Shown here in pieces: positions 1 to 64,000 of a stretch of DNA of 64,000 nt. How positions within the stretch are numbered: the first letter of the stretch is position 1; every line of letters begins with the position of its first letter. A program made the position numbers and the translations under genes. Source of the stretch: Aliidiomarina sp. (GTDB lineage Bacteria; Pseudomonadota; Gammaproteobacteria; Enterobacterales; Alteromonadaceae); assembly GCF_022565475.1 (NCBI RefSeq), contig NZ_JAIUMR010000008.1, forward strand, positions 82,415-146,414. Reading direction: 5' to 3'. The notes under the pieces were generated by a model. That model had not been told where the DNA came from. It worked only from the letters and a program-made list of their open reading frames with translations, and did no database searches.

Positions 1-1
1 A

Positions 2-370
2 GAACAAATTCATCATCTAAAAACCGGCGCTTTGATTCGTGCTGCCATGCAACTTGGGGCAATTGCTGCACCGAACCGAACCCCAGAAATTATGACAGCG
101 ATTGATGATTATGCTCATGCGATAGGTTTAGCGTTTCAAGTGAAGGACGATATTCTCGACCTCACCAGCACTCCAGAAATGCTCGGCAAAGCGACCGAAG
201 CTGATCTAGCGCTGAATAAAACCACGTATGCGACGCTTCTGGGGGTTGCCGGTGCCGAGCAATTGCTCCGTCAATTGACCGAAAAAGCGCTACACGCTTT
301 GCAGCAAATCCCGTACAATACGCAGCTATTGCAAGATTTTACTGACTATTTAGTAACACGAGACCACTAG
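2..370 (+). CDS. ispA: Farnesyl/geranyl diphosphate synthase, C-terminal part (truncated by window edge)
   Basis: Frame is open to base 2 ([14 protein letters not shown]...), then DDILD motif; directly upstream of dxs as in the typical xseB-ispA-dxs order. Confidence 0.9.
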
Positions 371-374
371 TATT

Positions 375-2240
375 ATGACGCAAGCAAACTCAGCATTTCC
401 ATTGCTGCACATTATCGACTCCCCTGCAGATTTACGCGGTTTACCAAAAACCAAGCTAAAGCAGGTTAGTGACGAATTGCGTCAATTTTTGCTGAGCTCG
501 GTCAGTAAGAGTAGCGGTCACCTTGCCAGCGGTTTAGGTACTGTTGAGTTAACCGTTGCCTTGCACTATGTCTTCAAAACGCCGTTTGATCATTTGGTCT
601 GGGACGTTGGCCATCAAGCCTATCCACATAAAATTCTTACCGGCCGTCGTGACCAGCTGCATACGATTCGCCAAAAAGAGGGATTACATCCGTTTCCTTG
701 GCGAGAAGAAAGTGAATATGACGTGTTGTCCGTAGGGCATTCAAGCACCTCGATCAGTGCTGCATTAGGCCTTGCCGTTGCCGCTGAAAAGGAACGTCAG
801 AATCGTAAAGTTGTCGCCATTATTGGTGACGGTGCCATGACCGCCGGAATGGCCTTTGAAGCCATGAACCATGCGGGCGATGTTTCCCCAGATATGCTGG
901 TGATTCTCAACGACAACGAAATGTCGATTTCCGAAAACGTTGGTGCGTTAAACTCCCATTTCGCCCGCCTTTTGTCAGGTAAGTTTTATACCTCACTACG
1001 GGAAGGCGGCAAGCAATTATTAAGTGGCATGCCAAGTATGCGTGAGCTGGTCAGCCGCGCGGAAGAGCATGTTAAAGGCATGGTCACGCCAGGAACCATC
1101 TTTGAAGAATTGGGTTTCAACTATATCGGACCGATTGACGGTCACGACGTTGAAAGCTTAGTCGAAACACTGACCAACATGCGTTCATTGAAAGGCCCAC
1201 AGTTACTCCACGTGGTGACGCGCAAAGGCAAAGGTTATGCGCCTGCAGAGAAAGATCCGATAGGTTACCATGGTGTCCCGAAATTCGACCCAATGACCGA
1301 CGCTCTACCGTCGAAAGCACCTAAGGTTCCCTCTTACTCACAAATTTTCGGCGACTGGCTGTGTGAAACAGCGGCAAACGATCCGCGTCTAATCGGTATT
1401 ACCCCTGCCATGCGCGAGGGTTCCGGCATGGTTGAGTTTGCCAAGCGTTTCCCTCAACAGTACTTCGATGTCGCCATTGCCGAACAGCATGCAGTCACTT
1501 TTGCCGCGGGTCTTGCCATTGCCGGTGAAAAGCCCGTGGTCGCGATTTATTCGTCGTTTTTACAACGCGCTTACGACCAGCTCATCCATGATGTTGCTTT
1601 ACAGAATTTAGATGTTCTGTTTGCCATCGATCGTGCCGGAATAGTCGGCGCGGACGGCCCAACCCACCAGGGTGCGTTCGACTTATCCTATTTGCGTTGT
1701 ATACCGAATATGGTGGTGATGACACCAAGTGACGAGAATGAATGTCGATTAATGCTACACACGGGTTATCTTTATCAAGGTCCAGCTGCGGTGCGTTATC
1801 CACGTGGTAATGGTCTTGGCGTCGACTACAGCCCATTAACCGAACTCGAGCTTGGCCGCAGTGTTAATCGCCGAAAAGGTCAAGATGTCGCGTTTCTCAA
1901 CTTTGGCACCTTGTTACCGGAAGTCTTAAGCGCTGCTGAAGCGCTAAACGCGACCGTAATTGATATGCGTTTTGTCAAACCACTCGATACCCAAGCAATC
2001 GACGAGGTATGTGCGCAACATACGCTGTTGGTCACAGTTGAAGAGAACGCCATATCAGGTGGCGCAGGTAGTGCGGTAAGTGAGTACTTACGCAGCCAGA
2101 ATAAGCAAACACCGGTGCTACATATTGGTTTACCTGACCAATTTATCAAGCATGGTAGCCAAGAAGAGATTCGCGCTGAACTCGGTCTCGACAGTCACGG
2201 TCTTCTTCACACCGTGCGCGACTATCTGGGCAAGCGCTAA
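375..2240 (+). CDS. dxs: 1-deoxy-D-xylulose-5-phosphate synthase
   Basis: 621 aa; full-length DXS-like sequence with [18 protein letters not shown] and [23 protein letters not shown] motifs. Confidence 0.97.
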
Positions 2241-2266
2241 CAAGACCAATTCAGCTCATTGATAGA

Positions 2267-2297
2267 AAAAACGCTCGATGAACCATCGAGCGTTTTT
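2267..2297. terminator. Bidirectional Rho-independent terminator between dxs and pgpA
   Basis: AAAAACGCTCGATG/CATCGAGCGTTTTT hairpin between convergent genes. Confidence 0.85.
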
Positions 2298-2315
2298 GTT
2301 TGTTCAGATCAGCGT

Positions 2316-2819
2316 TTAGGCGATGGGTAGCCAGCCATAGAACAAGGCGAGATGCATAAGCACGAGTGTCATCAAGCCGGCGACAATATCGTCCAACATG
2401 ATCCCCAGTCCGCCATCGACTTTCTTGTCGAACCAAAGAATCGGCCATGGCTTGAGAATATCGAAAATACGAAAGAGGATAAAAGCCACGAGCAGAGCTT
2501 GCCAAGTCACTGGTACCGCAATCATTGCAATCATATAGCCAACGATTTCGTCCCAAACAATGGCAGGAGCATCATGTTCCCCCATCGCTTTGGCTGTTTC
2601 ACCGCACAAGTAAATGCCAATAATTGCAAAAAAAGCAACGACGCCAATATATTCAGCCAGACCCAAAGGGGCAAACAACCACACCAACAGAAGCCCTGGA
2701 ATTGTGCCGAACGTGCCAGGCGCTTTCGGTGCCAATCCGGTACCAAAGCCTAACGAACAAAAATGGATAGGGCTTTTCAGCAGTTCTTTTTTACTTAAAC
2801 GTTTATGTGCATAACCCAT
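2316..2819 (-). CDS. pgpA: Phosphatidylglycerophosphatase A
   Basis: 167 aa, GFGTGLAPKAPGTFGT motif; downstream of thiL. Confidence 0.92.
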   Translation of the reverse strand: MGYAHKRLSKKELLKSPIHFCSLGFGTGLAPKAPGTFGTIPGLLLVWLFAPLGLAEYIGVVAFFAIIGIYLCGETAKAMGEHDAPAIVWDEIVGYMIAMIAVPVTWQALLVAFILFRIFDILKPWPILWFDKKVDGGLGIMLDDIVAGLMTLVLMHLALFYGWLPIA

Positions 2820-2846
2820 GACGCAATCCTTTTTCGCAATCTGCGA

Positions 2847-3866
2847 CTAAAAGTGGCTATAGCTGGTATCGTCGAGCTTGATAACTTTGTCTTTATGGAA
2901 AAAGCGCAAGCCGCGTTGAGCTTCTATCGTACCGATACAGCTTACCGTGACACCCGCTTGGCGAACAAGACTTTCAAGCAACCCACACCGATTTTCAGGA
3001 ACCGTAAAACATAACTCATAGTCATCACCACCATTTAATTGGTAGTGCCAGCCTTCTTGCGCGTTAAGGTTTGCTCGAAAAGCGAGTGACGCCGGCAATG
3101 CATCAAGGTTAACCCGAGCGCCTACACCTGACGCAGCGAGAATATGTTGTAAATCACCCGCTAGACCGTCAGAAAGGTCAATCGCACTGGTTGCTTGATT
3201 ACGCAGTAATTGCCCAAGCGCGACACGTGGCGTGGGATAAAACAACCGCTTTTGCAACTCGTCGATGGTTGCATCGCGCAATTCAATGTTGCCCTGCAGA
3301 CCTGCCAATGCCAGTGCTGCATCCCCTAAAGTACCACTAACAAAAATACGATCGCCGGGTTGCGCGCCGCTTCGCTGTAAACAACGATCGAGTGGCAAAA
3401 TACCTTGCGCAGTGATGGTTAACGTTAGTGGCCCGCGGGTCATATCACCGCCAATTAACTCGCAGTGATAATAATCCAATGCACTAAAGAGACCTTCAGA
3501 AAACGCTTGCAACCAACTCTCGTCGACGTCCGGCAACGAACAGGCGAGTGAAACCCACGCTGGCTCAGCGCCCATGGCGGCTAGGTCACTGAGATTCACA
3601 GCCACCAGCTTATAACCAAGCGCATGTGGCGAGGTCGAATCGTCGAAGTGCACACCATTGACCATGGTGTCCGTCGTAATGGCAATACGTGATTCTGCGG
3701 GTGGCGTAACCACCGCAGCGTCATCACCAATACCAATCAGGACATCATTACGTTGACGGCGAAAGGGCGTCTTCTGATTCTCTGACATAGATGAGCCGGT
3801 CGATTGACCGGCTCGCTTTTGGAAAAACTCAGAAATGATCGCGAATTCGCGACGTTGAGCGTCCAT
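2847..3866 (-). CDS. thiL: Thiamine-monophosphate kinase
   Basis: GIGDDAAVV and TTDTMVNGVHF motifs; nusB-thiL-pgpA order. Confidence 0.93.
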   Translation of the reverse strand: MDAQRREFAIISEFFQKRAGQSTGSSMSENQKTPFRRQRNDVLIGIGDDAAVVTPPAESRIAITTDTMVNGVHFDDSTSPHALGYKLVAVNLSDLAAMGAEPAWVSLACSLPDVDESWLQAFSEGLFSALDYYHCELIGGDMTRGPLTLTITAQGILPLDRCLQRSGAQPGDRIFVSGTLGDAALALAGLQGNIELRDATIDELQKRLFYPTPRVALGQLLRNQATSAIDLSDGLAGDLQHILAASGVGARVNLDALPASLAFRANLNAQEGWHYQLNGGDDYELCFTVPENRCGLLESLVRQAGVTVSCIGTIEAQRGLRFFHKDKVIKLDDTSYSHF

Positions 3867-3875
3867 ACTAACCTC

Positions 3876-4295
3876 TTATTGACGCGCTCCGCGCAGGGAA
3901 TCAACGGCTTTGTCGAGCACACCGTTGACGAAGCGATGACTATCGTCGGCGCCAAATGCTTTGGCCAATTCAATCGCTTCGTTCATAACAACTTTGTAGG
4001 GCACGTCAAGACGTGCTTTCAATTCGTATGCGGATACACGTAAAATCGCCCGTTCAATCTGGTCGAGGTCCGCAAATGGACGATCGGTGAACGGCGTTAA
4101 CGCTTGATCAAGGAGATTCGTTTGGCCAGTCACGCCACGAACAAGATCGAGAAAATACTCAACATCGACTTTGCTAACATCGTTCTCGGTGAGAAATTCA
4201 GCTTCAATGTCGACGACACTATTGCCGGACAACTGCCATGAGTAAACCGCTTGAATAGCTAAACGGCGAGCTTTGCGACGCGCTGCAGGTTTCAC
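3876..4295 (-). CDS. nusB: Transcription antitermination factor NusB
   Basis: 139 aa, ARRKARRLAIQAVYSWQLSGN start and NEAIELAKAFG...FVNGVLDK end. Confidence 0.95.
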   Translation of the reverse strand: MKPAARRKARRLAIQAVYSWQLSGNSVVDIEAEFLTENDVSKVDVEYFLDLVRGVTGQTNLLDQALTPFTDRPFADLDQIERAILRVSAYELKARLDVPYKVVMNEAIELAKAFGADDSHRFVNGVLDKAVDSLRGARQ

Positions 4296-4305
4296 AAGCT
4301 ACTCC

Positions 4306-4770
4306 TTAGAGCTGTTCAAGAACATTGATCATTTCTAAAGCGGACAATGCTGCTTCAGAACCTTTATTGCCGTGCTTCACGCCGGCGCGATCAATTGCTT
4401 GTTCATCGGTGTCTGTGGTAATCACCCCAAAAGCAACGGGAACGCCCGTTTCCATTGCGACTTGTGCAAGACCCGAATTGGCCTGACCGGCAACGAAATC
4501 GAAGTGTGGCGTACCACCTCGGATGACAGCACCAATAGCGATCACTGCAGCATAGTTGCCCGACTCAGCGGCTTTCTTAGCGGTAATGGGCAGCTCATAA
4601 GCGCCCGGCACTTTAATCACCGTGATGTCATTGGTATCGATTTGACCAATACGAACCAAGGTATCAATCGCACCTTCCATTAATTTTTCAACAATAAAGC
4701 TGTTGAAACGTGAAACCACGATAGCTACTTTTTTACCGGGTGCCGCAACACCTGCCTCAATGATCTTCAT
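4306..4770 (-). CDS. ribH: 6,7-dimethyl-8-ribityllumazine synthase
   Basis: 154 aa, [37 protein letters not shown] motifs. Confidence 0.95.
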
Positions 4771-4793
4771 GAATATTCCTCAGACATACCTGA

Positions 4794-4829
4794 TAACGGC
4801 GCGAAGAATAGCATATTTTTGCGCCGTTA
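4794..4829 (-). terminator. Hairpin between plsC-like gene and ribH
   Basis: Perfect TAACGGCGC ... GCGCCGTTA arms; T-run is within the loop, so terminator function is uncertain. Confidence 0.4.
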
Positions 4830-4837
4830 GCACTGCG

Positions 4838-5428
4838 TTACTGTAACTCGGGGCGTTTTCCTACCGCTTGGTTGGTGAACGCTTTAATTTCAGTAAGTGC
4901 CGCTTCGACGTCTGCGCCAACCATCATAGGTTTACTAATGTTAATGGTGCGGTTCTTAAAGCAAAAAGCAATCGGCACCACCGGCACTTGCGCTTGTTGG
5001 GCGATATGCAAAAAACCCTTTTTCCATTCAGCGACTTTGCTGCGCGTACCTTCTGGAGCTATCACTAACACCATACGGTCGGCGTGGGCAAATTCATCAA
5101 TCATTTGGCCGACAACGCCATGAGCACTATCACGTCGCACAGGGATGCCGCCCAGCCACCTTAACAGACCTTTAATCGGAAACACGAAAATCTGGTGCTT
5201 GCCAAGGAAGTTCACGCGAATTCCCAAGGCTAATTTCACCATCAGACCAACAAAAAAGTCCCAATTAGAGGTGTGCGGTGCAACCGGCAGAATTGCTTTC
5301 GGAATATCAGGGATTTCACCATTTAACGTCCAACCGCCAAGCACGCGCATACCTAAACGCCCAAACCAACGACTGAAACGATTTCCTCGGGTTGGGAAGT
5401 GTTGAAAGTCCGTTTTTATTTCGCTCAC
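4838..5428 (-). CDS. 1-acyl-sn-glycerol-3-phosphate acyltransferase family protein
   Basis: APHTSNWDFFVG (HX4D-like) and APEGTRSKVAEWKKGFLHIA motifs. Confidence 0.85.
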   Translation of the reverse strand: MSEIKTDFQHFPTRGNRFSRWFGRLGMRVLGGWTLNGEIPDIPKAILPVAPHTSNWDFFVGLMVKLALGIRVNFLGKHQIFVFPIKGLLRWLGGIPVRRDSAHGVVGQMIDEFAHADRMVLVIAPEGTRSKVAEWKKGFLHIAQQAQVPVVPIAFCFKNRTINISKPMMVGADVEAALTEIKAFTNQAVGKRPELQ

Positions 5429-6294
5429 TGTTGTAGCCTCTGACGAATTTCACGTAATTTTGTTTTAACCAGTGCGCGATTGTCTGGACCCAGTCGCAGT
5501 AATTGCTTTTGCGCCGGCGGCAGAGCTTCAAGTTCAGGATCGGCAAAGGTGTACATGACTTTGTCATCGTTCAACGCTAACAGACCGGTAGGCTCTGGCG
5601 TGTCGAGAAGGATCGCAATCGCGTCGAGAATACGGTCACGTAAGCGCGAACCCGGTTGCTTAATTTCATCATGAGCCTCAACAAATAGCGGTTCAAAGCG
5701 ATTAAATAGTTTGACTAAGGCGTCGGTATCGAGATTATAAAACCACAAGGCTAAGTCATCGAAACGCGCATACGTGCGTTCGTCGATATACAGCTGATGG
5801 TCAATTTCTTGCACGACAAAACGCGACTCAGGGCCGCGGACGACCATGGCCTCCCGCACGATTTCACCGTTAGCCATACTTTCTGCCAACACGACCAGTT
5901 TACGTAAAACGTTCTCGCTCTCGACCATATCGACAGTCAAACCGGCTGCTGTGGCTTCGTCAACAAGTACCGGGCTAGCTTCATCTAAATTTGGCAGCGG
6001 CGGCTCAGGCTCAACCTCAGGAACTGGATCTAACTCTTCTTGTGGCGTTGGCACAACTTCAGACTCGGGCTCAACCACGACTTCAGGCTCCGGCTCTGGA
6101 AGTGGCTCGGGTTCAGGCTCGGCAATAACTGGCTGCTCAATCGGTGTCGGCGGGGTTGCGACCGGATCAGGCTCGCCGCCACGGGTAAACCACAAAATGG
6201 CGAGAATGACGACCAATATAGCCACCAAACCAACCACGACCTTCCCTGACAGTGCCGGTTTTGTTTCTGTTTCGGACGTTTGCTGTTCTGACAT
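5425..6294 (-). CDS. DUF3014-type membrane-anchored protein with Pro-Glu-rich linker
   Basis: 289 aa, single N-terminal TM, PEPEPLPEPEPEVVVEPE linker, conserved C-terminal region; overlaps the acyltransferase start by 4 bp. Confidence 0.7.
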   Translation of the reverse strand: MSEQQTSETETKPALSGKVVVGLVAILVVILAILWFTRGGEPDPVATPPTPIEQPVIAEPEPEPLPEPEPEVVVEPESEVVPTPQEELDPVPEVEPEPPLPNLDEASPVLVDEATAAGLTVDMVESENVLRKLVVLAESMANGEIVREAMVVRGPESRFVVQEIDHQLYIDERTYARFDDLALWFYNLDTDALVKLFNRFEPLFVEAHDEIKQPGSRLRDRILDAIAILLDTPEPTGLLALNDDKVMYTFADPELEALPPAQKQLLRLGPDNRALVKTKLREIRQRLQQ

Positions 6295-6313
6295 GGTCGC
6301 TCCTTACCTTACG

Positions 6314-7087
6314 CTATTGTTCAGGACGACAAAAAACCAATTCTTTGTCGGTCGACAACGAGGGATTAAATTCATAACCTGCTGTATTAAAAGACTGCAA
6401 CTCTTCGACAGAGTTCGGTTGTTGTTCAAGAATAAAACGTGCCATCATGCCACGCGCTTTTTTGGCGTAAAAGCTAATAATCTTCAACTGACCGTTCTTT
6501 GTGTCTTTAAACACTGGTGTAACGACCGGCACATTTAATTTCGCTGTCTTTACCGCTTTAAAATACTCGTTCGATGCAAGGTTAATCAATACCTTACTGT
6601 CAGATTCTGCGATAGCCTGATTTAATTTCTCGCTAATTTGATCGCCCCAATAAGTGTATAGGTCGCCGCCGTGCGGATTTTTAAGTTTAGTACCCATTTC
6701 CAACCGATAGGGCTGCATCAAATCAAGTGGTTTCAACACCCCATAAAGTCCAGACAATATGCGCATATGCTGCTGTCCATACGCCCATGTTTCTTCGTTC
6801 AGCGATGGCGCATCAAGTCCTGCATACACGTCACCATTGAATGCAAACACCGCTGCTTTAGCATTCTTCGTCGTAAAGGGTCGTTGCCATTCACTAAAAC
6901 GAGCCGCATTTAAGCCGGCGAGTTTATCGCTAATTTTCATCAGCGACGCCAGCGCTTGCGGGCTTAACTCTTTACAAATATCGACCAGTTCGGCTGCCTG
7001 ATCAAGCATCTCGGGTTGGGTATAGGTGTTGATCGGTGCAGGTGTTTCGTAATCTAAATTCTTGGCTGGAGAGACAACAAATAACAT
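6314..7087 (-). CDS. yaaA: Peroxide stress protein YaaA
   Basis: 257 aa, [14 protein letters not shown] start, [11 protein letters not shown] motif. Confidence 0.93.
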
Positions 7088-7184
7088 CTTCGATTCACCT
7101 CTTTTCTGACAGTCAACACAGGAGTTAACTTCGTATTTTTGAACAAATTGAATGAGCTACAGCTTACCACAGGCATAAAAAAAA

Positions 7185-7206
7185 GGGGATTGCCGCAGCA
7201 GTCCCC
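7185..7206 (-). terminator. Terminator downstream of secF
   Basis: GGGGATTGC-CGCA-GCAGTCCCC hairpin; on the minus strand it is followed by a T8 run. Confidence 0.75.
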
Positions 7207-7236
7207 TATTCTTTACGCCTTTGTTGACGATGACGA

Positions 7237-8193
7237 TCAGAGATAACTCTCGTGATCTTCACCTTCTTTTTCAACTTCCGGCGGCATCAAGTCTTCGCGA
7301 CTAATACCCATAGCCAACACTAAGGTGCTGCGGGTGAAGACAGACGAGTAAGTACCAACAACTACACCGACCGCTAGTGCCACGGAGAAACCGAAGATCA
7401 TTTGACCACCAAACAGCATGAGAACGATCAATACGACTAATGTGGTTAATGAGGTCACTAACGTTCGACTCAAGGTCTGGCTGAGCGAGATATTAATGAC
7501 TGAAGTCGGATCTTCCTTCCGCAGCTTCCGGAAGTTTTCACGAATCCGGTCGGCTACAACGATACTATCGTTAAGGGAGTAACCTATGACCGCGAGCAAT
7601 GCGGCCAAAATCGTTAAGTCGACCTGCATTTGCGTGACTGAGAAGAGCCCCAGAATAATAATCACGTCCTGACCAAGACCGGCGACGGCCGACAAGGCTA
7701 GTCGCCATTCGAAGCGGAACGACACGTAAATCAAAATACAGATTAACGCCACGAGCAATGCTAGACCGCCTGCTTCGGCAAGCTCTTCACCGACCTGCGG
7801 CCCGACGAACTCAACCCGACGAATTTGAATGTCGTCTTCGATGTTCGCTTGCAGCATACTCAACAATTCATTGCCGATGGCGTCCGAGTCGCCTTCGCCA
7901 CGCGGTGGGACACGCACCAGCACATCCCGCGGTGTGCCGTAGTTTTGTACAATTGCGTCGCCAAAATCATTGTCTTCAAGAACTGTACGTAACTCGCTTA
8001 AATTAGCGGGTTGCGTGAAGCCCACTTCCACGAGCGTACCGCCCGTGAAATCAAGACCCCAGTTCAACTTGTTTACTGACAATGAAATCAATGAAGCAAC
8101 AATAAGAATCACACTCAGAGCTGTTGTCCACTTATTAATGGACATAAAGTCTACGGGGCGATTCTCATCCACTTTTGTGATTTGAAAAAACAT
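7237..8193 (-). CDS. secF: Protein translocase subunit SecF
   Basis: 318 aa, GLDFTGGTLVEVGF and YSLNDSIVVADRIREN motifs. Confidence 0.96.
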   Translation of the reverse strand: MFFQITKVDENRPVDFMSINKWTTALSVILIVASLISLSVNKLNWGLDFTGGTLVEVGFTQPANLSELRTVLEDNDFGDAIVQNYGTPRDVLVRVPPRGEGDSDAIGNELLSMLQANIEDDIQIRRVEFVGPQVGEELAEAGGLALLVALICILIYVSFRFEWRLALSAVAGLGQDVIIILGLFSVTQMQVDLTILAALLAVIGYSLNDSIVVADRIRENFRKLRKEDPTSVINISLSQTLSRTLVTSLTTLVVLIVLMLFGGQMIFGFSVALAVGVVVGTYSSVFTRSTLVLAMGISREDLMPPEVEKEGEDHESYL

Positions 8194-8205
8194 AATACTT
8201 GCCCC

Positions 8206-10056
8206 TTAGATTGACAGCTCTTGAAGACGCTTATTGCGACCCCAAGTCAGGTTAATCACAGCACGTGTGCCAGCAATGGCGGTAAACATCGATGTGATAA
8301 TACCGATTGCTAGTGTAACTGCGAAGCCCTTGATTGAGCCGGTACCCACAGCAAAAAGAATCAGTGCTGTGATGAGTGTCGTGATATTCGCATCGGCAAT
8401 GGTTGAGAACGCATTTTCGTAGCCCCGAGCAATGGCTTGCTGCGGACTTCGTCCTTCAACCAGCTCCTCACGGATCCGCTCAAAGATAATTACGTTCGCA
8501 TCGACTGCCATACCAACGGTCAGAACGATACCCGCAATACCGGGCATGGTTAAGGTCGCACCAGGAATCATCGACATCACACCGATAATCATCACTAAGT
8601 TGGTCATCAGTGCCAAGTTAGCCACTAAACCGAACTTGCGGTAATAGATGCCCATAAACAGCAGAACCAAGATGAATGCACCAATAATCGCTTTCATACC
8701 TGCTTCGACGTTTTCTGCACCAAGGCTCGGCCCGACCGTACGTTCTTCGACGATCTGGATTGGAGCGATCAGCGCACCAGCACGGAGCAATAGCGCAAGG
8801 TTTTGTGCATCTTGTACAGAGCCGACTCCAGTAATCCGGAAATTACTGCCAAGCACCGCTTGAATCGTTGCGACACTGACGACTTCTTCCACGCGGTCAA
8901 AGGCAATACGGCCTTCGTCGGTCGTTTCGCCAGTGGCTAAGAATTCAATGAACACGGTCGCCATTGGCTTACCAATATTGCCACGGGTCGCTTGAGTCAT
9001 CATTCGACCACCAGCAGAATCCAAGGAAATATTGACTTGTGGACGATTACTCTCGTCGTAGCCAACGCTCGCGTTAACAATATGGTCACCAGTAAGAATC
9101 ACGCGGTTCTCAAGCAGAACTTGACCGCCACCACGTTGATCGAACAAACGGCTACCAAACGGCACACGGCCAGCAATCGCGTCTTGCAGGTCATTGTCGG
9201 TATCGACAAAGCGGAACTCTAGTGTTGCGGTCGCGCCTAATATCTCTTTCGCGCGCGCTGTATCTTGAACACCCGGAAGCTCAACCACGATACGGTCAGC
9301 GCCCTGACGCTGAATCAAGGGTTCAGCAACGCCGAGTTCATCGACTCGATTCCGCAAAATGGTAATATTTTGGTCGATCGCATTGCTGCGCGTTTCTTGC
9401 AGGAATTGATCCGTCATCGCCAAGGTGATGGTACGGCTCCCGGCATCAGTGCGGAAATCATAGCCTTCATATTGGTTACGCAACACCGCGCTCGCGCTTT
9501 GGAAGTCTTCCTGATTGCGCATGGTCACGATAATCGAATTACCAGAAGCTTCCACGCGTTGATAACGCAGACGCTCGTCACGCAAGCGATCTTGCACGGT
9601 CGTGACCATTTGCTCGCGAATCTTGGTGAGCGCTTCTTCCATGTCCACTTCCATCAGAAAGTGAACACCGCCACGCAAATCGAGACCGAGCTTTAATGGC
9701 TCGCCACCAATTGCGGCCAGCCAGTCCGGTGTCGCCGGCGCCAAGTTCAGCGCCACAATATATTGTGAACCGAGCTCTTGAACCAAAATCTCGCGTGCAT
9801 TGAGCTGATCTTCATCAGATTCAACGCGCACCAGCAATTGACCATTTTCAAAGGTTAAACCGCGTATTGGAATACCCGCTCGATCTAACGTTCGTTCTAC
9901 CTGTGTCACTGTATCGACAGTAACTTCACCGCCACGCGTTCCAGAAATTTGCACCGCGTAGTCTTCGCCGAATAAATTCGGCAACGCATAAAGCGTGCCG
10001 AACAATACAACGAACAGAATTAACAGGTTTTTCCATAACGGATATCTGTTTAACAC
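8206..10056 (-). CDS. secD: Protein translocase subunit SecD
   Basis: 616 aa, [16 protein letters not shown] and [17 protein letters not shown] motifs. Confidence 0.97.
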
Positions 10057-10082
10057 AATTCCGTCCTTCCCCTAGTTACTGA

Positions 10083-10415
10083 TTAAAGGGTTTTAATCGA
10101 GCCCTTTGGTAATACGGCTGCTACCGCTGCTTTCTGTACAGTGATTTCGACACCTTCGGTCAAACCAATCACCATAAAGTCGTTATCGTCTTGAACTTTT
10201 GCAATTTTGCCAACGAGGCCGCCTTGCATGAGCACTTCATCACCTTTCGTCAGTGAACCAACCAAAGTTTTATGCTCTTTGACACGCTTCGCTTGTGGGC
10301 GATAAATCAAGAAGTAAAAAATCAAACCAAATAAAACCAGCATGATGATTAACGATGCGGTACCACCCTCTTGGCCACCTTGTTGGGCATAGGCATTGGC
10401 GATTAAAAAGTCCAT
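10083..10415 (-). CDS. yajC: Preprotein translocase subunit YajC
   Basis: 110 aa, single TM then YRPQAKRVKEHKTLVGSLTKGDEV. Confidence 0.94.
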   Translation of the reverse strand: MDFLIANAYAQQGGQEGGTASLIIMLVLFGLIFYFLIYRPQAKRVKEHKTLVGSLTKGDEVLMQGGLVGKIAKVQDDNDFMVIGLTEGVEITVQKAAVAAVLPKGSIKTL

Positions 10416-10731
10416 AACTCTTCCTCAATTAACTTAAATTATTCATCTGTGATCATTCTAAGATCATGAGACTTAACAGGAAGTTCGTAAGACAAGGTTG
10501 TCGAACGTGCCATCGAAGCTGTTAAATCGCATATAAAGCGCTGTATTGTAACTGAACACTTGCCAGAGCGAAACGTTTGCTGCGCGTTAGCTTGATATGT
10601 GGACAAACTTGAGAATTACAAGCGTTGCTTCTGTTTTCCGTGGAAACGTGGCAAATTAATCCCTGCTATCATGCTTTAAAAGCAGTTTTCGAGCGAGAAA
10701 AACAAGCTCATTTGCGGGGAAACTAGGTTTA

Positions 10732-11340
10732 ATGGATACATGGTTTTATATTGCTGATTTGGCTGGTGTCGCGGTTTTTGCTATTGCTGGAACACTATTA
10801 GCTTTCCGTAAACAAATGGACGGCTTTGGTGTTATCGTCTTGGCTTCAGTCACGGCCATCGGCGGTGGTACCACACGTGACTTAATTCTCGATGTCCCGG
10901 TATTCTGGCTGCATGACCCGACCTATTTTGCGGTGATTGCCATTGCTGCGTTTTCCACCATTATCTGGCTGCGCTACAAAGCCTACATTCCATTAAATCG
11001 TTTATTAATCGCAGATGCTTTGGGGATCGCTTTTTTCACCGTATTGGGCACGGAAAAGGCGTTAAATGCAGGCGTCAGCCCCATTGTTGCCATTATTTTA
11101 GGCACGATGACAGCCGTCTTTGGTGGCATGCTACGGGATGTGCTTGCGCGCGATATTCCGATGGTACTGAAAAGTGAGTTGTATGCAACGACCTGTATCG
11201 CCGGCTCGCTGATCTACGTGCTTTTCAACAGTTATAGCCAGACCCTAGCGATGCTGGCAGCAATGACAGTCACGCTTATTTTCCGCTTTGGTGCGATTCG
11301 TTACGGCTGGTCTTTGACCGTGTTTAAAGAACACAAATAG
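10732..11340 (+). CDS. Trimeric intracellular cation channel (TRIC/UPF0126) family protein
   Basis: 202 aa, repeated GTLLAFRKQMDGFGVIVLASVTAIGGGTTRD / MTAVFGGMLRDVLARDIP motifs. Confidence 0.9.
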   Translation: MDTWFYIADLAGVAVFAIAGTLLAFRKQMDGFGVIVLASVTAIGGGTTRDLILDVPVFWLHDPTYFAVIAIAAFSTIIWLRYKAYIPLNRLLIADALGIAFFTVLGTEKALNAGVSPIVAIILGTMTAVFGGMLRDVLARDIPMVLKSELYATTCIAGSLIYVLFNSYSQTLAMLAAMTVTLIFRFGAIRYGWSLTVFKEHK

Positions 11341-11451
11341 GTGGTTTCTGCGGTTATTTCTTGTTACTGAGATGACGAACAAGATGACCCACTTCACGGC
11401 CAATGATTGTGCTTTTCCATGAAGTGGGCATAGGTCAATAGAGCTTGGCGA

Positions 11452-13209
11452 CTAGCCACCAAGCCGTCGGCGTAAACGGTCCCGCAGTTGATCGCCGATA
11501 TTTAAATCATCGGGATTGACGGACAGCAACTCACCTAAAACATCGTCGAAGTTTTTACCTTGCTCTAAACTTCCCACGAGACTTTGTAATCGCGGATCGA
11601 GGTTTTCCGTGGCGACACTGACTCGCTGCTGCAAATCTTGACGCAAGCGCGCGATTTGCTCATCGGCCTCTGCAGTTAGCCGTGCGGTCATCAGCCGCTG
11701 TAACTGCGCATCAAGGTCGGATCGCAAGGAAAGCCCAGGGGCTTGCATCGGGCCGGAGACACTCAGGTTCATGTCGAAGGCGTTAATTTGACCGACGACA
11801 TCACTAAGAATTTGCGCCCAACGTGCGTCACCCGTGAGTTCAAGTGCGACATCTTGCATGGCGATCACACCACCCCCACTCAACTGACCGGATTCAACAC
11901 CAATTTGTCCTTCAGAATTCAACATGGCTCCGAGCAAACGAGCGACCACATCATTTTGCGCGAACAGCTGCTGCTCAAGTAGGTTCACACCGCGAATTCG
12001 CCACGCTTGCTGCCCCATAAAACCGCGCAAATCGCTGAGCGCAAATTCACCGTTCAAGGACAGCTCTTGCCAATACGAGGATTCGGACGCGGCCACAGCA
12101 AACGTCGATGGATTACCACCAATCCGATCATGCTGCCAAGTGATATTCGCCCAATCCATACTTAAGTGCGTATCCGGTAAACGGATATCCGTTACGGCAC
12201 GTTCAATCAAAAAGACAGGGCGCTGGGCGCGGTCAAAGTCGATAAATCGCCCTTCCCAACGACTCGGTTTCACCTCTTCGTCGTCGGAACGTTGCAACAT
12301 GGGACCAATGAAATCGAACGCCATCAATAAATAATGACTCCATTGCTCTACTTTTGGACCAAATAAAACACCGCTCAGCTGACTCATGCTGTCATTATCG
12401 AAACGTAGAAGGCTACGCACCCGCTCAATATCTTGGCCCGGTGCTGCACGCACGGCCTCAAGATCAGCACGCAAAACATTAACCGCCTCTTCACTGGTCG
12501 CCACAAAAGCGCGGACGGCTTCTCGATCTTGGCGCATATCGCGCTGCAACGTTCGCAGTTCTTCCCGCAGTCTGAGCAACTCTTCAGGATTTCGTGGCCG
12601 TGCTTCAGTAATGGCTTCGACACGTTGCCGATACGCTTCAATTTTTTCCCTCTCGGGCAAGTTTTCCTGCGCTTCCTCGACATTCGCACGTTGTGTTTCA
12701 TAGTTCGACTGTGCTTGCTCGATAACACCTGGGGTGCGAACTTCGCTGCGCTCTAACACGCCTTCAACCGTCGGGATTTCGATTTCAAGATCGGCCAGGG
12801 TTTGGCGCCAATCGAACGGCTCACTTTCTCGTTGATAGTCGGCTCGGACGCGCCCAGGACTGCGACGTTCTTCGCCCATAGCGATACCAGAGACTTCTAG
12901 ATCAGTAATGTGCACACGACCGATCACCGCGTCCCAAAAATACAGTTCCGCTCGTGCACGGCTCGCTTGCATGCGATTGAATTCAGGGGCTTCGGGATCC
13001 GTGAACTGGATCTCCTCCATATTCACACTGAATGGCGACCACTGAATTTGCACACTGGCAATGTTCACTTCGGCACCGTTGGCACGTGTTAAACCATACT
13101 CAAGCCCACTTTTCACCAACGGACCAGCGAAGGTGCGAACGATCAAAGCAAGACCACCCACAATGACAACAAAGGCAATCAGCCCAGGCCAACGAATCAC
13201 TTTATTCAT
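11452..13209 (-). CDS. TIGR03545-type conserved hypothetical protein
   Basis: 585 aa, N-terminal TM, AsmA-like start, central coiled coil; paired with TIGR03546-like gene. Confidence 0.7.
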   Translation of the reverse strand: MNKVIRWPGLIAFVVIVGGLALIVRTFAGPLVKSGLEYGLTRANGAEVNIASVQIQWSPFSVNMEEIQFTDPEAPEFNRMQASRARAELYFWDAVIGRVHITDLEVSGIAMGEERRSPGRVRADYQRESEPFDWRQTLADLEIEIPTVEGVLERSEVRTPGVIEQAQSNYETQRANVEEAQENLPEREKIEAYRQRVEAITEARPRNPEELLRLREELRTLQRDMRQDREAVRAFVATSEEAVNVLRADLEAVRAAPGQDIERVRSLLRFDNDSMSQLSGVLFGPKVEQWSHYLLMAFDFIGPMLQRSDDEEVKPSRWEGRFIDFDRAQRPVFLIERAVTDIRLPDTHLSMDWANITWQHDRIGGNPSTFAVAASESSYWQELSLNGEFALSDLRGFMGQQAWRIRGVNLLEQQLFAQNDVVARLLGAMLNSEGQIGVESGQLSGGGVIAMQDVALELTGDARWAQILSDVVGQINAFDMNLSVSGPMQAPGLSLRSDLDAQLQRLMTARLTAEADEQIARLRQDLQQRVSVATENLDPRLQSLVGSLEQGKNFDDVLGELLSVNPDDLNIGDQLRDRLRRRLGG

Positions 13210-13730
13210 AGTGAACCTCCGCGTAAGCCACTGACTTTCTGATACATAGCAAAGAACTTGGTGCCTTTAATCACTTGCACGAAACGTAAACGATCAAACC
13301 ACGCCTTCACGCGACTGCGATAGGTCACAATCAATTTGTAAGCAACCGGTGCCCAGATCGGGGTCACGAGCAAACAGAAAACCAAACTGCCAAGCGTGAT
13401 GGTGTGGTTATATTGAAACAGGCGGGCCAGCGGGTTCTCATACATGGCTACCCACATCGGTTCCAGCGCAGATGCCATGAGCAGACTCTCGCCGATTAGG
13501 TCAAACACAGGGTCGAGTAAGTAGGCCAATCCGGAGAAAAATAGCCAAGCAAGAATAAACCCGCTGAGGTTAATCCGCAGCGATAATGCTAAAAACAAAA
13601 TAATGAGATTATGTAGGCTCAATAAGGGCGTTAAGCCCATGTACATACCCAATACGAAAGCCCATGCTAATGCCCATGGACTGGTTTCAGCGTTCAGCGC
13701 TTTGAACAAGCGCGCCAACATCGACAACAT
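13206..13730 (-). CDS. TIGR03546-type (DUF2062-like) membrane protein
   Basis: 174 aa, GMYMGLTPLLSLHNLIILFLALSLRINLSGFILAW; overlaps the next gene by 4 bp. Confidence 0.7.
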   Translation of the reverse strand: MLSMLARLFKALNAETSPWALAWAFVLGMYMGLTPLLSLHNLIILFLALSLRINLSGFILAWLFFSGLAYLLDPVFDLIGESLLMASALEPMWVAMYENPLARLFQYNHTITLGSLVFCLLVTPIWAPVAYKLIVTYRSRVKAWFDRLRFVQVIKGTKFFAMYQKVSGLRGGSL

Positions 13731-13768
13731 GATTCACCCCTTGTGAATACTATTCGTTGAAATCTTAC

Positions 13769-14854
13769 TTATAGCTTAGCACCGAGTTGCTTGGCGTGCT
13801 CCAAGGTTTGCGCACTCTTTGCTGAATCCCCTGCTTGCCAATTCACTAGATTTTGTTTGAGTATCTCGGTCAGTGCATCTAAGTGTTGCGGGTCTGAATT
13901 CAAGCACGGAATATATTCGAAACGCTCACCACCCGCTTCCATGAAATACTCGTGATTTTCTTCGGCAATTTCTTCTATTGTCTCTAGACAATCCGATGAA
14001 AAACCAGGGCAAACCACTTGAATCGCTTTAATTCCCTCTCCGGGTAGCGCTTTCATCGTTTCGTCCGTGTAAGGTTGTAGCCACTCTTCTCGGCCAAAAC
14101 GAGACTGGAACGTGGTTTTGTACTGATGCGGCTCGAGCTCGAGCGCTTCAGCGACTAAACGTGTGGTTTTATAACATTCGCAGTGGTACGGGTCGCCCTT
14201 GGTCAAATAACGTTTCGGTACGCCATGATAAGAAAAAACCAAAAGGTCGGCTCGGCCATGTGCCGCCCAATGCGCTTTGATTTTATCCGCTACCGCTTGA
14301 ATGTAACCGGGGTCGTCATGGTAATGCGAAATAAAACGAAAATCAGGTAACCAACGACGCTTGGTGAAATCGTGGGCGATCGCGTCAAATGTCGATGCTG
14401 AGGTCGAGCCTGAATACTGCGGGTACAGCGGTAACACAACTAACTTGCGGACGCCTTGCTGCATTAACGTTTCAATGCCACTGGAAATTGAAGGATTGCC
14501 ATAGCGCATACCAAACTCAACCACGACATCATCGCCATATTCCGCTTTTAAACGCTCGCGAATGCCATCGGTTTGCGCTTGCGTATGAAACAACAGAGGT
14601 GAACCCTGTTCAGTCCATACGGTTTTGTACGCAGCGGCTGAGCGTGCTGGACGAATGCGCAGAATGACACCGTGCAGAATCACTTTCCATAACAGCTTTG
14701 GAACTTCAACGACACGTGGATCGGAGAGGAATTCAGCGAGATATCGACGCAGTGCAGCGGGCGTTGGTGCATCGGGCGTACCGAGGTTAGTCAGCAACAC
14801 GCCTACTTTACCTACTTGATCATGTCGAAAGGTTGGCGAACCTTGATATTTCAT
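13769..14854 (-). CDS. hemH: Ferrochelatase
   Basis: 361 aa, VGVLLTNLGTPDAPTPAALRRYLAEFLSDPRVVE and FSYHGVPKRYL motifs. Confidence 0.96.
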   Translation of the reverse strand: MKYQGSPTFRHDQVGKVGVLLTNLGTPDAPTPAALRRYLAEFLSDPRVVEVPKLLWKVILHGVILRIRPARSAAAYKTVWTEQGSPLLFHTQAQTDGIRERLKAEYGDDVVVEFGMRYGNPSISSGIETLMQQGVRKLVVLPLYPQYSGSTSASTFDAIAHDFTKRRWLPDFRFISHYHDDPGYIQAVADKIKAHWAAHGRADLLVFSYHGVPKRYLTKGDPYHCECYKTTRLVAEALELEPHQYKTTFQSRFGREEWLQPYTDETMKALPGEGIKAIQVVCPGFSSDCLETIEEIAEENHEYFMEAGGERFEYIPCLNSDPQHLDALTEILKQNLVNWQAGDSAKSAQTLEHAKQLGAKL

Positions 14855-14953
14855 ACTATAGATCCCTTGTGAAATTGCTTGATTATTCGTCAGTTTTCAG
14901 CGATAACGTGCGCGACACGTGTGTCACATATTTTCTTTGTTACAAGGCCTATC

Positions 14954-16417
14954 ATGCATAATGCACCTTTGATCATTCTTGATGATCTTGCCGACTGGCA
15001 ACCATACCATCCGTCACAATCCATTATTTCTGCTGCCGACTATATTCTGCAAGCAAGCAAGCACCGTGGCCCAATTATTAACTTGTGCGATGACTTGAGC
15101 TACCTCTCAACCGGCTACTATGTCAGTTTATTGGCCGAAGCACGGGGGCAGCGTGCGTTGCCTTCAGTCTCGGCAATTAATGATTTAGCTAATTTATCGC
15201 ATTATCAGTTGTTTCTAAATGATAATACGCGATTATTGAATCGCTTTGTTGCGCAGCATCAACCGGATCAGACCAACAAGGTCAAGTTGCTTATTTGTTT
15301 CGGTCGGACCGCTTATGTCGAGTTAGAAGACCTTGCTCGACGTATGTTTGAGGCCTACCCGTGCCCGATTTTAGAAGTCGAGTTCCGCTTTGAAGGCCGA
15401 TGGCATTTGCATGCAATACGTAATCGTGCTCTTTCGGATCTAAATGACAATGAGCAAACCCTCTTTGGTGAGTCGTTGGAGTACTTTTCTAAGCGTGTCT
15501 GGCGCAAAGCTCGCAGCCGCAAAGAATATCGCTTTGATTTGGCTATTCTGCATGATCCCGACGAAAAAATACCGACCAGTGACAAAAAGGCACTGCAGAA
15601 ATTTATTCGTGCTGCGCGCGAGAATGACATCGACGCTGAGTTAATCACCAAAGCCGATTTTAACCGCTTGCTCGAGTTTGATGCCTTGTTCATTCGTGAA
15701 ACTACGCGAATTAACCATTACACCTATCATTTCGCGAAAAAAGCGGAAGCGAATGGCATGGTGGTGATTGACCATCCGGAATCGATTCTACGGTGTGCAA
15801 ATAAAGTATTTCTGAATGAAATGCTGGAGAAAAACAAAGTTCCACAGCCTCGTACTGAGCTTTTAGTCATGGGTGACGCCATCGACTATCGCGACATTGG
15901 TGAGCGCTTTGGCTACCCGGTTGTTCTCAAGATTCCTGATGGCTCTTTTTCTATCGGTGTCGAAAAGGCACGAGACGAAGTCGAATTCCGTAAAGTTGCC
16001 GGTGAGCTGTTCAAAATGTCGACCATTCTCTTGGTGCAAGAATTCTTGCCCACCGAGTTCGACTGGCGCATTGGCGTACTCAACAATCGGGTAATTTACG
16101 CCTGCAAATACTTTATGGCGCGCAACCACTGGCAAATCTACAACCATAGTAGCGAAACCAGTCGCGGCAAAAGTGGTTCATTTGCTTGCTTCGGTGTTCA
16201 CCAAGTCCCCAAGGAAGTGATTAAAATTGCCATGCAAGCAACACGCTTGGTCGGTGACGGTCTGTATGGGGTCGATATTAAAGAGACCGCTAAAGGTCCG
16301 GTCATTATCGAGATTAATGATAACCCGTCCATCGATAGTGGTGTCGAAGACCTCTATCTCGGTGATGAACTTTATCGAATGATCATGGCCGATTTCCTCC
16401 GCCGGTTGGATGATTAA
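14954..16417 (+). CDS. RimK-family ATP-grasp ligase with N-terminal RLAN-like domain
   Basis: N-terminal MHNAPLIILDDLADWQPYHPSQSIISAADYI; C-terminal ATP-grasp (FGYPVVLKIPDGSFSIGVEKA, LLVQEFLPTEFDWRIGVL, VIIEINDNPSIDSG). Confidence 0.88.
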   Translation: MHNAPLIILDDLADWQPYHPSQSIISAADYILQASKHRGPIINLCDDLSYLSTGYYVSLLAEARGQRALPSVSAINDLANLSHYQLFLNDNTRLLNRFVAQHQPDQTNKVKLLICFGRTAYVELEDLARRMFEAYPCPILEVEFRFEGRWHLHAIRNRALSDLNDNEQTLFGESLEYFSKRVWRKARSRKEYRFDLAILHDPDEKIPTSDKKALQKFIRAARENDIDAELITKADFNRLLEFDALFIRETTRINHYTYHFAKKAEANGMVVIDHPESILRCANKVFLNEMLEKNKVPQPRTELLVMGDAIDYRDIGERFGYPVVLKIPDGSFSIGVEKARDEVEFRKVAGELFKMSTILLVQEFLPTEFDWRIGVLNNRVIYACKYFMARNHWQIYNHSSETSRGKSGSFACFGVHQVPKEVIKIAMQATRLVGDGLYGVDIKETAKGPVIIEINDNPSIDSGVEDLYLGDELYRMIMADFLRRLDD

Positions 16418-16455
16418 TTCATTCGGGGTCGGAGCCGTAATACAAATCAATGAAT

Positions 16456-16517
16456 GCTCGGAGCCTTAATTCACGCGCTGAATACCGCCATTTTCGTAGT
16501 GAATTGCGGCTCCGAGC
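16456..16517. repeat. Intergenic inverted repeat between ATP-grasp and GNAT genes
   Basis: GCTCGGAGCCTTAATTCAC (16456-16474) against GTGAATTGCGGCTCCGAGC (16499-16517), 17/19 complementary. Confidence 0.75.
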
Positions 16518-16538
16518 CGAAATGCAAGGACTGATATT

Positions 16539-16997
16539 GTGGGTGTACGCGTTGAACGGGCGCAGTTATCTGATTTACAAGCCATTTTCGAGCTAGAGCA
16601 GCGCTGTTTCAGTTATGACCAGATCGGTCGTCGGTCGTTTGCACATTTACTCAAGCAACGCAGTTCGTTGTTCTGGCGTGCAGAGCTTGACGGCCATTTA
16701 GTCGGCTATGCGATCGTTTTAACCCGCAAAAACAGTCGCAAGTGGCGACTGTATTCATTAGCAACGGCGCCTGAAGCACGCGGCAAAGGCGTGGCTCGTG
16801 CTCTTGTTGCGGCGTGGCTCGAAGAAGCCCAACGCCAAGCGATCCAAATCCTCAGTTTAGAAGTAAAATGTGACAATGCGGCAGCCATTCAACTATACCG
16901 AAATGTGGGCTTTGAGGTTGTCGACCTACTTGCGAGCTACTACTCTGACGGTAGCGATGGCTATCGAATGCAACTGACGCTGAGCCCAGCGTCGTAG
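16539..16997 (+). CDS. GNAT family N-acetyltransferase
   Basis: 152 aa, LATAPEARGKGVARALVAAWLEEA and NAAAIQLYRNVGFEVV motifs; GTG start. Confidence 0.88.
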   Translation: MGVRVERAQLSDLQAIFELEQRCFSYDQIGRRSFAHLLKQRSSLFWRAELDGHLVGYAIVLTRKNSRKWRLYSLATAPEARGKGVARALVAAWLEEAQRQAIQILSLEVKCDNAAAIQLYRNVGFEVVDLLASYYSDGSDGYRMQLTLSPAS

Positions 16998-17028
16998 GTT
17001 GTTCACTTATTCTCATCACGGAGTACCG

Positions 17029-18195
17029 ATGAAAAACTTCAGTTTCTACAACCCAACGAAAATTATTTTTGGTGCTGAGCAAATTGCCGCAATCAGTCAA
17101 GAAGTCCCAGCAAATGCCCGAGTGATGTTGGCTTACGGCGGTGGCAGCATTAAAAAGAATGGTGTTTATGACCAGATTATCGCTGCGATAGGCGACCGCC
17201 TTGTTAGCGAATTCTCTGGCATTGAAGCCAACCCTGAATTCGAAACATTAGTGCGCGCCGCGCAACAAGTGAATGCCGACAACGTCGACTTCATTCTGGC
17301 TGCTGGCGGTGGCTCCGTCATTGATGGTGTGAAGTTCATTGCCGCTGCCGCTCATTACGACGGCGACCCATGGGAAATTATGACCAAAGGCGGCAAAGTC
17401 GTGAAGTCAGCGGTACCCTTCGGCGCCGTATTGACCTTGCCTGCGACCGGATCGGAAATGAATTCAGGTTCAGTGGTCACTCGCGCTGAATATAAAGCCA
17501 AATTACCGTTTGGCAGTCCGTTGGTTTACCCAGTATTTTCTGTCCTTGATCCAACGACGACCTACACCTTGCCAGTTCGCCAAGTCATCAATGGTGTGAT
17601 TGACCCGTTTGTGCACGTCATGGAGCAATACCTGACCTATCCGGTTGGTGCGCACCTGCAAGATCGCTTAGCCGAAGCCATTTTACAAACACTCATTGAT
17701 GTCGGTCCGCAAGCCTTAGCCGAGCCGGAGAACTATGAAGTACGCGCCAATGTCATGTGGTGCGCAACCATGGCTTTAAATGGCCTGATTGGCGTTGGCG
17801 TGCCGCAAGACTGGTCAACGCATATGATCGGCCACGAGCTTACGGCATTGTATGGTCTTGACCATGCGCAGACGCTCGCTGTGGTTTTACCTGCGAACTT
17901 GCGCGTGCGCAAAGCCGACAAACTAGCTAAGCTAGCTCAATACGCTGAGCGCGTTTGGGGAATTACCGAAGGTAGTGACGACGAAAAAGCCGAAGCGGCG
18001 ATTGCTAAGACCGAGGAATTCTTCTTTAACTTAGGTGCGGGTACTCGCCTTGAGCACTACGACCTCGACAGCTCCGTCATTGACACGATTATTAAGCAAC
18101 TTGAAAGTCACCGCATGGTCAAGTTGGGTGAAAACCAGGATGTAACGCCCGACGTTAGCCGAGCGATTTTAGAGCGAGCGCTATCGAACGATTAA
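17029..18195 (+). CDS. Iron-containing alcohol dehydrogenase (YqhD-like)
   Basis: MKNFSFYNPTKIIFGAEQ, AYGGGSIKKNGVYDQ, AAGGGSVIDGVKFIA; start reassigned to ATG 17029. Confidence 0.93.
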   Translation: MKNFSFYNPTKIIFGAEQIAAISQEVPANARVMLAYGGGSIKKNGVYDQIIAAIGDRLVSEFSGIEANPEFETLVRAAQQVNADNVDFILAAGGGSVIDGVKFIAAAAHYDGDPWEIMTKGGKVVKSAVPFGAVLTLPATGSEMNSGSVVTRAEYKAKLPFGSPLVYPVFSVLDPTTTYTLPVRQVINGVIDPFVHVMEQYLTYPVGAHLQDRLAEAILQTLIDVGPQALAEPENYEVRANVMWCATMALNGLIGVGVPQDWSTHMIGHELTALYGLDHAQTLAVVLPANLRVRKADKLAKLAQYAERVWGITEGSDDEKAEAAIAKTEEFFFNLGAGTRLEHYDLDSSVIDTIIKQLESHRMVKLGENQDVTPDVSRAILERALSND

Positions 18196-18214
18196 GCGGC
18201 TAGGTTAGGGTTGG

Positions 18215-19285
18215 TTAGTTGACCTGCCAATCCCTGCGTTCAACTTTCAATGCCCGTGAGCGAGCAGCTCGATAACGCCCTTTTAACGCGTCTATCGGCT
18301 CTGGCTCCGGGTTTAAGTCTCTACTACGCAAGTACTCAGGGTTATAAAGCTTGGAGATACTGCGCTCACCAAGATCACAAGCAAAGGTGACAATCGTTTT
18401 CCCAGGCTCATGTTGCAGCGCCGCAAACAATGCGCCGGCAACATTCAAAGCCGAACTACTTCCAAGCACAATGCCGTCCTGTTCGCGTACATATGAGGCA
18501 ATACTGACAAGGTCTTGATCCGGCAAGTTGAGTGCATAGTCGATTTTGGCATGGCGGAAGTTTTCAACTAAACGCATGATGCCAATTCCCTCGGTCATCG
18601 AGCCACCTGTGGCCCGATACTCACCACTACGCAAGAACTCGTAAACGCCGGAGCCGTCGGGGTCAATCATCCATACTTCAAGCTCTGGTTTTTGTTCTTT
18701 CAAAAATTTTGAATTGCCCGCTAAAGTCCCGCCTGTACCGGCAACTGAAACTAAGATATCGATTGCGCCATCGGTTTGTTGCCAAATTTCTGGCCCCGTT
18801 TGCAGGTAGTGCGCTCGCATATTGCTGGTATTTTCAAACTGGTTCGCCCACCAATAACTCGGGTTTTCCTCGGCAAGGCGGCGGGCGGTGTGGTAGAAGT
18901 GGTTTTCGTCGCGAAAAGGTACGGGTGGCACCGTCATTAAACGTCCACCGTGCAGTTCGATCATGCGCGTTTTTTCTGGTGTTTGGTCATTGGGCATTAC
19001 CACTAACAAATCAAAGCCGAGGGATTTCGCCACCACCGCTAAGCCAATCCCTGTGTTCCCCGCGGTGCCTTCAACGATAGTCATACCTGGCTTTAATTCA
19101 CCGCGTTCCATCGCATCTTGAACAAGTTGCAGCGCTGCTCTGTCTTTAATCGAGCCGCCTGGGTTTTGAAATTCACACTTCAGATAAATATTCGAACCCG
19201 ACAACTTTGATAACGACGGAATTAATAATAAATCGGTATTACCGATCAGTTCTGCTTGCGAACGGGCACGCCTTAATCCAACCAT
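18215..19285 (-). CDS. PLP-dependent cysteine synthase family protein
   Basis: LKCEFQNPGGSIKDRAALQL, EGTAGNTGIGLAVVA, GTGGTLAG motifs. Confidence 0.88.
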   Translation of the reverse strand: MVGLRRARSQAELIGNTDLLLIPSLSKLSGSNIYLKCEFQNPGGSIKDRAALQLVQDAMERGELKPGMTIVEGTAGNTGIGLAVVAKSLGFDLLVVMPNDQTPEKTRMIELHGGRLMTVPPVPFRDENHFYHTARRLAEENPSYWWANQFENTSNMRAHYLQTGPEIWQQTDGAIDILVSVAGTGGTLAGNSKFLKEQKPELEVWMIDPDGSGVYEFLRSGEYRATGGSMTEGIGIMRLVENFRHAKIDYALNLPDQDLVSIASYVREQDGIVLGSSSALNVAGALFAALQHEPGKTIVTFACDLGERSISKLYNPEYLRSRDLNPEPEPIDALKGRYRAARSRALKVERRDWQVN

Positions 19286-19610
19286 AACCACCTCATTCAT
19301 TCCCTACTACGGACTTGCTCCACAGCTCAATATGCATGGAGGCTACTATAGCAAAGGCATGCGAACAAATGCAGTGATAGTAAGCTTTGGCTTCAGAATA
19401 TTTCTGCATAATTAATAATCAACAAAAGGCGTGGCGACTTCAAAATCTGCGGTGTATACTTGTTCCTGCTTGTAAGCAGCTCGTTTTGAACGCTGGAACG
19501 ATATCTTCTTGGAAGTCCTCGTCTATAGCCTCTCAATCTAGCTGTCGAACAGCATTAAGTTCGCTGGCTTATGGTCAGCAGTTTCATTTTAAAGAAAGTT
19601 AGGAAAGGCT

Positions 19611-19820
19611 ATGTCTGATATCGTTACTGGTACCGTTAAGTGGTTCAACGAATCGAAAGGTTTTGGTTTTCTTGAGCGCGCCGGCGGTCCAGATGTGTTT
19701 GTTCACTTCAGCGCCATTCAAGGTGACGGCTTCCGCACCCTGACTGAAGGCCAGAAAGTTCAGTTCACGATCACGCAAGGCCAGAAAGGCCCACAAGCTG
19801 AGAACGTAACTGTTGTTTAG
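19611..19820 (+). CDS. Cold-shock protein (CspA family)
   Basis: 69 aa, [27 protein letters not shown]. Confidence 0.96.
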
Positions 19821-19887
19821 TCATGTCATTGTTTGACATGACCGTTTTGACATCCGTCAGTCAACAACGTTTACAGACAAACAATTC

Positions 19888-19920
19888 AAATAATGGTCGG
19901 CGTTCAGCCGACCATTATTT
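19888..19920. terminator. Bidirectional terminator between cold-shock gene and RND gene
   Basis: AAATAATGGTCGGC-GTTCA-GCCGACCATTATTT perfect 14-bp stem. Confidence 0.85.
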
Positions 19921-22900
19921 TATGCGGTGTTACCGCGCTTGCTAGTTAAAAAAGCCACCAAGCGTTCAGCGACGCCATTAACAATCAGGTAGAAGGCAGG
20001 AACGACGAAAAGAGTCAGCAGCATCGCACTGAGCAGGCCGCCGACCACGGTCAACGCCAGTGGGTGCATAATTTCTGCACCTTCACCAATGCCGAGCGCC
20101 AACGGCAACATACCGAGCACGGTGGTTAGCGTCGTCATTAAAATAGGTCGCAAGCGTACACTCGCGGCTTGCAGCACCGCCTCATGCATCGACAGTTGCT
20201 CGTCACGACGGCCTTTCTCAATATATTCCACCAGTAAAATGGCGTTATTGACGACAATCCCAATCAACAAGACCACGCCGATGAGTACTGGCGCTGACAA
20301 GGCTGTGCTCGTCAGTTTTAAGATACTGACAACACCAACCAGCGCCAGCGGTGCTGCGGTCAAAATTACCAAAGGATTGGTTAATCGTTCATATTGCACC
20401 GCCATGACCACGAACACTAGGAACAGTGCCAAAAAGACCACCGTTCGCAATTCGCGATTGGTTTCTTGGATGGTTTCCCATTGACCGGCATAAATCAAAC
20501 TGAACGACTCCGGCAATTCGAAACCTTCCATGCGGGCGTCGACTTCTGCCATGATACTGGCCACGTCATTGACTGCCGTATTGATATCACCATTAATTCG
20601 AACAACTCGATTTTGATTTTCACGTTCAATATGGGCTGGCCCCTCACCGAGCTGAAAACTCGCGACATCACGCAGCAATACCGGCGCACCTTGCACGCGA
20701 TCAAGTAGCAAATTACCTAAGACTTCTTCGTCATTGACCTGATCGCGCGGTAAACGCACGCGCACATCGTATTCATATTGACCATCTCGGAAGTACGACG
20801 GTACGGCACCGTCAACAGCAAATCGCACCGCACGACCAATTTCAGAAACCCGCAAGCCTAAATCTGCCGCGCGCTCGCGATCGACGATAATCCGCATTAA
20901 TGGGCTTTGATCTTCACGTCCCACTTCAACCCCTTCGAGCCCGGGAATACCTTGCAGCAGCGCTGCTATTTCGCGTGCGGTTTCGCGTAAATCACGCAAT
21001 TCATCACCGACCACACTAATTGAGAAGTCCGCGCCACCTGGGCTAAATTGCAATCCGCGAATGGATGGCGGCCGCACACTGATACGGGCGCCTGGCAAGT
21101 CTAAAGCGTCGAGCCGCTGCTGCGCTTCGGCAACCCACTGACCTGCGGTCATGTCCGGTCGTTCGCGCGAGGGCGTGAGTTGAACTCGAATATTACTGGT
21201 ACCAGGCCGTTCGTTAATAATACCGCCACCTAAATGACCACCAACCAAGGCGAACATGGTTTCAACATGCGGCATATCCATAATGACTGCTTCAATTTGG
21301 CGCGCCGCCTCGTCAGTTTCCAGCGGCGGCGTACCGCTCGGTAGCACCAGACGCACACTCACGCCACCGTCATCAACTTGCGGTAAAAACTCGTTCCCTA
21401 AGTCGCTGCCAACATTCACAATCACAACCACACCGGCAATAGCGGCAGCGACCACCATGTAGCGCCATCGCAACAGCTTCGCTAATGCTTTGACATAAAT
21501 GGTTTGCAACCAGCCAATAAAACGCGCAAACCCACGAACGAGCCAACTGTTTTCAAAACCACTTTGCCAACTAATTTTGGCAAGCAAGGCCGCTAATGCC
21601 GGAATAAGTGTCAGTGCTGCGGCCAAGGTCGCTAATATCGCGAAAGAAATGGTTAGAATTAATTCTCGGAAAATCATCGAAGCATAACCGGTGATCAACA
21701 GAAACGGCAAAACCGCTGCTAAGTTGGTTAAGGTACCCGCTGTGATTGCCGAAGACACTTCAGCCGCGCCTTGTTCAGCGCTTTCATCAATGCTCTGAGA
21801 TTCATCCTTTTGATGGCGAAAAATGTTTTCTAACATGACGATGGCGTTATCGAGCAACAACCCAACCCCAAGCGCAAGACCGCCTAAACTGATGACATTG
21901 AGAGTGAGGCCGCTAGCCCCCATGAGTGCAAAGGTTGCAAGGACCGCAACAGGAATGGATAAACCGACCACAAAGCTTTTGCGCAAGGAGCCCAAAAACA
22001 GCATAACCATGAGCATCGCTAATACACCACCTAAAACGGCTGCAGTGCCGACACTACTAATAGCTCCGCGAATAAAATAAACCGGATCGTCAATCGGTTG
22101 AAAACGAATATCAGCAGGTAAAAAGCCGCTTCGGTCCAATTGTAGCATAAGGCTTTGCACGGCTTCGACGACATCCACCGTATTCGCTTCCGGTAACTTG
22201 GTCAGCGAAACCTGCACCGCTGGAGTACCGTTTAAACGGGAAAATAGACGCTGCTCACGAAAGCCGTCACGGACCTCAGCAACTTCACTGAGGCGAATAC
22301 GTTGATCAGAACCGGGAATTTGTAACAGAAGATTAGCGACATCCTCTTCTGAAGTCAGCATGCCATCGGTTTTTGCCATCACATCAAAACTTGCAGAGGT
22401 CATCCAACCTGCCGCTACATCGATATTTTCCATCGCTAACAAGTCGACAATATCCTGCATGCGCAAGCCGAAAGCGCGAAGGCGCTGCTGATCGACAATG
22501 ACTTCCATTTCGCGTTGTAACCCGCCGGCAACTTCAACACCTGCAACACCATGAATTGACACCAGTTGTGGCGTAAGTTGATTGACGACCCAATCACGCA
22601 CCGCGACTTCACTGCGCACCGTTGAACTGAAGCCTGCTTGCCAGACTGGGTCTTGTGACGGATCTCGTTTATACAGGCGCGGAGGTTCGGCATCAGGCGG
22701 CAATTGTGTCCGTGCTAACTCAAGCAGTCTTCCGGCATCCTGAAGGGCAAGGTCGAGGTTGGTACCGAGCTCGAAATGCAAATTTACATTGGTTCTTCCT
22801 TCCGAGGCCCGACTATCAATGAGCACCAGATTCTCGACGGCGGCGAGATTCCTTTCGAGCACGCGCGTCACTTGCTCTTCCATCACCTCAGGCGCAACGC

Positions 22901-23060
22901 CTGGATGATTCACAGTGACTGTAATTTGCGGGTATTCAATATGCGGCAGGAGGTCAACCGGCAGGCGTTGCACGAAGAACAAACCGAGGACGAGAATAAC
23001 GGCTGTCAGTGACAGCGTCCCGATGGGACGACGGATGGCTTGACTGCTGAGCCCACGCAT
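19920..23060 (-). CDS. Efflux RND transporter permease subunit (AcrB/HAE1 type)
   Basis: 1046 aa, repeated 6+6 TM topology, GLALGVGLLLDNAIVMLENIFRH. Confidence 0.94.
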   Translation of the reverse strand: MRGLSSQAIRRPIGTLSLTAVILVLGLFFVQRLPVDLLPHIEYPQITVTVNHPGVAPEVMEEQVTRVLERNLAAVENLVLIDSRASEGRTNVNLHFELGTNLDLALQDAGRLLELARTQLPPDAEPPRLYKRDPSQDPVWQAGFSSTVRSEVAVRDWVVNQLTPQLVSIHGVAGVEVAGGLQREMEVIVDQQRLRAFGLRMQDIVDLLAMENIDVAAGWMTSASFDVMAKTDGMLTSEEDVANLLLQIPGSDQRIRLSEVAEVRDGFREQRLFSRLNGTPAVQVSLTKLPEANTVDVVEAVQSLMLQLDRSGFLPADIRFQPIDDPVYFIRGAISSVGTAAVLGGVLAMLMVMLFLGSLRKSFVVGLSIPVAVLATFALMGASGLTLNVISLGGLALGVGLLLDNAIVMLENIFRHQKDESQSIDESAEQGAAEVSSAITAGTLTNLAAVLPFLLITGYASMIFRELILTISFAILATLAAALTLIPALAALLAKISWQSGFENSWLVRGFARFIGWLQTIYVKALAKLLRWRYMVVAAAIAGVVVIVNVGSDLGNEFLPQVDDGGVSVRLVLPSGTPPLETDEAARQIEAVIMDMPHVETMFALVGGHLGGGIINERPGTSNIRVQLTPSRERPDMTAGQWVAEAQQRLDALDLPGARISVRPPSIRGLQFSPGGADFSISVVGDELRDLRETAREIAALLQGIPGLEGVEVGREDQSPLMRIIVDRERAADLGLRVSEIGRAVRFAVDGAVPSYFRDGQYEYDVRVRLPRDQVNDEEVLGNLLLDRVQGAPVLLRDVASFQLGEGPAHIERENQNRVVRINGDINTAVNDVASIMAEVDARMEGFELPESFSLIYAGQWETIQETNRELRTVVFLALFLVFVVMAVQYERLTNPLVILTAAPLALVGVVSILKLTSTALSAPVLIGVVLLIGIVVNNAILLVEYIEKGRRDEQLSMHEAVLQAASVRLRPILMTTLTTVLGMLPLALGIGEGAEIMHPLALTVVGGLLSAMLLTLFVVPAFYLIVNGVAERLVAFLTSKRGNTA

Positions 23061-23063
23061 CCG

Positions 23064-24155
23064 CTAACCTCGCCAATTCACAATGCGCACGCGGGTGCCG
23101 TCGCGCATATCAATCGGATTGGTTGCTAAGACAACGGCACCAGCGTCAATGCCATCGACCACTTCAGTCCATTGGCCGCGAGTAATCCCGGTTTGAATGA
23201 TCACGCGCGTCAAACGGTCATCGATCACTTGATAAACATAGCGGTCGGTGCCGTCCTCACCAATCGCAGCAGCCGGTACCGCCAGCGAATCGGGACGCGA
23301 GTCCACAATCAAAGGTAAACGCGCTAGAAAACCTGGGCGAACACCGCGTTCGTAACTATCACTTGGCAGCAATACTTCGACATGAATTAAACGACTCTCT
23401 GCATCTGCTGCAGGGAAAATACGACGAATGCTGCCGGTGATTGTTTCATCGGGCAATGCGTCAAGCCGCACTGGCACTTCCTGCCCCACGGTCAAATGCC
23501 GCACATCGCGTTCGGAAACGCCCGGTAAGATCACTAACTCGTCCATTTTCGCGAGCACAAATAATGGCTCCCGTGGCTCAACCGCTTCGCCTTCCTGAAT
23601 ATAGCGCGCAGTGATCACGCCGTCTGTGGGCGCAGTAATGACGCCAAAAGACAGACGTGTTTGCCACAAATCCCGTTCTGCGGTGGCAGCCGCATAGCTA
23701 GCTTCCGCTCGCTCCAGTTCCGCCCGCGCTATCGTTTGGGTATCGCTGAGCTGACGAATACGCTCAAGTTCTAACCGCGCTTCTTGCGCTCGGGCTTGCG
23801 CACGATTCAATTCCGCTTGTTGCTCGGCGACATCGAACTCAGCCAGACGTTGGCCTTGCGTGACATAGTCTGATTCTTCAACGGCAATCGAATTCACCAT
23901 CCCTTGCGCCCGGCTATTGAGATTGACAACAACACGCGGTTGCACCGTCGCCGACAAATTTAATTGTCGCGACAGATCTCGTGGCACAACTTCGTAAGCT
24001 GCTATCGGCGTTCTTGGTTGTTCACCTGCAGAGCTATTTTGCTCAGTTTGCTCGGAGCAAGCAGTCAGCAAGAGCAAGGTTGCTGCCGCGCTAAGCAAAG
24101 CAATAAACAAAGTCAGTCGCCGAAATTTTTGCGGTTCACCTTTTAGTGTGGTCAT
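23064..24155 (-). CDS. RND efflux periplasmic adaptor lipoprotein
   Basis: Start at MTTLKGEPQKF; lipobox LLTACSEQ; HlyD/CusB-type barrel-sandwich region. Confidence 0.9.
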   Translation of the reverse strand: MTTLKGEPQKFRRLTLFIALLSAAATLLLLTACSEQTEQNSSAGEQPRTPIAAYEVVPRDLSRQLNLSATVQPRVVVNLNSRAQGMVNSIAVEESDYVTQGQRLAEFDVAEQQAELNRAQARAQEARLELERIRQLSDTQTIARAELERAEASYAAATAERDLWQTRLSFGVITAPTDGVITARYIQEGEAVEPREPLFVLAKMDELVILPGVSERDVRHLTVGQEVPVRLDALPDETITGSIRRIFPAADAESRLIHVEVLLPSDSYERGVRPGFLARLPLIVDSRPDSLAVPAAAIGEDGTDRYVYQVIDDRLTRVIIQTGITRGQWTEVVDGIDAGAVVLATNPIDMRDGTRVRIVNWRG

Positions 24156-24195
24156 AAACTTATTACACCGGTTTGCAGAAAATTGTTCAATTCTT

Positions 24196-26115
24196 TTAGG
24201 CCTGTGTACCTTGTAACACGATGAGTTGTGTATTTGCGGTGACATTCACCTGCTCGTTTAACGGTGGATTCATCACAGTTCGGCCATCGGGTTGTTGATA
24301 GCCAAGTAACACAGCCTGCTGAGCGAGTGCATGTTCGCGCAGTTCCGCAATGGTCACCGAGCGCTGTAACGCGGGTGGTGCGTAGCGAATGCCCATACGC
24401 GCACCTTCGGAACTCAGAAGCTGCTCATACACCGTATGTAGTTGCGGATAAACCGCGACTTGAGCAAGCACGTGCGAAACCACCACGGAACTGACTAACA
24501 CTTCGTTATGGCTGTGGTCAACATAGGCTTCATTACTCGGGTCGTGCAGCTCGACCATGATGTGCGGACGAAGGTCTGGGTTCCCCTGCGCCAGCAAGTA
24601 ATCGAGCACCATGAATGCGACAATACTGCGAGCGTCGGCTTCCTCGCCCGTGCCTAAACGGTCACTACTAAACAACATCACGGCATCATATTGATGGGGT
24701 TTCAATTCTTTTAGCACGGCTTCAAGGGTGTAGTCTGCTTCGCGCCAATTGATTTGTAACGGCATCTCGTCTTGACCATTTAACCCCCAACGCTGCTGTA
24801 ATTTTCGCTGGCGCTCGTCAATACTCGACGTTGACACCGACGTTACCGCAAATTCAGTGCGTTGATCGGCAATGAACTGCTCAAGTAAAGCAGGCACACG
24901 GTTGTTCCAACCAAGCAACAACACTTTACTTTGGCGTGGACGTGGCGGCGTTAACAACAGCTGCGGGGTGGCTATCCGCTTATGCGTCGCTGAACCATTG
25001 CGATGTTGAATGTCGCGAACGCGACCAGCTAAGTATAGAATCTCATCGCCCGCTTTAAGCATAAAGTCTGCGGGCGGCGCTAAATAGGAGTGCTGCTCAC
25101 CATTCACTTCGCGCAAGACACCACATGGTGTCACGTACAAAGCACTGGCATACACCTGTTGCCATTTTTTGCCGACAAAGTTAGCGGCAGTAACAGGAAT
25201 AAATTGCGGCTGATCCGCATCGACCAACAATGCGTTCACGGCACCCGAAAGTCCCGGATACAAGGTACTACGCATCAAAATGCGTGCAATTAAGAGATCG
25301 GATGCCACCACTTCTAGCGGCCCACGGTAGGTGTGGCGAGCGATTGCGATTTTCTGTGCGTCCTGTAACTCAATAATCACCCGCGGCGGCAAGGTCGTCA
25401 GCTGCTGCGCTTGCAAAGATAACAAGACTTTGATGGCGTCCGCGTCGGCACTTAAGGTCTGCTCAGCGAAGTTCCCTCGTGATGGCACAATTATGGTTTG
25501 CGCTTCTTGCACCGCGACTCGTTGCAGATGGTCTGGATTGAGTAGTGACCCAGACCGTAAAACCACACGCCGACGCTGCTTGGTCGACCAAGGTTGAGCA
25601 AGAACCTCTTCACTTGGACCTTCGGTAATGTTATCGGCTAATACGGCGATGCGATTGACTAAAGTCGCGGGAACTTCTGGGTGAATCAATTCATTAACCA
25701 CCGGAATTGAGCGCGACGTCCAACCGAGAATAACCGTGTGTTGGCGAAATGAAACCGGGGTCTGCCCTAGCTCAAATCGACGCATTTGGCGAAAGAGCCA
25801 TTGGGTCATAATTGCCACTAAGGTACCCATAAACAACACATAGCCGGCGACGGTGAGAAGTGTGGAGATAATGCGTCGCGAGGTGCCCTCGTCGTCACCT
25901 AGGTAACCCGGATCGGTTAAACGTAAAAATGACCACCAGAGTTCCTCTGCAATTCCGGCGTCACTGCGCGCAAACACAAAGACTAAAAAGCCCCCAAACA
26001 CCGCAACTGCAGCGACAACTCCCCAAGCCAAGAGTAGCTGCAACAGCGCACCGCCTCCGAGCATGCGCTCAAGCCAATACTTTAATCGCCCAACCGTACT
26101 TGAACGCAAACTCAT
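24196..26115 (-). CDS. CASTOR/POLLUX-related putative ion channel / RCK-like protein
   Basis: 639 aa, N-terminal TMs with pore-like WWSFLRLTDPGYLGDDEG, two NAD-binding-like modules (HTVILGWTSRS, KVLLLGWNNRVPALL). Confidence 0.8.
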   Translation of the reverse strand: MSLRSSTVGRLKYWLERMLGGGALLQLLLAWGVVAAVAVFGGFLVFVFARSDAGIAEELWWSFLRLTDPGYLGDDEGTSRRIISTLLTVAGYVLFMGTLVAIMTQWLFRQMRRFELGQTPVSFRQHTVILGWTSRSIPVVNELIHPEVPATLVNRIAVLADNITEGPSEEVLAQPWSTKQRRRVVLRSGSLLNPDHLQRVAVQEAQTIIVPSRGNFAEQTLSADADAIKVLLSLQAQQLTTLPPRVIIELQDAQKIAIARHTYRGPLEVVASDLLIARILMRSTLYPGLSGAVNALLVDADQPQFIPVTAANFVGKKWQQVYASALYVTPCGVLREVNGEQHSYLAPPADFMLKAGDEILYLAGRVRDIQHRNGSATHKRIATPQLLLTPPRPRQSKVLLLGWNNRVPALLEQFIADQRTEFAVTSVSTSSIDERQRKLQQRWGLNGQDEMPLQINWREADYTLEAVLKELKPHQYDAVMLFSSDRLGTGEEADARSIVAFMVLDYLLAQGNPDLRPHIMVELHDPSNEAYVDHSHNEVLVSSVVVSHVLAQVAVYPQLHTVYEQLLSSEGARMGIRYAPPALQRSVTIAELREHALAQQAVLLGYQQPDGRTVMNPPLNEQVNVTANTQLIVLQGTQA

Positions 26116-26298
26116 ACTGATTTCCTTATAATTTTTTTTCCTCGGTCAGTTTAGCAGGAAAATTAATCATTCAATTGCTAGTTTCTTAATTAATCTGGGG
26201 GCGCGCCAGATTTCAACTTGTGATTTCACTTCAGACTGCTAGTGTAAATAGGTATGCCACCAGAATAATAAACGATTGCCACAACAAGGAGTCTTTGC

Positions 26299-28350
26299 AT
26301 GACCGCAAAAAGCAATTCGCGTTGGAAATCGATGCTGCTGATGCCGGTGTTCATTCCCGCTGTCGCTGTCATTACCCTGTTAGTGATTGGAACTCTGTCA
26401 AACCCTGAGTTAGCCGGTGAGTTCTTCTCGGCGACACTGGCTCGCATTACCGAAGATTTCGGTTGGTTCTACATGCTTGCAGTTGCCCTATTTTTAATGT
26501 TTATCGTCATCGTTGGTATTTCCAAGTGGGGACGAATCAAGCTGGGCCCTGATCACGCCGAGCCGGAATATAGTTTCTTGTCTTGGTTCGCCATGTTGTT
26601 TTCAGCCGGCTATGGTATCGCCCTGCTCTTTTTCGGTGTTTCCGAGCCGGTCTTGCATTATGCCAGCCCGCCTGAAGGCGCCGCGTTAACTGTCGACGCC
26701 GCAAAACAAGCGATGCAAATCTCCTATTTCCACTGGGGTTTCCATATTTGGGCTATCTATGGTCTGGTGGGCTTAGTTTTGGCCTATTTTTCGTTCCGCC
26801 ACGGACTGCCGCTGTCCATGCGCTCAACGTTATATCCGATCATTGGCGAGAAAATTCATGGCCCAGCCGGCCATGCCGTCGACACCTTTGCAATTCTTGG
26901 CACCATGTTTGGTATTGCCACAACCTTGGGTCTTTCGGTCATTCAAATTAATGCTGGCTTAAATTACATTTGGCCGACCATTCCGGTGTCCACCATCGTC
27001 CAAGTCATTGTCATCTTTGTCATCACCTTGATGGCTATTGCCTCGGTTGTTGCGGGTTTGGATAAAGGGGTCAAACGCCTATCCATTGTGAATATGACCT
27101 TGGTCATGTTCCTATTGTTATTCGTGTTCTTTGCCGGACCTACCGTACATATTCTTGAGACTTTCTTGCAGAACACAGGTAGCTATCTCAATTACATTGT
27201 TGAGCGTACCTTTAATTTGCAGGCCTATAGCCGCAGTGACTGGATCGGCAACTGGACCTTGTTCATCTTTGGTTGGACAATTGCCTGGGCACCATTCGTT
27301 GGTCTCTTTATCGCCAAAATCAGTCGTGGCCGCACCATTCGCCAATTTGTCTTTGGCGTTATGTTAGTTCCAACTATCTTTACCTTTTTCTGGTTCTCGG
27401 TGTTTGGTGACACCGCGTTACACATGATCATGAACGAAGGTCTCGATACCCTGATTGCCGACGTGCAGGCGGACCAGGCTATTGCGCTGTTCAAGTTGTA
27501 TGAGAATCTGCCATTGACCAGCATTCTCTCGTTTGTCACCGTCGTGCTGATCATGACATTCTTTGTCACCTCATCCGACTCAGGCTCGCTGGTTATCGAC
27601 TCGTTAGCCTCCGGTGGTCGCATGGACACGCCTGCTTGGCAGCGGGTGTTCTGGGCAAGCTCAGAAGGGATTGTTGCTGCCGTGCTGTTACTTGCTGGCG
27701 GACTCACTGCCCTGCAAACTGCGGCAATTGCCAGTGCACTGCCGTTCGCCATTATTATGCTATTGGCGGCCGTTGGCATGTGGCGAGCGTTGGTTATCGA
27801 AGGTCACCAATTCGACAGTTTGAAGAGTGCTGCAAAAATTCACCGTCGTGGCGTTCATTCTGGTGCCAACTACTGGAAAAAACGCTTAGCGGGCCTGGTT
27901 GACTATCCGAGTAAAGCCAAAGTCGAAACCTTTATTCGCGAAACTTGTAAAGACTGTCTCGAAGAAGTACGAGCAGAGCTTGAGTCACAAAAATGGCAAG
28001 CAGAAGTATCACTCGAAGAGGATCCGACTCGAGTTGTTCTTCACGTCGACCGTGCTGACGCTGATTTCACCTACGAAATCCGCATTCGTGGCTATGCCCG
28101 CCCAGAGTTTGCAATGTTGCAGAAACGCACAGAAAGTGACGAATACTTCCGTGCTGAAGTCTTCCTCCGTCAGGGTGGTCAAGCGTACGATGTCTATGGT
28201 TTTGAAAAGGCTGATATCATTAACGATGTACTCAACCAATTCGAAAACTATTTGGCATTCCAGCACCACTCGCCAAGCTCATTACCTTGGGACGTGGCAC
28301 AACATGACGACGACCTCAATCTTGACGAAGAGCCAGAGGTGAAGAGCTAG
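26299..28350 (+). CDS. BCCT family betaine/choline/carnitine transporter with long cytoplasmic C-terminal domain
   Basis: 683 aa, HWGFHIWAIYGLVGLVLAYFSFRHGLPLSMRS, GWTIAWAPFVGLFIAKISRGRTIRQF; BetT-like C-terminal extension. Confidence 0.93.
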   Translation: MTAKSNSRWKSMLLMPVFIPAVAVITLLVIGTLSNPELAGEFFSATLARITEDFGWFYMLAVALFLMFIVIVGISKWGRIKLGPDHAEPEYSFLSWFAMLFSAGYGIALLFFGVSEPVLHYASPPEGAALTVDAAKQAMQISYFHWGFHIWAIYGLVGLVLAYFSFRHGLPLSMRSTLYPIIGEKIHGPAGHAVDTFAILGTMFGIATTLGLSVIQINAGLNYIWPTIPVSTIVQVIVIFVITLMAIASVVAGLDKGVKRLSIVNMTLVMFLLLFVFFAGPTVHILETFLQNTGSYLNYIVERTFNLQAYSRSDWIGNWTLFIFGWTIAWAPFVGLFIAKISRGRTIRQFVFGVMLVPTIFTFFWFSVFGDTALHMIMNEGLDTLIADVQADQAIALFKLYENLPLTSILSFVTVVLIMTFFVTSSDSGSLVIDSLASGGRMDTPAWQRVFWASSEGIVAAVLLLAGGLTALQTAAIASALPFAIIMLLAAVGMWRALVIEGHQFDSLKSAAKIHRRGVHSGANYWKKRLAGLVDYPSKAKVETFIRETCKDCLEEVRAELESQKWQAEVSLEEDPTRVVLHVDRADADFTYEIRIRGYARPEFAMLQKRTESDEYFRAEVFLRQGGQAYDVYGFEKADIINDVLNQFENYLAFQHHSPSSLPWDVAQHDDDLNLDEEPEVKS

Positions 28351-28385
28351 TTGCGGCTGATGCGCTGCGAACCTTGTGGCTGACG

Positions 28386-28698
28386 CGCTTAGCGTGTTAG
28401 CTGCTTGGTTGAGAGCCTAGCTGCTTGTTAGCTGCGGTTGGAAGCGAGGCTGCTCGTTCTCAGAGTATATGAGGCATGGATGCCGAATATAAGCCCCCAG
28501 GGATGGGTTTACGGCGTCTCTGAGAATGAGTAGGCCGATTTCGAACCAAGTAGCTTGTTAGCTGCGGTCGGAAGCGCGGCTGCTCGTTCTCAGAGTATAT
28601 GAGGCATGGATGCCGAATATAAGCCCCCAGGGACGGGTTTACGGCGTCTCTGAGAATGAGTAGCCCGATTCCAAACCAAGCAGCTAACAGGCTAAGCG
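28386..28698. repeat. MITE-like element: 25-bp terminal inverted repeats enclosing two tandem ~130-bp palindromic units
   Basis: CGCTTAGCGTGTTAGCTGCTTGGTT (28386-28410) vs AACCAAGCAGCTAACAGGCTAAGCG (28674-28698), 24/25 complementary; 28431-28550 vs 28561-28680 direct repeat with 6 differences in 120 by eye. Confidence 0.85.
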
Positions 28699-28724
28699 GC
28701 CCTGCAGCTCAGCCCAACATCAGC

Positions 28725-29537
28725 TTATGGCAGTAAACGATAATCGCCGAACGCTGGGTAGGTTTCAGAGAGATAGTCTTCCGTGGCTCGAAGTTCAGTT
28801 AAACGAGTGCAGAAATAGTCGCTGCGTGCTTCGATGTCTGCGCCCCAAGCTTCCATTTCGGTTTCAAGGTTCGCCGCCATGGTTTCCATCCGTTGTTCGA
28901 ATTCGTCGATACCACGTTGACCACGAATTAACATGCGTCCCACCATCATTAACATCGAGCCTTTTGCGTTGGTGATCAAATCTTCCATCTCTTCTTCAAT
29001 GGTGGCCCCGATCCGATCGCCAAACGCGTCCAATTGCGTCCCCTGCACCACAAACATGCCGTTGTCTTCGTAGGCAATCATGGCGAGATCATCACGTAAT
29101 CGATCAGTCAGCTTATCCATCCGACGGACAATCCGATGACGCTTACCGAACATCTCACCAAAGGTCATGGTTAATGCATAGTTCGTCATCTCGAGCGCTT
29201 CATCCAACACTTCAACGATAAACTTCGTTTGTTCAGCAAGGCCATCTTTATAGGCCACAAAGTGGGCACGATCGGCATCCGCAACTGCAATCGCTTGTCC
29301 GTTCACATAAACCTGACCATCGGCGTGAATCCGAAACACTTCATTCGTTCCTTCACGCAAAGTTAATGCTTCAGGGCTGATATAAAGATCTTTATCGAGC
29401 GACATATTGCAGCCGTTGCCATGGTCAATGACCTGAAAGGCATTGGTTGTCGATTTGACCGCTGGCGCTTTCGGCTCCGCTGGAGGCTCGATCGCCATGG
29501 TTTGAAGTCCGCTTAACATTACTAGTGTTGTAATCAT
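28725..29537 (-). CDS. YggN-like (DUF2884) periplasmic protein
   Basis: Start at MITTLVMLSGLQTMA; DLYISPEALTLR, VYVNGQAI and FVVQGTQLDAFGDRIGATIEEEMEDLI. Confidence 0.75.
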   Translation of the reverse strand: MITTLVMLSGLQTMAIEPPAEPKAPAVKSTTNAFQVIDHGNGCNMSLDKDLYISPEALTLREGTNEVFRIHADGQVYVNGQAIAVADADRAHFVAYKDGLAEQTKFIVEVLDEALEMTNYALTMTFGEMFGKRHRIVRRMDKLTDRLRDDLAMIAYEDNGMFVVQGTQLDAFGDRIGATIEEEMEDLITNAKGSMLMMVGRMLIRGQRGIDEFEQRMETMAANLETEMEAWGADIEARSDYFCTRLTELRATEDYLSETYPAFGDYRLLP

Positions 29538-29635
29538 GATCGTTTCCTTATTCGCAGTAAATTGTTTTGAGATCTTTGCATGATTAATACAGAGCAAACT
29601 TCGTGCCCAAACTTATAAACTTATGAAATATATAA

Positions 29636-29665
29636 AAAAGCCGAAGCTTAAACGCTTCGGCTTTT
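29636..29665 (-). terminator. Terminator downstream of the M49-like peptidase
   Basis: AAAAGCCGAAGC-TTAAAC-GCTTCGGCTTTT hairpin. Confidence 0.8.
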
Positions 29666-29712
29666 ATGGTGTATTTGGCTAAACCTTGGTGAATTTCTAC
29701 ATTTCGCAGGTT

Positions 29713-31395
29713 TTATAAGCCAATTTGCGCCTTACCTTGGTTAAACACAATATCAACTGGAATGTTCGCTGCAGACAAGCGATCAAGGTCAGCTTGAAGT
29801 TGAGCACCGACGCCCCCCTTATCACGGAATAATGCCGCCACACCTTCATAGTCACCGTCACCCTGCAAGCGCAAAATCAGCTCAGACAAACTGTTCATTG
29901 CCTCTCGCATATTGTCCATATCGACACTGTAATAGCCGTTTTCGTCATGAATAAACGCGCCTTTCTCGGCAAAATAGTTAAAGCGAATCATGTTGGCTTG
30001 CCCGTGCGCACTCGACGCACCGAAGCGTACGGAGCGGAAGATTCCAGCAAGGAAAGTTACATAATAGTCTTCTAGCTGTCCTTCGGTTAGCACGCCTGCT
30101 TCGAGTAACTGGGTAACCATGTATAAGCCAAGAATATCCGCTTTGCCTTCTTCTAACGGTGCTGCGTATTCACGCAAGGCTTGACGCACTGTGCTGCGGC
30201 CATCAATGGTATTCTTGATACCAAGTCCGTGAGCGACTTCATGGAACATGGTGTTTGCGAAAAACGCATCGAAGGTAATGTGATCACGCTGATCTGGATG
30301 AATCAGTTCGTCAGCAATCGGCAACAAGATTTCGTCGAACTTGGCCCGCATTGCGTTTTTCAGCTGCGAACGGCGAGTGCCTTTCGCCAGCTGAACTTCT
30401 TCGTCATTCGGCAAGTTCACGGCAATCGTTTTACTGCCTGCGTTGGAATGACCAGCGTAGTAGACAATGTCATAAGCGTTGAGCTGCGCTTCTGCACCCG
30501 GCTCTTCGGCTTTATACTCGTCAGCAACCGGTAGACCACGTTGCAACGCGGGTAGGTGCTCTGCATAAACCGCAAGACGCTCGCTCCACTCGAGGTCTTT
30601 GACTAATACGTACGCCTCAAACCCTGCCTTGTAACCGAACAAGCGATCTTCATAGGTTTCAATTGGACCAATGATCACATCAATCACACTGTCAGTGACA
30701 TCCATCCAAGCATAGTCCGACGGCTGATAATCATCGGTCAAGAATGCATCGGCGCGCATGACTAGGTACTCTGCGAACTTCTCGTCATCGGCAACTGCAG
30801 CCGCTGCGCGTAAAATTGCTGCTGCTTGTTCGAGCTTGTCACGGTATTTTTCAGAGTAAGCAACCGTATACAATTCACCGGCGTCATTGCGGCGAATTAA
30901 GGTGTACAAGTCATCCTTACCCACTAAATCAGCAGCATCGAACTCTTCCCGACTCATGTCGGCAGGATAGTAATTTGCGCCAGCAGGCTTCGGGCCGTAC
31001 CCTTGCAAGAAGGGTTGCATATTGTTCAAACGATCCCATGGGCCGTAGTTAATTTCAGCAAACTGACGCACTTTCGGATCCGGAATACGCGATAAAAACT
31101 CTTGGCGATCACCCGGATATGCCTGCATCCAGAAGAGTTCATCCATAATGTCAGCGGCGTCAATTAAGAGACTTACCAGCTCTTTTTGAGCGTCCGTTAA
31201 ATGCGAAATGTCGACACCCATTTCAACCGGTACATAGATATCTAGACGCTCCTGAGCAGATGGCATCAAGACAAAAGCTTCCGGCTCAGCTGACACGTCG
31301 GGTGTTTGCGGTGCTTGGCCGCAGGCGGTTAACAACAGTGCTGCGCCAACGGCTATTGCAGCACTAGAACGAGCAAATTTAGCAAGTGTACGCAT
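29713..31395 (-). CDS. Dipeptidyl-peptidase III-like (M49-like) zinc lipoprotein
   Basis: Lipobox LLTACGQ; FANTMFHEVAHGLGIKNTI zinc motif and EEGKADILGLYMV. Confidence 0.78.
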   Translation of the reverse strand: MRTLAKFARSSAAIAVGAALLLTACGQAPQTPDVSAEPEAFVLMPSAQERLDIYVPVEMGVDISHLTDAQKELVSLLIDAADIMDELFWMQAYPGDRQEFLSRIPDPKVRQFAEINYGPWDRLNNMQPFLQGYGPKPAGANYYPADMSREEFDAADLVGKDDLYTLIRRNDAGELYTVAYSEKYRDKLEQAAAILRAAAAVADDEKFAEYLVMRADAFLTDDYQPSDYAWMDVTDSVIDVIIGPIETYEDRLFGYKAGFEAYVLVKDLEWSERLAVYAEHLPALQRGLPVADEYKAEEPGAEAQLNAYDIVYYAGHSNAGSKTIAVNLPNDEEVQLAKGTRRSQLKNAMRAKFDEILLPIADELIHPDQRDHITFDAFFANTMFHEVAHGLGIKNTIDGRSTVRQALREYAAPLEEGKADILGLYMVTQLLEAGVLTEGQLEDYYVTFLAGIFRSVRFGASSAHGQANMIRFNYFAEKGAFIHDENGYYSVDMDNMREAMNSLSELILRLQGDGDYEGVAALFRDKGGVGAQLQADLDRLSAANIPVDIVFNQGKAQIGL

Positions 31396-31486
31396 GGGTT
31401 TTTCCTCTTGGTTGTTCCCATCTTCTATTTGTAATCACAACTCCTGCATGATACACAAAAACAACACGAAATATACGGGGGCCAAG

Positions 31487-31930
31487 GTGACAAAAATAAC
31501 AACGGTACTCATCATCGTGATCATCGCAATGGGTGTATGGTGGTGGATTTGGTTAAATCCTTATAGTTTTAATTTTTCGGAAACAACGCTCGACATCGAC
31601 CCAGAGGCCGAACATCGTGTCTTCGCTTTTGGTACACTGACGAATCCACTCGTGCGCAGTATTGTTATTCGGGGTTACGTGCCAACCGCTCCGGCAGAGC
31701 TTGAAGGCTATCGGCGGCATCGTTTAGATTTGTTGCCAGATGATGACGCGGTCACCCAAGGGCGTATTTTTTACGTCACCGCTGCACAATTGCGGCGGCT
31801 CGACCGCTACGAGCGTGTCGGTGTGCGCTACGAGCGCTATTTATATTATCTTGCCGATGGCAAGCCAGCTTGGGTTTATCGCCGTATTAGCGAAATTAAC
31901 CCAGCAGTCGATGCAGCCGATAAGGAGTAG
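31487..31930 (+). CDS. Membrane-anchored AIG2-like / gamma-glutamylcyclotransferase family protein
   Basis: N-terminal TM (TTVLIIVIIAMGVWWWIWL), then RVFAFGTLTNPLVR and LDRYERVGVRYER; GTG start preceded by GGGGG, start not certain (alternative ATG 31448). Confidence 0.75.
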   Translation: MTKITTVLIIVIIAMGVWWWIWLNPYSFNFSETTLDIDPEAEHRVFAFGTLTNPLVRSIVIRGYVPTAPAELEGYRRHRLDLLPDDDAVTQGRIFYVTAAQLRRLDRYERVGVRYERYLYYLADGKPAWVYRRISEINPAVDAADKE

Positions 31931-31936
31931 ACACTG

Positions 31937-32944
31937 ATGACAAAACCACAACTAATAACGCCTCCCAAGCAAACGAACGCTGACGGTGATGAGCGCACCG
32001 TAGGTGTTGAGATTGAGTTTGGTGATTTGAATCTCGAGTCGGCTGCAGAAGTCCTACAAACTTTCCTAGCCAAACAGTGTGACAGCTGTGAGGTCAGCTC
32101 GCAGGGCCGTTATGAAAAGACGATCAGTGGTGATTCTGCGGGTGACTGGGTGATTGAGTTTGACTACAGTTACCTGAAGAAGATGGGCCGTGAAGAAGAG
32201 CAGGACGAGTTGCGGGCCGCGACGGAAAAGGGTTTAGCTTGGGTTGCTGAAAGTGTGGTGCCCGTAGAAGTGGTAAGCCCACCGTTGCCGCTCTCGCGTT
32301 TAGATGAAGTTGAGACGCTCATGGATGATTTGCGTGCAGCGGGTGCCCGCGGCTCTTCTGACAGTTTAGCGTATGCATTTGGTATGCAGCTGAATCCCGA
32401 GCTACCGTCGTTAGATAGCCACACAATTATGGCGCACATTAAGGCATTTTTGTGCTTGTATGACTGGTTGCTGGCGCGCATCGATCCAGACATCTCACGA
32501 CGTATCAGCAACTACATCGACCCATTTCCCAAAGAATATCTCGAGCTCGCCTTGAGCCCTGATTACTGGCCCGATTTAGAAACCTTAATGGACGATTACC
32601 TAGAACATAATCCAACCCGTAACCGTGCCCTCGATATGCTGCCGTTATTTCGTCATCTTGATGAAGACAAACTGGTCGCGGCGGTCGATACTCGACTCGT
32701 GAAAGCTCGCCCGACTTTTCACTACCGATTACCCGGCTGTGAAATTCACGATCCGAACTGGGGTTTACATAGTGTTTGGAATGACTGGGTAAAAGTGGAA
32801 CAATTAGCCGCGAACGAGAAATTGCTCAATGATTGTGGTCAAGCGTTTCTGAAGCACCAGAAAAAGTTGTTCGGTAGCTTCGGTAAACAATGGCTACAGC
32901 AACTGGAGCAGGACTTTCTGCCGCAACTTGACGAACGAACATAG
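31937..32944 (+). CDS. Amidoligase family protein
   Basis: RTVGVEIEFGDL, DWVIEFDYSYLK, VPVEVVSPPLPLSRLDEVETLM; 6 bp after the AIG2-like stop with AAGGAG RBS. Confidence 0.82.
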   Translation: MTKPQLITPPKQTNADGDERTVGVEIEFGDLNLESAAEVLQTFLAKQCDSCEVSSQGRYEKTISGDSAGDWVIEFDYSYLKKMGREEEQDELRAATEKGLAWVAESVVPVEVVSPPLPLSRLDEVETLMDDLRAAGARGSSDSLAYAFGMQLNPELPSLDSHTIMAHIKAFLCLYDWLLARIDPDISRRISNYIDPFPKEYLELALSPDYWPDLETLMDDYLEHNPTRNRALDMLPLFRHLDEDKLVAAVDTRLVKARPTFHYRLPGCEIHDPNWGLHSVWNDWVKVEQLAANEKLLNDCGQAFLKHQKKLFGSFGKQWLQQLEQDFLPQLDERT

Positions 32945-32953
32945 AAGAATTAG

Positions 32954-33847
32954 ATGCTGAAACTCTCGGATTTTTTGGCAGTCTCGCGAGCGAACTTCCT
33001 GACGCTCACCCTTGCCTGCTTATTACTTGCACTCGCTATCGGCTACTACTATTCCGGTTGGCCGCCAACCAGTACACTGGTGTTAGTTACCGTTGTGGCT
33101 ATTTTTGCGCATGTGAGCGTGAACGCGTTGAACGAATACATCGACTTTCGCAGCGGACTCGACTTCAAAACACGGAAAACAGCATTTAGTGGCGGTAGTG
33201 GAACCCTCGTCCGCAATCCGAAAATGGCTCGCTGGGCTTTAATACTAGCGCTAGTGAGCTTGCTTATTGTCACCATCGCTGGTCTCACCATCGTCAACCA
33301 ATACAGCTTTAGTTTGCTCTGGCTCGGTGTACCTGGTGTCTTGCTCATCCTGCTCTACACCAAACCACTCAACCAAGAGCCAGTGCTGTGCCTCATTGCG
33401 CCTGGCGTTGGTTTTGGCTTGCTGATGACGCTCGGCGCCGCTTGGGTGTTTGCGCGGGAACTCAACTTGATGATTTGGGTACTCGCAGTGGTGGTCATGT
33501 TGCTGGTGAACAACTTGCTGTTGCTCAATCAATTTCCAGATTGTGAAGCGGACGAGTCGGTCGGCCGCTTCCACTTTCCGATCATGATCGGTCGTCGCCG
33601 CAGTGCTTGGCTGTTTTCCGGTCAGTTAGTACTCGCTTACGTTATTCTCATCGTTGCCGTATGGAACCAAGTCATTCCCGATTTGAGTATCTTCGCGCTG
33701 CTCTCAGCCGTCCTGGCACCGAAATTAATCAAAGGTGTGCATCGATATGCCAATGACATCCCACAGCTCGTGCCGTTCTTAGGGATCAACGTCGCACTCA
33801 TTCACGCCTTTATTTTGTTACTCGCATTGGGGATCGCTTTGGACTGA
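32954..33847 (+). CDS. UbiA-type prenyltransferase (MenA-like)
   Basis: 297 aa polytopic; first Asp motif NEYIDFRSGLD, second DCEADESVGR. Confidence 0.88.
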   Translation: MLKLSDFLAVSRANFLTLTLACLLLALAIGYYYSGWPPTSTLVLVTVVAIFAHVSVNALNEYIDFRSGLDFKTRKTAFSGGSGTLVRNPKMARWALILALVSLLIVTIAGLTIVNQYSFSLLWLGVPGVLLILLYTKPLNQEPVLCLIAPGVGFGLLMTLGAAWVFARELNLMIWVLAVVVMLLVNNLLLLNQFPDCEADESVGRFHFPIMIGRRRSAWLFSGQLVLAYVILIVAVWNQVIPDLSIFALLSAVLAPKLIKGVHRYANDIPQLVPFLGINVALIHAFILLLALGIALD

Positions 33848-33855
33848 AAGCAGCA

Positions 33856-35484
33856 TTAGGAATCCGTCGGCATATACCGTGACCAAAAGTCTTGCATCAC
33901 AGCCCGTGCCTCGGCATTGGGCAACACGCCGCTCGTCAAATAACCATGGCCAATCGTGAGTAAGCCCCAGACGGTCGACGACTCATTCAGGTCGTACTCA
34001 CCTAGTTTTTGTAACGCATCGACAAAACGCTCTTGCGCAACCAAGGCAGCAAAGATAACCCGAATTTCATTCATGTTCGGTTGCGTACCAACAAGTTCAA
34101 TGGCCTCGTCGACATAACCAGCATCGATAAAATCTTGAAGAACATTAAATGGTGATACCCGAAAAGAGCTGAGCAACTCCTCAAGTTTAGCAGGATCATT
34201 GAACAGCACTTGCAAATGGCGTTGACCTGGCTCCTCCTCTCCAAGCACACCGTAAGCGTAGCCCAATGCGTAATGAAACTCAGGTTCTGGAATTCGCACT
34301 TCGTCATCGTTCATCTGCGCGGCACTGTCGATCAGCTCGATTGCATGTTGTTCGAGGCCATGCTCAAGCATCTCTTTACTAAACGCACGTACGATTTCAG
34401 AGAAATAGTCGGGGTTTTGTAGATAGCTGTAGGTTCGAGCCAAAACGTCTCGTTTGACCTCGGCGAACGTGTTTTCGTCACCGAGAGTGGCAAAGGATTT
34501 TAAGAACGCGATGGACAAACGGATATTAATCAACTCGAGTCCTGAAAATGTGGCTAATTGACGATAAGCCTGTAACAAGGCATGGCGCGCCTCGTCAGCA
34601 CGTTCAAGCCGCAACGCCTGCTGCACTAAATCATGAAAAGAAATTATATTCCGGTAAAAGGTAAACTGATCCTCGTCATAAAGCACGGAAAATGCCCGAT
34701 CAAACCCATCGAGTATGAAGCTCACCGCTTGCGATTCTCGATTGGCGAGTAAAAGTACGGACACCCACTCAGCAGTGAATCCAAGCAACTCTGTTTCCAT
34801 CAGCGATAATTCATCGAGTAGACGCTGAGCCGCATAGCGATCATCGCGCTGCAAATACCGTTCAATCAGGATCAAACTGAAGCGGGCAATATAATAGGGT
34901 TCGTCAATTTGCTCTAAATGCCGCTCCGCGTCGTCTAGTTGATCTTGCTCGAGATAATACTCAACCAGCCGTGCCCGCGAGTTATTATCAATGATATGGA
35001 GCTCAAATAAGTCCTCGACATGATCGCGTAATTGCGCTGTGCGCTCTGTGTTCGGCGTGAATTGACTGACACGCAGTAAACGAAGATAGAACGTCCACTC
35101 ATTTTGCTCGAAATACGGCTGTAAGCGGCTGATCTCATCGAATTCTGCAAGTAAATTGTCAACCTCGCGATCGACAATCTCGGGCGCCGTTTCACTATCA
35201 ATCAAGGCCGCAGCAAACTGTAAAAGAAACATCGGACTGTTCTGTCGGAAGTCGCTTTCAGCGAATATAGTTCGCGCTAGTGCATAGGGATGTAAACGCG
35301 GGTCTTCAAGGGCTTCGCGCAGGGAGTGTCGCTCGGTGTTAGCTTCACTACGACGCACCTCCGCTACCCGATACTCGCGCTCTTGTAACACCTCGATATC
35401 GGCATCCGAATCCATGTCAGAGCACGCGGAAAGTCCTGCAAAAATGATTGCGCATGCTAACCCGCGGCTTAACTGCTTACCCAT
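33856..35484 (-). CDS. Uncharacterised lipoprotein, tandem paralogue C (TPR-like helical repeats)
   Basis: Start MGKQLSRGLACAIIFAGLSAC (lipobox) with GGGAGC RBS; C-terminus LPNAEARAVMQDFWSRYMPTDS. Confidence 0.8.
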   Translation of the reverse strand: MGKQLSRGLACAIIFAGLSACSDMDSDADIEVLQEREYRVAEVRRSEANTERHSLREALEDPRLHPYALARTIFAESDFRQNSPMFLLQFAAALIDSETAPEIVDREVDNLLAEFDEISRLQPYFEQNEWTFYLRLLRVSQFTPNTERTAQLRDHVEDLFELHIIDNNSRARLVEYYLEQDQLDDAERHLEQIDEPYYIARFSLILIERYLQRDDRYAAQRLLDELSLMETELLGFTAEWVSVLLLANRESQAVSFILDGFDRAFSVLYDEDQFTFYRNIISFHDLVQQALRLERADEARHALLQAYRQLATFSGLELINIRLSIAFLKSFATLGDENTFAEVKRDVLARTYSYLQNPDYFSEIVRAFSKEMLEHGLEQHAIELIDSAAQMNDDEVRIPEPEFHYALGYAYGVLGEEEPGQRHLQVLFNDPAKLEELLSSFRVSPFNVLQDFIDAGYVDEAIELVGTQPNMNEIRVIFAALVAQERFVDALQKLGEYDLNESSTVWGLLTIGHGYLTSGVLPNAEARAVMQDFWSRYMPTDS

Positions 35485-35495
35485 ATCTAAGCTCC

Positions 35496-37124
35496 CTATT
35501 CCATCGGCATATAGCGCGACCAATGGCGCGCCATCAGTTCTCGAGCTTCAGCATTGGGTAACTGACCTCGTTTAAGATAACCATGGGCCACTTGCAGCAG
35601 CATGATAATACTAAATACCGGATCAATGTCCTGCTCGGCCGTCACTTGCAAAGCTTCAAGATATCGCTCATGTGTAATCAGCGCGTCAAACAATTGGCGC
35701 CTGTTGGTAAACGACGGGTGCGGTCCGATCAGCGACTTCACTTCGTCAATGTAGCCGGCTTCGAGCAGGTAGCTAATCACCACATTTTGGCCAATAGCTG
35801 ACGAGGTCATCAGTTGTTCGAGCAAGACAAAGTCATCGAATAGCTGTTGTAAATAGGCTTGGCCTTTTTGTTCTTCGCCGAGCAAGCCATAGGCATAGCT
35901 CAACAGAAAATAAAGCAATTCGGGCGCAACCCGCTGTTCACTTTCATTAATACCTGCCACGACATCAATGAACTCGAGTCCTAGCGATTCCAGTTCAAGC
36001 TCCTGCATCACGTTGCTAAAGCCAAAAACGATAGTGGCGAAATTTTCTTCGTCGTCCAACAAGGCATAAATTCGGCTGAATAGATCGCGTTTCGCTTCCT
36101 CCAAAAGCGCAACATCGCCGAGTGCCTCGAAGCCTTGCAAATAAGGTAATGCGCCACGCAATAGGTACCAGTCCCCCGGCGAGTTCTCCAGGCCATAACG
36201 ATAGCCTTGTATCAGCGCCTCCCGGGCTTCGGTAGCGCGACCGAAATCGAGCAAGTGTTGAATAATCAGTGTGAAATTATGCGCATGAATGAAAAACATA
36301 TGCGGACTGTCGGACGTCAACGACGCGAGAATAATGTCACGGCGTTCAAGTAAAAAAGACAGGGCTTGTTCACGACGATTCGCCAATAACAGTGTTTCAA
36401 TCCAATCATCAATTAAGTAGCCGACGCTTTCGGGATCACGACTGAGTTCGTCGACGAGCCGCTGTACGGCACGGTCATTACCCTGCTGAGCATAGGCCTT
36501 GATTAAGTCCAAACCAAACGTAACTCGACCGAAGCGATCATCGATTTGTTCGTAATGGCGATGCGCATGCTCCAGTTCACCGCGTTCTGAATAAAATTCA
36601 ATCATTTGACCACGTGCATCGAGTTCAAATGCGTGCAGCTCTGCATAGTTTTCGACTTGCAAACGTAAACGTTCCGTCCGTTCATGATTGGCGGTACGTT
36701 CACTAAAGCGCAACATGCGGATATAGAACACCCAAGGACTCTGTGCATAAAAAGCCTGTTGACGGCTAATCTCATCGAATTCAGTCAGCAGCTGATCAAG
36801 CTCACGTTCGACAAGGTCCGGCGCAACGTCTGCGTCAATCAAGGTTGCCGCAAATTGGAACAAAAAGGTCGGTGCTTGCGCTTTCAAGTCACTCTGTTCA
36901 AACATCGCTCGAGCTAACGCGTAAGGATGTAAGCGCGGATCGTCGAGCGCTGCGCGTAACGAACTTCGAGTTGTTGTGTTCTCTAATCGCTGCAAGTCAG
37001 CACGCAATTGTTCCTGCTGTAACACCTCGATATCAGCCTCAGAGTTGATCTCTGAGCAGGCCGATAAACCGATGACGGTCACCGCAACTGCACATCCGCG
37101 ACCTATCCATTTTTGTATCACCAT
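35496..37124 (-). CDS. Uncharacterised lipoprotein, tandem paralogue B (TPR-like helical repeats)
   Basis: Start MVIQKWIGRGCAVAVTVIGLSAC; AAGGAG RBS; C-terminus LPNAEARELMARHWSRYMPME. Confidence 0.82.
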   Translation of the reverse strand: MVIQKWIGRGCAVAVTVIGLSACSEINSEADIEVLQQEQLRADLQRLENTTTRSSLRAALDDPRLHPYALARAMFEQSDLKAQAPTFLFQFAATLIDADVAPDLVERELDQLLTEFDEISRQQAFYAQSPWVFYIRMLRFSERTANHERTERLRLQVENYAELHAFELDARGQMIEFYSERGELEHAHRHYEQIDDRFGRVTFGLDLIKAYAQQGNDRAVQRLVDELSRDPESVGYLIDDWIETLLLANRREQALSFLLERRDIILASLTSDSPHMFFIHAHNFTLIIQHLLDFGRATEAREALIQGYRYGLENSPGDWYLLRGALPYLQGFEALGDVALLEEAKRDLFSRIYALLDDEENFATIVFGFSNVMQELELESLGLEFIDVVAGINESEQRVAPELLYFLLSYAYGLLGEEQKGQAYLQQLFDDFVLLEQLMTSSAIGQNVVISYLLEAGYIDEVKSLIGPHPSFTNRRQLFDALITHERYLEALQVTAEQDIDPVFSIIMLLQVAHGYLKRGQLPNAEARELMARHWSRYMPME

Positions 37125-37129
37125 TGCGC

Positions 37130-38869
37130 TCAATTCTCCTTTGCCATCGGCATATACTGTGACCAGTGCTGCGCCATTAATGCACGATCTTGCGCATTAG
37201 GCAGCTGACCTTGTTGCAAGTATCCACTGGCGATTCTAAGTAACATAAAAATCGTCATTTCTATTCGAGTCTCATGCTCAGCTGTAAAGGCCAGTGCATC
37301 GTTCAATCGTTCACTCGTAATTAAATGCTGCAATACAAGCTGAACATGCGTGAGATCTGGATTTCTGCCGAGCAGCGCTTTCGCTTCATCAATATGCCCG
37401 GCCTCCAGTAAGAAAGTAAGCACACCGCTTGGGCCCAGACCTTCTGACGCAAATAACTGTTCGAGCAGAGAAAAGTCATCGAGAAGTGGTTGTAAATAGC
37501 GTTTCGCTTTCTCGTTATCGCCGAGCATGCCGTAAGCATAGCTCATCGAAAAATAGAACATCGCCGGCGTTACCTGCAGCTCCTCAGAATTGAACACTGC
37601 AATCCTATCGATAAACTCGCGTCCCAAATCCTCGAGTCCCAACTCTTTCATACTCTGGGTAAATTCGAAAATACGCTGCTGAAACCGTTCATCTGAGATA
37701 ACAAAGGCATACAGGCGATTAAATAGATCGCGTTTGGCCTCTTCGAACAAGGTTTGCTCACCCTGAACTTGAAATCCTTTGAGGTAAGGCAACATACCGC
37801 GTAATAAGAACCAATCGCCCGGATGATTTTCTAACCCAAAGTAGTAACTTTGCACCAAAGCTTCGCGCGCTTCAATTTCACGACCAAGCTCACGGAGTAA
37901 ACGGATAATCATGTTCAAATTCATCGAGTTAGTAAAGAATAACGTCGTTCCCTGCTGCGCGCTCACATTCAAATGCGCATCGCGCATGTCATACAAGAAC
38001 TCAATCGCTTGCTCTTTGCGGTCGACGAGCAACAGCAATTTTACCCAGTCTTCGATGAGATAGACCAACTCACTCCGACTGCTGTCAAATTCATCAATGA
38101 GCTGGTTCGCTTCCGCTATATGACTCTTTTCTGCATAAGCCTTGGCGAGGCTAATCGCGAGTAATACCCTGAGCGTTGAATCTTCAATTTGTTCATAGTT
38201 AGGATGCGCGAGTTCAGGTTCACCGATTTCAATATAGAACTCAATCAACTGACTGCGCAGACGTCTCGCCATAGAATCATTGTCCATGTTGGCAATAGAC
38301 TGTTCCACACGTTGACGCAGTACTTCCGTTCGCTCAGTATTTGCCGTTTTCTGACTTAACCTGAGCATGGTGAGATAAAAAACCTCGGGACTGCGAGTGT
38401 AGAAGGACATTTGCCGGCGCATTTCATCAAACTCTTCCAGCAACGTATCGAGCTCCTGATCAACAAGAGCCGGCGCGACATCCGCCGCCACTAATGTTGC
38501 CACAAACTGAACGAGAAAGGTCGGCGCTTGAGCTTGCAATTCACTCTGTTCGTAGATGGCACGAGCCAATGCGTAAGGATGGAGGCGAGGATCGTCGAGT
38601 GCTTCGCGTAACGAACTTCGAGTTGTTGTGCTCTCTAATCGCTGCAGGTCAGAGCGCAGTTGTTCGTGTTGTTGCAGGATTTCGACTTCAGCACTCGAAC
38701 CTAAGTCCGAACAACCGATCAGTAAGACAATCAATGGCATAGCCAAGGCACTTCGACGAAATACCTTGGCTCGTAATTTAACACCAAAAAGCCTAGCGCA
38801 GGTCGAACGTCCCTGCTGCACCTGGGAACACCACTGGGCTTTCAAAACCATCCTTGCTAACACTGGCAA
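37130..38869 (-). CDS. Uncharacterised lipoprotein, tandem paralogue A (TPR-like helical repeats)
   Basis: FRRSALAMPLIVLLIGCSDLG lipobox; C-terminus LPNAQDRALMAQHWSQYMPMAKEN; start uncertain, the ORF overlaps the upstream M28 gene. Confidence 0.75.
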   Translation of the reverse strand: MPVLARMVLKAQWCSQVQQGRSTCARLFGVKLRAKVFRRSALAMPLIVLLIGCSDLGSSAEVEILQQHEQLRSDLQRLESTTTRSSLREALDDPRLHPYALARAIYEQSELQAQAPTFLVQFVATLVAADVAPALVDQELDTLLEEFDEMRRQMSFYTRSPEVFYLTMLRLSQKTANTERTEVLRQRVEQSIANMDNDSMARRLRSQLIEFYIEIGEPELAHPNYEQIEDSTLRVLLAISLAKAYAEKSHIAEANQLIDEFDSSRSELVYLIEDWVKLLLLVDRKEQAIEFLYDMRDAHLNVSAQQGTTLFFTNSMNLNMIIRLLRELGREIEAREALVQSYYFGLENHPGDWFLLRGMLPYLKGFQVQGEQTLFEEAKRDLFNRLYAFVISDERFQQRIFEFTQSMKELGLEDLGREFIDRIAVFNSEELQVTPAMFYFSMSYAYGMLGDNEKAKRYLQPLLDDFSLLEQLFASEGLGPSGVLTFLLEAGHIDEAKALLGRNPDLTHVQLVLQHLITSERLNDALAFTAEHETRIEMTIFMLLRIASGYLQQGQLPNAQDRALMAQHWSQYMPMAKEN

Positions 38870-40202
38870 CTCCGAAAAAGTAGTTGTCGATCACGACGTT
38901 ACGTAAAGTAAACTCAGTTACATTACCCACGTCGCGACTAAATTGCCAGTTTGGCGCATCGGTATAACGCCAATAAATGCGATAACCCGCGATCGTCTCT
39001 GCGTCGTGTTCACTAGCTGGCGCCCAACTTAACGTGGTGTGAGGTTGCACCGCTCCGCGAATTTCAACGTCACTTGGTGGTGCTGGCGCCCATGCCATAC
39101 TGGCTAAAGTCACTGCGTTTAACGCCGTAAGTTTGACCGCATAGTCAAAGTCGACATACTCTATTGTGTCACCGTAGTGGCGACCGTCTTCGTTGCGTAA
39201 GTCTTGATGCTGGCGGTCATAATGTTCGTTGGTTTCCATGATTCGTACGCCGGGAAAGCCAACATCATTGAATGGCCGATGATGCCCGCCACGACCAAAT
39301 CGGTCTAAACGATAAACGACCATGACATCTAAATTAGGAATATACCGATCTGCCATCCAAGAAATATACCGGGCTAAATTACGACTAGGCGAGTCGACTT
39401 CACCGCCAGTAAACCGGCGTCGACGAGCATCCGCTTCGGTTTCATTCATGCGCGTTCCTTCAGCAAACACCCGTGCTGTGGTGTTGTCAATGACGCCATT
39501 AATTCCCGCGATGTTACCGATCATGTCGTTGTTTAATACAGCGTGCAGGCGCCAGCCTTCTTCAACGGCTTGCCGCGCAAGAATCTCACCGCCAAACAGC
39601 CCCTGCTCTTCACCAGCAAGCGCCGCGTACACAATTGAGCCATTGAATTCATACTGACTGAGAATCCGAGCTGCCTCTAGGGTACCAGCAAGCCCTGATG
39701 CGTTGTCGTTTGCTCCCGGGGACTCCGACGTATAATCCATAATGTCCGTTACTCGAGAGTCAATATCGCCGGACATGAGCACGTAGCGACCAGGGTCGGT
39801 TTTGCCGCGCTGAATCGCGACGACACTGACGACGTCAACGGGATCGGGTATCCGTGGCGTTCCCTCAACAATATCGCTACTGTAATAAACCTCTAAACAA
39901 CCACCGCAGGCTGCTGAAATACGTTGAAACTCTTCATAAATCCAACGACGAGCGGCGCCAATACCCTGCGTATCCGACTCAGTTTCTGAGAGGGTGTGGC
40001 GGGTACCGAAGTCGACCAAGGTCTGTACATCGCGACGCAAGTTCTCTGCGCTTGGTGCAGCGGCAATGTCGTGCAACTTAGATTGGTCTTTATAGCTAAT
40101 GGCTTGTGCATTCGCTGCGCCTGCGAATCCGCTACCGAGTAAGAGTGCCCCCGTCGTTGCGAGCACAACACGCTGAATCAGCGATTTTTCATTGGCTTTC
40201 AT
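38793..40202 (-). CDS. Secreted M28 family metallopeptidase with C-terminal Fn3-like domain
   Basis: Signal peptide; MSGDIDSR, SPGANDNASGLAGTLEAARIL, ALAGEEQGLFGG; C-terminal SWAPASEHDAETIAGYRIYWR. Confidence 0.88.
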   Translation of the reverse strand: MKANEKSLIQRVVLATTGALLLGSGFAGAANAQAISYKDQSKLHDIAAAPSAENLRRDVQTLVDFGTRHTLSETESDTQGIGAARRWIYEEFQRISAACGGCLEVYYSSDIVEGTPRIPDPVDVVSVVAIQRGKTDPGRYVLMSGDIDSRVTDIMDYTSESPGANDNASGLAGTLEAARILSQYEFNGSIVYAALAGEEQGLFGGEILARQAVEEGWRLHAVLNNDMIGNIAGINGVIDNTTARVFAEGTRMNETEADARRRRFTGGEVDSPSRNLARYISWMADRYIPNLDVMVVYRLDRFGRGGHHRPFNDVGFPGVRIMETNEHYDRQHQDLRNEDGRHYGDTIEYVDFDYAVKLTALNAVTLASMAWAPAPPSDVEIRGAVQPHTTLSWAPASEHDAETIAGYRIYWRYTDAPNWQFSRDVGNVTEFTLRNVVIDNYFFGVASVSKDGFESPVVFPGAAGTFDLR

Positions 40203-40337
40203 GGCTTGCCTCGTTGTCTTACGTTGAAATTATTCACTCTCTGAATCGAAGTTGTCTATTTTTTCTGGCGAAATAAGTCGCAAACTGGCAAAGTCACCAT
40301 ATAACAAAAAGAGTCCAAACAAATAGAGGAAATCCCT

Positions 40338-41918
40338 GTGTTTACGACCAAGCCACGAATTTTTGCAGCGATAACGCTTTGTGCTTCACTTTGGTTAGTC
40401 GCTTGTTCACCTCAACCCGAGGTTGTACAGCCAGCTGATCCTGCGTGGACGAACGCGGCTGCCGCGAAAATGCAGCTCGAATCAGGGGCGCTGACGAGTG
40501 TTGATTTAGTTCAGCACTATCTCGATGCGATTGCCGCAAATAATCAGCAAGGGTATGAGATTCGCGCCATTATCGATGTGAATCCAGAGGCGTTAGCTAT
40601 CGCTGCTGAACGTGACCGCGAGCGTGCGGCGGGCCAAATTCGAGGGCAATTGCACGGTTTGCCGGTAATTTTGAAAGCGAACATTGCTACCGCCGACAGC
40701 CTGCCAACGACTGCTGGTGCCGAAGTTATGCAAGGTTTCGTCACTGAGGTTGATGCTGAGCTAGTACGACAGTTACGCGATGAAGGTGCCATTATTTTGG
40801 CCAAAGCCAACCTTTCTGAATGGGCAAATTTTCGTGGCCAGAATTCAATTAGTGGTTGGTCTGGACTTGGCGGGCAAACGCGCAACCCACATGTCCTGAC
40901 GCATAATCCATGTGGCTCGAGCTCAGGTTCTGGCGCTGCTATCGCAGCCGATTTTGCACTACTTGCCATTGGTACCGAAACCGATGGCTCGATTATGTGT
41001 CCTGCATCAATCAACGGTGTCGTCGGCATCAAGCCCACCCGCGGAACAGTTTCTGGACACGGGATTATACCCATCGCGTCAGCACAAGATATTGCCGGCC
41101 CAATGACCCGTTATGTCTATGACGCAGCGCTGCTGCTCGATGCCATGATTACACCGGATGCAGCCGACCAGTTTGGCGTCTCACTCGCTCGCGCCAGCCA
41201 AACACCCTACAACGGTGAGCCCGTCGTGTTAGTGCGCGCTTGGGACGAACGTTTTACGGGCGTCAAAGAACTCACTGAACGCACGGTCACCGTGCTTCGC
41301 GCCCAAGGTATTGAAGTGATCGAAGTGTATGAATGGCAGTTACCGTCTGAGCTTGGTCAGGCTGAAATCGAAGTCCTTATCTACGAATTTCAGCGCGATC
41401 TCAATGCTTGGCTGGAGGAATTCGCAGCCCCAGAACAAGCGCGCGATATGAACGCGATTATTGCGTATAACCAAGCTCATGCTGAACGCACATTGGCACT
41501 CTTTGGCCAAGAATATTTCGAGGCGGCTGCGGCCGTCGATTTAGTCGAGGCAGAAGAAAGTTATTTACGTGCTTTGAATACCAGTCGTGAACTGGCGGAA
41601 GCGCACCTCGATCAATACCTGAAAGACCTCGGTGTCGCGGCAATTATCATGCCGTCTTATGGTCCAGCCTGGCCTATTCCTCCGGTTGAAGGTCCTGGCT
41701 ATAGTTTCGGTACTTCAACTGCGGCAGCCGTTTCCGGCTACCCAGCAATTAACGTCCCTTCTGGTCGTGAAGATGTCCGCCCAATCGGCTTAAGCGTAGT
41801 TGGATTGCCGTACAGCGAGCCGCAACTCTTAAGCCTAGCGGCACTGATTGAAGAGGTTGTCGGCGGTTTCCAGCGCCCGCAATTCTTACCGGAACTGCCA
41901 GCTACAGAAATAGAGTAA
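40338..41918 (+). CDS. Amidase signature family lipoprotein
   Basis: Lipobox SLWLVACSP; GLPVILKANIAT, NPCGSSSGSGAAIAADFALLAIGTETDGSI. Confidence 0.93.
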   Translation: MFTTKPRIFAAITLCASLWLVACSPQPEVVQPADPAWTNAAAAKMQLESGALTSVDLVQHYLDAIAANNQQGYEIRAIIDVNPEALAIAAERDRERAAGQIRGQLHGLPVILKANIATADSLPTTAGAEVMQGFVTEVDAELVRQLRDEGAIILAKANLSEWANFRGQNSISGWSGLGGQTRNPHVLTHNPCGSSSGSGAAIAADFALLAIGTETDGSIMCPASINGVVGIKPTRGTVSGHGIIPIASAQDIAGPMTRYVYDAALLLDAMITPDAADQFGVSLARASQTPYNGEPVVLVRAWDERFTGVKELTERTVTVLRAQGIEVIEVYEWQLPSELGQAEIEVLIYEFQRDLNAWLEEFAAPEQARDMNAIIAYNQAHAERTLALFGQEYFEAAAAVDLVEAEESYLRALNTSRELAEAHLDQYLKDLGVAAIIMPSYGPAWPIPPVEGPGYSFGTSTAAAVSGYPAINVPSGREDVRPIGLSVVGLPYSEPQLLSLAALIEEVVGGFQRPQFLPELPATEIE

Positions 41919-41927
41919 CGACTGACA

Positions 41928-41962
41928 CCGGTAGAAACAGTTCCTTTTGCTGTTTCTACCGG
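41928..41962. terminator. Hairpin downstream of amidase
   Basis: CCGGTAGAAACAG-TTCCTTTTG-CTGTTTCTACCGG perfect 13-bp stem; no T-run follows. Confidence 0.5.
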
Positions 41963-42055
41963 GTAGCTTTCCTCAAATTCTTTTCAAAATTATATTTTTT
42001 TCAACAAGTTAAACTTTACTACCCGTCCATTAAATATCACTAATTGGTAATATAT

Positions 42056-42069
42056 ATGACCTCGATCAA
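42056..42069. promoter_or_regulatory. FNR/CRP-type palindrome upstream of ttrB-like gene
   Basis: ATGACCTCGATCAA; 8/10 match to TTGAT-N4-ATCAA. Confidence 0.45.
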
Positions 42070-42133
42070 AGTTCATTAAAGTCCCTTCATTTATAGTGGG
42101 TTTGTCATTTTCGCAACCCCTCTCGGAGGCAGT

Positions 42134-42931
42134 ATGGACTTTGCCCGCCGCGCAATTCTTGGTCAAATTGCAAAGTTAACCGCTGGTGCCGCATTAGTGC
42201 CACTAGCCAGTCTTTCATTCTCGCCGTCAGCGCACGCGTCGCCAATCAATAGCCAGCCGGCCCGTCGTGAAGGCGATGCCAGCAAACGCTACGGTATGAT
42301 TATTGATTTGCGCCAATGCATTGGCTGCCAAGCCTGTACGGTCTCTTGTCATATTGAAAATGAAGCACCTATGGGCAGTTTTCGTACCATCGTTTCTCAG
42401 TACGAAGTCAGCAACAAAAGTACCGGCGATATGGCCACCATGGTGTTACCGCGTTTGTGTAATCACTGTGAGAATCCTCCCTGTGTTCCAGTTTGCCCCG
42501 TTCAAGCCACGTTCCAACGTAAAGACGGGATTGTTGTCGTCGACAACGAAGCTTGCGTCGGCTGCGCTTATTGCGTGCAGGCTTGTCCTTATGATGCCCG
42601 CTTTATCAATAAAGAAACGCAAACTGCGGACAAATGCACCTTTTGTGCCCATCGGCTTGAGGCTAATTTACTGCCTGCTTGTGTCGAGTCTTGTGTGGGC
42701 GGAGCTCGCATCATCGGCGATATGCGTGACCCTAACAGTCAAATTAGCAAAATGATCGCGCAACACCGCAGTGAGCTCATGGTTTTAAAACCAGAGCAAG
42801 GCACTTTACCGCAAGTCTATTACCTCGGAATGGATGAGCGTTTCCTATCGCGGCCTCAGGCCGAACCTGCCCTTTGGGATGTGCGTGATATTGACGGCAA
42901 GGAGATTGGCTATGAATTCCTCGATCATTGA
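42134..42931 (+). CDS. 4Fe-4S ferredoxin subunit (TtrB/PsrB/DsrO-like)
   Basis: Four Cys clusters (CIGCQACTVSC, CNHCENPPCVPVC, CVGCAYCVQAC, CTFCAHRLEANLLPAC); N-terminal Tat-like ARRAILGQ. Confidence 0.9.
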   Translation: MDFARRAILGQIAKLTAGAALVPLASLSFSPSAHASPINSQPARREGDASKRYGMIIDLRQCIGCQACTVSCHIENEAPMGSFRTIVSQYEVSNKSTGDMATMVLPRLCNHCENPPCVPVCPVQATFQRKDGIVVVDNEACVGCAYCVQACPYDARFINKETQTADKCTFCAHRLEANLLPACVESCVGGARIIGDMRDPNSQISKMIAQHRSELMVLKPEQGTLPQVYYLGMDERFLSRPQAEPALWDVRDIDGKEIGYEFLDH

Positions 42932-44081
42932 AATCCTCACCCCGCGTTATGAGTTAGCTTGGTACCCTTGGGCCGTGCAATATTTCTTTTTAATTGCAAT
43001 TTCTTACTCAGCACTGTTACTCAGTTTGCCCGGTACCATAGGTCGTGGTCAGTTCGCACAACGCTGGCAGCCGATGGCACGTCTCGCCTTATTAATCACC
43101 TTAACTTGCACCTTGGTCGCACCGGTAGCATTACTCGCAGACCTGCACCAACCCATGCGTTTCTGGCACTTTTATGCCAATGCAACGTCGACGTCGTGGA
43201 TGTCGATTGGCAGTATATTGCTGCCGCTCTATCTCTTTAGTGTCTTAGGGTATGTTTGGCTCGCTTGGCGTCCCGCATTGCTGCAAGCACGTCAAGGCCA
43301 TGGCTTCGCCGCAGGCGTAGCCCGCCTATTAAGCGCAGGAGACTGGCAAGTGCGTCGGTCGGTACTGACGATTGTCGCCCTCACCGCAACAGTATTTGCT
43401 GCTGGCATTATGCTCTACACCGGCGCTGAAATCGCCATTATCAAAGCGCGACCACTTTGGCACACGAATTGGTTACCCGTCATGTTTGTAACAACAGGCA
43501 TGGTAGCCGCTGCTGGCCTAGTCTTGGTGCTGAATCGCTTCATGTCCCCCGCTCGGGAAGGTCGCAGCGAGATTAATCGCCAAGGCCTTAAAGTTATTCT
43601 TGTGGCGATGCTGGTTTCAGCATTCGTTGCCGCAGCTTGGCTTTTGAGTGGCCTTTCTGGTCACAGCGAATCCGTTGCCGCCGCGCTCGAATCCGTGCAA
43701 GCAAATAGCGACTGGCGACTGAGTGCAATCTGGGCATTACTTGCGGGCGTCATTCTCTTTGCATTCGCAGCGATAGCACTGAAAGCTCGGACGCAATCCG
43801 CCGCAATCAGTCGTTGGGTTTGGCTTGTGGGAATACTGGCCTTGCATGTCGGTTGGGCGTTCCGTTGGATGGTACTGATGGAAGTGCAAACCGTAGCGAA
43901 AAACACTGCGGGCTACTATCAACTCGTCGTCGAACTTGGCTCTTATGGCCTCATGGGAATTATCGGTACCTTCGGCCTTTGGCTAGCCGTGCTCCTGCTC
44001 GTTGACCTCTTTATTCCTTGGCAAGGTCAGGCGCACCAACGTCCTCATCAATCATTAGCAGCGGAGGCGCAACATGGATAA
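42912..44081 (+). CDS. NrfD/PsrC-type quinol-oxidising membrane subunit (TtrC-like)
   Basis: Start ATG 42912; polytopic, RLALLITLTCTLVAPVALLADLHQPMRFWHFY; between Fe-S and Mo subunits. Confidence 0.85.
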   Translation: MNSSIIEILTPRYELAWYPWAVQYFFLIAISYSALLLSLPGTIGRGQFAQRWQPMARLALLITLTCTLVAPVALLADLHQPMRFWHFYANATSTSWMSIGSILLPLYLFSVLGYVWLAWRPALLQARQGHGFAAGVARLLSAGDWQVRRSVLTIVALTATVFAAGIMLYTGAEIAIIKARPLWHTNWLPVMFVTTGMVAAAGLVLVLNRFMSPAREGRSEINRQGLKVILVAMLVSAFVAAAWLLSGLSGHSESVAAALESVQANSDWRLSAIWALLAGVILFAFAAIALKARTQSAAISRWVWLVGILALHVGWAFRWMVLMEVQTVAKNTAGYYQLVVELGSYGLMGIIGTFGLWLAVLLLVDLFIPWQGQAHQRPHQSLAAEAQHG

Positions 44082-47000
44082 GAATCGTCGTAATTTTCTC
44101 AAAGGCGCAGCAGTCGTTGGCGGCACCACAGCCTTTGCTGCTGGCTATTCAGGCCCTTTACAAAAGATTGGTAAAGGCGCAATGACCGGCAGTGCCGGAA
44201 CGAAGTCGAAAGACCGGATTCACGGTAACTCACTGGCTCCCGAGTACATCGTCGACCCTGCGACGGGGAAGGTACAACTGAACCCTGATCAGCGGATTGC
44301 CTTCACTGTCTGTTATGGCTGCACCACCAAGTGTGGCGTGCGCGTCCGCATTGACGATAGTGAGAATAAAGTACTGCGGGTATCGGGCAACCCGTATCAT
44401 CCACTTTCTGCCGATCAGCATCTGTCAGAGAAGACACCGGTGATGGAAGCGCTGCGTAATTTGAGCAACTTCCAAGACCAAGGCCAGTTGAACCGCTCCA
44501 CCGCTTGCGCGCGCGGCAATGCCGCCATGGCTCAACTCACCAGTGAGCAACGCGTCACTGAGTGTTTAAAGCGCGTTGGTCCCCGCGGCAGTCAACAATG
44601 GCAGTCGATTCCTTTTGAGCAGTTAATTGAAGAAATTGTTGTCGGCGGTAATTTGTTTGGCGAAGGCGCTGTCGAAGGCCTGCAAGATATCTATGGCCAA
44701 GAGCCACTCGACCCGAATAATCCGGAATACGGCCCTAAGTCGAATCAGCTATTAGTGATGGAAGCCACTGACTATGGCCGCTCGGCTATTCTCCAACGCT
44801 TTACCATGAATGCTTTTGGTACGCGCAACTACGGTCACCATGGCTCCTATTGTGGTCTGGCTTTTCGCATGGGTTCAGGCGCAATTTTTAATAACCTACA
44901 AACCAATACGCACAGCAAGCCCGATTACAACAACGTACGGTTTGCTTTATTTGTCGGCACAGCACCGAGCCAAGCGGGTAACCCGTTTAAGCGCCAAGGC
45001 CGCTTACTCGCTGAAGCGCGGGCAAAAGGCAAACTCGAATATATGGTCATCGACCCAGCACTGAACGTTGCCGCCAATCACTCCAGTGGTGATCGCGCTC
45101 GCTGGGTACCGATTAAGCCGGGTACTGACACAGCATTAGCCATGGGCCTCATCCGCTGGCTACTGGAAAACCAAGGTTATAACCAAGCTTACTTGGAAAT
45201 TCCCGGTAACTACGGTGCAAACCTAGCCGGTGAACGCGGTCATTCAAATGCCAGCCACCTCGTGATCGAACAGCAAGGACATCCGAATCAAGGCAAGTTC
45301 TTGCGTTTATCAGACCTCGGTCAAGCGACCGCAGGCGAAGCCGATGACCACCCCGTCGTTCTCGACAGCAATGGCGAACTCGTCAGTTCAGAAAGTGTTC
45401 GGGTTGCACAACTCTTTGTCGACCAGATTATCGAAACAGACAGCGGTCCCGTTCAGGTGAAAAGTAGTCTAACCAAACTGCGCGAACAAGCGACTGCCCA
45501 TGATTACACTGTGTATGCCAAAGAAACTGGTATTCCGGTGGAAAAAATCAAGGCGATGGCGAAACGCTTTGCCGAGCATGGTCGTCAAGCTGTGGTCGAC
45601 ACCCACGGCGGCATGATGTCGGCGACCGGCTTCTATGCTGCTTTTGGCCTGAACATGCTGAACGTCCTTGCTGGCAGTATCAATCAGCGTGGTGGTATGG
45701 CCGTCGGTGGCGGTGTCTTTAATGGTAATGGTACAGGGCCGCGCTATAACCTTAGCGATTTCCCTGGAAAAACTGGCCCACGTGGCTTGTTCCTATCACG
45801 CTCACGCATGCCTTACGAAAACTCGTCGGAATATCGCCGTCGCGTTGAAGCCGGTGAAAATCCGTATCCTGCCGCAGCGCCTTGGCGTCAACTCGCTCCG
45901 CCACTACTGACAGAGCACTTGCTGTCTGGATTAGAGGGCTATCCCTATCGCGCCAAGGCTCTGATTAGTTGCATGGCAAACCCGCTGTATGGTCAAGCTG
46001 GATTAACCAAAATCATTGCGGATAAGATTTCTGATCCGCAACGTTTAGGCCTGTTTGTTGCGGTTGATGGCTTTATTAACGAAACTAACCGTTACGCTGA
46101 CTATATTGTTCCCGACTCAGTGATGTATGAAGTGTGGGGTTTCACTGGAGCATGGCGCGGCACCTTAACGCAAATGACCACCGCCTGTTGGCCGGTGGTT
46201 GAGCCACGCCAAGTGAAAACCAAAGACGGCGACCCGGTGTGCCTTGAGTCATTTTTTATCAACCTCGCTAAACGTATGAAGCTGCCGGGCTTCGGTAAGG
46301 ACGCATTAGCCGACGCTGAAGGCAATCGTTACGACTTCGATCGTCCGGAAGACTACTACTTGCGAGCTGCTGCCAACATTGCGTTCCAAGGTACGCCATT
46401 GCCGAAGGCGAGTGCAGAAGACATCATTGCCGGTGGCGTTGAACCACTCATGGGCCGAATTAGCTCAATCTTGAAAGCCGAAGAAGTTGGCCGAGTTGCG
46501 CATTTGTACTCACGTGGTGGTCGTTTCGAAGAGGCCAGTGAAAGCTACCAAGGCGATAAAGTTAAACATGCCTGGACCAGACCTTTGTGTGTCTATAATG
46601 AACAAGTCGGTACGACCATCAATAGCTATAACGGCGAACGCCACAGCGGTGTGCCGTCCTTCCAGCAAGCGCGTTTCTGGGATGGCAGTTTAATGCGTGA
46701 TCATTTCAGTGAACACGACTGGCCACTCTTAGCGTTCTCGTTTAAGTCTAACCTGATGAACAGCTACTCAGTGGGTATGGAACGCTTGCGTATGCTCAAA
46801 CCTTATAACCCAGTGCTACTCAATCGGGTTGACGCCGCTCGGTTCGGGATTAAACACGGCGACACCATCGAAATTGAGAGCCCCGGTGGCAAAGTGATTG
46901 GTTTGGCTTTGGTTAGTGACAGTGTTGTGCCGGGCGCATTAGGAATCGAACATGGCTTTGGCCACACTGAATTGGGTGCGGCTGAACATACCATCGACGG

Positions 47001-47157
47001 TCACAAACGGATTGGCCATAAATGGCTCGGCGCGGGCATTAACCTCAATGACCTCGGCTTCCGCGACCCAACCCGCAAACAAGCAGCGACTTGGTTAGAA
47101 AATGTGTCCGGTGCTTCAATTCGGCAAGGGTTACCGATTCGCATCCGCGCCGTGTAA
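44074..47157 (+). CDS. Molybdopterin oxidoreductase catalytic subunit, TtrA-like
   Basis: 1027 aa; Tat signal NRRNFLKGAAVVGG; Fe-S motif CYGCTTKCGVRVRI; GHHGSYCGLAFRMGSG; C-terminal molydopterin dinucleotide-binding region. Confidence 0.85.
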   Translation: MDKNRRNFLKGAAVVGGTTAFAAGYSGPLQKIGKGAMTGSAGTKSKDRIHGNSLAPEYIVDPATGKVQLNPDQRIAFTVCYGCTTKCGVRVRIDDSENKVLRVSGNPYHPLSADQHLSEKTPVMEALRNLSNFQDQGQLNRSTACARGNAAMAQLTSEQRVTECLKRVGPRGSQQWQSIPFEQLIEEIVVGGNLFGEGAVEGLQDIYGQEPLDPNNPEYGPKSNQLLVMEATDYGRSAILQRFTMNAFGTRNYGHHGSYCGLAFRMGSGAIFNNLQTNTHSKPDYNNVRFALFVGTAPSQAGNPFKRQGRLLAEARAKGKLEYMVIDPALNVAANHSSGDRARWVPIKPGTDTALAMGLIRWLLENQGYNQAYLEIPGNYGANLAGERGHSNASHLVIEQQGHPNQGKFLRLSDLGQATAGEADDHPVVLDSNGELVSSESVRVAQLFVDQIIETDSGPVQVKSSLTKLREQATAHDYTVYAKETGIPVEKIKAMAKRFAEHGRQAVVDTHGGMMSATGFYAAFGLNMLNVLAGSINQRGGMAVGGGVFNGNGTGPRYNLSDFPGKTGPRGLFLSRSRMPYENSSEYRRRVEAGENPYPAAAPWRQLAPPLLTEHLLSGLEGYPYRAKALISCMANPLYGQAGLTKIIADKISDPQRLGLFVAVDGFINETNRYADYIVPDSVMYEVWGFTGAWRGTLTQMTTACWPVVEPRQVKTKDGDPVCLESFFINLAKRMKLPGFGKDALADAEGNRYDFDRPEDYYLRAAANIAFQGTPLPKASAEDIIAGGVEPLMGRISSILKAEEVGRVAHLYSRGGRFEEASESYQGDKVKHAWTRPLCVYNEQVGTTINSYNGERHSGVPSFQQARFWDGSLMRDHFSEHDWPLLAFSFKSNLMNSYSVGMERLRMLKPYNPVLLNRVDAARFGIKHGDTIEIESPGGKVIGLALVSDSVVPGALGIEHGFGHTELGAAEHTIDGHKRIGHKWLGAGINLNDLGFRDPTRKQAATWLENVSGASIRQGLPIRIRAV

Positions 47158-47178
47158 ACAGCGCTAAATAGGAAAATC

Positions 47179-47204
47179 AAGGCCAGCAGCGATGCTGGCC
47201 TTTT
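47179..47204 (+). terminator. Terminator downstream of ttrA-like gene
   Basis: AAGGCCAGCA-GCGA-TGCTGGCCTTTT. Confidence 0.8.
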
Positions 47205-47241
47205 ACGTTGTTCGCAACATATGTCTTATATAGTTCAGTAT

Positions 47242-47266
47242 AAAAAAGGCCAGCTTGAAGCTGGCC
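47242..47266 (-). terminator. Terminator downstream of porin gene
   Basis: GGCCAGCTTGAAGCTGGCC hairpin, followed by T6 on the minus strand. Confidence 0.75.
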
Positions 47267-47293
47267 AACTGAGGAAATAAACGGATTTAACGT

Positions 47294-48352
47294 TTATAAG
47301 TTGTGGCGGTAACCCCAACTCAAACGCAGGCCAATACCCACCGCGTTCTCACCACCCGTAATATCACGCTCGGTGCGACGAAAGCCGGCATGCACAGCAA
47401 GGTTTCGGTTAAAACGCTGAGCAACGCCCAAGGCATAATATTCACCGTCATTATTTTGGATACCGTCATCCATAAACTGGCCATAACTTGCCGACCAGTT
47501 GCGTTGACCGTCGTTATAAGTACCACTTAAGAACAAGAACTCGCCATTCTCGAGCCCTTCGTCACGGAACTCGTACTCTACCGCAAAGGTAAATTGTTGA
47601 TAACGCGTCCGCGCGCCCAATTTGGTGCCTTGTCGTTTACCTGCTCCGCGGTTTCCAGCGTCAATATGGGCGATCGCTAATTCAACATTTTCATGAATTG
47701 GGAAATTGATCGAGCCGGAGAACGTACTGTCGCGTTCAACACCGCGAGGCGCCGGTTGGCCATCATTGTTGGAGTAAAATGCACGGTAAGTGACACCATT
47801 GCGCACTAAGGTGTAATCTACCGCGTCATCAATGTAGGCTCCAGCTCCAAGTGGACCGCCGGCTGCACCCATGTTCGTGCGTGCTTGCAAGAACGTCGCA
47901 ACAAAGGGGTCCCATTGTAAAGTATTCAATTTATACGGGGACTCCAGTCGACCCGCTCGCACCATGCCTAGGTCACCCGCTATACCGACATAGCTCTCCC
48001 GATACTTAGCACGGCCATCTTTCAAGCCGTCCATATCGTAGTTCCAACCATGGCGCGCAAAAACTCGAACACCGTTGTCGAACTTGTGTTCACCGTGCAA
48101 GAACACAGCACTCCAGTTATGGTTGTTATTAACACCATTGCCCCAAGAGTCAGTGATGTACCAGTTGTCTTTACCACGCGCTTCGGCGGCACTGCCGTCA
48201 ACACCCACCAATTCGGTTTGCACCCGTGCCGTCACTTCAAAAAATGTACTCGACTGTTTTTCTTCATCGGCAACAGCGGTATGAATCGCGCCAGCAAGCA
48301 ACGATACGGCGAATAACGGGGCGACAAATTGTGCGGTTCTTAGCTGACTCAT
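47294..48352 (-). CDS. Gram-negative porin
   Basis: Signal peptide, beta-barrel pattern, YRESYVGIAGDLGMVRAGRLESPYK, terminal aromatic strand LRLSWGYRHNL. Confidence 0.88.
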   Translation of the reverse strand: MSQLRTAQFVAPLFAVSLLAGAIHTAVADEEKQSSTFFEVTARVQTELVGVDGSAAEARGKDNWYITDSWGNGVNNNHNWSAVFLHGEHKFDNGVRVFARHGWNYDMDGLKDGRAKYRESYVGIAGDLGMVRAGRLESPYKLNTLQWDPFVATFLQARTNMGAAGGPLGAGAYIDDAVDYTLVRNGVTYRAFYSNNDGQPAPRGVERDSTFSGSINFPIHENVELAIAHIDAGNRGAGKRQGTKLGARTRYQQFTFAVEYEFRDEGLENGEFLFLSGTYNDGQRNWSASYGQFMDDGIQNNDGEYYALGVAQRFNRNLAVHAGFRRTERDITGGENAVGIGLRLSWGYRHNL

Positions 48353-48415
48353 AGCGAGCTCCTTTGCTTTACTCATTCAATTTAGTTAAGTATAAGCAAA
48401 CACTAATTTACTGCG

Positions 48416-48429
48416 TTGATCTACATCAT
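48416..48429. promoter_or_regulatory. FNR-like site upstream of porin
   Basis: TTGATCTACATCAT; 9/10 match to TTGAT-N4-ATCAA. Confidence 0.55.
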
Positions 48430-48535
48430 AGCACTACGCTCAAATCTACGAATAACCAGTTTAAAAATAGTCGTTTAGATCGATAAAGCTCCAAACCGAA
48501 TAGGCTTGAGGCTTTATTATTGAACTTAATCGCGA

Positions 48536-49567
48536 CTATTCGCTGTCGAATGGCTTCGGCCGCGGCGTATTTGGACGTGATGGCGGCAGCAATGGAATGG
48601 TGATTTGCGGTTGGTCACCCGTCAGTGTTTTCATAAAGGCCACCATGTTATCGATATCTTCTTGAGGCAGTTCTCGCCCCAGCTGCAACTTAGCCATAAT
48701 ATCGGTCGCTTCTTCGAGCGTCCAAACGGCACCGTCGTGGAAGTAAGGGTAAGTTTTGTCGACGTTCCGCAAGGTTGGCACCTTAAAGGAAAAGCGATCC
48801 GCATCTTTACCGGTTACTTCATAACGACCCATGGATGGATTCTCGGTCTGATACTCCTGCACCAAACCCATCCGATGGAAGTCGCGTCCGCCAACGGCTT
48901 CGCCATAGTGACAAGCGGCACAACCGATTTCTTTGAAGGTTTTATAACCTTGCAATTCTTGCGCCGTCAGCGCGTCATCATCGCCGAGCAGCCATTGGTC
49001 AAAGCGCGAGTTCGGCGTCACTAAGGTTTCTTCAAACACCGCAATGGCATCGGTGACATGGTCAATAGTGATATCGCGAGTCCCATAAATTGCCTCAAAT
49101 AAATCACCATACTCAGGGATTGAACGCAATACTTCCACCGCCAGCGTATGGGTATAGGCCATCTCTAACGGGTTATCGATCGGACCTGCAGCCTGCTCCG
49201 CTAGCGTTGCAGCGCGACCGTCCCAGAACTGGGCAAGGTTCAAACTAGAATTCAGTACGGTCGGTGAGTTGATCGGTCCTTCTTGCCAGTTGTGACCAAT
49301 CGATGTCGGTAAGTTGTCTGTCCCACCGCGACTCAGGTTATGGCAAGAGTTGCAGGAAATAAAACCGGAACGAGACAAGCGTGGTTCAAAAAATAGCATT
49401 TTTCCCAATTCGACTTTTTCTGGCTCGGTAATTTCTGCCGGTTGAATCGGCTGAATCGGCTCATTGCGAACACTTTGGTAACTGCTGTTGTCCAATGCGT
49501 TGACAGCGAGTACTGCAGTGCCAAAACACATTGTGGCGATCATTGCGGCTAAGCTTTTTGTCGTCAT
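48536..49567 (-). CDS. Di-haem cytochrome c peroxidase
   Basis: Two CXXCH motifs (CNSCH, CAACH); PLEMAYTH, KVPTLRNVDKTYPYFHDGAVWTLEEA. Confidence 0.93.
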   Translation of the reverse strand: MTTKSLAAMIATMCFGTAVLAVNALDNSSYQSVRNEPIQPIQPAEITEPEKVELGKMLFFEPRLSRSGFISCNSCHNLSRGGTDNLPTSIGHNWQEGPINSPTVLNSSLNLAQFWDGRAATLAEQAAGPIDNPLEMAYTHTLAVEVLRSIPEYGDLFEAIYGTRDITIDHVTDAIAVFEETLVTPNSRFDQWLLGDDDALTAQELQGYKTFKEIGCAACHYGEAVGGRDFHRMGLVQEYQTENPSMGRYEVTGKDADRFSFKVPTLRNVDKTYPYFHDGAVWTLEEATDIMAKLQLGRELPQEDIDNMVAFMKTLTGDQPQITIPLLPPSRPNTPRPKPFDSE

Positions 49568-49627
49568 GCGAAGTTCCTCTAGGGACTTTTGATACCTTTT
49601 AGTATAGCCATAGAAAAACTAAGGAGA

Positions 49628-49641
49628 TTGATGCAGGTCAA
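49628..49641. promoter_or_regulatory. FNR-like site upstream of cytochrome c peroxidase
   Basis: TTGATGCAGGTCAA; 9/10 match to TTGAT-N4-ATCAA. Confidence 0.55.
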
Positions 49642-49903
49642 ATCGCGCACTTTCTGTACCCTGAGTCGCCATACGACAGGCGATAAAAAGCTGCTATTTA
49701 GCGCAAATGTTAAATCACTGTAAACCAAAGCGCCGCTTTTTGCATATAATGTGCAGCACGAAAGGAAACATTTCGTTGCAATTTTGAGAACGGTGAGCGA
49801 TTGACATTCAAGCGCTATCCTGTGACATTGCACGGCATATTAAAGGCCTTCGTCGCCAGCGAATATGCGAAATGATGAAAGCTCGACCACCCCAGGAGAG
49901 ATT

Positions 49904-50824
49904 ATGAAACTGTCGTTACTTTGTAGTGGCATTATACTGGCACTTGCAAGCGTGAGCTTCAACCCAGTCGCAGCAGAAACCGCAATGACAAACCCCATTG
50001 CTGGTAGTTGTGAAGAAGTCAGTTGTGAAAAAGAAATGCGTCAGCTCGTTCGCTTGGCTCGCGGCGGCAGTGGTGATGCAGCAGCCATCGTCGGCATGGC
50101 TTATGCCAGTGGCGATGGACTCGAGCAGAATGATAAAGAAGCTGAACGCTATTTGCGTATTGGTGTGCGTTATAACAGCCCGGTGGCTATGTATATTCTG
50201 TCCGACTGGTACTTAAACGGACACATTGTTGAGCAAGACATCAACGAATCGGTTCGATTGTTAGATTTAGCCATTCGTGCCGAATATGCGCCAGCGATTT
50301 ATAAGCGCGCAATCCAATTATTGAGCATCAATCAGCCTGACACCATTGCTGAGGGCATTGAGCTTCTCGAGCAAGCTGCAGATCAAAACTTGATGAGTGC
50401 GATGTTCGCGCTCGCTCGCCTCAAACATACCGGCGTCGGTACCGAACAAGATCTCTACGGCGCAGCTGAACTTTATCGCCAACTGATGATGGCCGGCCAT
50501 ACTGATTCCCGTCATCATGCGCGCCAGATTAGCCGTGAGCTTGCGGAACTCGAAGGCACAAACAACAGCGATGAAATGATCGCTCGCTTGCAAGAAGCTG
50601 AAGGCATGGAACGGATTAGCGTCGTCGGTACGCGCATGAATGTGCATGGTCGTCTCGATAACATTGCTCGCCGCCTTGCCGCCACCGGCCGTTATGATAC
50701 CCGCTCCATTGGTAGCCGTATTCGTGGCGTCAGTTGTGAAGACACGGGCACAAACTGTGGTGTAACACGCCCAGAAGCCGGTCAAGGTTCATTGAATGAA
50801 GTCCTAACTGGCGTGGTAGAATAA
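49904..50824 (+). CDS. Secreted Sel1-like repeat protein
   Basis: Signal peptide MKLSLLCSGIILALASVSFNPVAA; Sel1 repeats (GMAYASGDGLEQNDKEAERYLRIGV, ALARLKHTGVGTEQDLYGAAELYRQ); AGGAGA RBS. Confidence 0.8.
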   Translation: MKLSLLCSGIILALASVSFNPVAAETAMTNPIAGSCEEVSCEKEMRQLVRLARGGSGDAAAIVGMAYASGDGLEQNDKEAERYLRIGVRYNSPVAMYILSDWYLNGHIVEQDINESVRLLDLAIRAEYAPAIYKRAIQLLSINQPDTIAEGIELLEQAADQNLMSAMFALARLKHTGVGTEQDLYGAAELYRQLMMAGHTDSRHHARQISRELAELEGTNNSDEMIARLQEAEGMERISVVGTRMNVHGRLDNIARRLAATGRYDTRSIGSRIRGVSCEDTGTNCGVTRPEAGQGSLNEVLTGVVE

Positions 50825-50845
50825 TTCCTCACCGATTTTCGTTTG

Positions 50846-50875
50846 AAAAACGCACTGACTCGTCAGTGCGTTTTT
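50846..50875. terminator. Rho-independent terminator after Sel1 gene
   Basis: AAAAACGCACTGAC-TC-GTCAGTGCGTTTTTT. Confidence 0.85.
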
Positions 50876-50970
50876 TGTTTCAGTAAAACAAACACCTAGT
50901 GCGTGTTGTTTAATTCTTTACGATGACTATACTTATTTAACACTCTGGATAAAAACAATAAGGAATGCCA

Positions 50971-52614
50971 ATGAGTTCGCCATCGGATCATGAAAATGAC
51001 CTACTCAAGCCAGATGGGTTAGTTAACCCGATTGACACTGATTATCAAGTTGGGCAAGACAATGTTGTCGTCAAAGTCGGACCATTTGGGCTCGATATTC
51101 ACAACCGCGTGTTTGCCATTTCCGGTCTATTAGTCATCCTATTTGTTGCGATAACGCTGATTTTTCGTGCGCAAGCCGAACCTCTATTTTCCAGTATCCG
51201 TGACTGGTTAACTAGCAATCTCGATTGGTTCTTTATTGGCGCAGCAAACATCTTTGTTATCCTTTGCCTCGTTCTTATTTTTACACCTCTCGGAAAAGTT
51301 CGCCTCGGCGGTACTGAGGCCGATCCCGACTTCTCCTACATTGGCTGGTTTTCCATGTTGTTTGCCGCTGGCATGGGCATTGGCCTCATGTTTTACGGTG
51401 TCTCTGAGCCCATCGCTCATTTTAGTAGCGCATTTGCTGGCGCTGAAGTTGGCGCCGACGGCGCTCGCACCGACTGGGCTCCGCTTGCTGGCGCAGCTGG
51501 TGACGCTGAAGCAGCGGCACGCCTAGGTATGGCTGCAACCATCTACCATTGGGCGCTGCACCCTTGGGCCATCTACGCGGTTTTAGCGCTTGGGTTAGCT
51601 CTATTCTCCTTCAATAAAGGATTACCACTCACCATCCGTTCAATCTTCTATCCACTGCTCGGTGAGCGCGTTTGGGGGTGGCCTGGTCATGTGATCGATA
51701 TTCTCGCAGTCCTGGCGACGTTATTCGGTCTCGCGACATCGCTTGGCCTTGGCGCATCGCAAGCAGCCGCAGGCTTAAACTATCTATTCGGCTTCCCCAC
51801 CGGCGTTACGATGGAAGTGCTTTTAGTGGTGGGCATTACCTTGATTGCGCTCGTTTCCGTCTTTGCTGGTTTAGAAGCTGGTGTAAAACGTTTGTCAGAA
51901 ATTAATATGACACTTGCGGCATTACTCATGTTGTTTGTGATTATCGTCGGCCCAACGCTTGCGATTGTCACGGGTTTCTTCCAGAACTTAGCAAGCTACC
52001 TTCAGCATCTCCCGGCACTCGCCAACCCGGTCGGTCGCGCGGACACCAATTATAGCCAAGGTTGGACGGCGTTTTACTGGGCTTGGTGGATTTCTTGGTC
52101 GCCGTTCGTCGGTATGTTTATTGCGCGAGTGTCTCGAGGCCGTACCGTGCGTGAATTCTTGCTGGCGGTTCTACTGATTCCGTCACTCGCGTGCGTACTC
52201 TGGATGACCGTCTTCGGGACTACCGCTATTCAACAGTTCATTAGCGGCTACGAAGATGTCGCCAACGCGGCATTACCGCTGCAGTTGTTCACCATGTTGG
52301 ATGTGCTGCCTTGGGCTCAAGTGACGTCGTTTATTGGTATTATTCTTGTTGTCGTTTTCTTCGTAACGTCTTCTGATTCCGGCTCACTGGTGATTGATAC
52401 CATAGCTGCTGGCGGTAAAGTGAATGCGCCAACACCACAGCGTATATTTTGGTGTACCTTTGAAGGCCTCGTTGCCATCGCGCTCATTTTAGGCGGTGGT
52501 TTGATTGCACTGCAGGCCATGGCCGTCTCAGCAGGACTGCCTTTCACGATAGTCCTCCTGATGAGCTGTGTTGCATTGGTCAAAGGGTTAAGTTCCGAAC
52601 CTAGGATTGGTTAG
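50971..52614 (+). CDS. BCCT family transporter
   Basis: GWFSMLFAAGMGIGLMFYGVSEPIAHF, HWALHPWAIYAVLALGLALFSFNKGLPLTIRS; start chosen by AAGGA RBS. Confidence 0.94.
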   Translation: MSSPSDHENDLLKPDGLVNPIDTDYQVGQDNVVVKVGPFGLDIHNRVFAISGLLVILFVAITLIFRAQAEPLFSSIRDWLTSNLDWFFIGAANIFVILCLVLIFTPLGKVRLGGTEADPDFSYIGWFSMLFAAGMGIGLMFYGVSEPIAHFSSAFAGAEVGADGARTDWAPLAGAAGDAEAAARLGMAATIYHWALHPWAIYAVLALGLALFSFNKGLPLTIRSIFYPLLGERVWGWPGHVIDILAVLATLFGLATSLGLGASQAAAGLNYLFGFPTGVTMEVLLVVGITLIALVSVFAGLEAGVKRLSEINMTLAALLMLFVIIVGPTLAIVTGFFQNLASYLQHLPALANPVGRADTNYSQGWTAFYWAWWISWSPFVGMFIARVSRGRTVREFLLAVLLIPSLACVLWMTVFGTTAIQQFISGYEDVANAALPLQLFTMLDVLPWAQVTSFIGIILVVVFFVTSSDSGSLVIDTIAAGGKVNAPTPQRIFWCTFEGLVAIALILGGGLIALQAMAVSAGLPFTIVLLMSCVALVKGLSSEPRIG

Positions 52615-52622
52615 TTGAGTTC

Positions 52623-52654
52623 AAGGCAGACGCGATGATTCGCGTTTGCCTTGT
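52623..52654. other. Strong intergenic hairpin between BCCT and DUF294 genes
   Basis: CAAGGCAGACGCG-ATGATT-CGCGTTTGCCTTG, 13-bp stem with one G.U; no T-run. Confidence 0.6.
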
Positions 52655-52691
52655 TCACTGTTGTCAACGTTAATCATGGAGACTCTCTTCA

Positions 52692-54545
52692 ATGCAGGCT
52701 GAACAAACTGAGATTCTTCATTTTCTTGAGCGTTTCGCCCCCTTTAATCTGCTTCCCCCTGCTGAGCTGGAAACCGTCGCGCAAGCAATCAGCGTGGGCT
52801 ATGTACGCGCTGACCAAGTCATCCTTGAATATAACCAACCGATTCACGATCTCCATATTATTCGCAGCGGTTCAGTCGAAGTTCTGCAAAAAACTGGGGA
52901 GCTTTATAACCGCCTTACCGAAGGTGGCTACTTTGGTGAATTTGGTCTCCTACGCAAAGGCCGCGTGCGCTACCCAATCCGCACTTTAGAAGATACCTTG
53001 CTGTATTACCTGCCCGGCGAGATCTTTACTCGTCTCTTTGACCAGTATGACGAATTCGCTGAAGCGGTTGAAGTTGAAGAAGATAGACGGGTGCAATATG
53101 CCGTCCAGCAAGACCGTCCTAAGCATGACCTACTAATGGAAATGGTCTCGACCTTGATTAGTCGCGAAGTTGTCAGTATTGATGCAAACGCCAGCATTCG
53201 TCAGGCTGCGGAGTTAATGACTTCAGCGGAAGTGTCGTCATTGTTAATTATGGACGGTGAACGATCGCTTCCTGTTGGCATTATTACCGACAAAGACCTA
53301 CGTAAGCGCGTCCTTGCCGTCGGTCGCTCAGAGCAGGAGCCTGTGCATGCGGTGATGAGTGACGATTTAGTGTTTATTCAACACAACCAACATATTTTCG
53401 AAGCCATGCTGGTGATGCTGCGAACGAACCTGCACCATCTACCGGTGCTGAAGAAAGGTGAGCTGGTCGGGGTGATTTCTTTATCCGATGTGGCGCGACA
53501 TGAGTCGAAAAGCAGCCTATTTGTGGTCAGCAGCATCTTTAAACAAAACAGTATTGACGAACTACAGCTACTCGAAGCGGATGTACGGGCTAGTTTTGTA
53601 CGCATGGTCAATGAAGATGCCAACTCGCGCATGATTGGCTCGTCGATGGCCACCATTGGCCGCAGTTTCAAACAACGATTACTTGAAATTGCTGAAGCAA
53701 AGCTCGGACCACCGCCAATTCCCTATTGTTTTATTGCTTTGGGCTCCATGGCTCGCGACGAACAAGCGATTGTCACCGACCAAGATAATGCACTCATTTT
53801 GGACGATCGTTATGATCCGAAAAAGCATGATGAGTATTTCCTTGCGCTTGCTCAGTACGTGACCGATGGGCTCGACGCCTGTGGCTATCCGTACTGTAGT
53901 GGCGGGATTATGGCAACGAATCCGGAGTGGCGGCAGCCGCTGCGACAATGGCAGAAATATTTCGCTAACTGGATTACTGATCCCACTCCCGCTCGGCTAT
54001 TACATAGCAATATCTTCTTTGATCTCGACGCTGTGTGGGGAGAAAAGCAATTCGCGCAAGAGCTGAACCAAGTTATCCAAAAGCAAGCGCCTCGGCATAA
54101 ACGTTTTTTAGCAAGCATGGCAAAGAATGCAATACAACGGACGCCCCCGCTTGGCTTTTTTAAAGACTTTGTCATGGAAAAAGATGGCAAACAAAACAAC
54201 AGTATTAATATGAAACGCCGTGGCACAGCGCCCTTAGTCGATCTTGTTCGTGTGCATGCACTGTCAATCGGTTCGACGCAACGAAATACCTTTGGACGCC
54301 TGGAAGATATCATCGAGGCGAACATTCTTCCCCATGGCCGTGGCCCTGATTTACGTGACGCCTATGAATTGATTGCCATGGTGCGGATTCGTCAACAAGC
54401 GCGTGCGCTCGCCGCAGGAGAAACTCCCGATAACAACGTGAGCCCGGATCAACTATCGGATTTCGAGCGCAAGCACTTAAAAGACGCGTTTCAAATTCTT
54501 AGTCATGCGCAGAAGTACCTGCGCTACCGCTACTCCATTCATTAG
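52692..54545 (+). CDS. cNMP-binding / CBS / DUF294 nucleotidyltransferase-like protein
   Basis: 617 aa; N-terminal cyclic-nucleotide-binding-like domain, CBS pair (SLLIMDGERSLPVGIITDKDLRKRV), FIALGSMARDEQAIVTDQDNALIL. Confidence 0.9.
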   Translation: MQAEQTEILHFLERFAPFNLLPPAELETVAQAISVGYVRADQVILEYNQPIHDLHIIRSGSVEVLQKTGELYNRLTEGGYFGEFGLLRKGRVRYPIRTLEDTLLYYLPGEIFTRLFDQYDEFAEAVEVEEDRRVQYAVQQDRPKHDLLMEMVSTLISREVVSIDANASIRQAAELMTSAEVSSLLIMDGERSLPVGIITDKDLRKRVLAVGRSEQEPVHAVMSDDLVFIQHNQHIFEAMLVMLRTNLHHLPVLKKGELVGVISLSDVARHESKSSLFVVSSIFKQNSIDELQLLEADVRASFVRMVNEDANSRMIGSSMATIGRSFKQRLLEIAEAKLGPPPIPYCFIALGSMARDEQAIVTDQDNALILDDRYDPKKHDEYFLALAQYVTDGLDACGYPYCSGGIMATNPEWRQPLRQWQKYFANWITDPTPARLLHSNIFFDLDAVWGEKQFAQELNQVIQKQAPRHKRFLASMAKNAIQRTPPLGFFKDFVMEKDGKQNNSINMKRRGTAPLVDLVRVHALSIGSTQRNTFGRLEDIIEANILPHGRGPDLRDAYELIAMVRIRQQARALAAGETPDNNVSPDQLSDFERKHLKDAFQILSHAQKYLRYRYSIH

Positions 54546-54554
54546 TAGACATCC

Positions 54555-55304
54555 ATGCTGTATCTTCCTGCCTCAGCCAAGCATCAATCTGCGCCTACGC
54601 TAAGTTGGCCAGACCGCTTTCAGCAGCTTGCGAGCTCTGCACATGAGCCACGCTTGCGCGCTTACTACTCGAAAGGCATGGTTACTGGCGACACACCGAT
54701 TGCGGAAGCACCTTTGCTCGCTGTCGACTTTGAGACCACCGGACTTGATCCAGCCCAGCACGGTATTGTGAGTATTGCGATGATTCCGATGACGATCCAA
54801 CGGATTGCTCTGCAACAAGCAAAAACCTGGATTGTGAAACCACAACGACCATTAACCAGTGAATCGGTTGTGATTCATGGCATTACGCACAGCGATATTG
54901 CCGCAGCCGACGATATCGTTGATCATTTAGAAGAAATATTGGCATTCGCTGCAGGGAAGATTTGGGTGGTTCACTATCGTGGTATTGAGCGGCCGTTTTT
55001 TCAGCGAACCTTGCTCAATCGCATCCAAGAGTCGATCGACTTTCCAGTGATCGACACCATGCAATTGGAAGCAAACTGCCGCAGACGACCGTTAACGCGC
55101 TGGCAGAAGCTGTTGCAAATGGCGAATCTCAAACAGTATCCGCAACCCTCAATTCGCTTAGCTGATAGTCGCGAGCGCTATGGACTCCCGTTCTATCCAC
55201 CACACAATGCACTGACCGACACACTGGCGTGTGCCGAACTGTTGCAAGCGCAAATTGCACATCACTACAGCCCGACCACACCCATTAGTCAATTATGGCT
55301 TTAA
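54555..55304 (+). CDS. DnaQ-like 3'-5' exonuclease
   Basis: LAVDFETTGLDPAQHGIVSIAMIPM, HGITHSDIAAAD, HNALTDTLACAELLQA. Confidence 0.88.
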   Translation: MLYLPASAKHQSAPTLSWPDRFQQLASSAHEPRLRAYYSKGMVTGDTPIAEAPLLAVDFETTGLDPAQHGIVSIAMIPMTIQRIALQQAKTWIVKPQRPLTSESVVIHGITHSDIAAADDIVDHLEEILAFAAGKIWVVHYRGIERPFFQRTLLNRIQESIDFPVIDTMQLEANCRRRPLTRWQKLLQMANLKQYPQPSIRLADSRERYGLPFYPPHNALTDTLACAELLQAQIAHHYSPTTPISQLWL

Positions 55305-57019
55305 TTACTGGTCACTGTTTCCAAATAGTCAACCAAGTCGATTGCCATTGCATCATCCAGCAACATACGAGCCACTTGGCGTAAACCGATGTTTTGGCGT
55401 AATACTCCACCGTTATTTAAGCGATGAACGCGGCCATTATAAATCGTATAAAAACTCGGATAAGAATCCGCGTTCGCCGCATGCGCAGCATGTAACATCA
55501 AGACTTCAGCGCCACCGAGCTGCATGACGCGATAGTCATAACGAAAGCCACTTTGAGTTAAGGTAATACGCTGATAGTCGCTGTCGACACTAAATTGGTC
55601 CGACTGATACAACTGTGGGTTAATCGCACGCACAATCTCACCACCGTCCATCTCACTAAATGGCTTACTCGCATTCGACATGCCATTACTCGTCGGACTA
55701 ATACAGACACCTTCGTCGGTCTCGGAGCGAATGTAAATGAGCTCATCCCCGAACTGATATTGGTCAAGTTCTAGTGGATCCATCCAAGCCGCTAACGCTG
55801 CTTTGAAAACATCACTATTAGTATCAATCACTTCAAAATGGACGAAAAACTCTAAACCATCCGCCGCATTCACGAGACGATAGCGATCCGGCTGACCAGA
55901 CACTTGCTCCACCGCGCTATAACTGCTGTCATTGGCGTCACTAATGGTCCAGCGTTGCTCTTCTAGATGCCAGCAGCGCTGATCGGTCGGCGGGAAAAAG
56001 CTCGACAAGGTTCCTTTATTGAACTGCAAGCCTGACGAACTACGGGTAATCCACGCCACCTCGTCTGCCCGCTCATTGTAGACGTCAAAGCTATTATTGG
56101 TACTCGCAAGGTGCACCGTGTTGCCCGGCTCAAGGAAATTGTCTTCAGCAAAGTAACGCTGAGAGTCACTCAATGGTTGGCGTTCGCCGATATAGCCAAG
56201 TTGCGTCAAACGCGCTGCCATATCGTCTTCAGTGGCGCCCGCAAAGATCGCCTGTAAAGCAGCCAAAGGTTCGTTGGTGTACGACATCGCTACTTGGTAG
56301 CGAGGAAAGACGCGATTATTCCCCGATTCAAGCGCTTCAGGGCTCATTACATTCTGGCCGCTGAAAAGTTGATTGTAGGCATCACCCGGAGAGTGGTAAT
56401 AGTTACCGCTAATCATCAAACGACCGATCGCGTAAATTTCATTCTGTTCGAACGACGAAAGTGCGGGGTCATACAACCAAGACTCGAGAGTGGTCAGTGT
56501 GTTCACGTGCCCTTGATAATAGCCGCGGCCACTGAGGACGATATCACCATCATCGTTCATTAAAAATGCATCTGCAGGACGTGGATTGCTTGTATCTGCC
56601 GGGAAGCGCGCGATAACGAAGTGCTCAGCAAACTCAAAGGGAGACTCAATAGTTAAATCGTAACGGCCCGTGGCCGACGTAATCGCAATCGGACTATTTT
56701 CATCACATTGCAGGTCACGCGTGGTATCGATACACACTTCGGCGCCAGCAACACTGTCGTAATAATGCACTCGACCATTCAGCGTATGGGTAAACAATTG
56801 ATCCGTCGGTTGGCCTGGGTCTTTCGCCGGCTGGATTAAGCCGACTGGGCAATCGTCACAGCTGCCATCGTCACCGCCGCCGTTACCACCACCATTACCG
56901 GGACCGCCGCCACTACCAGAGTCGTCGCTTCCTGAAGAGCCACCACAGCCAGCCAAAGCGAGTGCGACAACCGTCGCTAATAACGAGAGTTTTAGTTTTG
57001 CCGTCATCTTATTCTCCAT
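55301..57019 (-). CDS. Uncharacterised lipoprotein with Gly/Asp-rich linker
   Basis: Lipobox LALAGCGGSSGSDDSGSGGGPGNGGGNGGGDDG; repeated start codons (57019 or 57007). Confidence 0.7.
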   Translation of the reverse strand: MENKMTAKLKLSLLATVVALALAGCGGSSGSDDSGSGGGPGNGGGNGGGDDGSCDDCPVGLIQPAKDPGQPTDQLFTHTLNGRVHYYDSVAGAEVCIDTTRDLQCDENSPIAITSATGRYDLTIESPFEFAEHFVIARFPADTSNPRPADAFLMNDDGDIVLSGRGYYQGHVNTLTTLESWLYDPALSSFEQNEIYAIGRLMISGNYYHSPGDAYNQLFSGQNVMSPEALESGNNRVFPRYQVAMSYTNEPLAALQAIFAGATEDDMAARLTQLGYIGERQPLSDSQRYFAEDNFLEPGNTVHLASTNNSFDVYNERADEVAWITRSSSGLQFNKGTLSSFFPPTDQRCWHLEEQRWTISDANDSSYSAVEQVSGQPDRYRLVNAADGLEFFVHFEVIDTNSDVFKAALAAWMDPLELDQYQFGDELIYIRSETDEGVCISPTSNGMSNASKPFSEMDGGEIVRAINPQLYQSDQFSVDSDYQRITLTQSGFRYDYRVMQLGGAEVLMLHAAHAANADSYPSFYTIYNGRVHRLNNGGVLRQNIGLRQVARMLLDDAMAIDLVDYLETVTSN

Positions 57020-57076
57020 ATTCTACTTCGTATGACTTCATGTCACACACTGCATTTTTCACGATTTATATAAAAC

Positions 57077-57102
57077 AAAGGGCGAGCACGGCTCGCCCTT
57101 TT
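57077..57102 (-). terminator. Terminator downstream of SNF symporter
   Basis: AAAGGGCGAGC-ACG-GCTCGCCCTTT. Confidence 0.8.
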
Positions 57103-57117
57103 TGAGGACTTGAATCA

Positions 57118-58464
57118 CTAGCCCGTAATCAGCAAGTAGGCAACCGCCAAAATCAGTACCGGTGCGACCACAGCCGCAATAAAGTGGAAGATCTTCGCAA
57201 ACCAAACTGAACTTTCTGCTTCAACTTCTACTTTAATTCGTGGCCAAATAATCCAACCCACAAAGACTGCAGCGAACATACCGCCCAATGGCATGAGTAG
57301 GTTCGATGCCACATAGTCCATGATATCAAACGGATTGCGACCAAAAATACTGACATCAGCCAATACACCGAACGAGAGCGCCGCTGGTATCCCGAGAATG
57401 AGATAATTTGCTATAGCCACAGTGGCCGTTGCTTTCTTCCGCGACAAGTTGTACTCGTCAATCAAGAACGCCACAGCTGGCTCTAGAATTGAAATCGACG
57501 AGGTAACCGCTGCGAACAAGAGCAATAAGAAGAAGAGAATTGCAAAGAATTGACCGCCCGCCATCTGCGCAAACAACGCTGGCATGGTAATAAAGGTCAA
57601 ACCAGGGCCTGCTCCAGGGTCAACACCAAAGGCAAACACTGCAGGCAGAATCATCAAGCCTGCTAAGACAGCAGCAAGAATCGCTAGCGAGGCAATCCAC
57701 AAACTCGAACCGACGATTTTGGTCCCTTTACCGAGGTAAGAGCCGTAAGCAATCATCAAACCAGCACCGACGGACAACGAAAAGACCGCAAGCCCTAGGG
57801 CTTCAAGGAACATATTCACGGTTAATTTCGACCAGTCCGGTGTGACCAAGTAGATCAAACCGTCAATGGCGCCTGGCAGGGTTAAGCTACGGAAAGCGAG
57901 GAAAATCATCAGGATGAACAACACCGGCATGAGGATTTTACAAATCCGTTCAATGCCCGATTGCACACCAGCGATTACAATCGAAACTGTGATGCCTAAA
58001 AACACTAAGGTATAGGCCATAGCGGCCAATGGATTACCGATAAAGCTACCAAACATGCTCTCAAGTTCAGCGCCGTCAGTAACTAAAATGTCCCCTCGGA
58101 TAGCTTCAAACACATAAGCGATTGCCCAGCCACCGACGACGGAGTAAAAGCCCAGAATGAGGAAGACGCAAAGCACCATCATCCAGCCGACGTAATGCCA
58201 TTTACCTCCGCCTAACTTACGTAAAGCAGACGTCGCGGACCGCTTCGAAATACGTCCGATCATCATTTCTGACATCATCATGATGATACCGACTGTAAAC
58301 ACACAGGCTAAGTAAACGAGGAGGAAAACACCGCCACCATTTGAACCCGCGACATAAGGAAATTTCCAGATTGCTCCAAGGCCGACAGCTGAACCGGCGG
58401 CTGCGAAGATAAATCCGATCTTCGAACCCCAATTACCGCGGCTATCTGTTGTTACATTTGTCAT
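57118..58464 (-). CDS. Sodium-dependent (SNF/NSS) transporter
   Basis: WGSKIGFIFAAAGSAVGLGAIWKFPYVAGSNGGGVFLLVYL; 448 aa polytopic. Confidence 0.94.
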   Translation of the reverse strand: MTNVTTDSRGNWGSKIGFIFAAAGSAVGLGAIWKFPYVAGSNGGGVFLLVYLACVFTVGIIMMMSEMMIGRISKRSATSALRKLGGGKWHYVGWMMVLCVFLILGFYSVVGGWAIAYVFEAIRGDILVTDGAELESMFGSFIGNPLAAMAYTLVFLGITVSIVIAGVQSGIERICKILMPVLFILMIFLAFRSLTLPGAIDGLIYLVTPDWSKLTVNMFLEALGLAVFSLSVGAGLMIAYGSYLGKGTKIVGSSLWIASLAILAAVLAGLMILPAVFAFGVDPGAGPGLTFITMPALFAQMAGGQFFAILFFLLLLFAAVTSSISILEPAVAFLIDEYNLSRKKATATVAIANYLILGIPAALSFGVLADVSIFGRNPFDIMDYVASNLLMPLGGMFAAVFVGWIIWPRIKVEVEAESSVWFAKIFHFIAAVVAPVLILAVAYLLITG

Positions 58465-58642
58465 GTGTAGTGCTCATATTGTTATAGTTTTTAAGGTGAA
58501 ACTTTCGCAGCCAAAACCTTAAACAGTTTTGCGCTGAATAACTAGTCTTATGCAGTTCATTCACCGAGGGTACTACACAAGTGGCCGAATAATCTACTGC
58601 CGATTGGCTGTAAACCGCGTCATCAGACGACTTACAGCAACA

Positions 58643-59098
58643 CTATCGGCGCATCGAGGCAACCCGCGCATCGGCATTAGCGCGGCGCGCAGCGTTGGCA
58701 ATTTCGATGTCCACAACGGTCTTGCCGATCGGCGCCAGCGCAATGCCTGCCAATTTAATATGTTGAATTGCAAAAGGAATACCGATGATAGTTATCGCCA
58801 AGAAACAAGCAGTAATAATATGACCAATAGCTAACCAAAGCCCGGCCAGAATAAACCAAATAATATTGCCGAGCGTGCCGAACACACTGGTGCCGATGTC
58901 GCCACGCTGAGTGAGTTCACGGCGATTAATTGCTTCTCGACCAAACGGTAAAAAAGCGAACTTGCCAAGGACAAAGCAGGCGCGCCCCCACGGGATGCCC
59001 ACAATGGAGACGAAAGCCAATAAAGCATAGAGCCACCAAGCTAAACCCATGAAAAAACCACCAAAAATAAACCATAAAAGATTGCCGATTGTGCGCAT
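58643..59098 (-). CDS. yccF: YccF family membrane protein
   Basis: NLLWFIFGGFFMGLAWWLYALLAFVSIVGIPWGRACF; two repeated hydrophobic halves. Confidence 0.88.
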   Translation of the reverse strand: MRTIGNLLWFIFGGFFMGLAWWLYALLAFVSIVGIPWGRACFVLGKFAFLPFGREAINRRELTQRGDIGTSVFGTLGNIIWFILAGLWLAIGHIITACFLAITIIGIPFAIQHIKLAGIALAPIGKTVVDIEIANAARRANADARVASMRR

Positions 59099-59264
59099 GT
59101 TTGCCGTTCCTTTTTTGTTAGACCTACAAGATAAAACAAAAACCGGCTAAAACACACGCGAAAAATTCACTGGCGAACAAGACTATTGGGGGAAAAAGCG
59201 GGATAATAGCCGACTTACGCGGTTCTCACTGAACCTCAATTCAGCGCAATCAATTGGCAGCACC

Positions 59265-61451
59265 ATGGAAATTAAAGTTAATTATCTCGATAACCTTCGT
59301 CTGGAAGCTAAATTTGACGACTTCACCGTCATTTCAGACCAACCGATTCGCTACAAAGGCGACGGCTCAGCACCCGGACCATTCGATTATTTCCTTGCCT
59401 CATCGGCGATGTGTGCTGCCTATTTTGTCAAGGTGTATTGCTTGTCACGCAATATTCCAACGGAGAACATCCGCTTAGCACAAAACAACATCGTAGACCC
59501 CGAGAACCGCTACAAACAGATCTTCAAGATTCAGGTCGAGCTGCCAGACGATATTTCTGAACGTGACCGCCAAGGGATTATTCGTTCGATTGACCGCTGC
59601 ACCGTGAAAAAAGTAGTGCAGGAAGGCCCTGACTTTCAAATTGAAGTGGTTGAGAGCCTCGATGATGACGCCCAAGCTTTATTGGCATTAGCACCAACCG
59701 GTAGTGAGCGCACCTTCATTGAAGGCAAAGACGCACCGCTCGAAGACACGATCGCCAATATGAGCAAAATTCTTGCCGACCTAGGCATGAAAATCGAAAT
59801 CGCGTCGTGGCGCAATATTGTACCCCACGTCTGGTCATTGCACGTGCGCGACGCAGCCTCGCCGATGTGCTTCACCAACGGCAAAGGTGCTACCAAAGAA
59901 AGCGCGCTATGTTCAGCGCTTGGTGAGTTCATTGAGCGCCTGAACTGTAACTTCTTCTACAATGACCAGTTTTGGGGTGAAGACATCGCCAATCGCGAAT
60001 TCGTTCATTACCCGAACGAGCGCTGGTTTGCTCTGGAAGAAGATGATTCACTTCCGGCCGGCCTGCTCGATGAATATTGCTTGAGTATTTACGATGCCGA
60101 CGGTGAGCTGTGCGGGTCGCACCTCGTCGATACTAACTCAGGCAACAGCGAACGCGGAATTGTCGCGCTGCCGTATACGCGCCAGTCCGATGGCGAGACC
60201 ATTTACATTCCGTCAAACCTGATTGAAAACCTATTTTTAAGTAACGGCATGAGTGCCGGCAACACGCTCGCGGAAGCACAGGTGCAGTGCTTATCGGAAA
60301 TTTTTGAGCGGGCGGTGAAAAAACAAATCATCGAAGAGGAAATCGCACTTCCCGATGTTCCAGCAGATGTACTCGCTCGTTATCCGCATTTAGTCGAAGG
60401 TATTCGAGCCCTCGAAGCTCAGGGCTTTCCCGTTTTAGTAAAGGACGCCTCGCTTGGCGGTCAGTTCCCTGTGGCTTGCGTGACCTTAATGAACCCACGT
60501 ACTGGCGGCGTATTTGCTTCATTTGGTGCCCATCCTAGCTTTGCGGTCGCGCTCGAGCGGAGTTTAACCGAGCTTCTGCAAGGCCGCAGCTTCGAAGGCT
60601 TAAATGACTTCCAGCCGCCGACGTTTAATTCGATGGCAGTGACCGAGCCGAATAACTACGTTGAGCACTTTATTGATTCATCGGGTGTGGTGTCGTGGCG
60701 CTTCTTTAGTAGCAAGTCCGACTATGACTTCGTCGATTGGGATTTTTCTGGTTCCAATGACGAAGAAGCGGCGACCTTGTTCGGCATTCTTGCCAACTTA
60801 GGGAAAGAAGTGTACATGACGGTATATACCGAGCTTGGCGCTCCGGTGTGCCGAATTCTCGTCCCTGGTTATTCGGAAGTGTATCCCGTGGAGGATCTGA
60901 TCTGGGACAACACAAATGTTGCACTGCAGTACCGTTCGGATATTTTGAATTTACACCGTTTAGACGACGAAGCATTGGCGGAGTTAGTTGAGCGGTTAGA
61001 AGAAAGTCAGCTCGATAATTACACCGACATTGTCACCCTAATCGGTATTGAGTTTGACGAAAATACGGTTTGGGGGCAACTTACCGTGCTTGAACTCAAG
61101 CTCCTGATTTACCTTGCGCTGGGTGACCTTGAGCCGGCTTTAGAATTGGTCGAAGCATTCCTGCAATATAACGACAATACCGTTGAACGTGGGCTTTTCT
61201 ATCGTGCCATGCAGGCGGTGCTGGAAATCGAGCTTGATGAAACACTGTCACAAGACGAATTTGAACTCAACTTACGACGTATGTTCGGTGACACCGTCTA
61301 TGACGCTGTCGCGGGCTCTGTCGCGGGTACTGTGCGCTTTTATGGCCTGACACCGACCAACATGCAACTTGATGGGCTCGATCGCCACCAACGGCTTATC
61401 GAGAGTTATAAGAAGCTCCACGCAGCCCGCGCCAAAGCAGCAGGCATGTAA
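59265..61451 (+). CDS. OsmC domain / YcaO domain fusion protein
   Basis: 728 aa; OsmC-like N-terminal ~150 aa (GDGSAPGPFDYFLASSAMCAAYFVKVYCLSRNI); YcaO core (ALCSALGEFIERLNCNFFYND, AEAQVQCLSEIFERAVK); YcaO C-terminal helical extension. Confidence 0.92.
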   Translation: MEIKVNYLDNLRLEAKFDDFTVISDQPIRYKGDGSAPGPFDYFLASSAMCAAYFVKVYCLSRNIPTENIRLAQNNIVDPENRYKQIFKIQVELPDDISERDRQGIIRSIDRCTVKKVVQEGPDFQIEVVESLDDDAQALLALAPTGSERTFIEGKDAPLEDTIANMSKILADLGMKIEIASWRNIVPHVWSLHVRDAASPMCFTNGKGATKESALCSALGEFIERLNCNFFYNDQFWGEDIANREFVHYPNERWFALEEDDSLPAGLLDEYCLSIYDADGELCGSHLVDTNSGNSERGIVALPYTRQSDGETIYIPSNLIENLFLSNGMSAGNTLAEAQVQCLSEIFERAVKKQIIEEEIALPDVPADVLARYPHLVEGIRALEAQGFPVLVKDASLGGQFPVACVTLMNPRTGGVFASFGAHPSFAVALERSLTELLQGRSFEGLNDFQPPTFNSMAVTEPNNYVEHFIDSSGVVSWRFFSSKSDYDFVDWDFSGSNDEEAATLFGILANLGKEVYMTVYTELGAPVCRILVPGYSEVYPVEDLIWDNTNVALQYRSDILNLHRLDDEALAELVERLEESQLDNYTDIVTLIGIEFDENTVWGQLTVLELKLLIYLALGDLEPALELVEAFLQYNDNTVERGLFYRAMQAVLEIELDETLSQDEFELNLRRMFGDTVYDAVAGSVAGTVRFYGLTPTNMQLDGLDRHQRLIESYKKLHAARAKAAGM

Positions 61452-61558
61452 TCGCATAGGAATAGCCGGCCTACCACTCTTGGCATCGCCGGCATTGTCC
61501 CTAGCATTTCTAGCCTCATCAATATAAGATAACCCTAATATTAAATTGGGGGGGTCTT

Positions 61559-62689
61559 ATGCAAATTACAGTCATCGGTGCCGGATTTGCCGCCCTGACC
61601 GCGGTAAAAACCTTACGCAAACAATCAAACGATGTTGCCATCACGGTCATCGCGCCGAAAGCTGAACTCATTTATCTGCCGAGCTTAATTTGGTTGCCCT
61701 CCGGCTTGCGCAAGGCTGAAGATTTGCGTATTGATCTCAGCAAGTTCTTCAAGAAAATGCGGGTTAACTTTGTCGCTGGTCGTGTGCAAGGTATATACGA
61801 CGGCGGCCGCAGCGTGCATACCGAAAATGATGTTATACATAATGACGCTTTAATTATTGCCAGCGGTGGTCGCTTTATTAAAAAGCTGCCGGGAATCGAG
61901 CATGTGATTACCCCCTGCGAAGGCATTTCGGCTGGTGAAGCGATTCGCGACCGTCTCGCGGCGATGCAGTCAGGCACCATCGCTCTCGGTTTTGGCGGTA
62001 ACCCCAATGAACCCGCCGCCATGCGCGGTGGCCCGATGTTCGAGTTTGTCTTCAATATTGACAGCTTGTTACGCCGACAAGGTCGCCGCGATCAATTCAA
62101 GCTGGTGTTCTTTAATCCAAAAGATAAACCGGGGGCACGTTTAGGCCCTGACGTCCCGAGCAAACTCGTCAGCCTGATGCAGAAGAAAGGCGTCGAAACC
62201 CACTTAGGCCACAAAATTAAAGGTTTTACTGCCAGCAGTGTGCAAACTGAAGGCGGCGACATCGCTGCTGATTTAATTCTTTTCATGCCCGGTATGACTG
62301 GTCCTGCGTGGCTGGATAATACCTCGCTACCGAAGTCCCCTGGCGGCATGATTGTGGCCAACGAGCACACCCAAGTTGAAGGCTTTGAACATGTTTACGT
62401 TGCCGGCGACGCAGGTAGCTTTCCCGGCCCTGACTGGCAGCCCAAACAAGCCCACGCCGCCGATATTCAAGCGAAAGTCGCCGCGACCAACGCAGTGCGT
62501 TTACTGACAGACGAATCCGCTCAGTTAGAGGTCATCCGTCATGAGCTTGTGTGCATTGTCGACACCCTCAGCCATGGCATTTTTATAAAACGGAATGAAA
62601 CGGGTTCACGCTTTTTACCACCGCTACGTATCATGCACTACGCCAAGCGCTTCTTTGAAAAACAGTACTTGCGGCAGTATCGGGGTTAA
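61559..62689 (+). CDS. NAD(P)/FAD-dependent oxidoreductase, sulfide:quinone reductase-like
   Basis: N-terminal VIGAGFAALTAVKTLRK dinucleotide fold; HVYVAGDAGSFPGPDWQPKQAHAADIQAKVAATN. Confidence 0.85.
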   Translation: MQITVIGAGFAALTAVKTLRKQSNDVAITVIAPKAELIYLPSLIWLPSGLRKAEDLRIDLSKFFKKMRVNFVAGRVQGIYDGGRSVHTENDVIHNDALIIASGGRFIKKLPGIEHVITPCEGISAGEAIRDRLAAMQSGTIALGFGGNPNEPAAMRGGPMFEFVFNIDSLLRRQGRRDQFKLVFFNPKDKPGARLGPDVPSKLVSLMQKKGVETHLGHKIKGFTASSVQTEGGDIAADLILFMPGMTGPAWLDNTSLPKSPGGMIVANEHTQVEGFEHVYVAGDAGSFPGPDWQPKQAHAADIQAKVAATNAVRLLTDESAQLEVIRHELVCIVDTLSHGIFIKRNETGSRFLPPLRIMHYAKRFFEKQYLRQYRG

Positions 62690-62738
62690 TTGCCTGCGTT
62701 GCTGTGAACACAGAAAACTGCGCACCTTAAACCTAGCG

Positions 62739-63881
62739 CTATTGCATATCCCGTTTCAAACTAGAGTTCTGCTGTAAGATTTCACTCAAGTACTTGGAGC
62801 CGTGCTGTTCTGCGAATTTGACCGCTTTTTCTGACGCATTTAAAGCGGCTGTATGGTTATCATTCATGGTGTAAGCCGTTGCTAGGCTATCCCATAATAT
62901 TTCCGAGTACGGGAACGATTGTATACCTGCCTCTAAGATTTCAACGCCCCAAGCGAGTTGGCCTTCATAGGCTGCTTTTAGTCCGTAAACATTGTACTGA
63001 TGGACTGACATCGGCAGGTTGTAGTCAGTAATTTCAGCGTAGTCTGCATAATAACTGTGGAGCTGCTCGAGCGATTTAACCTCGATCTGAGGAACCGCAT
63101 TGAAGCCCCGAAAGACCGATCGAAGTCCCATTACATTGCCAATTAACGGTGTTGAGTCATGTGTTTCATCAGGAAACCGACGCAGTTCCCATGTTACGTT
63201 GGTGCTAGTCAGTTTTCCGAGCGCTGCTTCCAAATAATCAAAGCCCTCGGCCATTTCGTCCGGCTCACTGGCCATACTTGCAAACCAGCGAACCTTGGCA
63301 CTTTCTGCAGTTAGGTTGGCTAAATCATTCAGAATAGCAAAATCGTCCCACCACAAACTGGGGCTGATTGAAATGGCTGCTTGTATGTCATCCGTGTGAT
63401 TTATAGCTAAGTACGCTGAATATAATCCGGAAAGCGAATGCCCAGTAACAGTGATATGCGACGCAATCCGATAGTCTTCACGCAGCTTGGGTAGCAATTC
63501 TTTAAACAAGAATTTTGTGTAGTTTTCCGCACCACCCGAGCGACCGGCGAACTGTTCTAATTCTGTCTGGGTGAAATTCAATAGTCGACTATTCGCACTG
63601 ACACCGACCACGATCATGTCAGGAGTTTCAGCAAAAGTGCTCATAAACTCAATGTTGCCGGCAATGTGATTAAACTGTGTTGAGCCATCCATGACCAAAA
63701 GCAACGGATATTCATAGTCTGACGAATGCCCATAGGTTTCAGGTAACGCCACCCTGACGGTTGTCACTTCACCCAGTCGCTCAGAATAAAATTGAAATGA
63801 CGTGCTTGCAGCGCACACTGAAGAAAAAAGAAAGACTGAGAGGATTAGTGCTTTCATTAGCACTTTGAAAAATTTGCACAC
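62739..63881 (-). CDS. Secreted alpha/beta hydrolase (esterase D-like) with C-terminal TPR-like region
   Basis: Signal peptide; PLLLVMDGSTQF, ITVTGHSLSGLYSAYLAI (GHSLSG nucleophile elbow); C-terminal helical repeat. Confidence 0.85.
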   Translation of the reverse strand: MCKFFKVLMKALILSVFLFSSVCAASTSFQFYSERLGEVTTVRVALPETYGHSSDYEYPLLLVMDGSTQFNHIAGNIEFMSTFAETPDMIVVGVSANSRLLNFTQTELEQFAGRSGGAENYTKFLFKELLPKLREDYRIASHITVTGHSLSGLYSAYLAINHTDDIQAAISISPSLWWDDFAILNDLANLTAESAKVRWFASMASEPDEMAEGFDYLEAALGKLTSTNVTWELRRFPDETHDSTPLIGNVMGLRSVFRGFNAVPQIEVKSLEQLHSYYADYAEITDYNLPMSVHQYNVYGLKAAYEGQLAWGVEILEAGIQSFPYSEILWDSLATAYTMNDNHTAALNASEKAVKFAEQHGSKYLSEILQQNSSLKRDMQ

Positions 63882-63970
63882 GCTAATTTACCTTTGGCGT
63901 TACTTTTAGAGGGAGTTGAAGCGTAACACAGTGCAGCGGAGTGAAACCAAGTATTGCTGAGATTTGAGAT

Positions 63971-64000
63971 TGGTGGCCCCTCCCAGATTTGAACTGGGGA
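63971..64000 (-). tRNA. 3' end of a tRNA, truncated by window edge; acceptor strand compatible with tRNA-Ile2(CAT)
   Basis: Reverse complement TCCCAG-TTCAAAT-CTGGG-AGGGGCC-A-CCA gives a T-arm, acceptor 3' strand, discriminator and encoded CCA; identity inferred from the implied GGCCCCT 5' acceptor. Confidence 0.75.

Follow-up and report, generated by a model that had tools for sequence, protein, structure and literature searches.

The segment at 28386-28698 of the window (the whole stretch of 64,000 nucleotides that was analysed) is probably, as judged from its sequence and predicted fold, a TwoAYGGAY-like RNA element and not a classical MITE. It is a dispersed, structured element and would represent a gammaproteobacterial variant of the TwoAYGGAY kind, with CsrA binding as the leading candidate mechanism. 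In particular, we consider it modestly probable that the GGA strand of these dispersed copies, as a predicted RNA transcript, would offer two CsrA/RsmA sites to a single dimer.

The locus and its tandem units

The original prediction placed the segment between the converging ends of a BCCT gene and a YggN-like gene, a site confirmed here by the Pfam families of both neighbours, and described it as a MITE-like element with 25-bp terminal inverted repeats (TIRs). The repeat itself exists: of the 25 positions in the stretches 28386-28410 and 28674-28698, 24 are complementary, and the pair can be extended to 40-nt arms that are 80% complementary. It was also correct that no clear target-site duplication is present, the bases outside the arms containing no direct repeat beside 28386 or 28698. 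Nevertheless, the inverted repeat forms just the outer border of a larger structure, and the tandem interior, two 130-bp units each with its own cruciform core, had been overlooked. The folding z-scores of the segment were -11.5 as RNA and -10.6 as DNA, with none of 100 shuffles equally stable, and a search for promoter-like or terminator-like sites between the BCCT and DUF2884 genes found none. The features are as follows:

26299-28350, forward strand: BCCT transporter gene (PF02028), stop at 28350; read-through from it would yield GGA-strand RNA
28386-28698, forward strand: whole palindromic segment, two tandem units within locus-specific outer arms
28386-28410, forward strand: outer arm on the left, described originally as a 25-bp 'TIR'; specific to this locus, not in other copies
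28413-28542, forward strand: first 130-bp tandem unit (unit 1)
28433-28549, forward strand: sub-gathering match to RF01731 TwoAYGGAY (21.1 bits; gathering 43)
28461-28522, forward strand: core of unit 1, in which a CAGAG...CTCTG stem closes the three-way junction that carries hairpins A and B; covariation; match of model R1 at 28452-28530
28466-28491, forward strand: hairpin A of unit 1, hexaloop AUGGAU at 28476-28481, C-G closed, stem with a tandem G-A mismatch
28493-28515, forward strand: hairpin B of unit 1, hexaloop AGGGAU at 28499-28504, C-G closed, with a TTTAC bulge and a GCC/GGC base
28543-28672, forward strand: second 130-bp tandem unit (unit 2), with 93% identity to the first
28563-28679, forward strand: sub-gathering match to RF01731 TwoAYGGAY (23.7 bits; gathering 43)
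28591-28652, forward strand: core of unit 2, loops AUGGAU (28606-28611) and AGGGAC (28629-28634); match of model R1 at 28582-28660
28674-28698, forward strand: outer arm on the right, described originally as a 25-bp 'TIR'
28725-29519, reverse strand: DUF2884 (YggN-like) gene (PF11101), converging, with the nearer 3' end; the element is antisense to it

In each unit, a long palindrome carries a three-way junction on top, from which two small hairpins with C-A-N-G-G-A-Y-G loops emerge, the two GGA motifs of a core lying 20 nt apart. In the window, hairpin A reads GGC-AUGGAU-GCC and hairpin B CCC-AGGGAU-GGG, followed by TTTAC and GGC. Copies in which both loops fit CANGGANG number 125 of 137 in the genus and 86 of 93 in the class-wide set, which was retrieved by a pattern that fixes hairpin B, so that only hairpin A is independent there. 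The A-GGA positions of the loops carry 1.9-2.0 bits (about 1.95 among 140 distinct genus copies), the variable parts among these 140 being the loop N positions, the stems and the arms. Changes on both sides were found in 17 of 29 stem pairs among the own-genome copies, which none of 500 shuffles equalled, and in 25 of 29 pairs class-wide. In these alignments the loops are nearly invariant and the stems covary, as in structured RNA.

Dispersal of the core and the nature of its arms

A BLAST search with the segment hit ten other sites in the genome, the majority of the alignments being confined to query positions of about 71-141. Since most matches cover the interior and the 25-bp ends match only themselves, the conserved unit is, on the alignments, an internal core of about 60 bp. 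With a covariance model derived from 13 copies, 14 strong copies were found in the source genome, and the core was also present in 16 of the 18 other genus genomes, with a maximum of 43 copies per genome. Matches were obtained in 52 of the 274 genomes of the class sample, while the 19 matching genomes of the phylum sample all fell within Gammaproteobacteria, no sampled genome outside that class giving a match; the plasmid and phage collections searched gave none either. In addition, a scan of named genomes with an exact pattern was positive in Stenotrophomonas, Marinobacter, Methylomonas, Methylotuvimicrobium, Thioalkalivibrio, Ectothiorhodospira and Sedimenticola, as well as in Pseudidiomarina, Aliidiomarina, Erwinia and others. 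A replication-strand bias of the copies was also considered and dropped, their positions in one genome (G292) being patternless by eye.

The description of the segment as a non-autonomous mobile or structured repeat holds in so far as the core is dispersed, the number of units varies between sister species (one at the BCCT/DUF2884 junction of G001, versus two in the window) and seven genus members have the same gene junction as an empty site. Tandem arrays of five to seven cores, with a fairly even spacing of about 166-246 bp, were seen elsewhere (L136; L140 in G017; G495:C1:94431-95646); read as RNA, such arrays would present ten or more CsrA-type loops.

Beyond the core, every locus has an inverted repeat of its own, with a median of 44 bp, whose pairing lies above the 98th percentile of cross-locus pairings in 99 of 149 copies. 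When orthologous copies were compared, the arms had often changed on both sides (14 pairs at infB-rbfA and 12 at an alkaline phosphatase locus, core included), broken pairs being common as well. Being locus-specific, the arms that contain the reported 'TIRs' are, on these comparisons, not transposon ends. An origin as a classical MITE, whose 25-bp terminal inverted repeats would be shared with the DDE transposase that moves it, would explain the presence of terminal inverted repeats, the lack of an ORF and the dispersed relatives of the interior; nevertheless, the 25-bp ends occur at this locus only, the arms differ between loci and no target-site duplication accompanies them, so this origin is regarded as very improbable and the TwoAYGGAY-like element as the better description.

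Several further observations were made on the arms. At several loci of the source genome they have internal-loop motifs in common, for instance GCTTCCGCGG opposite CGCTNGCGCTGGCTTCG. Both arms of a single locus (C11, about 96 kb) contain repeats of about 36 bp, arranged in tandem and mirrored between the arms. The idea that the arms are split intrinsic terminators was rejected, as the right arm has no T-run beyond it and the left arm no preceding A-run; the infB-rbfA copy differs in this respect, its arms being flanked by AAAA...TTTT. A conserved spacer within inverted pairs, as in a core-spacer-core transposon, was rejected too, since inspection by eye found no sequence common to all the printed spacers from many loci.

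The probable folding strand and the placement near genes

Pure DNA palindromy predicts equal numbers of G-T and A-C mismatches in the arms. Counted outside the model and on the GGA strand, these stood at 251:121 (p about 1e-11; 73:20 by copy), and at 40:14 by copy in other lineages, where the total was weaker (122:94, p=0.07). The excess was found in both orientations to the nearest gene (156:72 antisense, 49:21 sense). As G-T exceeds A-C whichever the direction of the gene, the GGA strand is probably the molecule that folds, either as RNA or as single-stranded DNA.

This asymmetry would fit single-stranded DNA too, and a purely DNA-level, REP-like mobile palindrome, whose GGA strand would fold while single-stranded at replication and whose loops would be conserved for a transposase and not for CsrA, is an alternative that we take seriously even if we find it unlikely. 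It would account for the dispersal, the inverted pairs, the tandem arrays and the locus-specific insertion, and the copies are intergenic and often lie between convergent genes, as published for REPs. Nevertheless, no core-flanked Y1_Tnp gene was found in 19 genus genomes or in 4 genomes of the Stenotrophomonas group. In fact, when the 1.5-kb flanks of 47 Y1_Tnp loci were searched for the core, a single weak match was obtained, about 1 kb away (G009), and none of the loci is flanked by the core. Y1_Tnp genes are common in the genus (at least one in 18 of 19 genomes), and element copy number does not track them: one genome with 20 copies has none (G008), and two others have Y1_Tnp and no copy (G015, G016). 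Mobilisation by RAYT/TIRYT enzymes, an idea taken from the report of TIR repeats near Stenotrophomonas tyrosine transposases (PMC3733652), was rejected on the lack of a core-flanked Y1_Tnp gene; the sole RAYT-like Y1 transposase gene of the source genome (G000:C21:11604-11942) has no adjoining core. Moreover, the copies have no conserved columns corresponding to a GTAG tag at the foot of the hairpin, and the sequence and size of the loops match the CsrA RNA site exactly, variable positions included, which argues against this alternative.

According to the gene caller, no copy of the genus set lies within a gene, and the 88 classified intergenic spaces comprise 35 convergent, 47 tandem and 6 divergent ones. 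The GGA strand is antisense to a gene whose 3' end lies within 150 bp in 67 of 87 cases in the genus (p about 4e-7) and in 40 of 58 in the class-wide set. Adjacent inverted pairs point outward (-,+) in 17 of 17 cases in the genus set, and one (+,-) pair occurs in the class-wide set. A copy was also observed between infB and rbfA, within an essential operon (L071:7708-7786 and L092:2772-3132), the sister genome having two copies there.

The seven genus members without the element at the BCCT/DUF2884 junction each have, by eye in the sequence, a terminator-like hairpin there. Of the convergent gene ends lying within 150 bp of an element, 19 of 51 had an intrinsic terminator, fewer than the 37 of 52 controls (p=0.0007), and a stricter scan gave 8 of 51 versus 21 of 52 (p=0.008), counts in which orthologous loci are incompletely independent and some were entered more than once; a lenient first scan, too permissive, had been replaced. 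These results, together with the frequency of convergent over divergent spaces, would favour a transcription-end element, in which a long palindromic hairpin replaces the intrinsic terminator in both directions and the loops are secondary. We judge this improbable: the U-tract of an intrinsic terminator was not found after the arms, conservation is higher in the loops than in the stems, a feature for which a terminator has no need, some copies occur within operons, infB-rbfA among them, and the repeated entry of orthologous copies affects the terminator count.

A role in sense 3' UTRs was rejected as a general rule, the orientation being mostly antisense. Since the GGA strand is usually antisense near 3' ends, the 3' UTR of a normal mRNA would often carry the inactive strand. 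The antisense bias fits either a purging of copies that load CsrA onto mRNAs or an action on read-through or antisense RNA.

Proposed CsrA/RsmA sites and relation to known systems

CsrA/RsmA recognises an ANGGAN hexaloop, and two sites separated by 10-63 nt can be bridged by a single dimer, with an optimum above 18 (PMC7652899). The core presents two such hexaloops, both closed by C-G, with the GGA spacing within this range, and the source genome (G000) has 2 matches to csrA. From the closed loops, their spacing and the presence of csrA, we infer binding of a CsrA dimer to the GGA-strand RNA. Matches to csrA were found in 48 of 52 element-bearing genomes versus 235 of 274 overall, so the counts of element and regulator do not separate; the element-bearing genomes with no csrA match are G052 and G144 (less than 80% complete), G113 (88%) and G239 (98%). 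As a separate observation, CsrB gave no match at the Rfam cut-off in the 19 genus genomes, and the customary decoy RNA may have diverged or be absent. A literature search on CsrA together with palindromic repeats returned nothing relevant.

In the mechanism proposed, transcription of the GGA strand would start at a weak promoter or result from read-through of a neighbouring gene, which in the window would be the BCCT gene. The resulting RNA would fold into a long hairpin whose two loops could be bridged by one CsrA/RsmA dimer, each copy acting as a small CsrA decoy or as a mark on read-through transcripts at gene ends. The element also occupies the position at which relatives keep an intrinsic terminator. 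Its spread would depend on a DNA-level process, while copies would multiply locally by tandem duplication. A bolder version, that of a mobile family of CsrA decoys in Gammaproteobacteria with tens of dispersed copies, mainly at gene ends and antisense to the nearest gene, which titrate CsrA/RsmA or mark read-through and antisense transcripts and whose copy number tunes the regulator, is put forward as a speculation that we consider doubtful.

TwoAYGGAY has so far been an orphan motif of Rfam, for which a CsrA role has been proposed in the literature (PMC4333381). The present analysis would tie it to a far larger dispersed repeat family of Gammaproteobacteria, spanning Stenotrophomonas, Marinobacter, methanotrophs, purple sulphur bacteria and Pseudidiomarina, and provides an alignment, a model and the likely active strand. 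If CsrA binds, intergenic repeats usually dismissed as clutter would belong to the Csr/Rsm network as a distributed component; if it does not, the exact match to the CsrA hexaloop needs another explanation.

Among known systems, the decoys CsrB, CsrC and RsmX/Y/Z also have repeated GGA hairpin loops at a spacing suited to one CsrA dimer, but these are encoded by one or a few dedicated genes, whereas the element is a dispersed intergenic repeat. The E. coli sRNAs RrA, RrB and RrF bind CsrA and are made by terminator read-through (PMC8144298), offering an analogy for the action proposed here, that of a CsrA-binding read-through RNA at a transcript end; unlike the element, they are restricted to rRNA operons and not dispersed, and no sequence relation to it is apparent. 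The REP, BIME and GTAG- or CGTC-tagged palindromes (PMC3733652) are likewise short and intergenic, prefer convergent spaces and form inverted pairs and clusters, some of them inside longer palindromes; the element differs from them in its three-way junction and conserved loops, and in the lack of a conserved GTAG tag or an adjoining RAYT gene.

The closest likeness is to TwoAYGGAY itself, a motif discovered by comparative genomics (PMC2864571) and classed by Rfam as cis-regulatory, for which CsrA binding was proposed from its two CsrA motifs and in which the external stem is poorly conserved and tandem G-A pairs occur (PMC4333381). The differences lie in the scores, since at the gathering threshold Rfam finds nothing in the window and neither unit reaches 43 bits, in a much shorter hairpin B, and in the Rfam annotation of the element copies tested, which does not include RF01731; at 15 further loci there was no RF01731 match above the cut-off. 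Nevertheless, RF01731 is the best weak Rfam match of both units, on the same strand, and the alignment pairs both loops as well as the AAG, UUUAC and CGG segments. Two hairpins with AYGGAY-type loops in one three-way junction, a variable outer stem and, in hairpin A, the tandem G-A are common to both. Furthermore, in several gammaproteobacterial genomes the matches to RF01731 are also multi-copy, dispersed palindromes with outward inverted pairs (G069, G130, G201, G284, G311; L360-L365).
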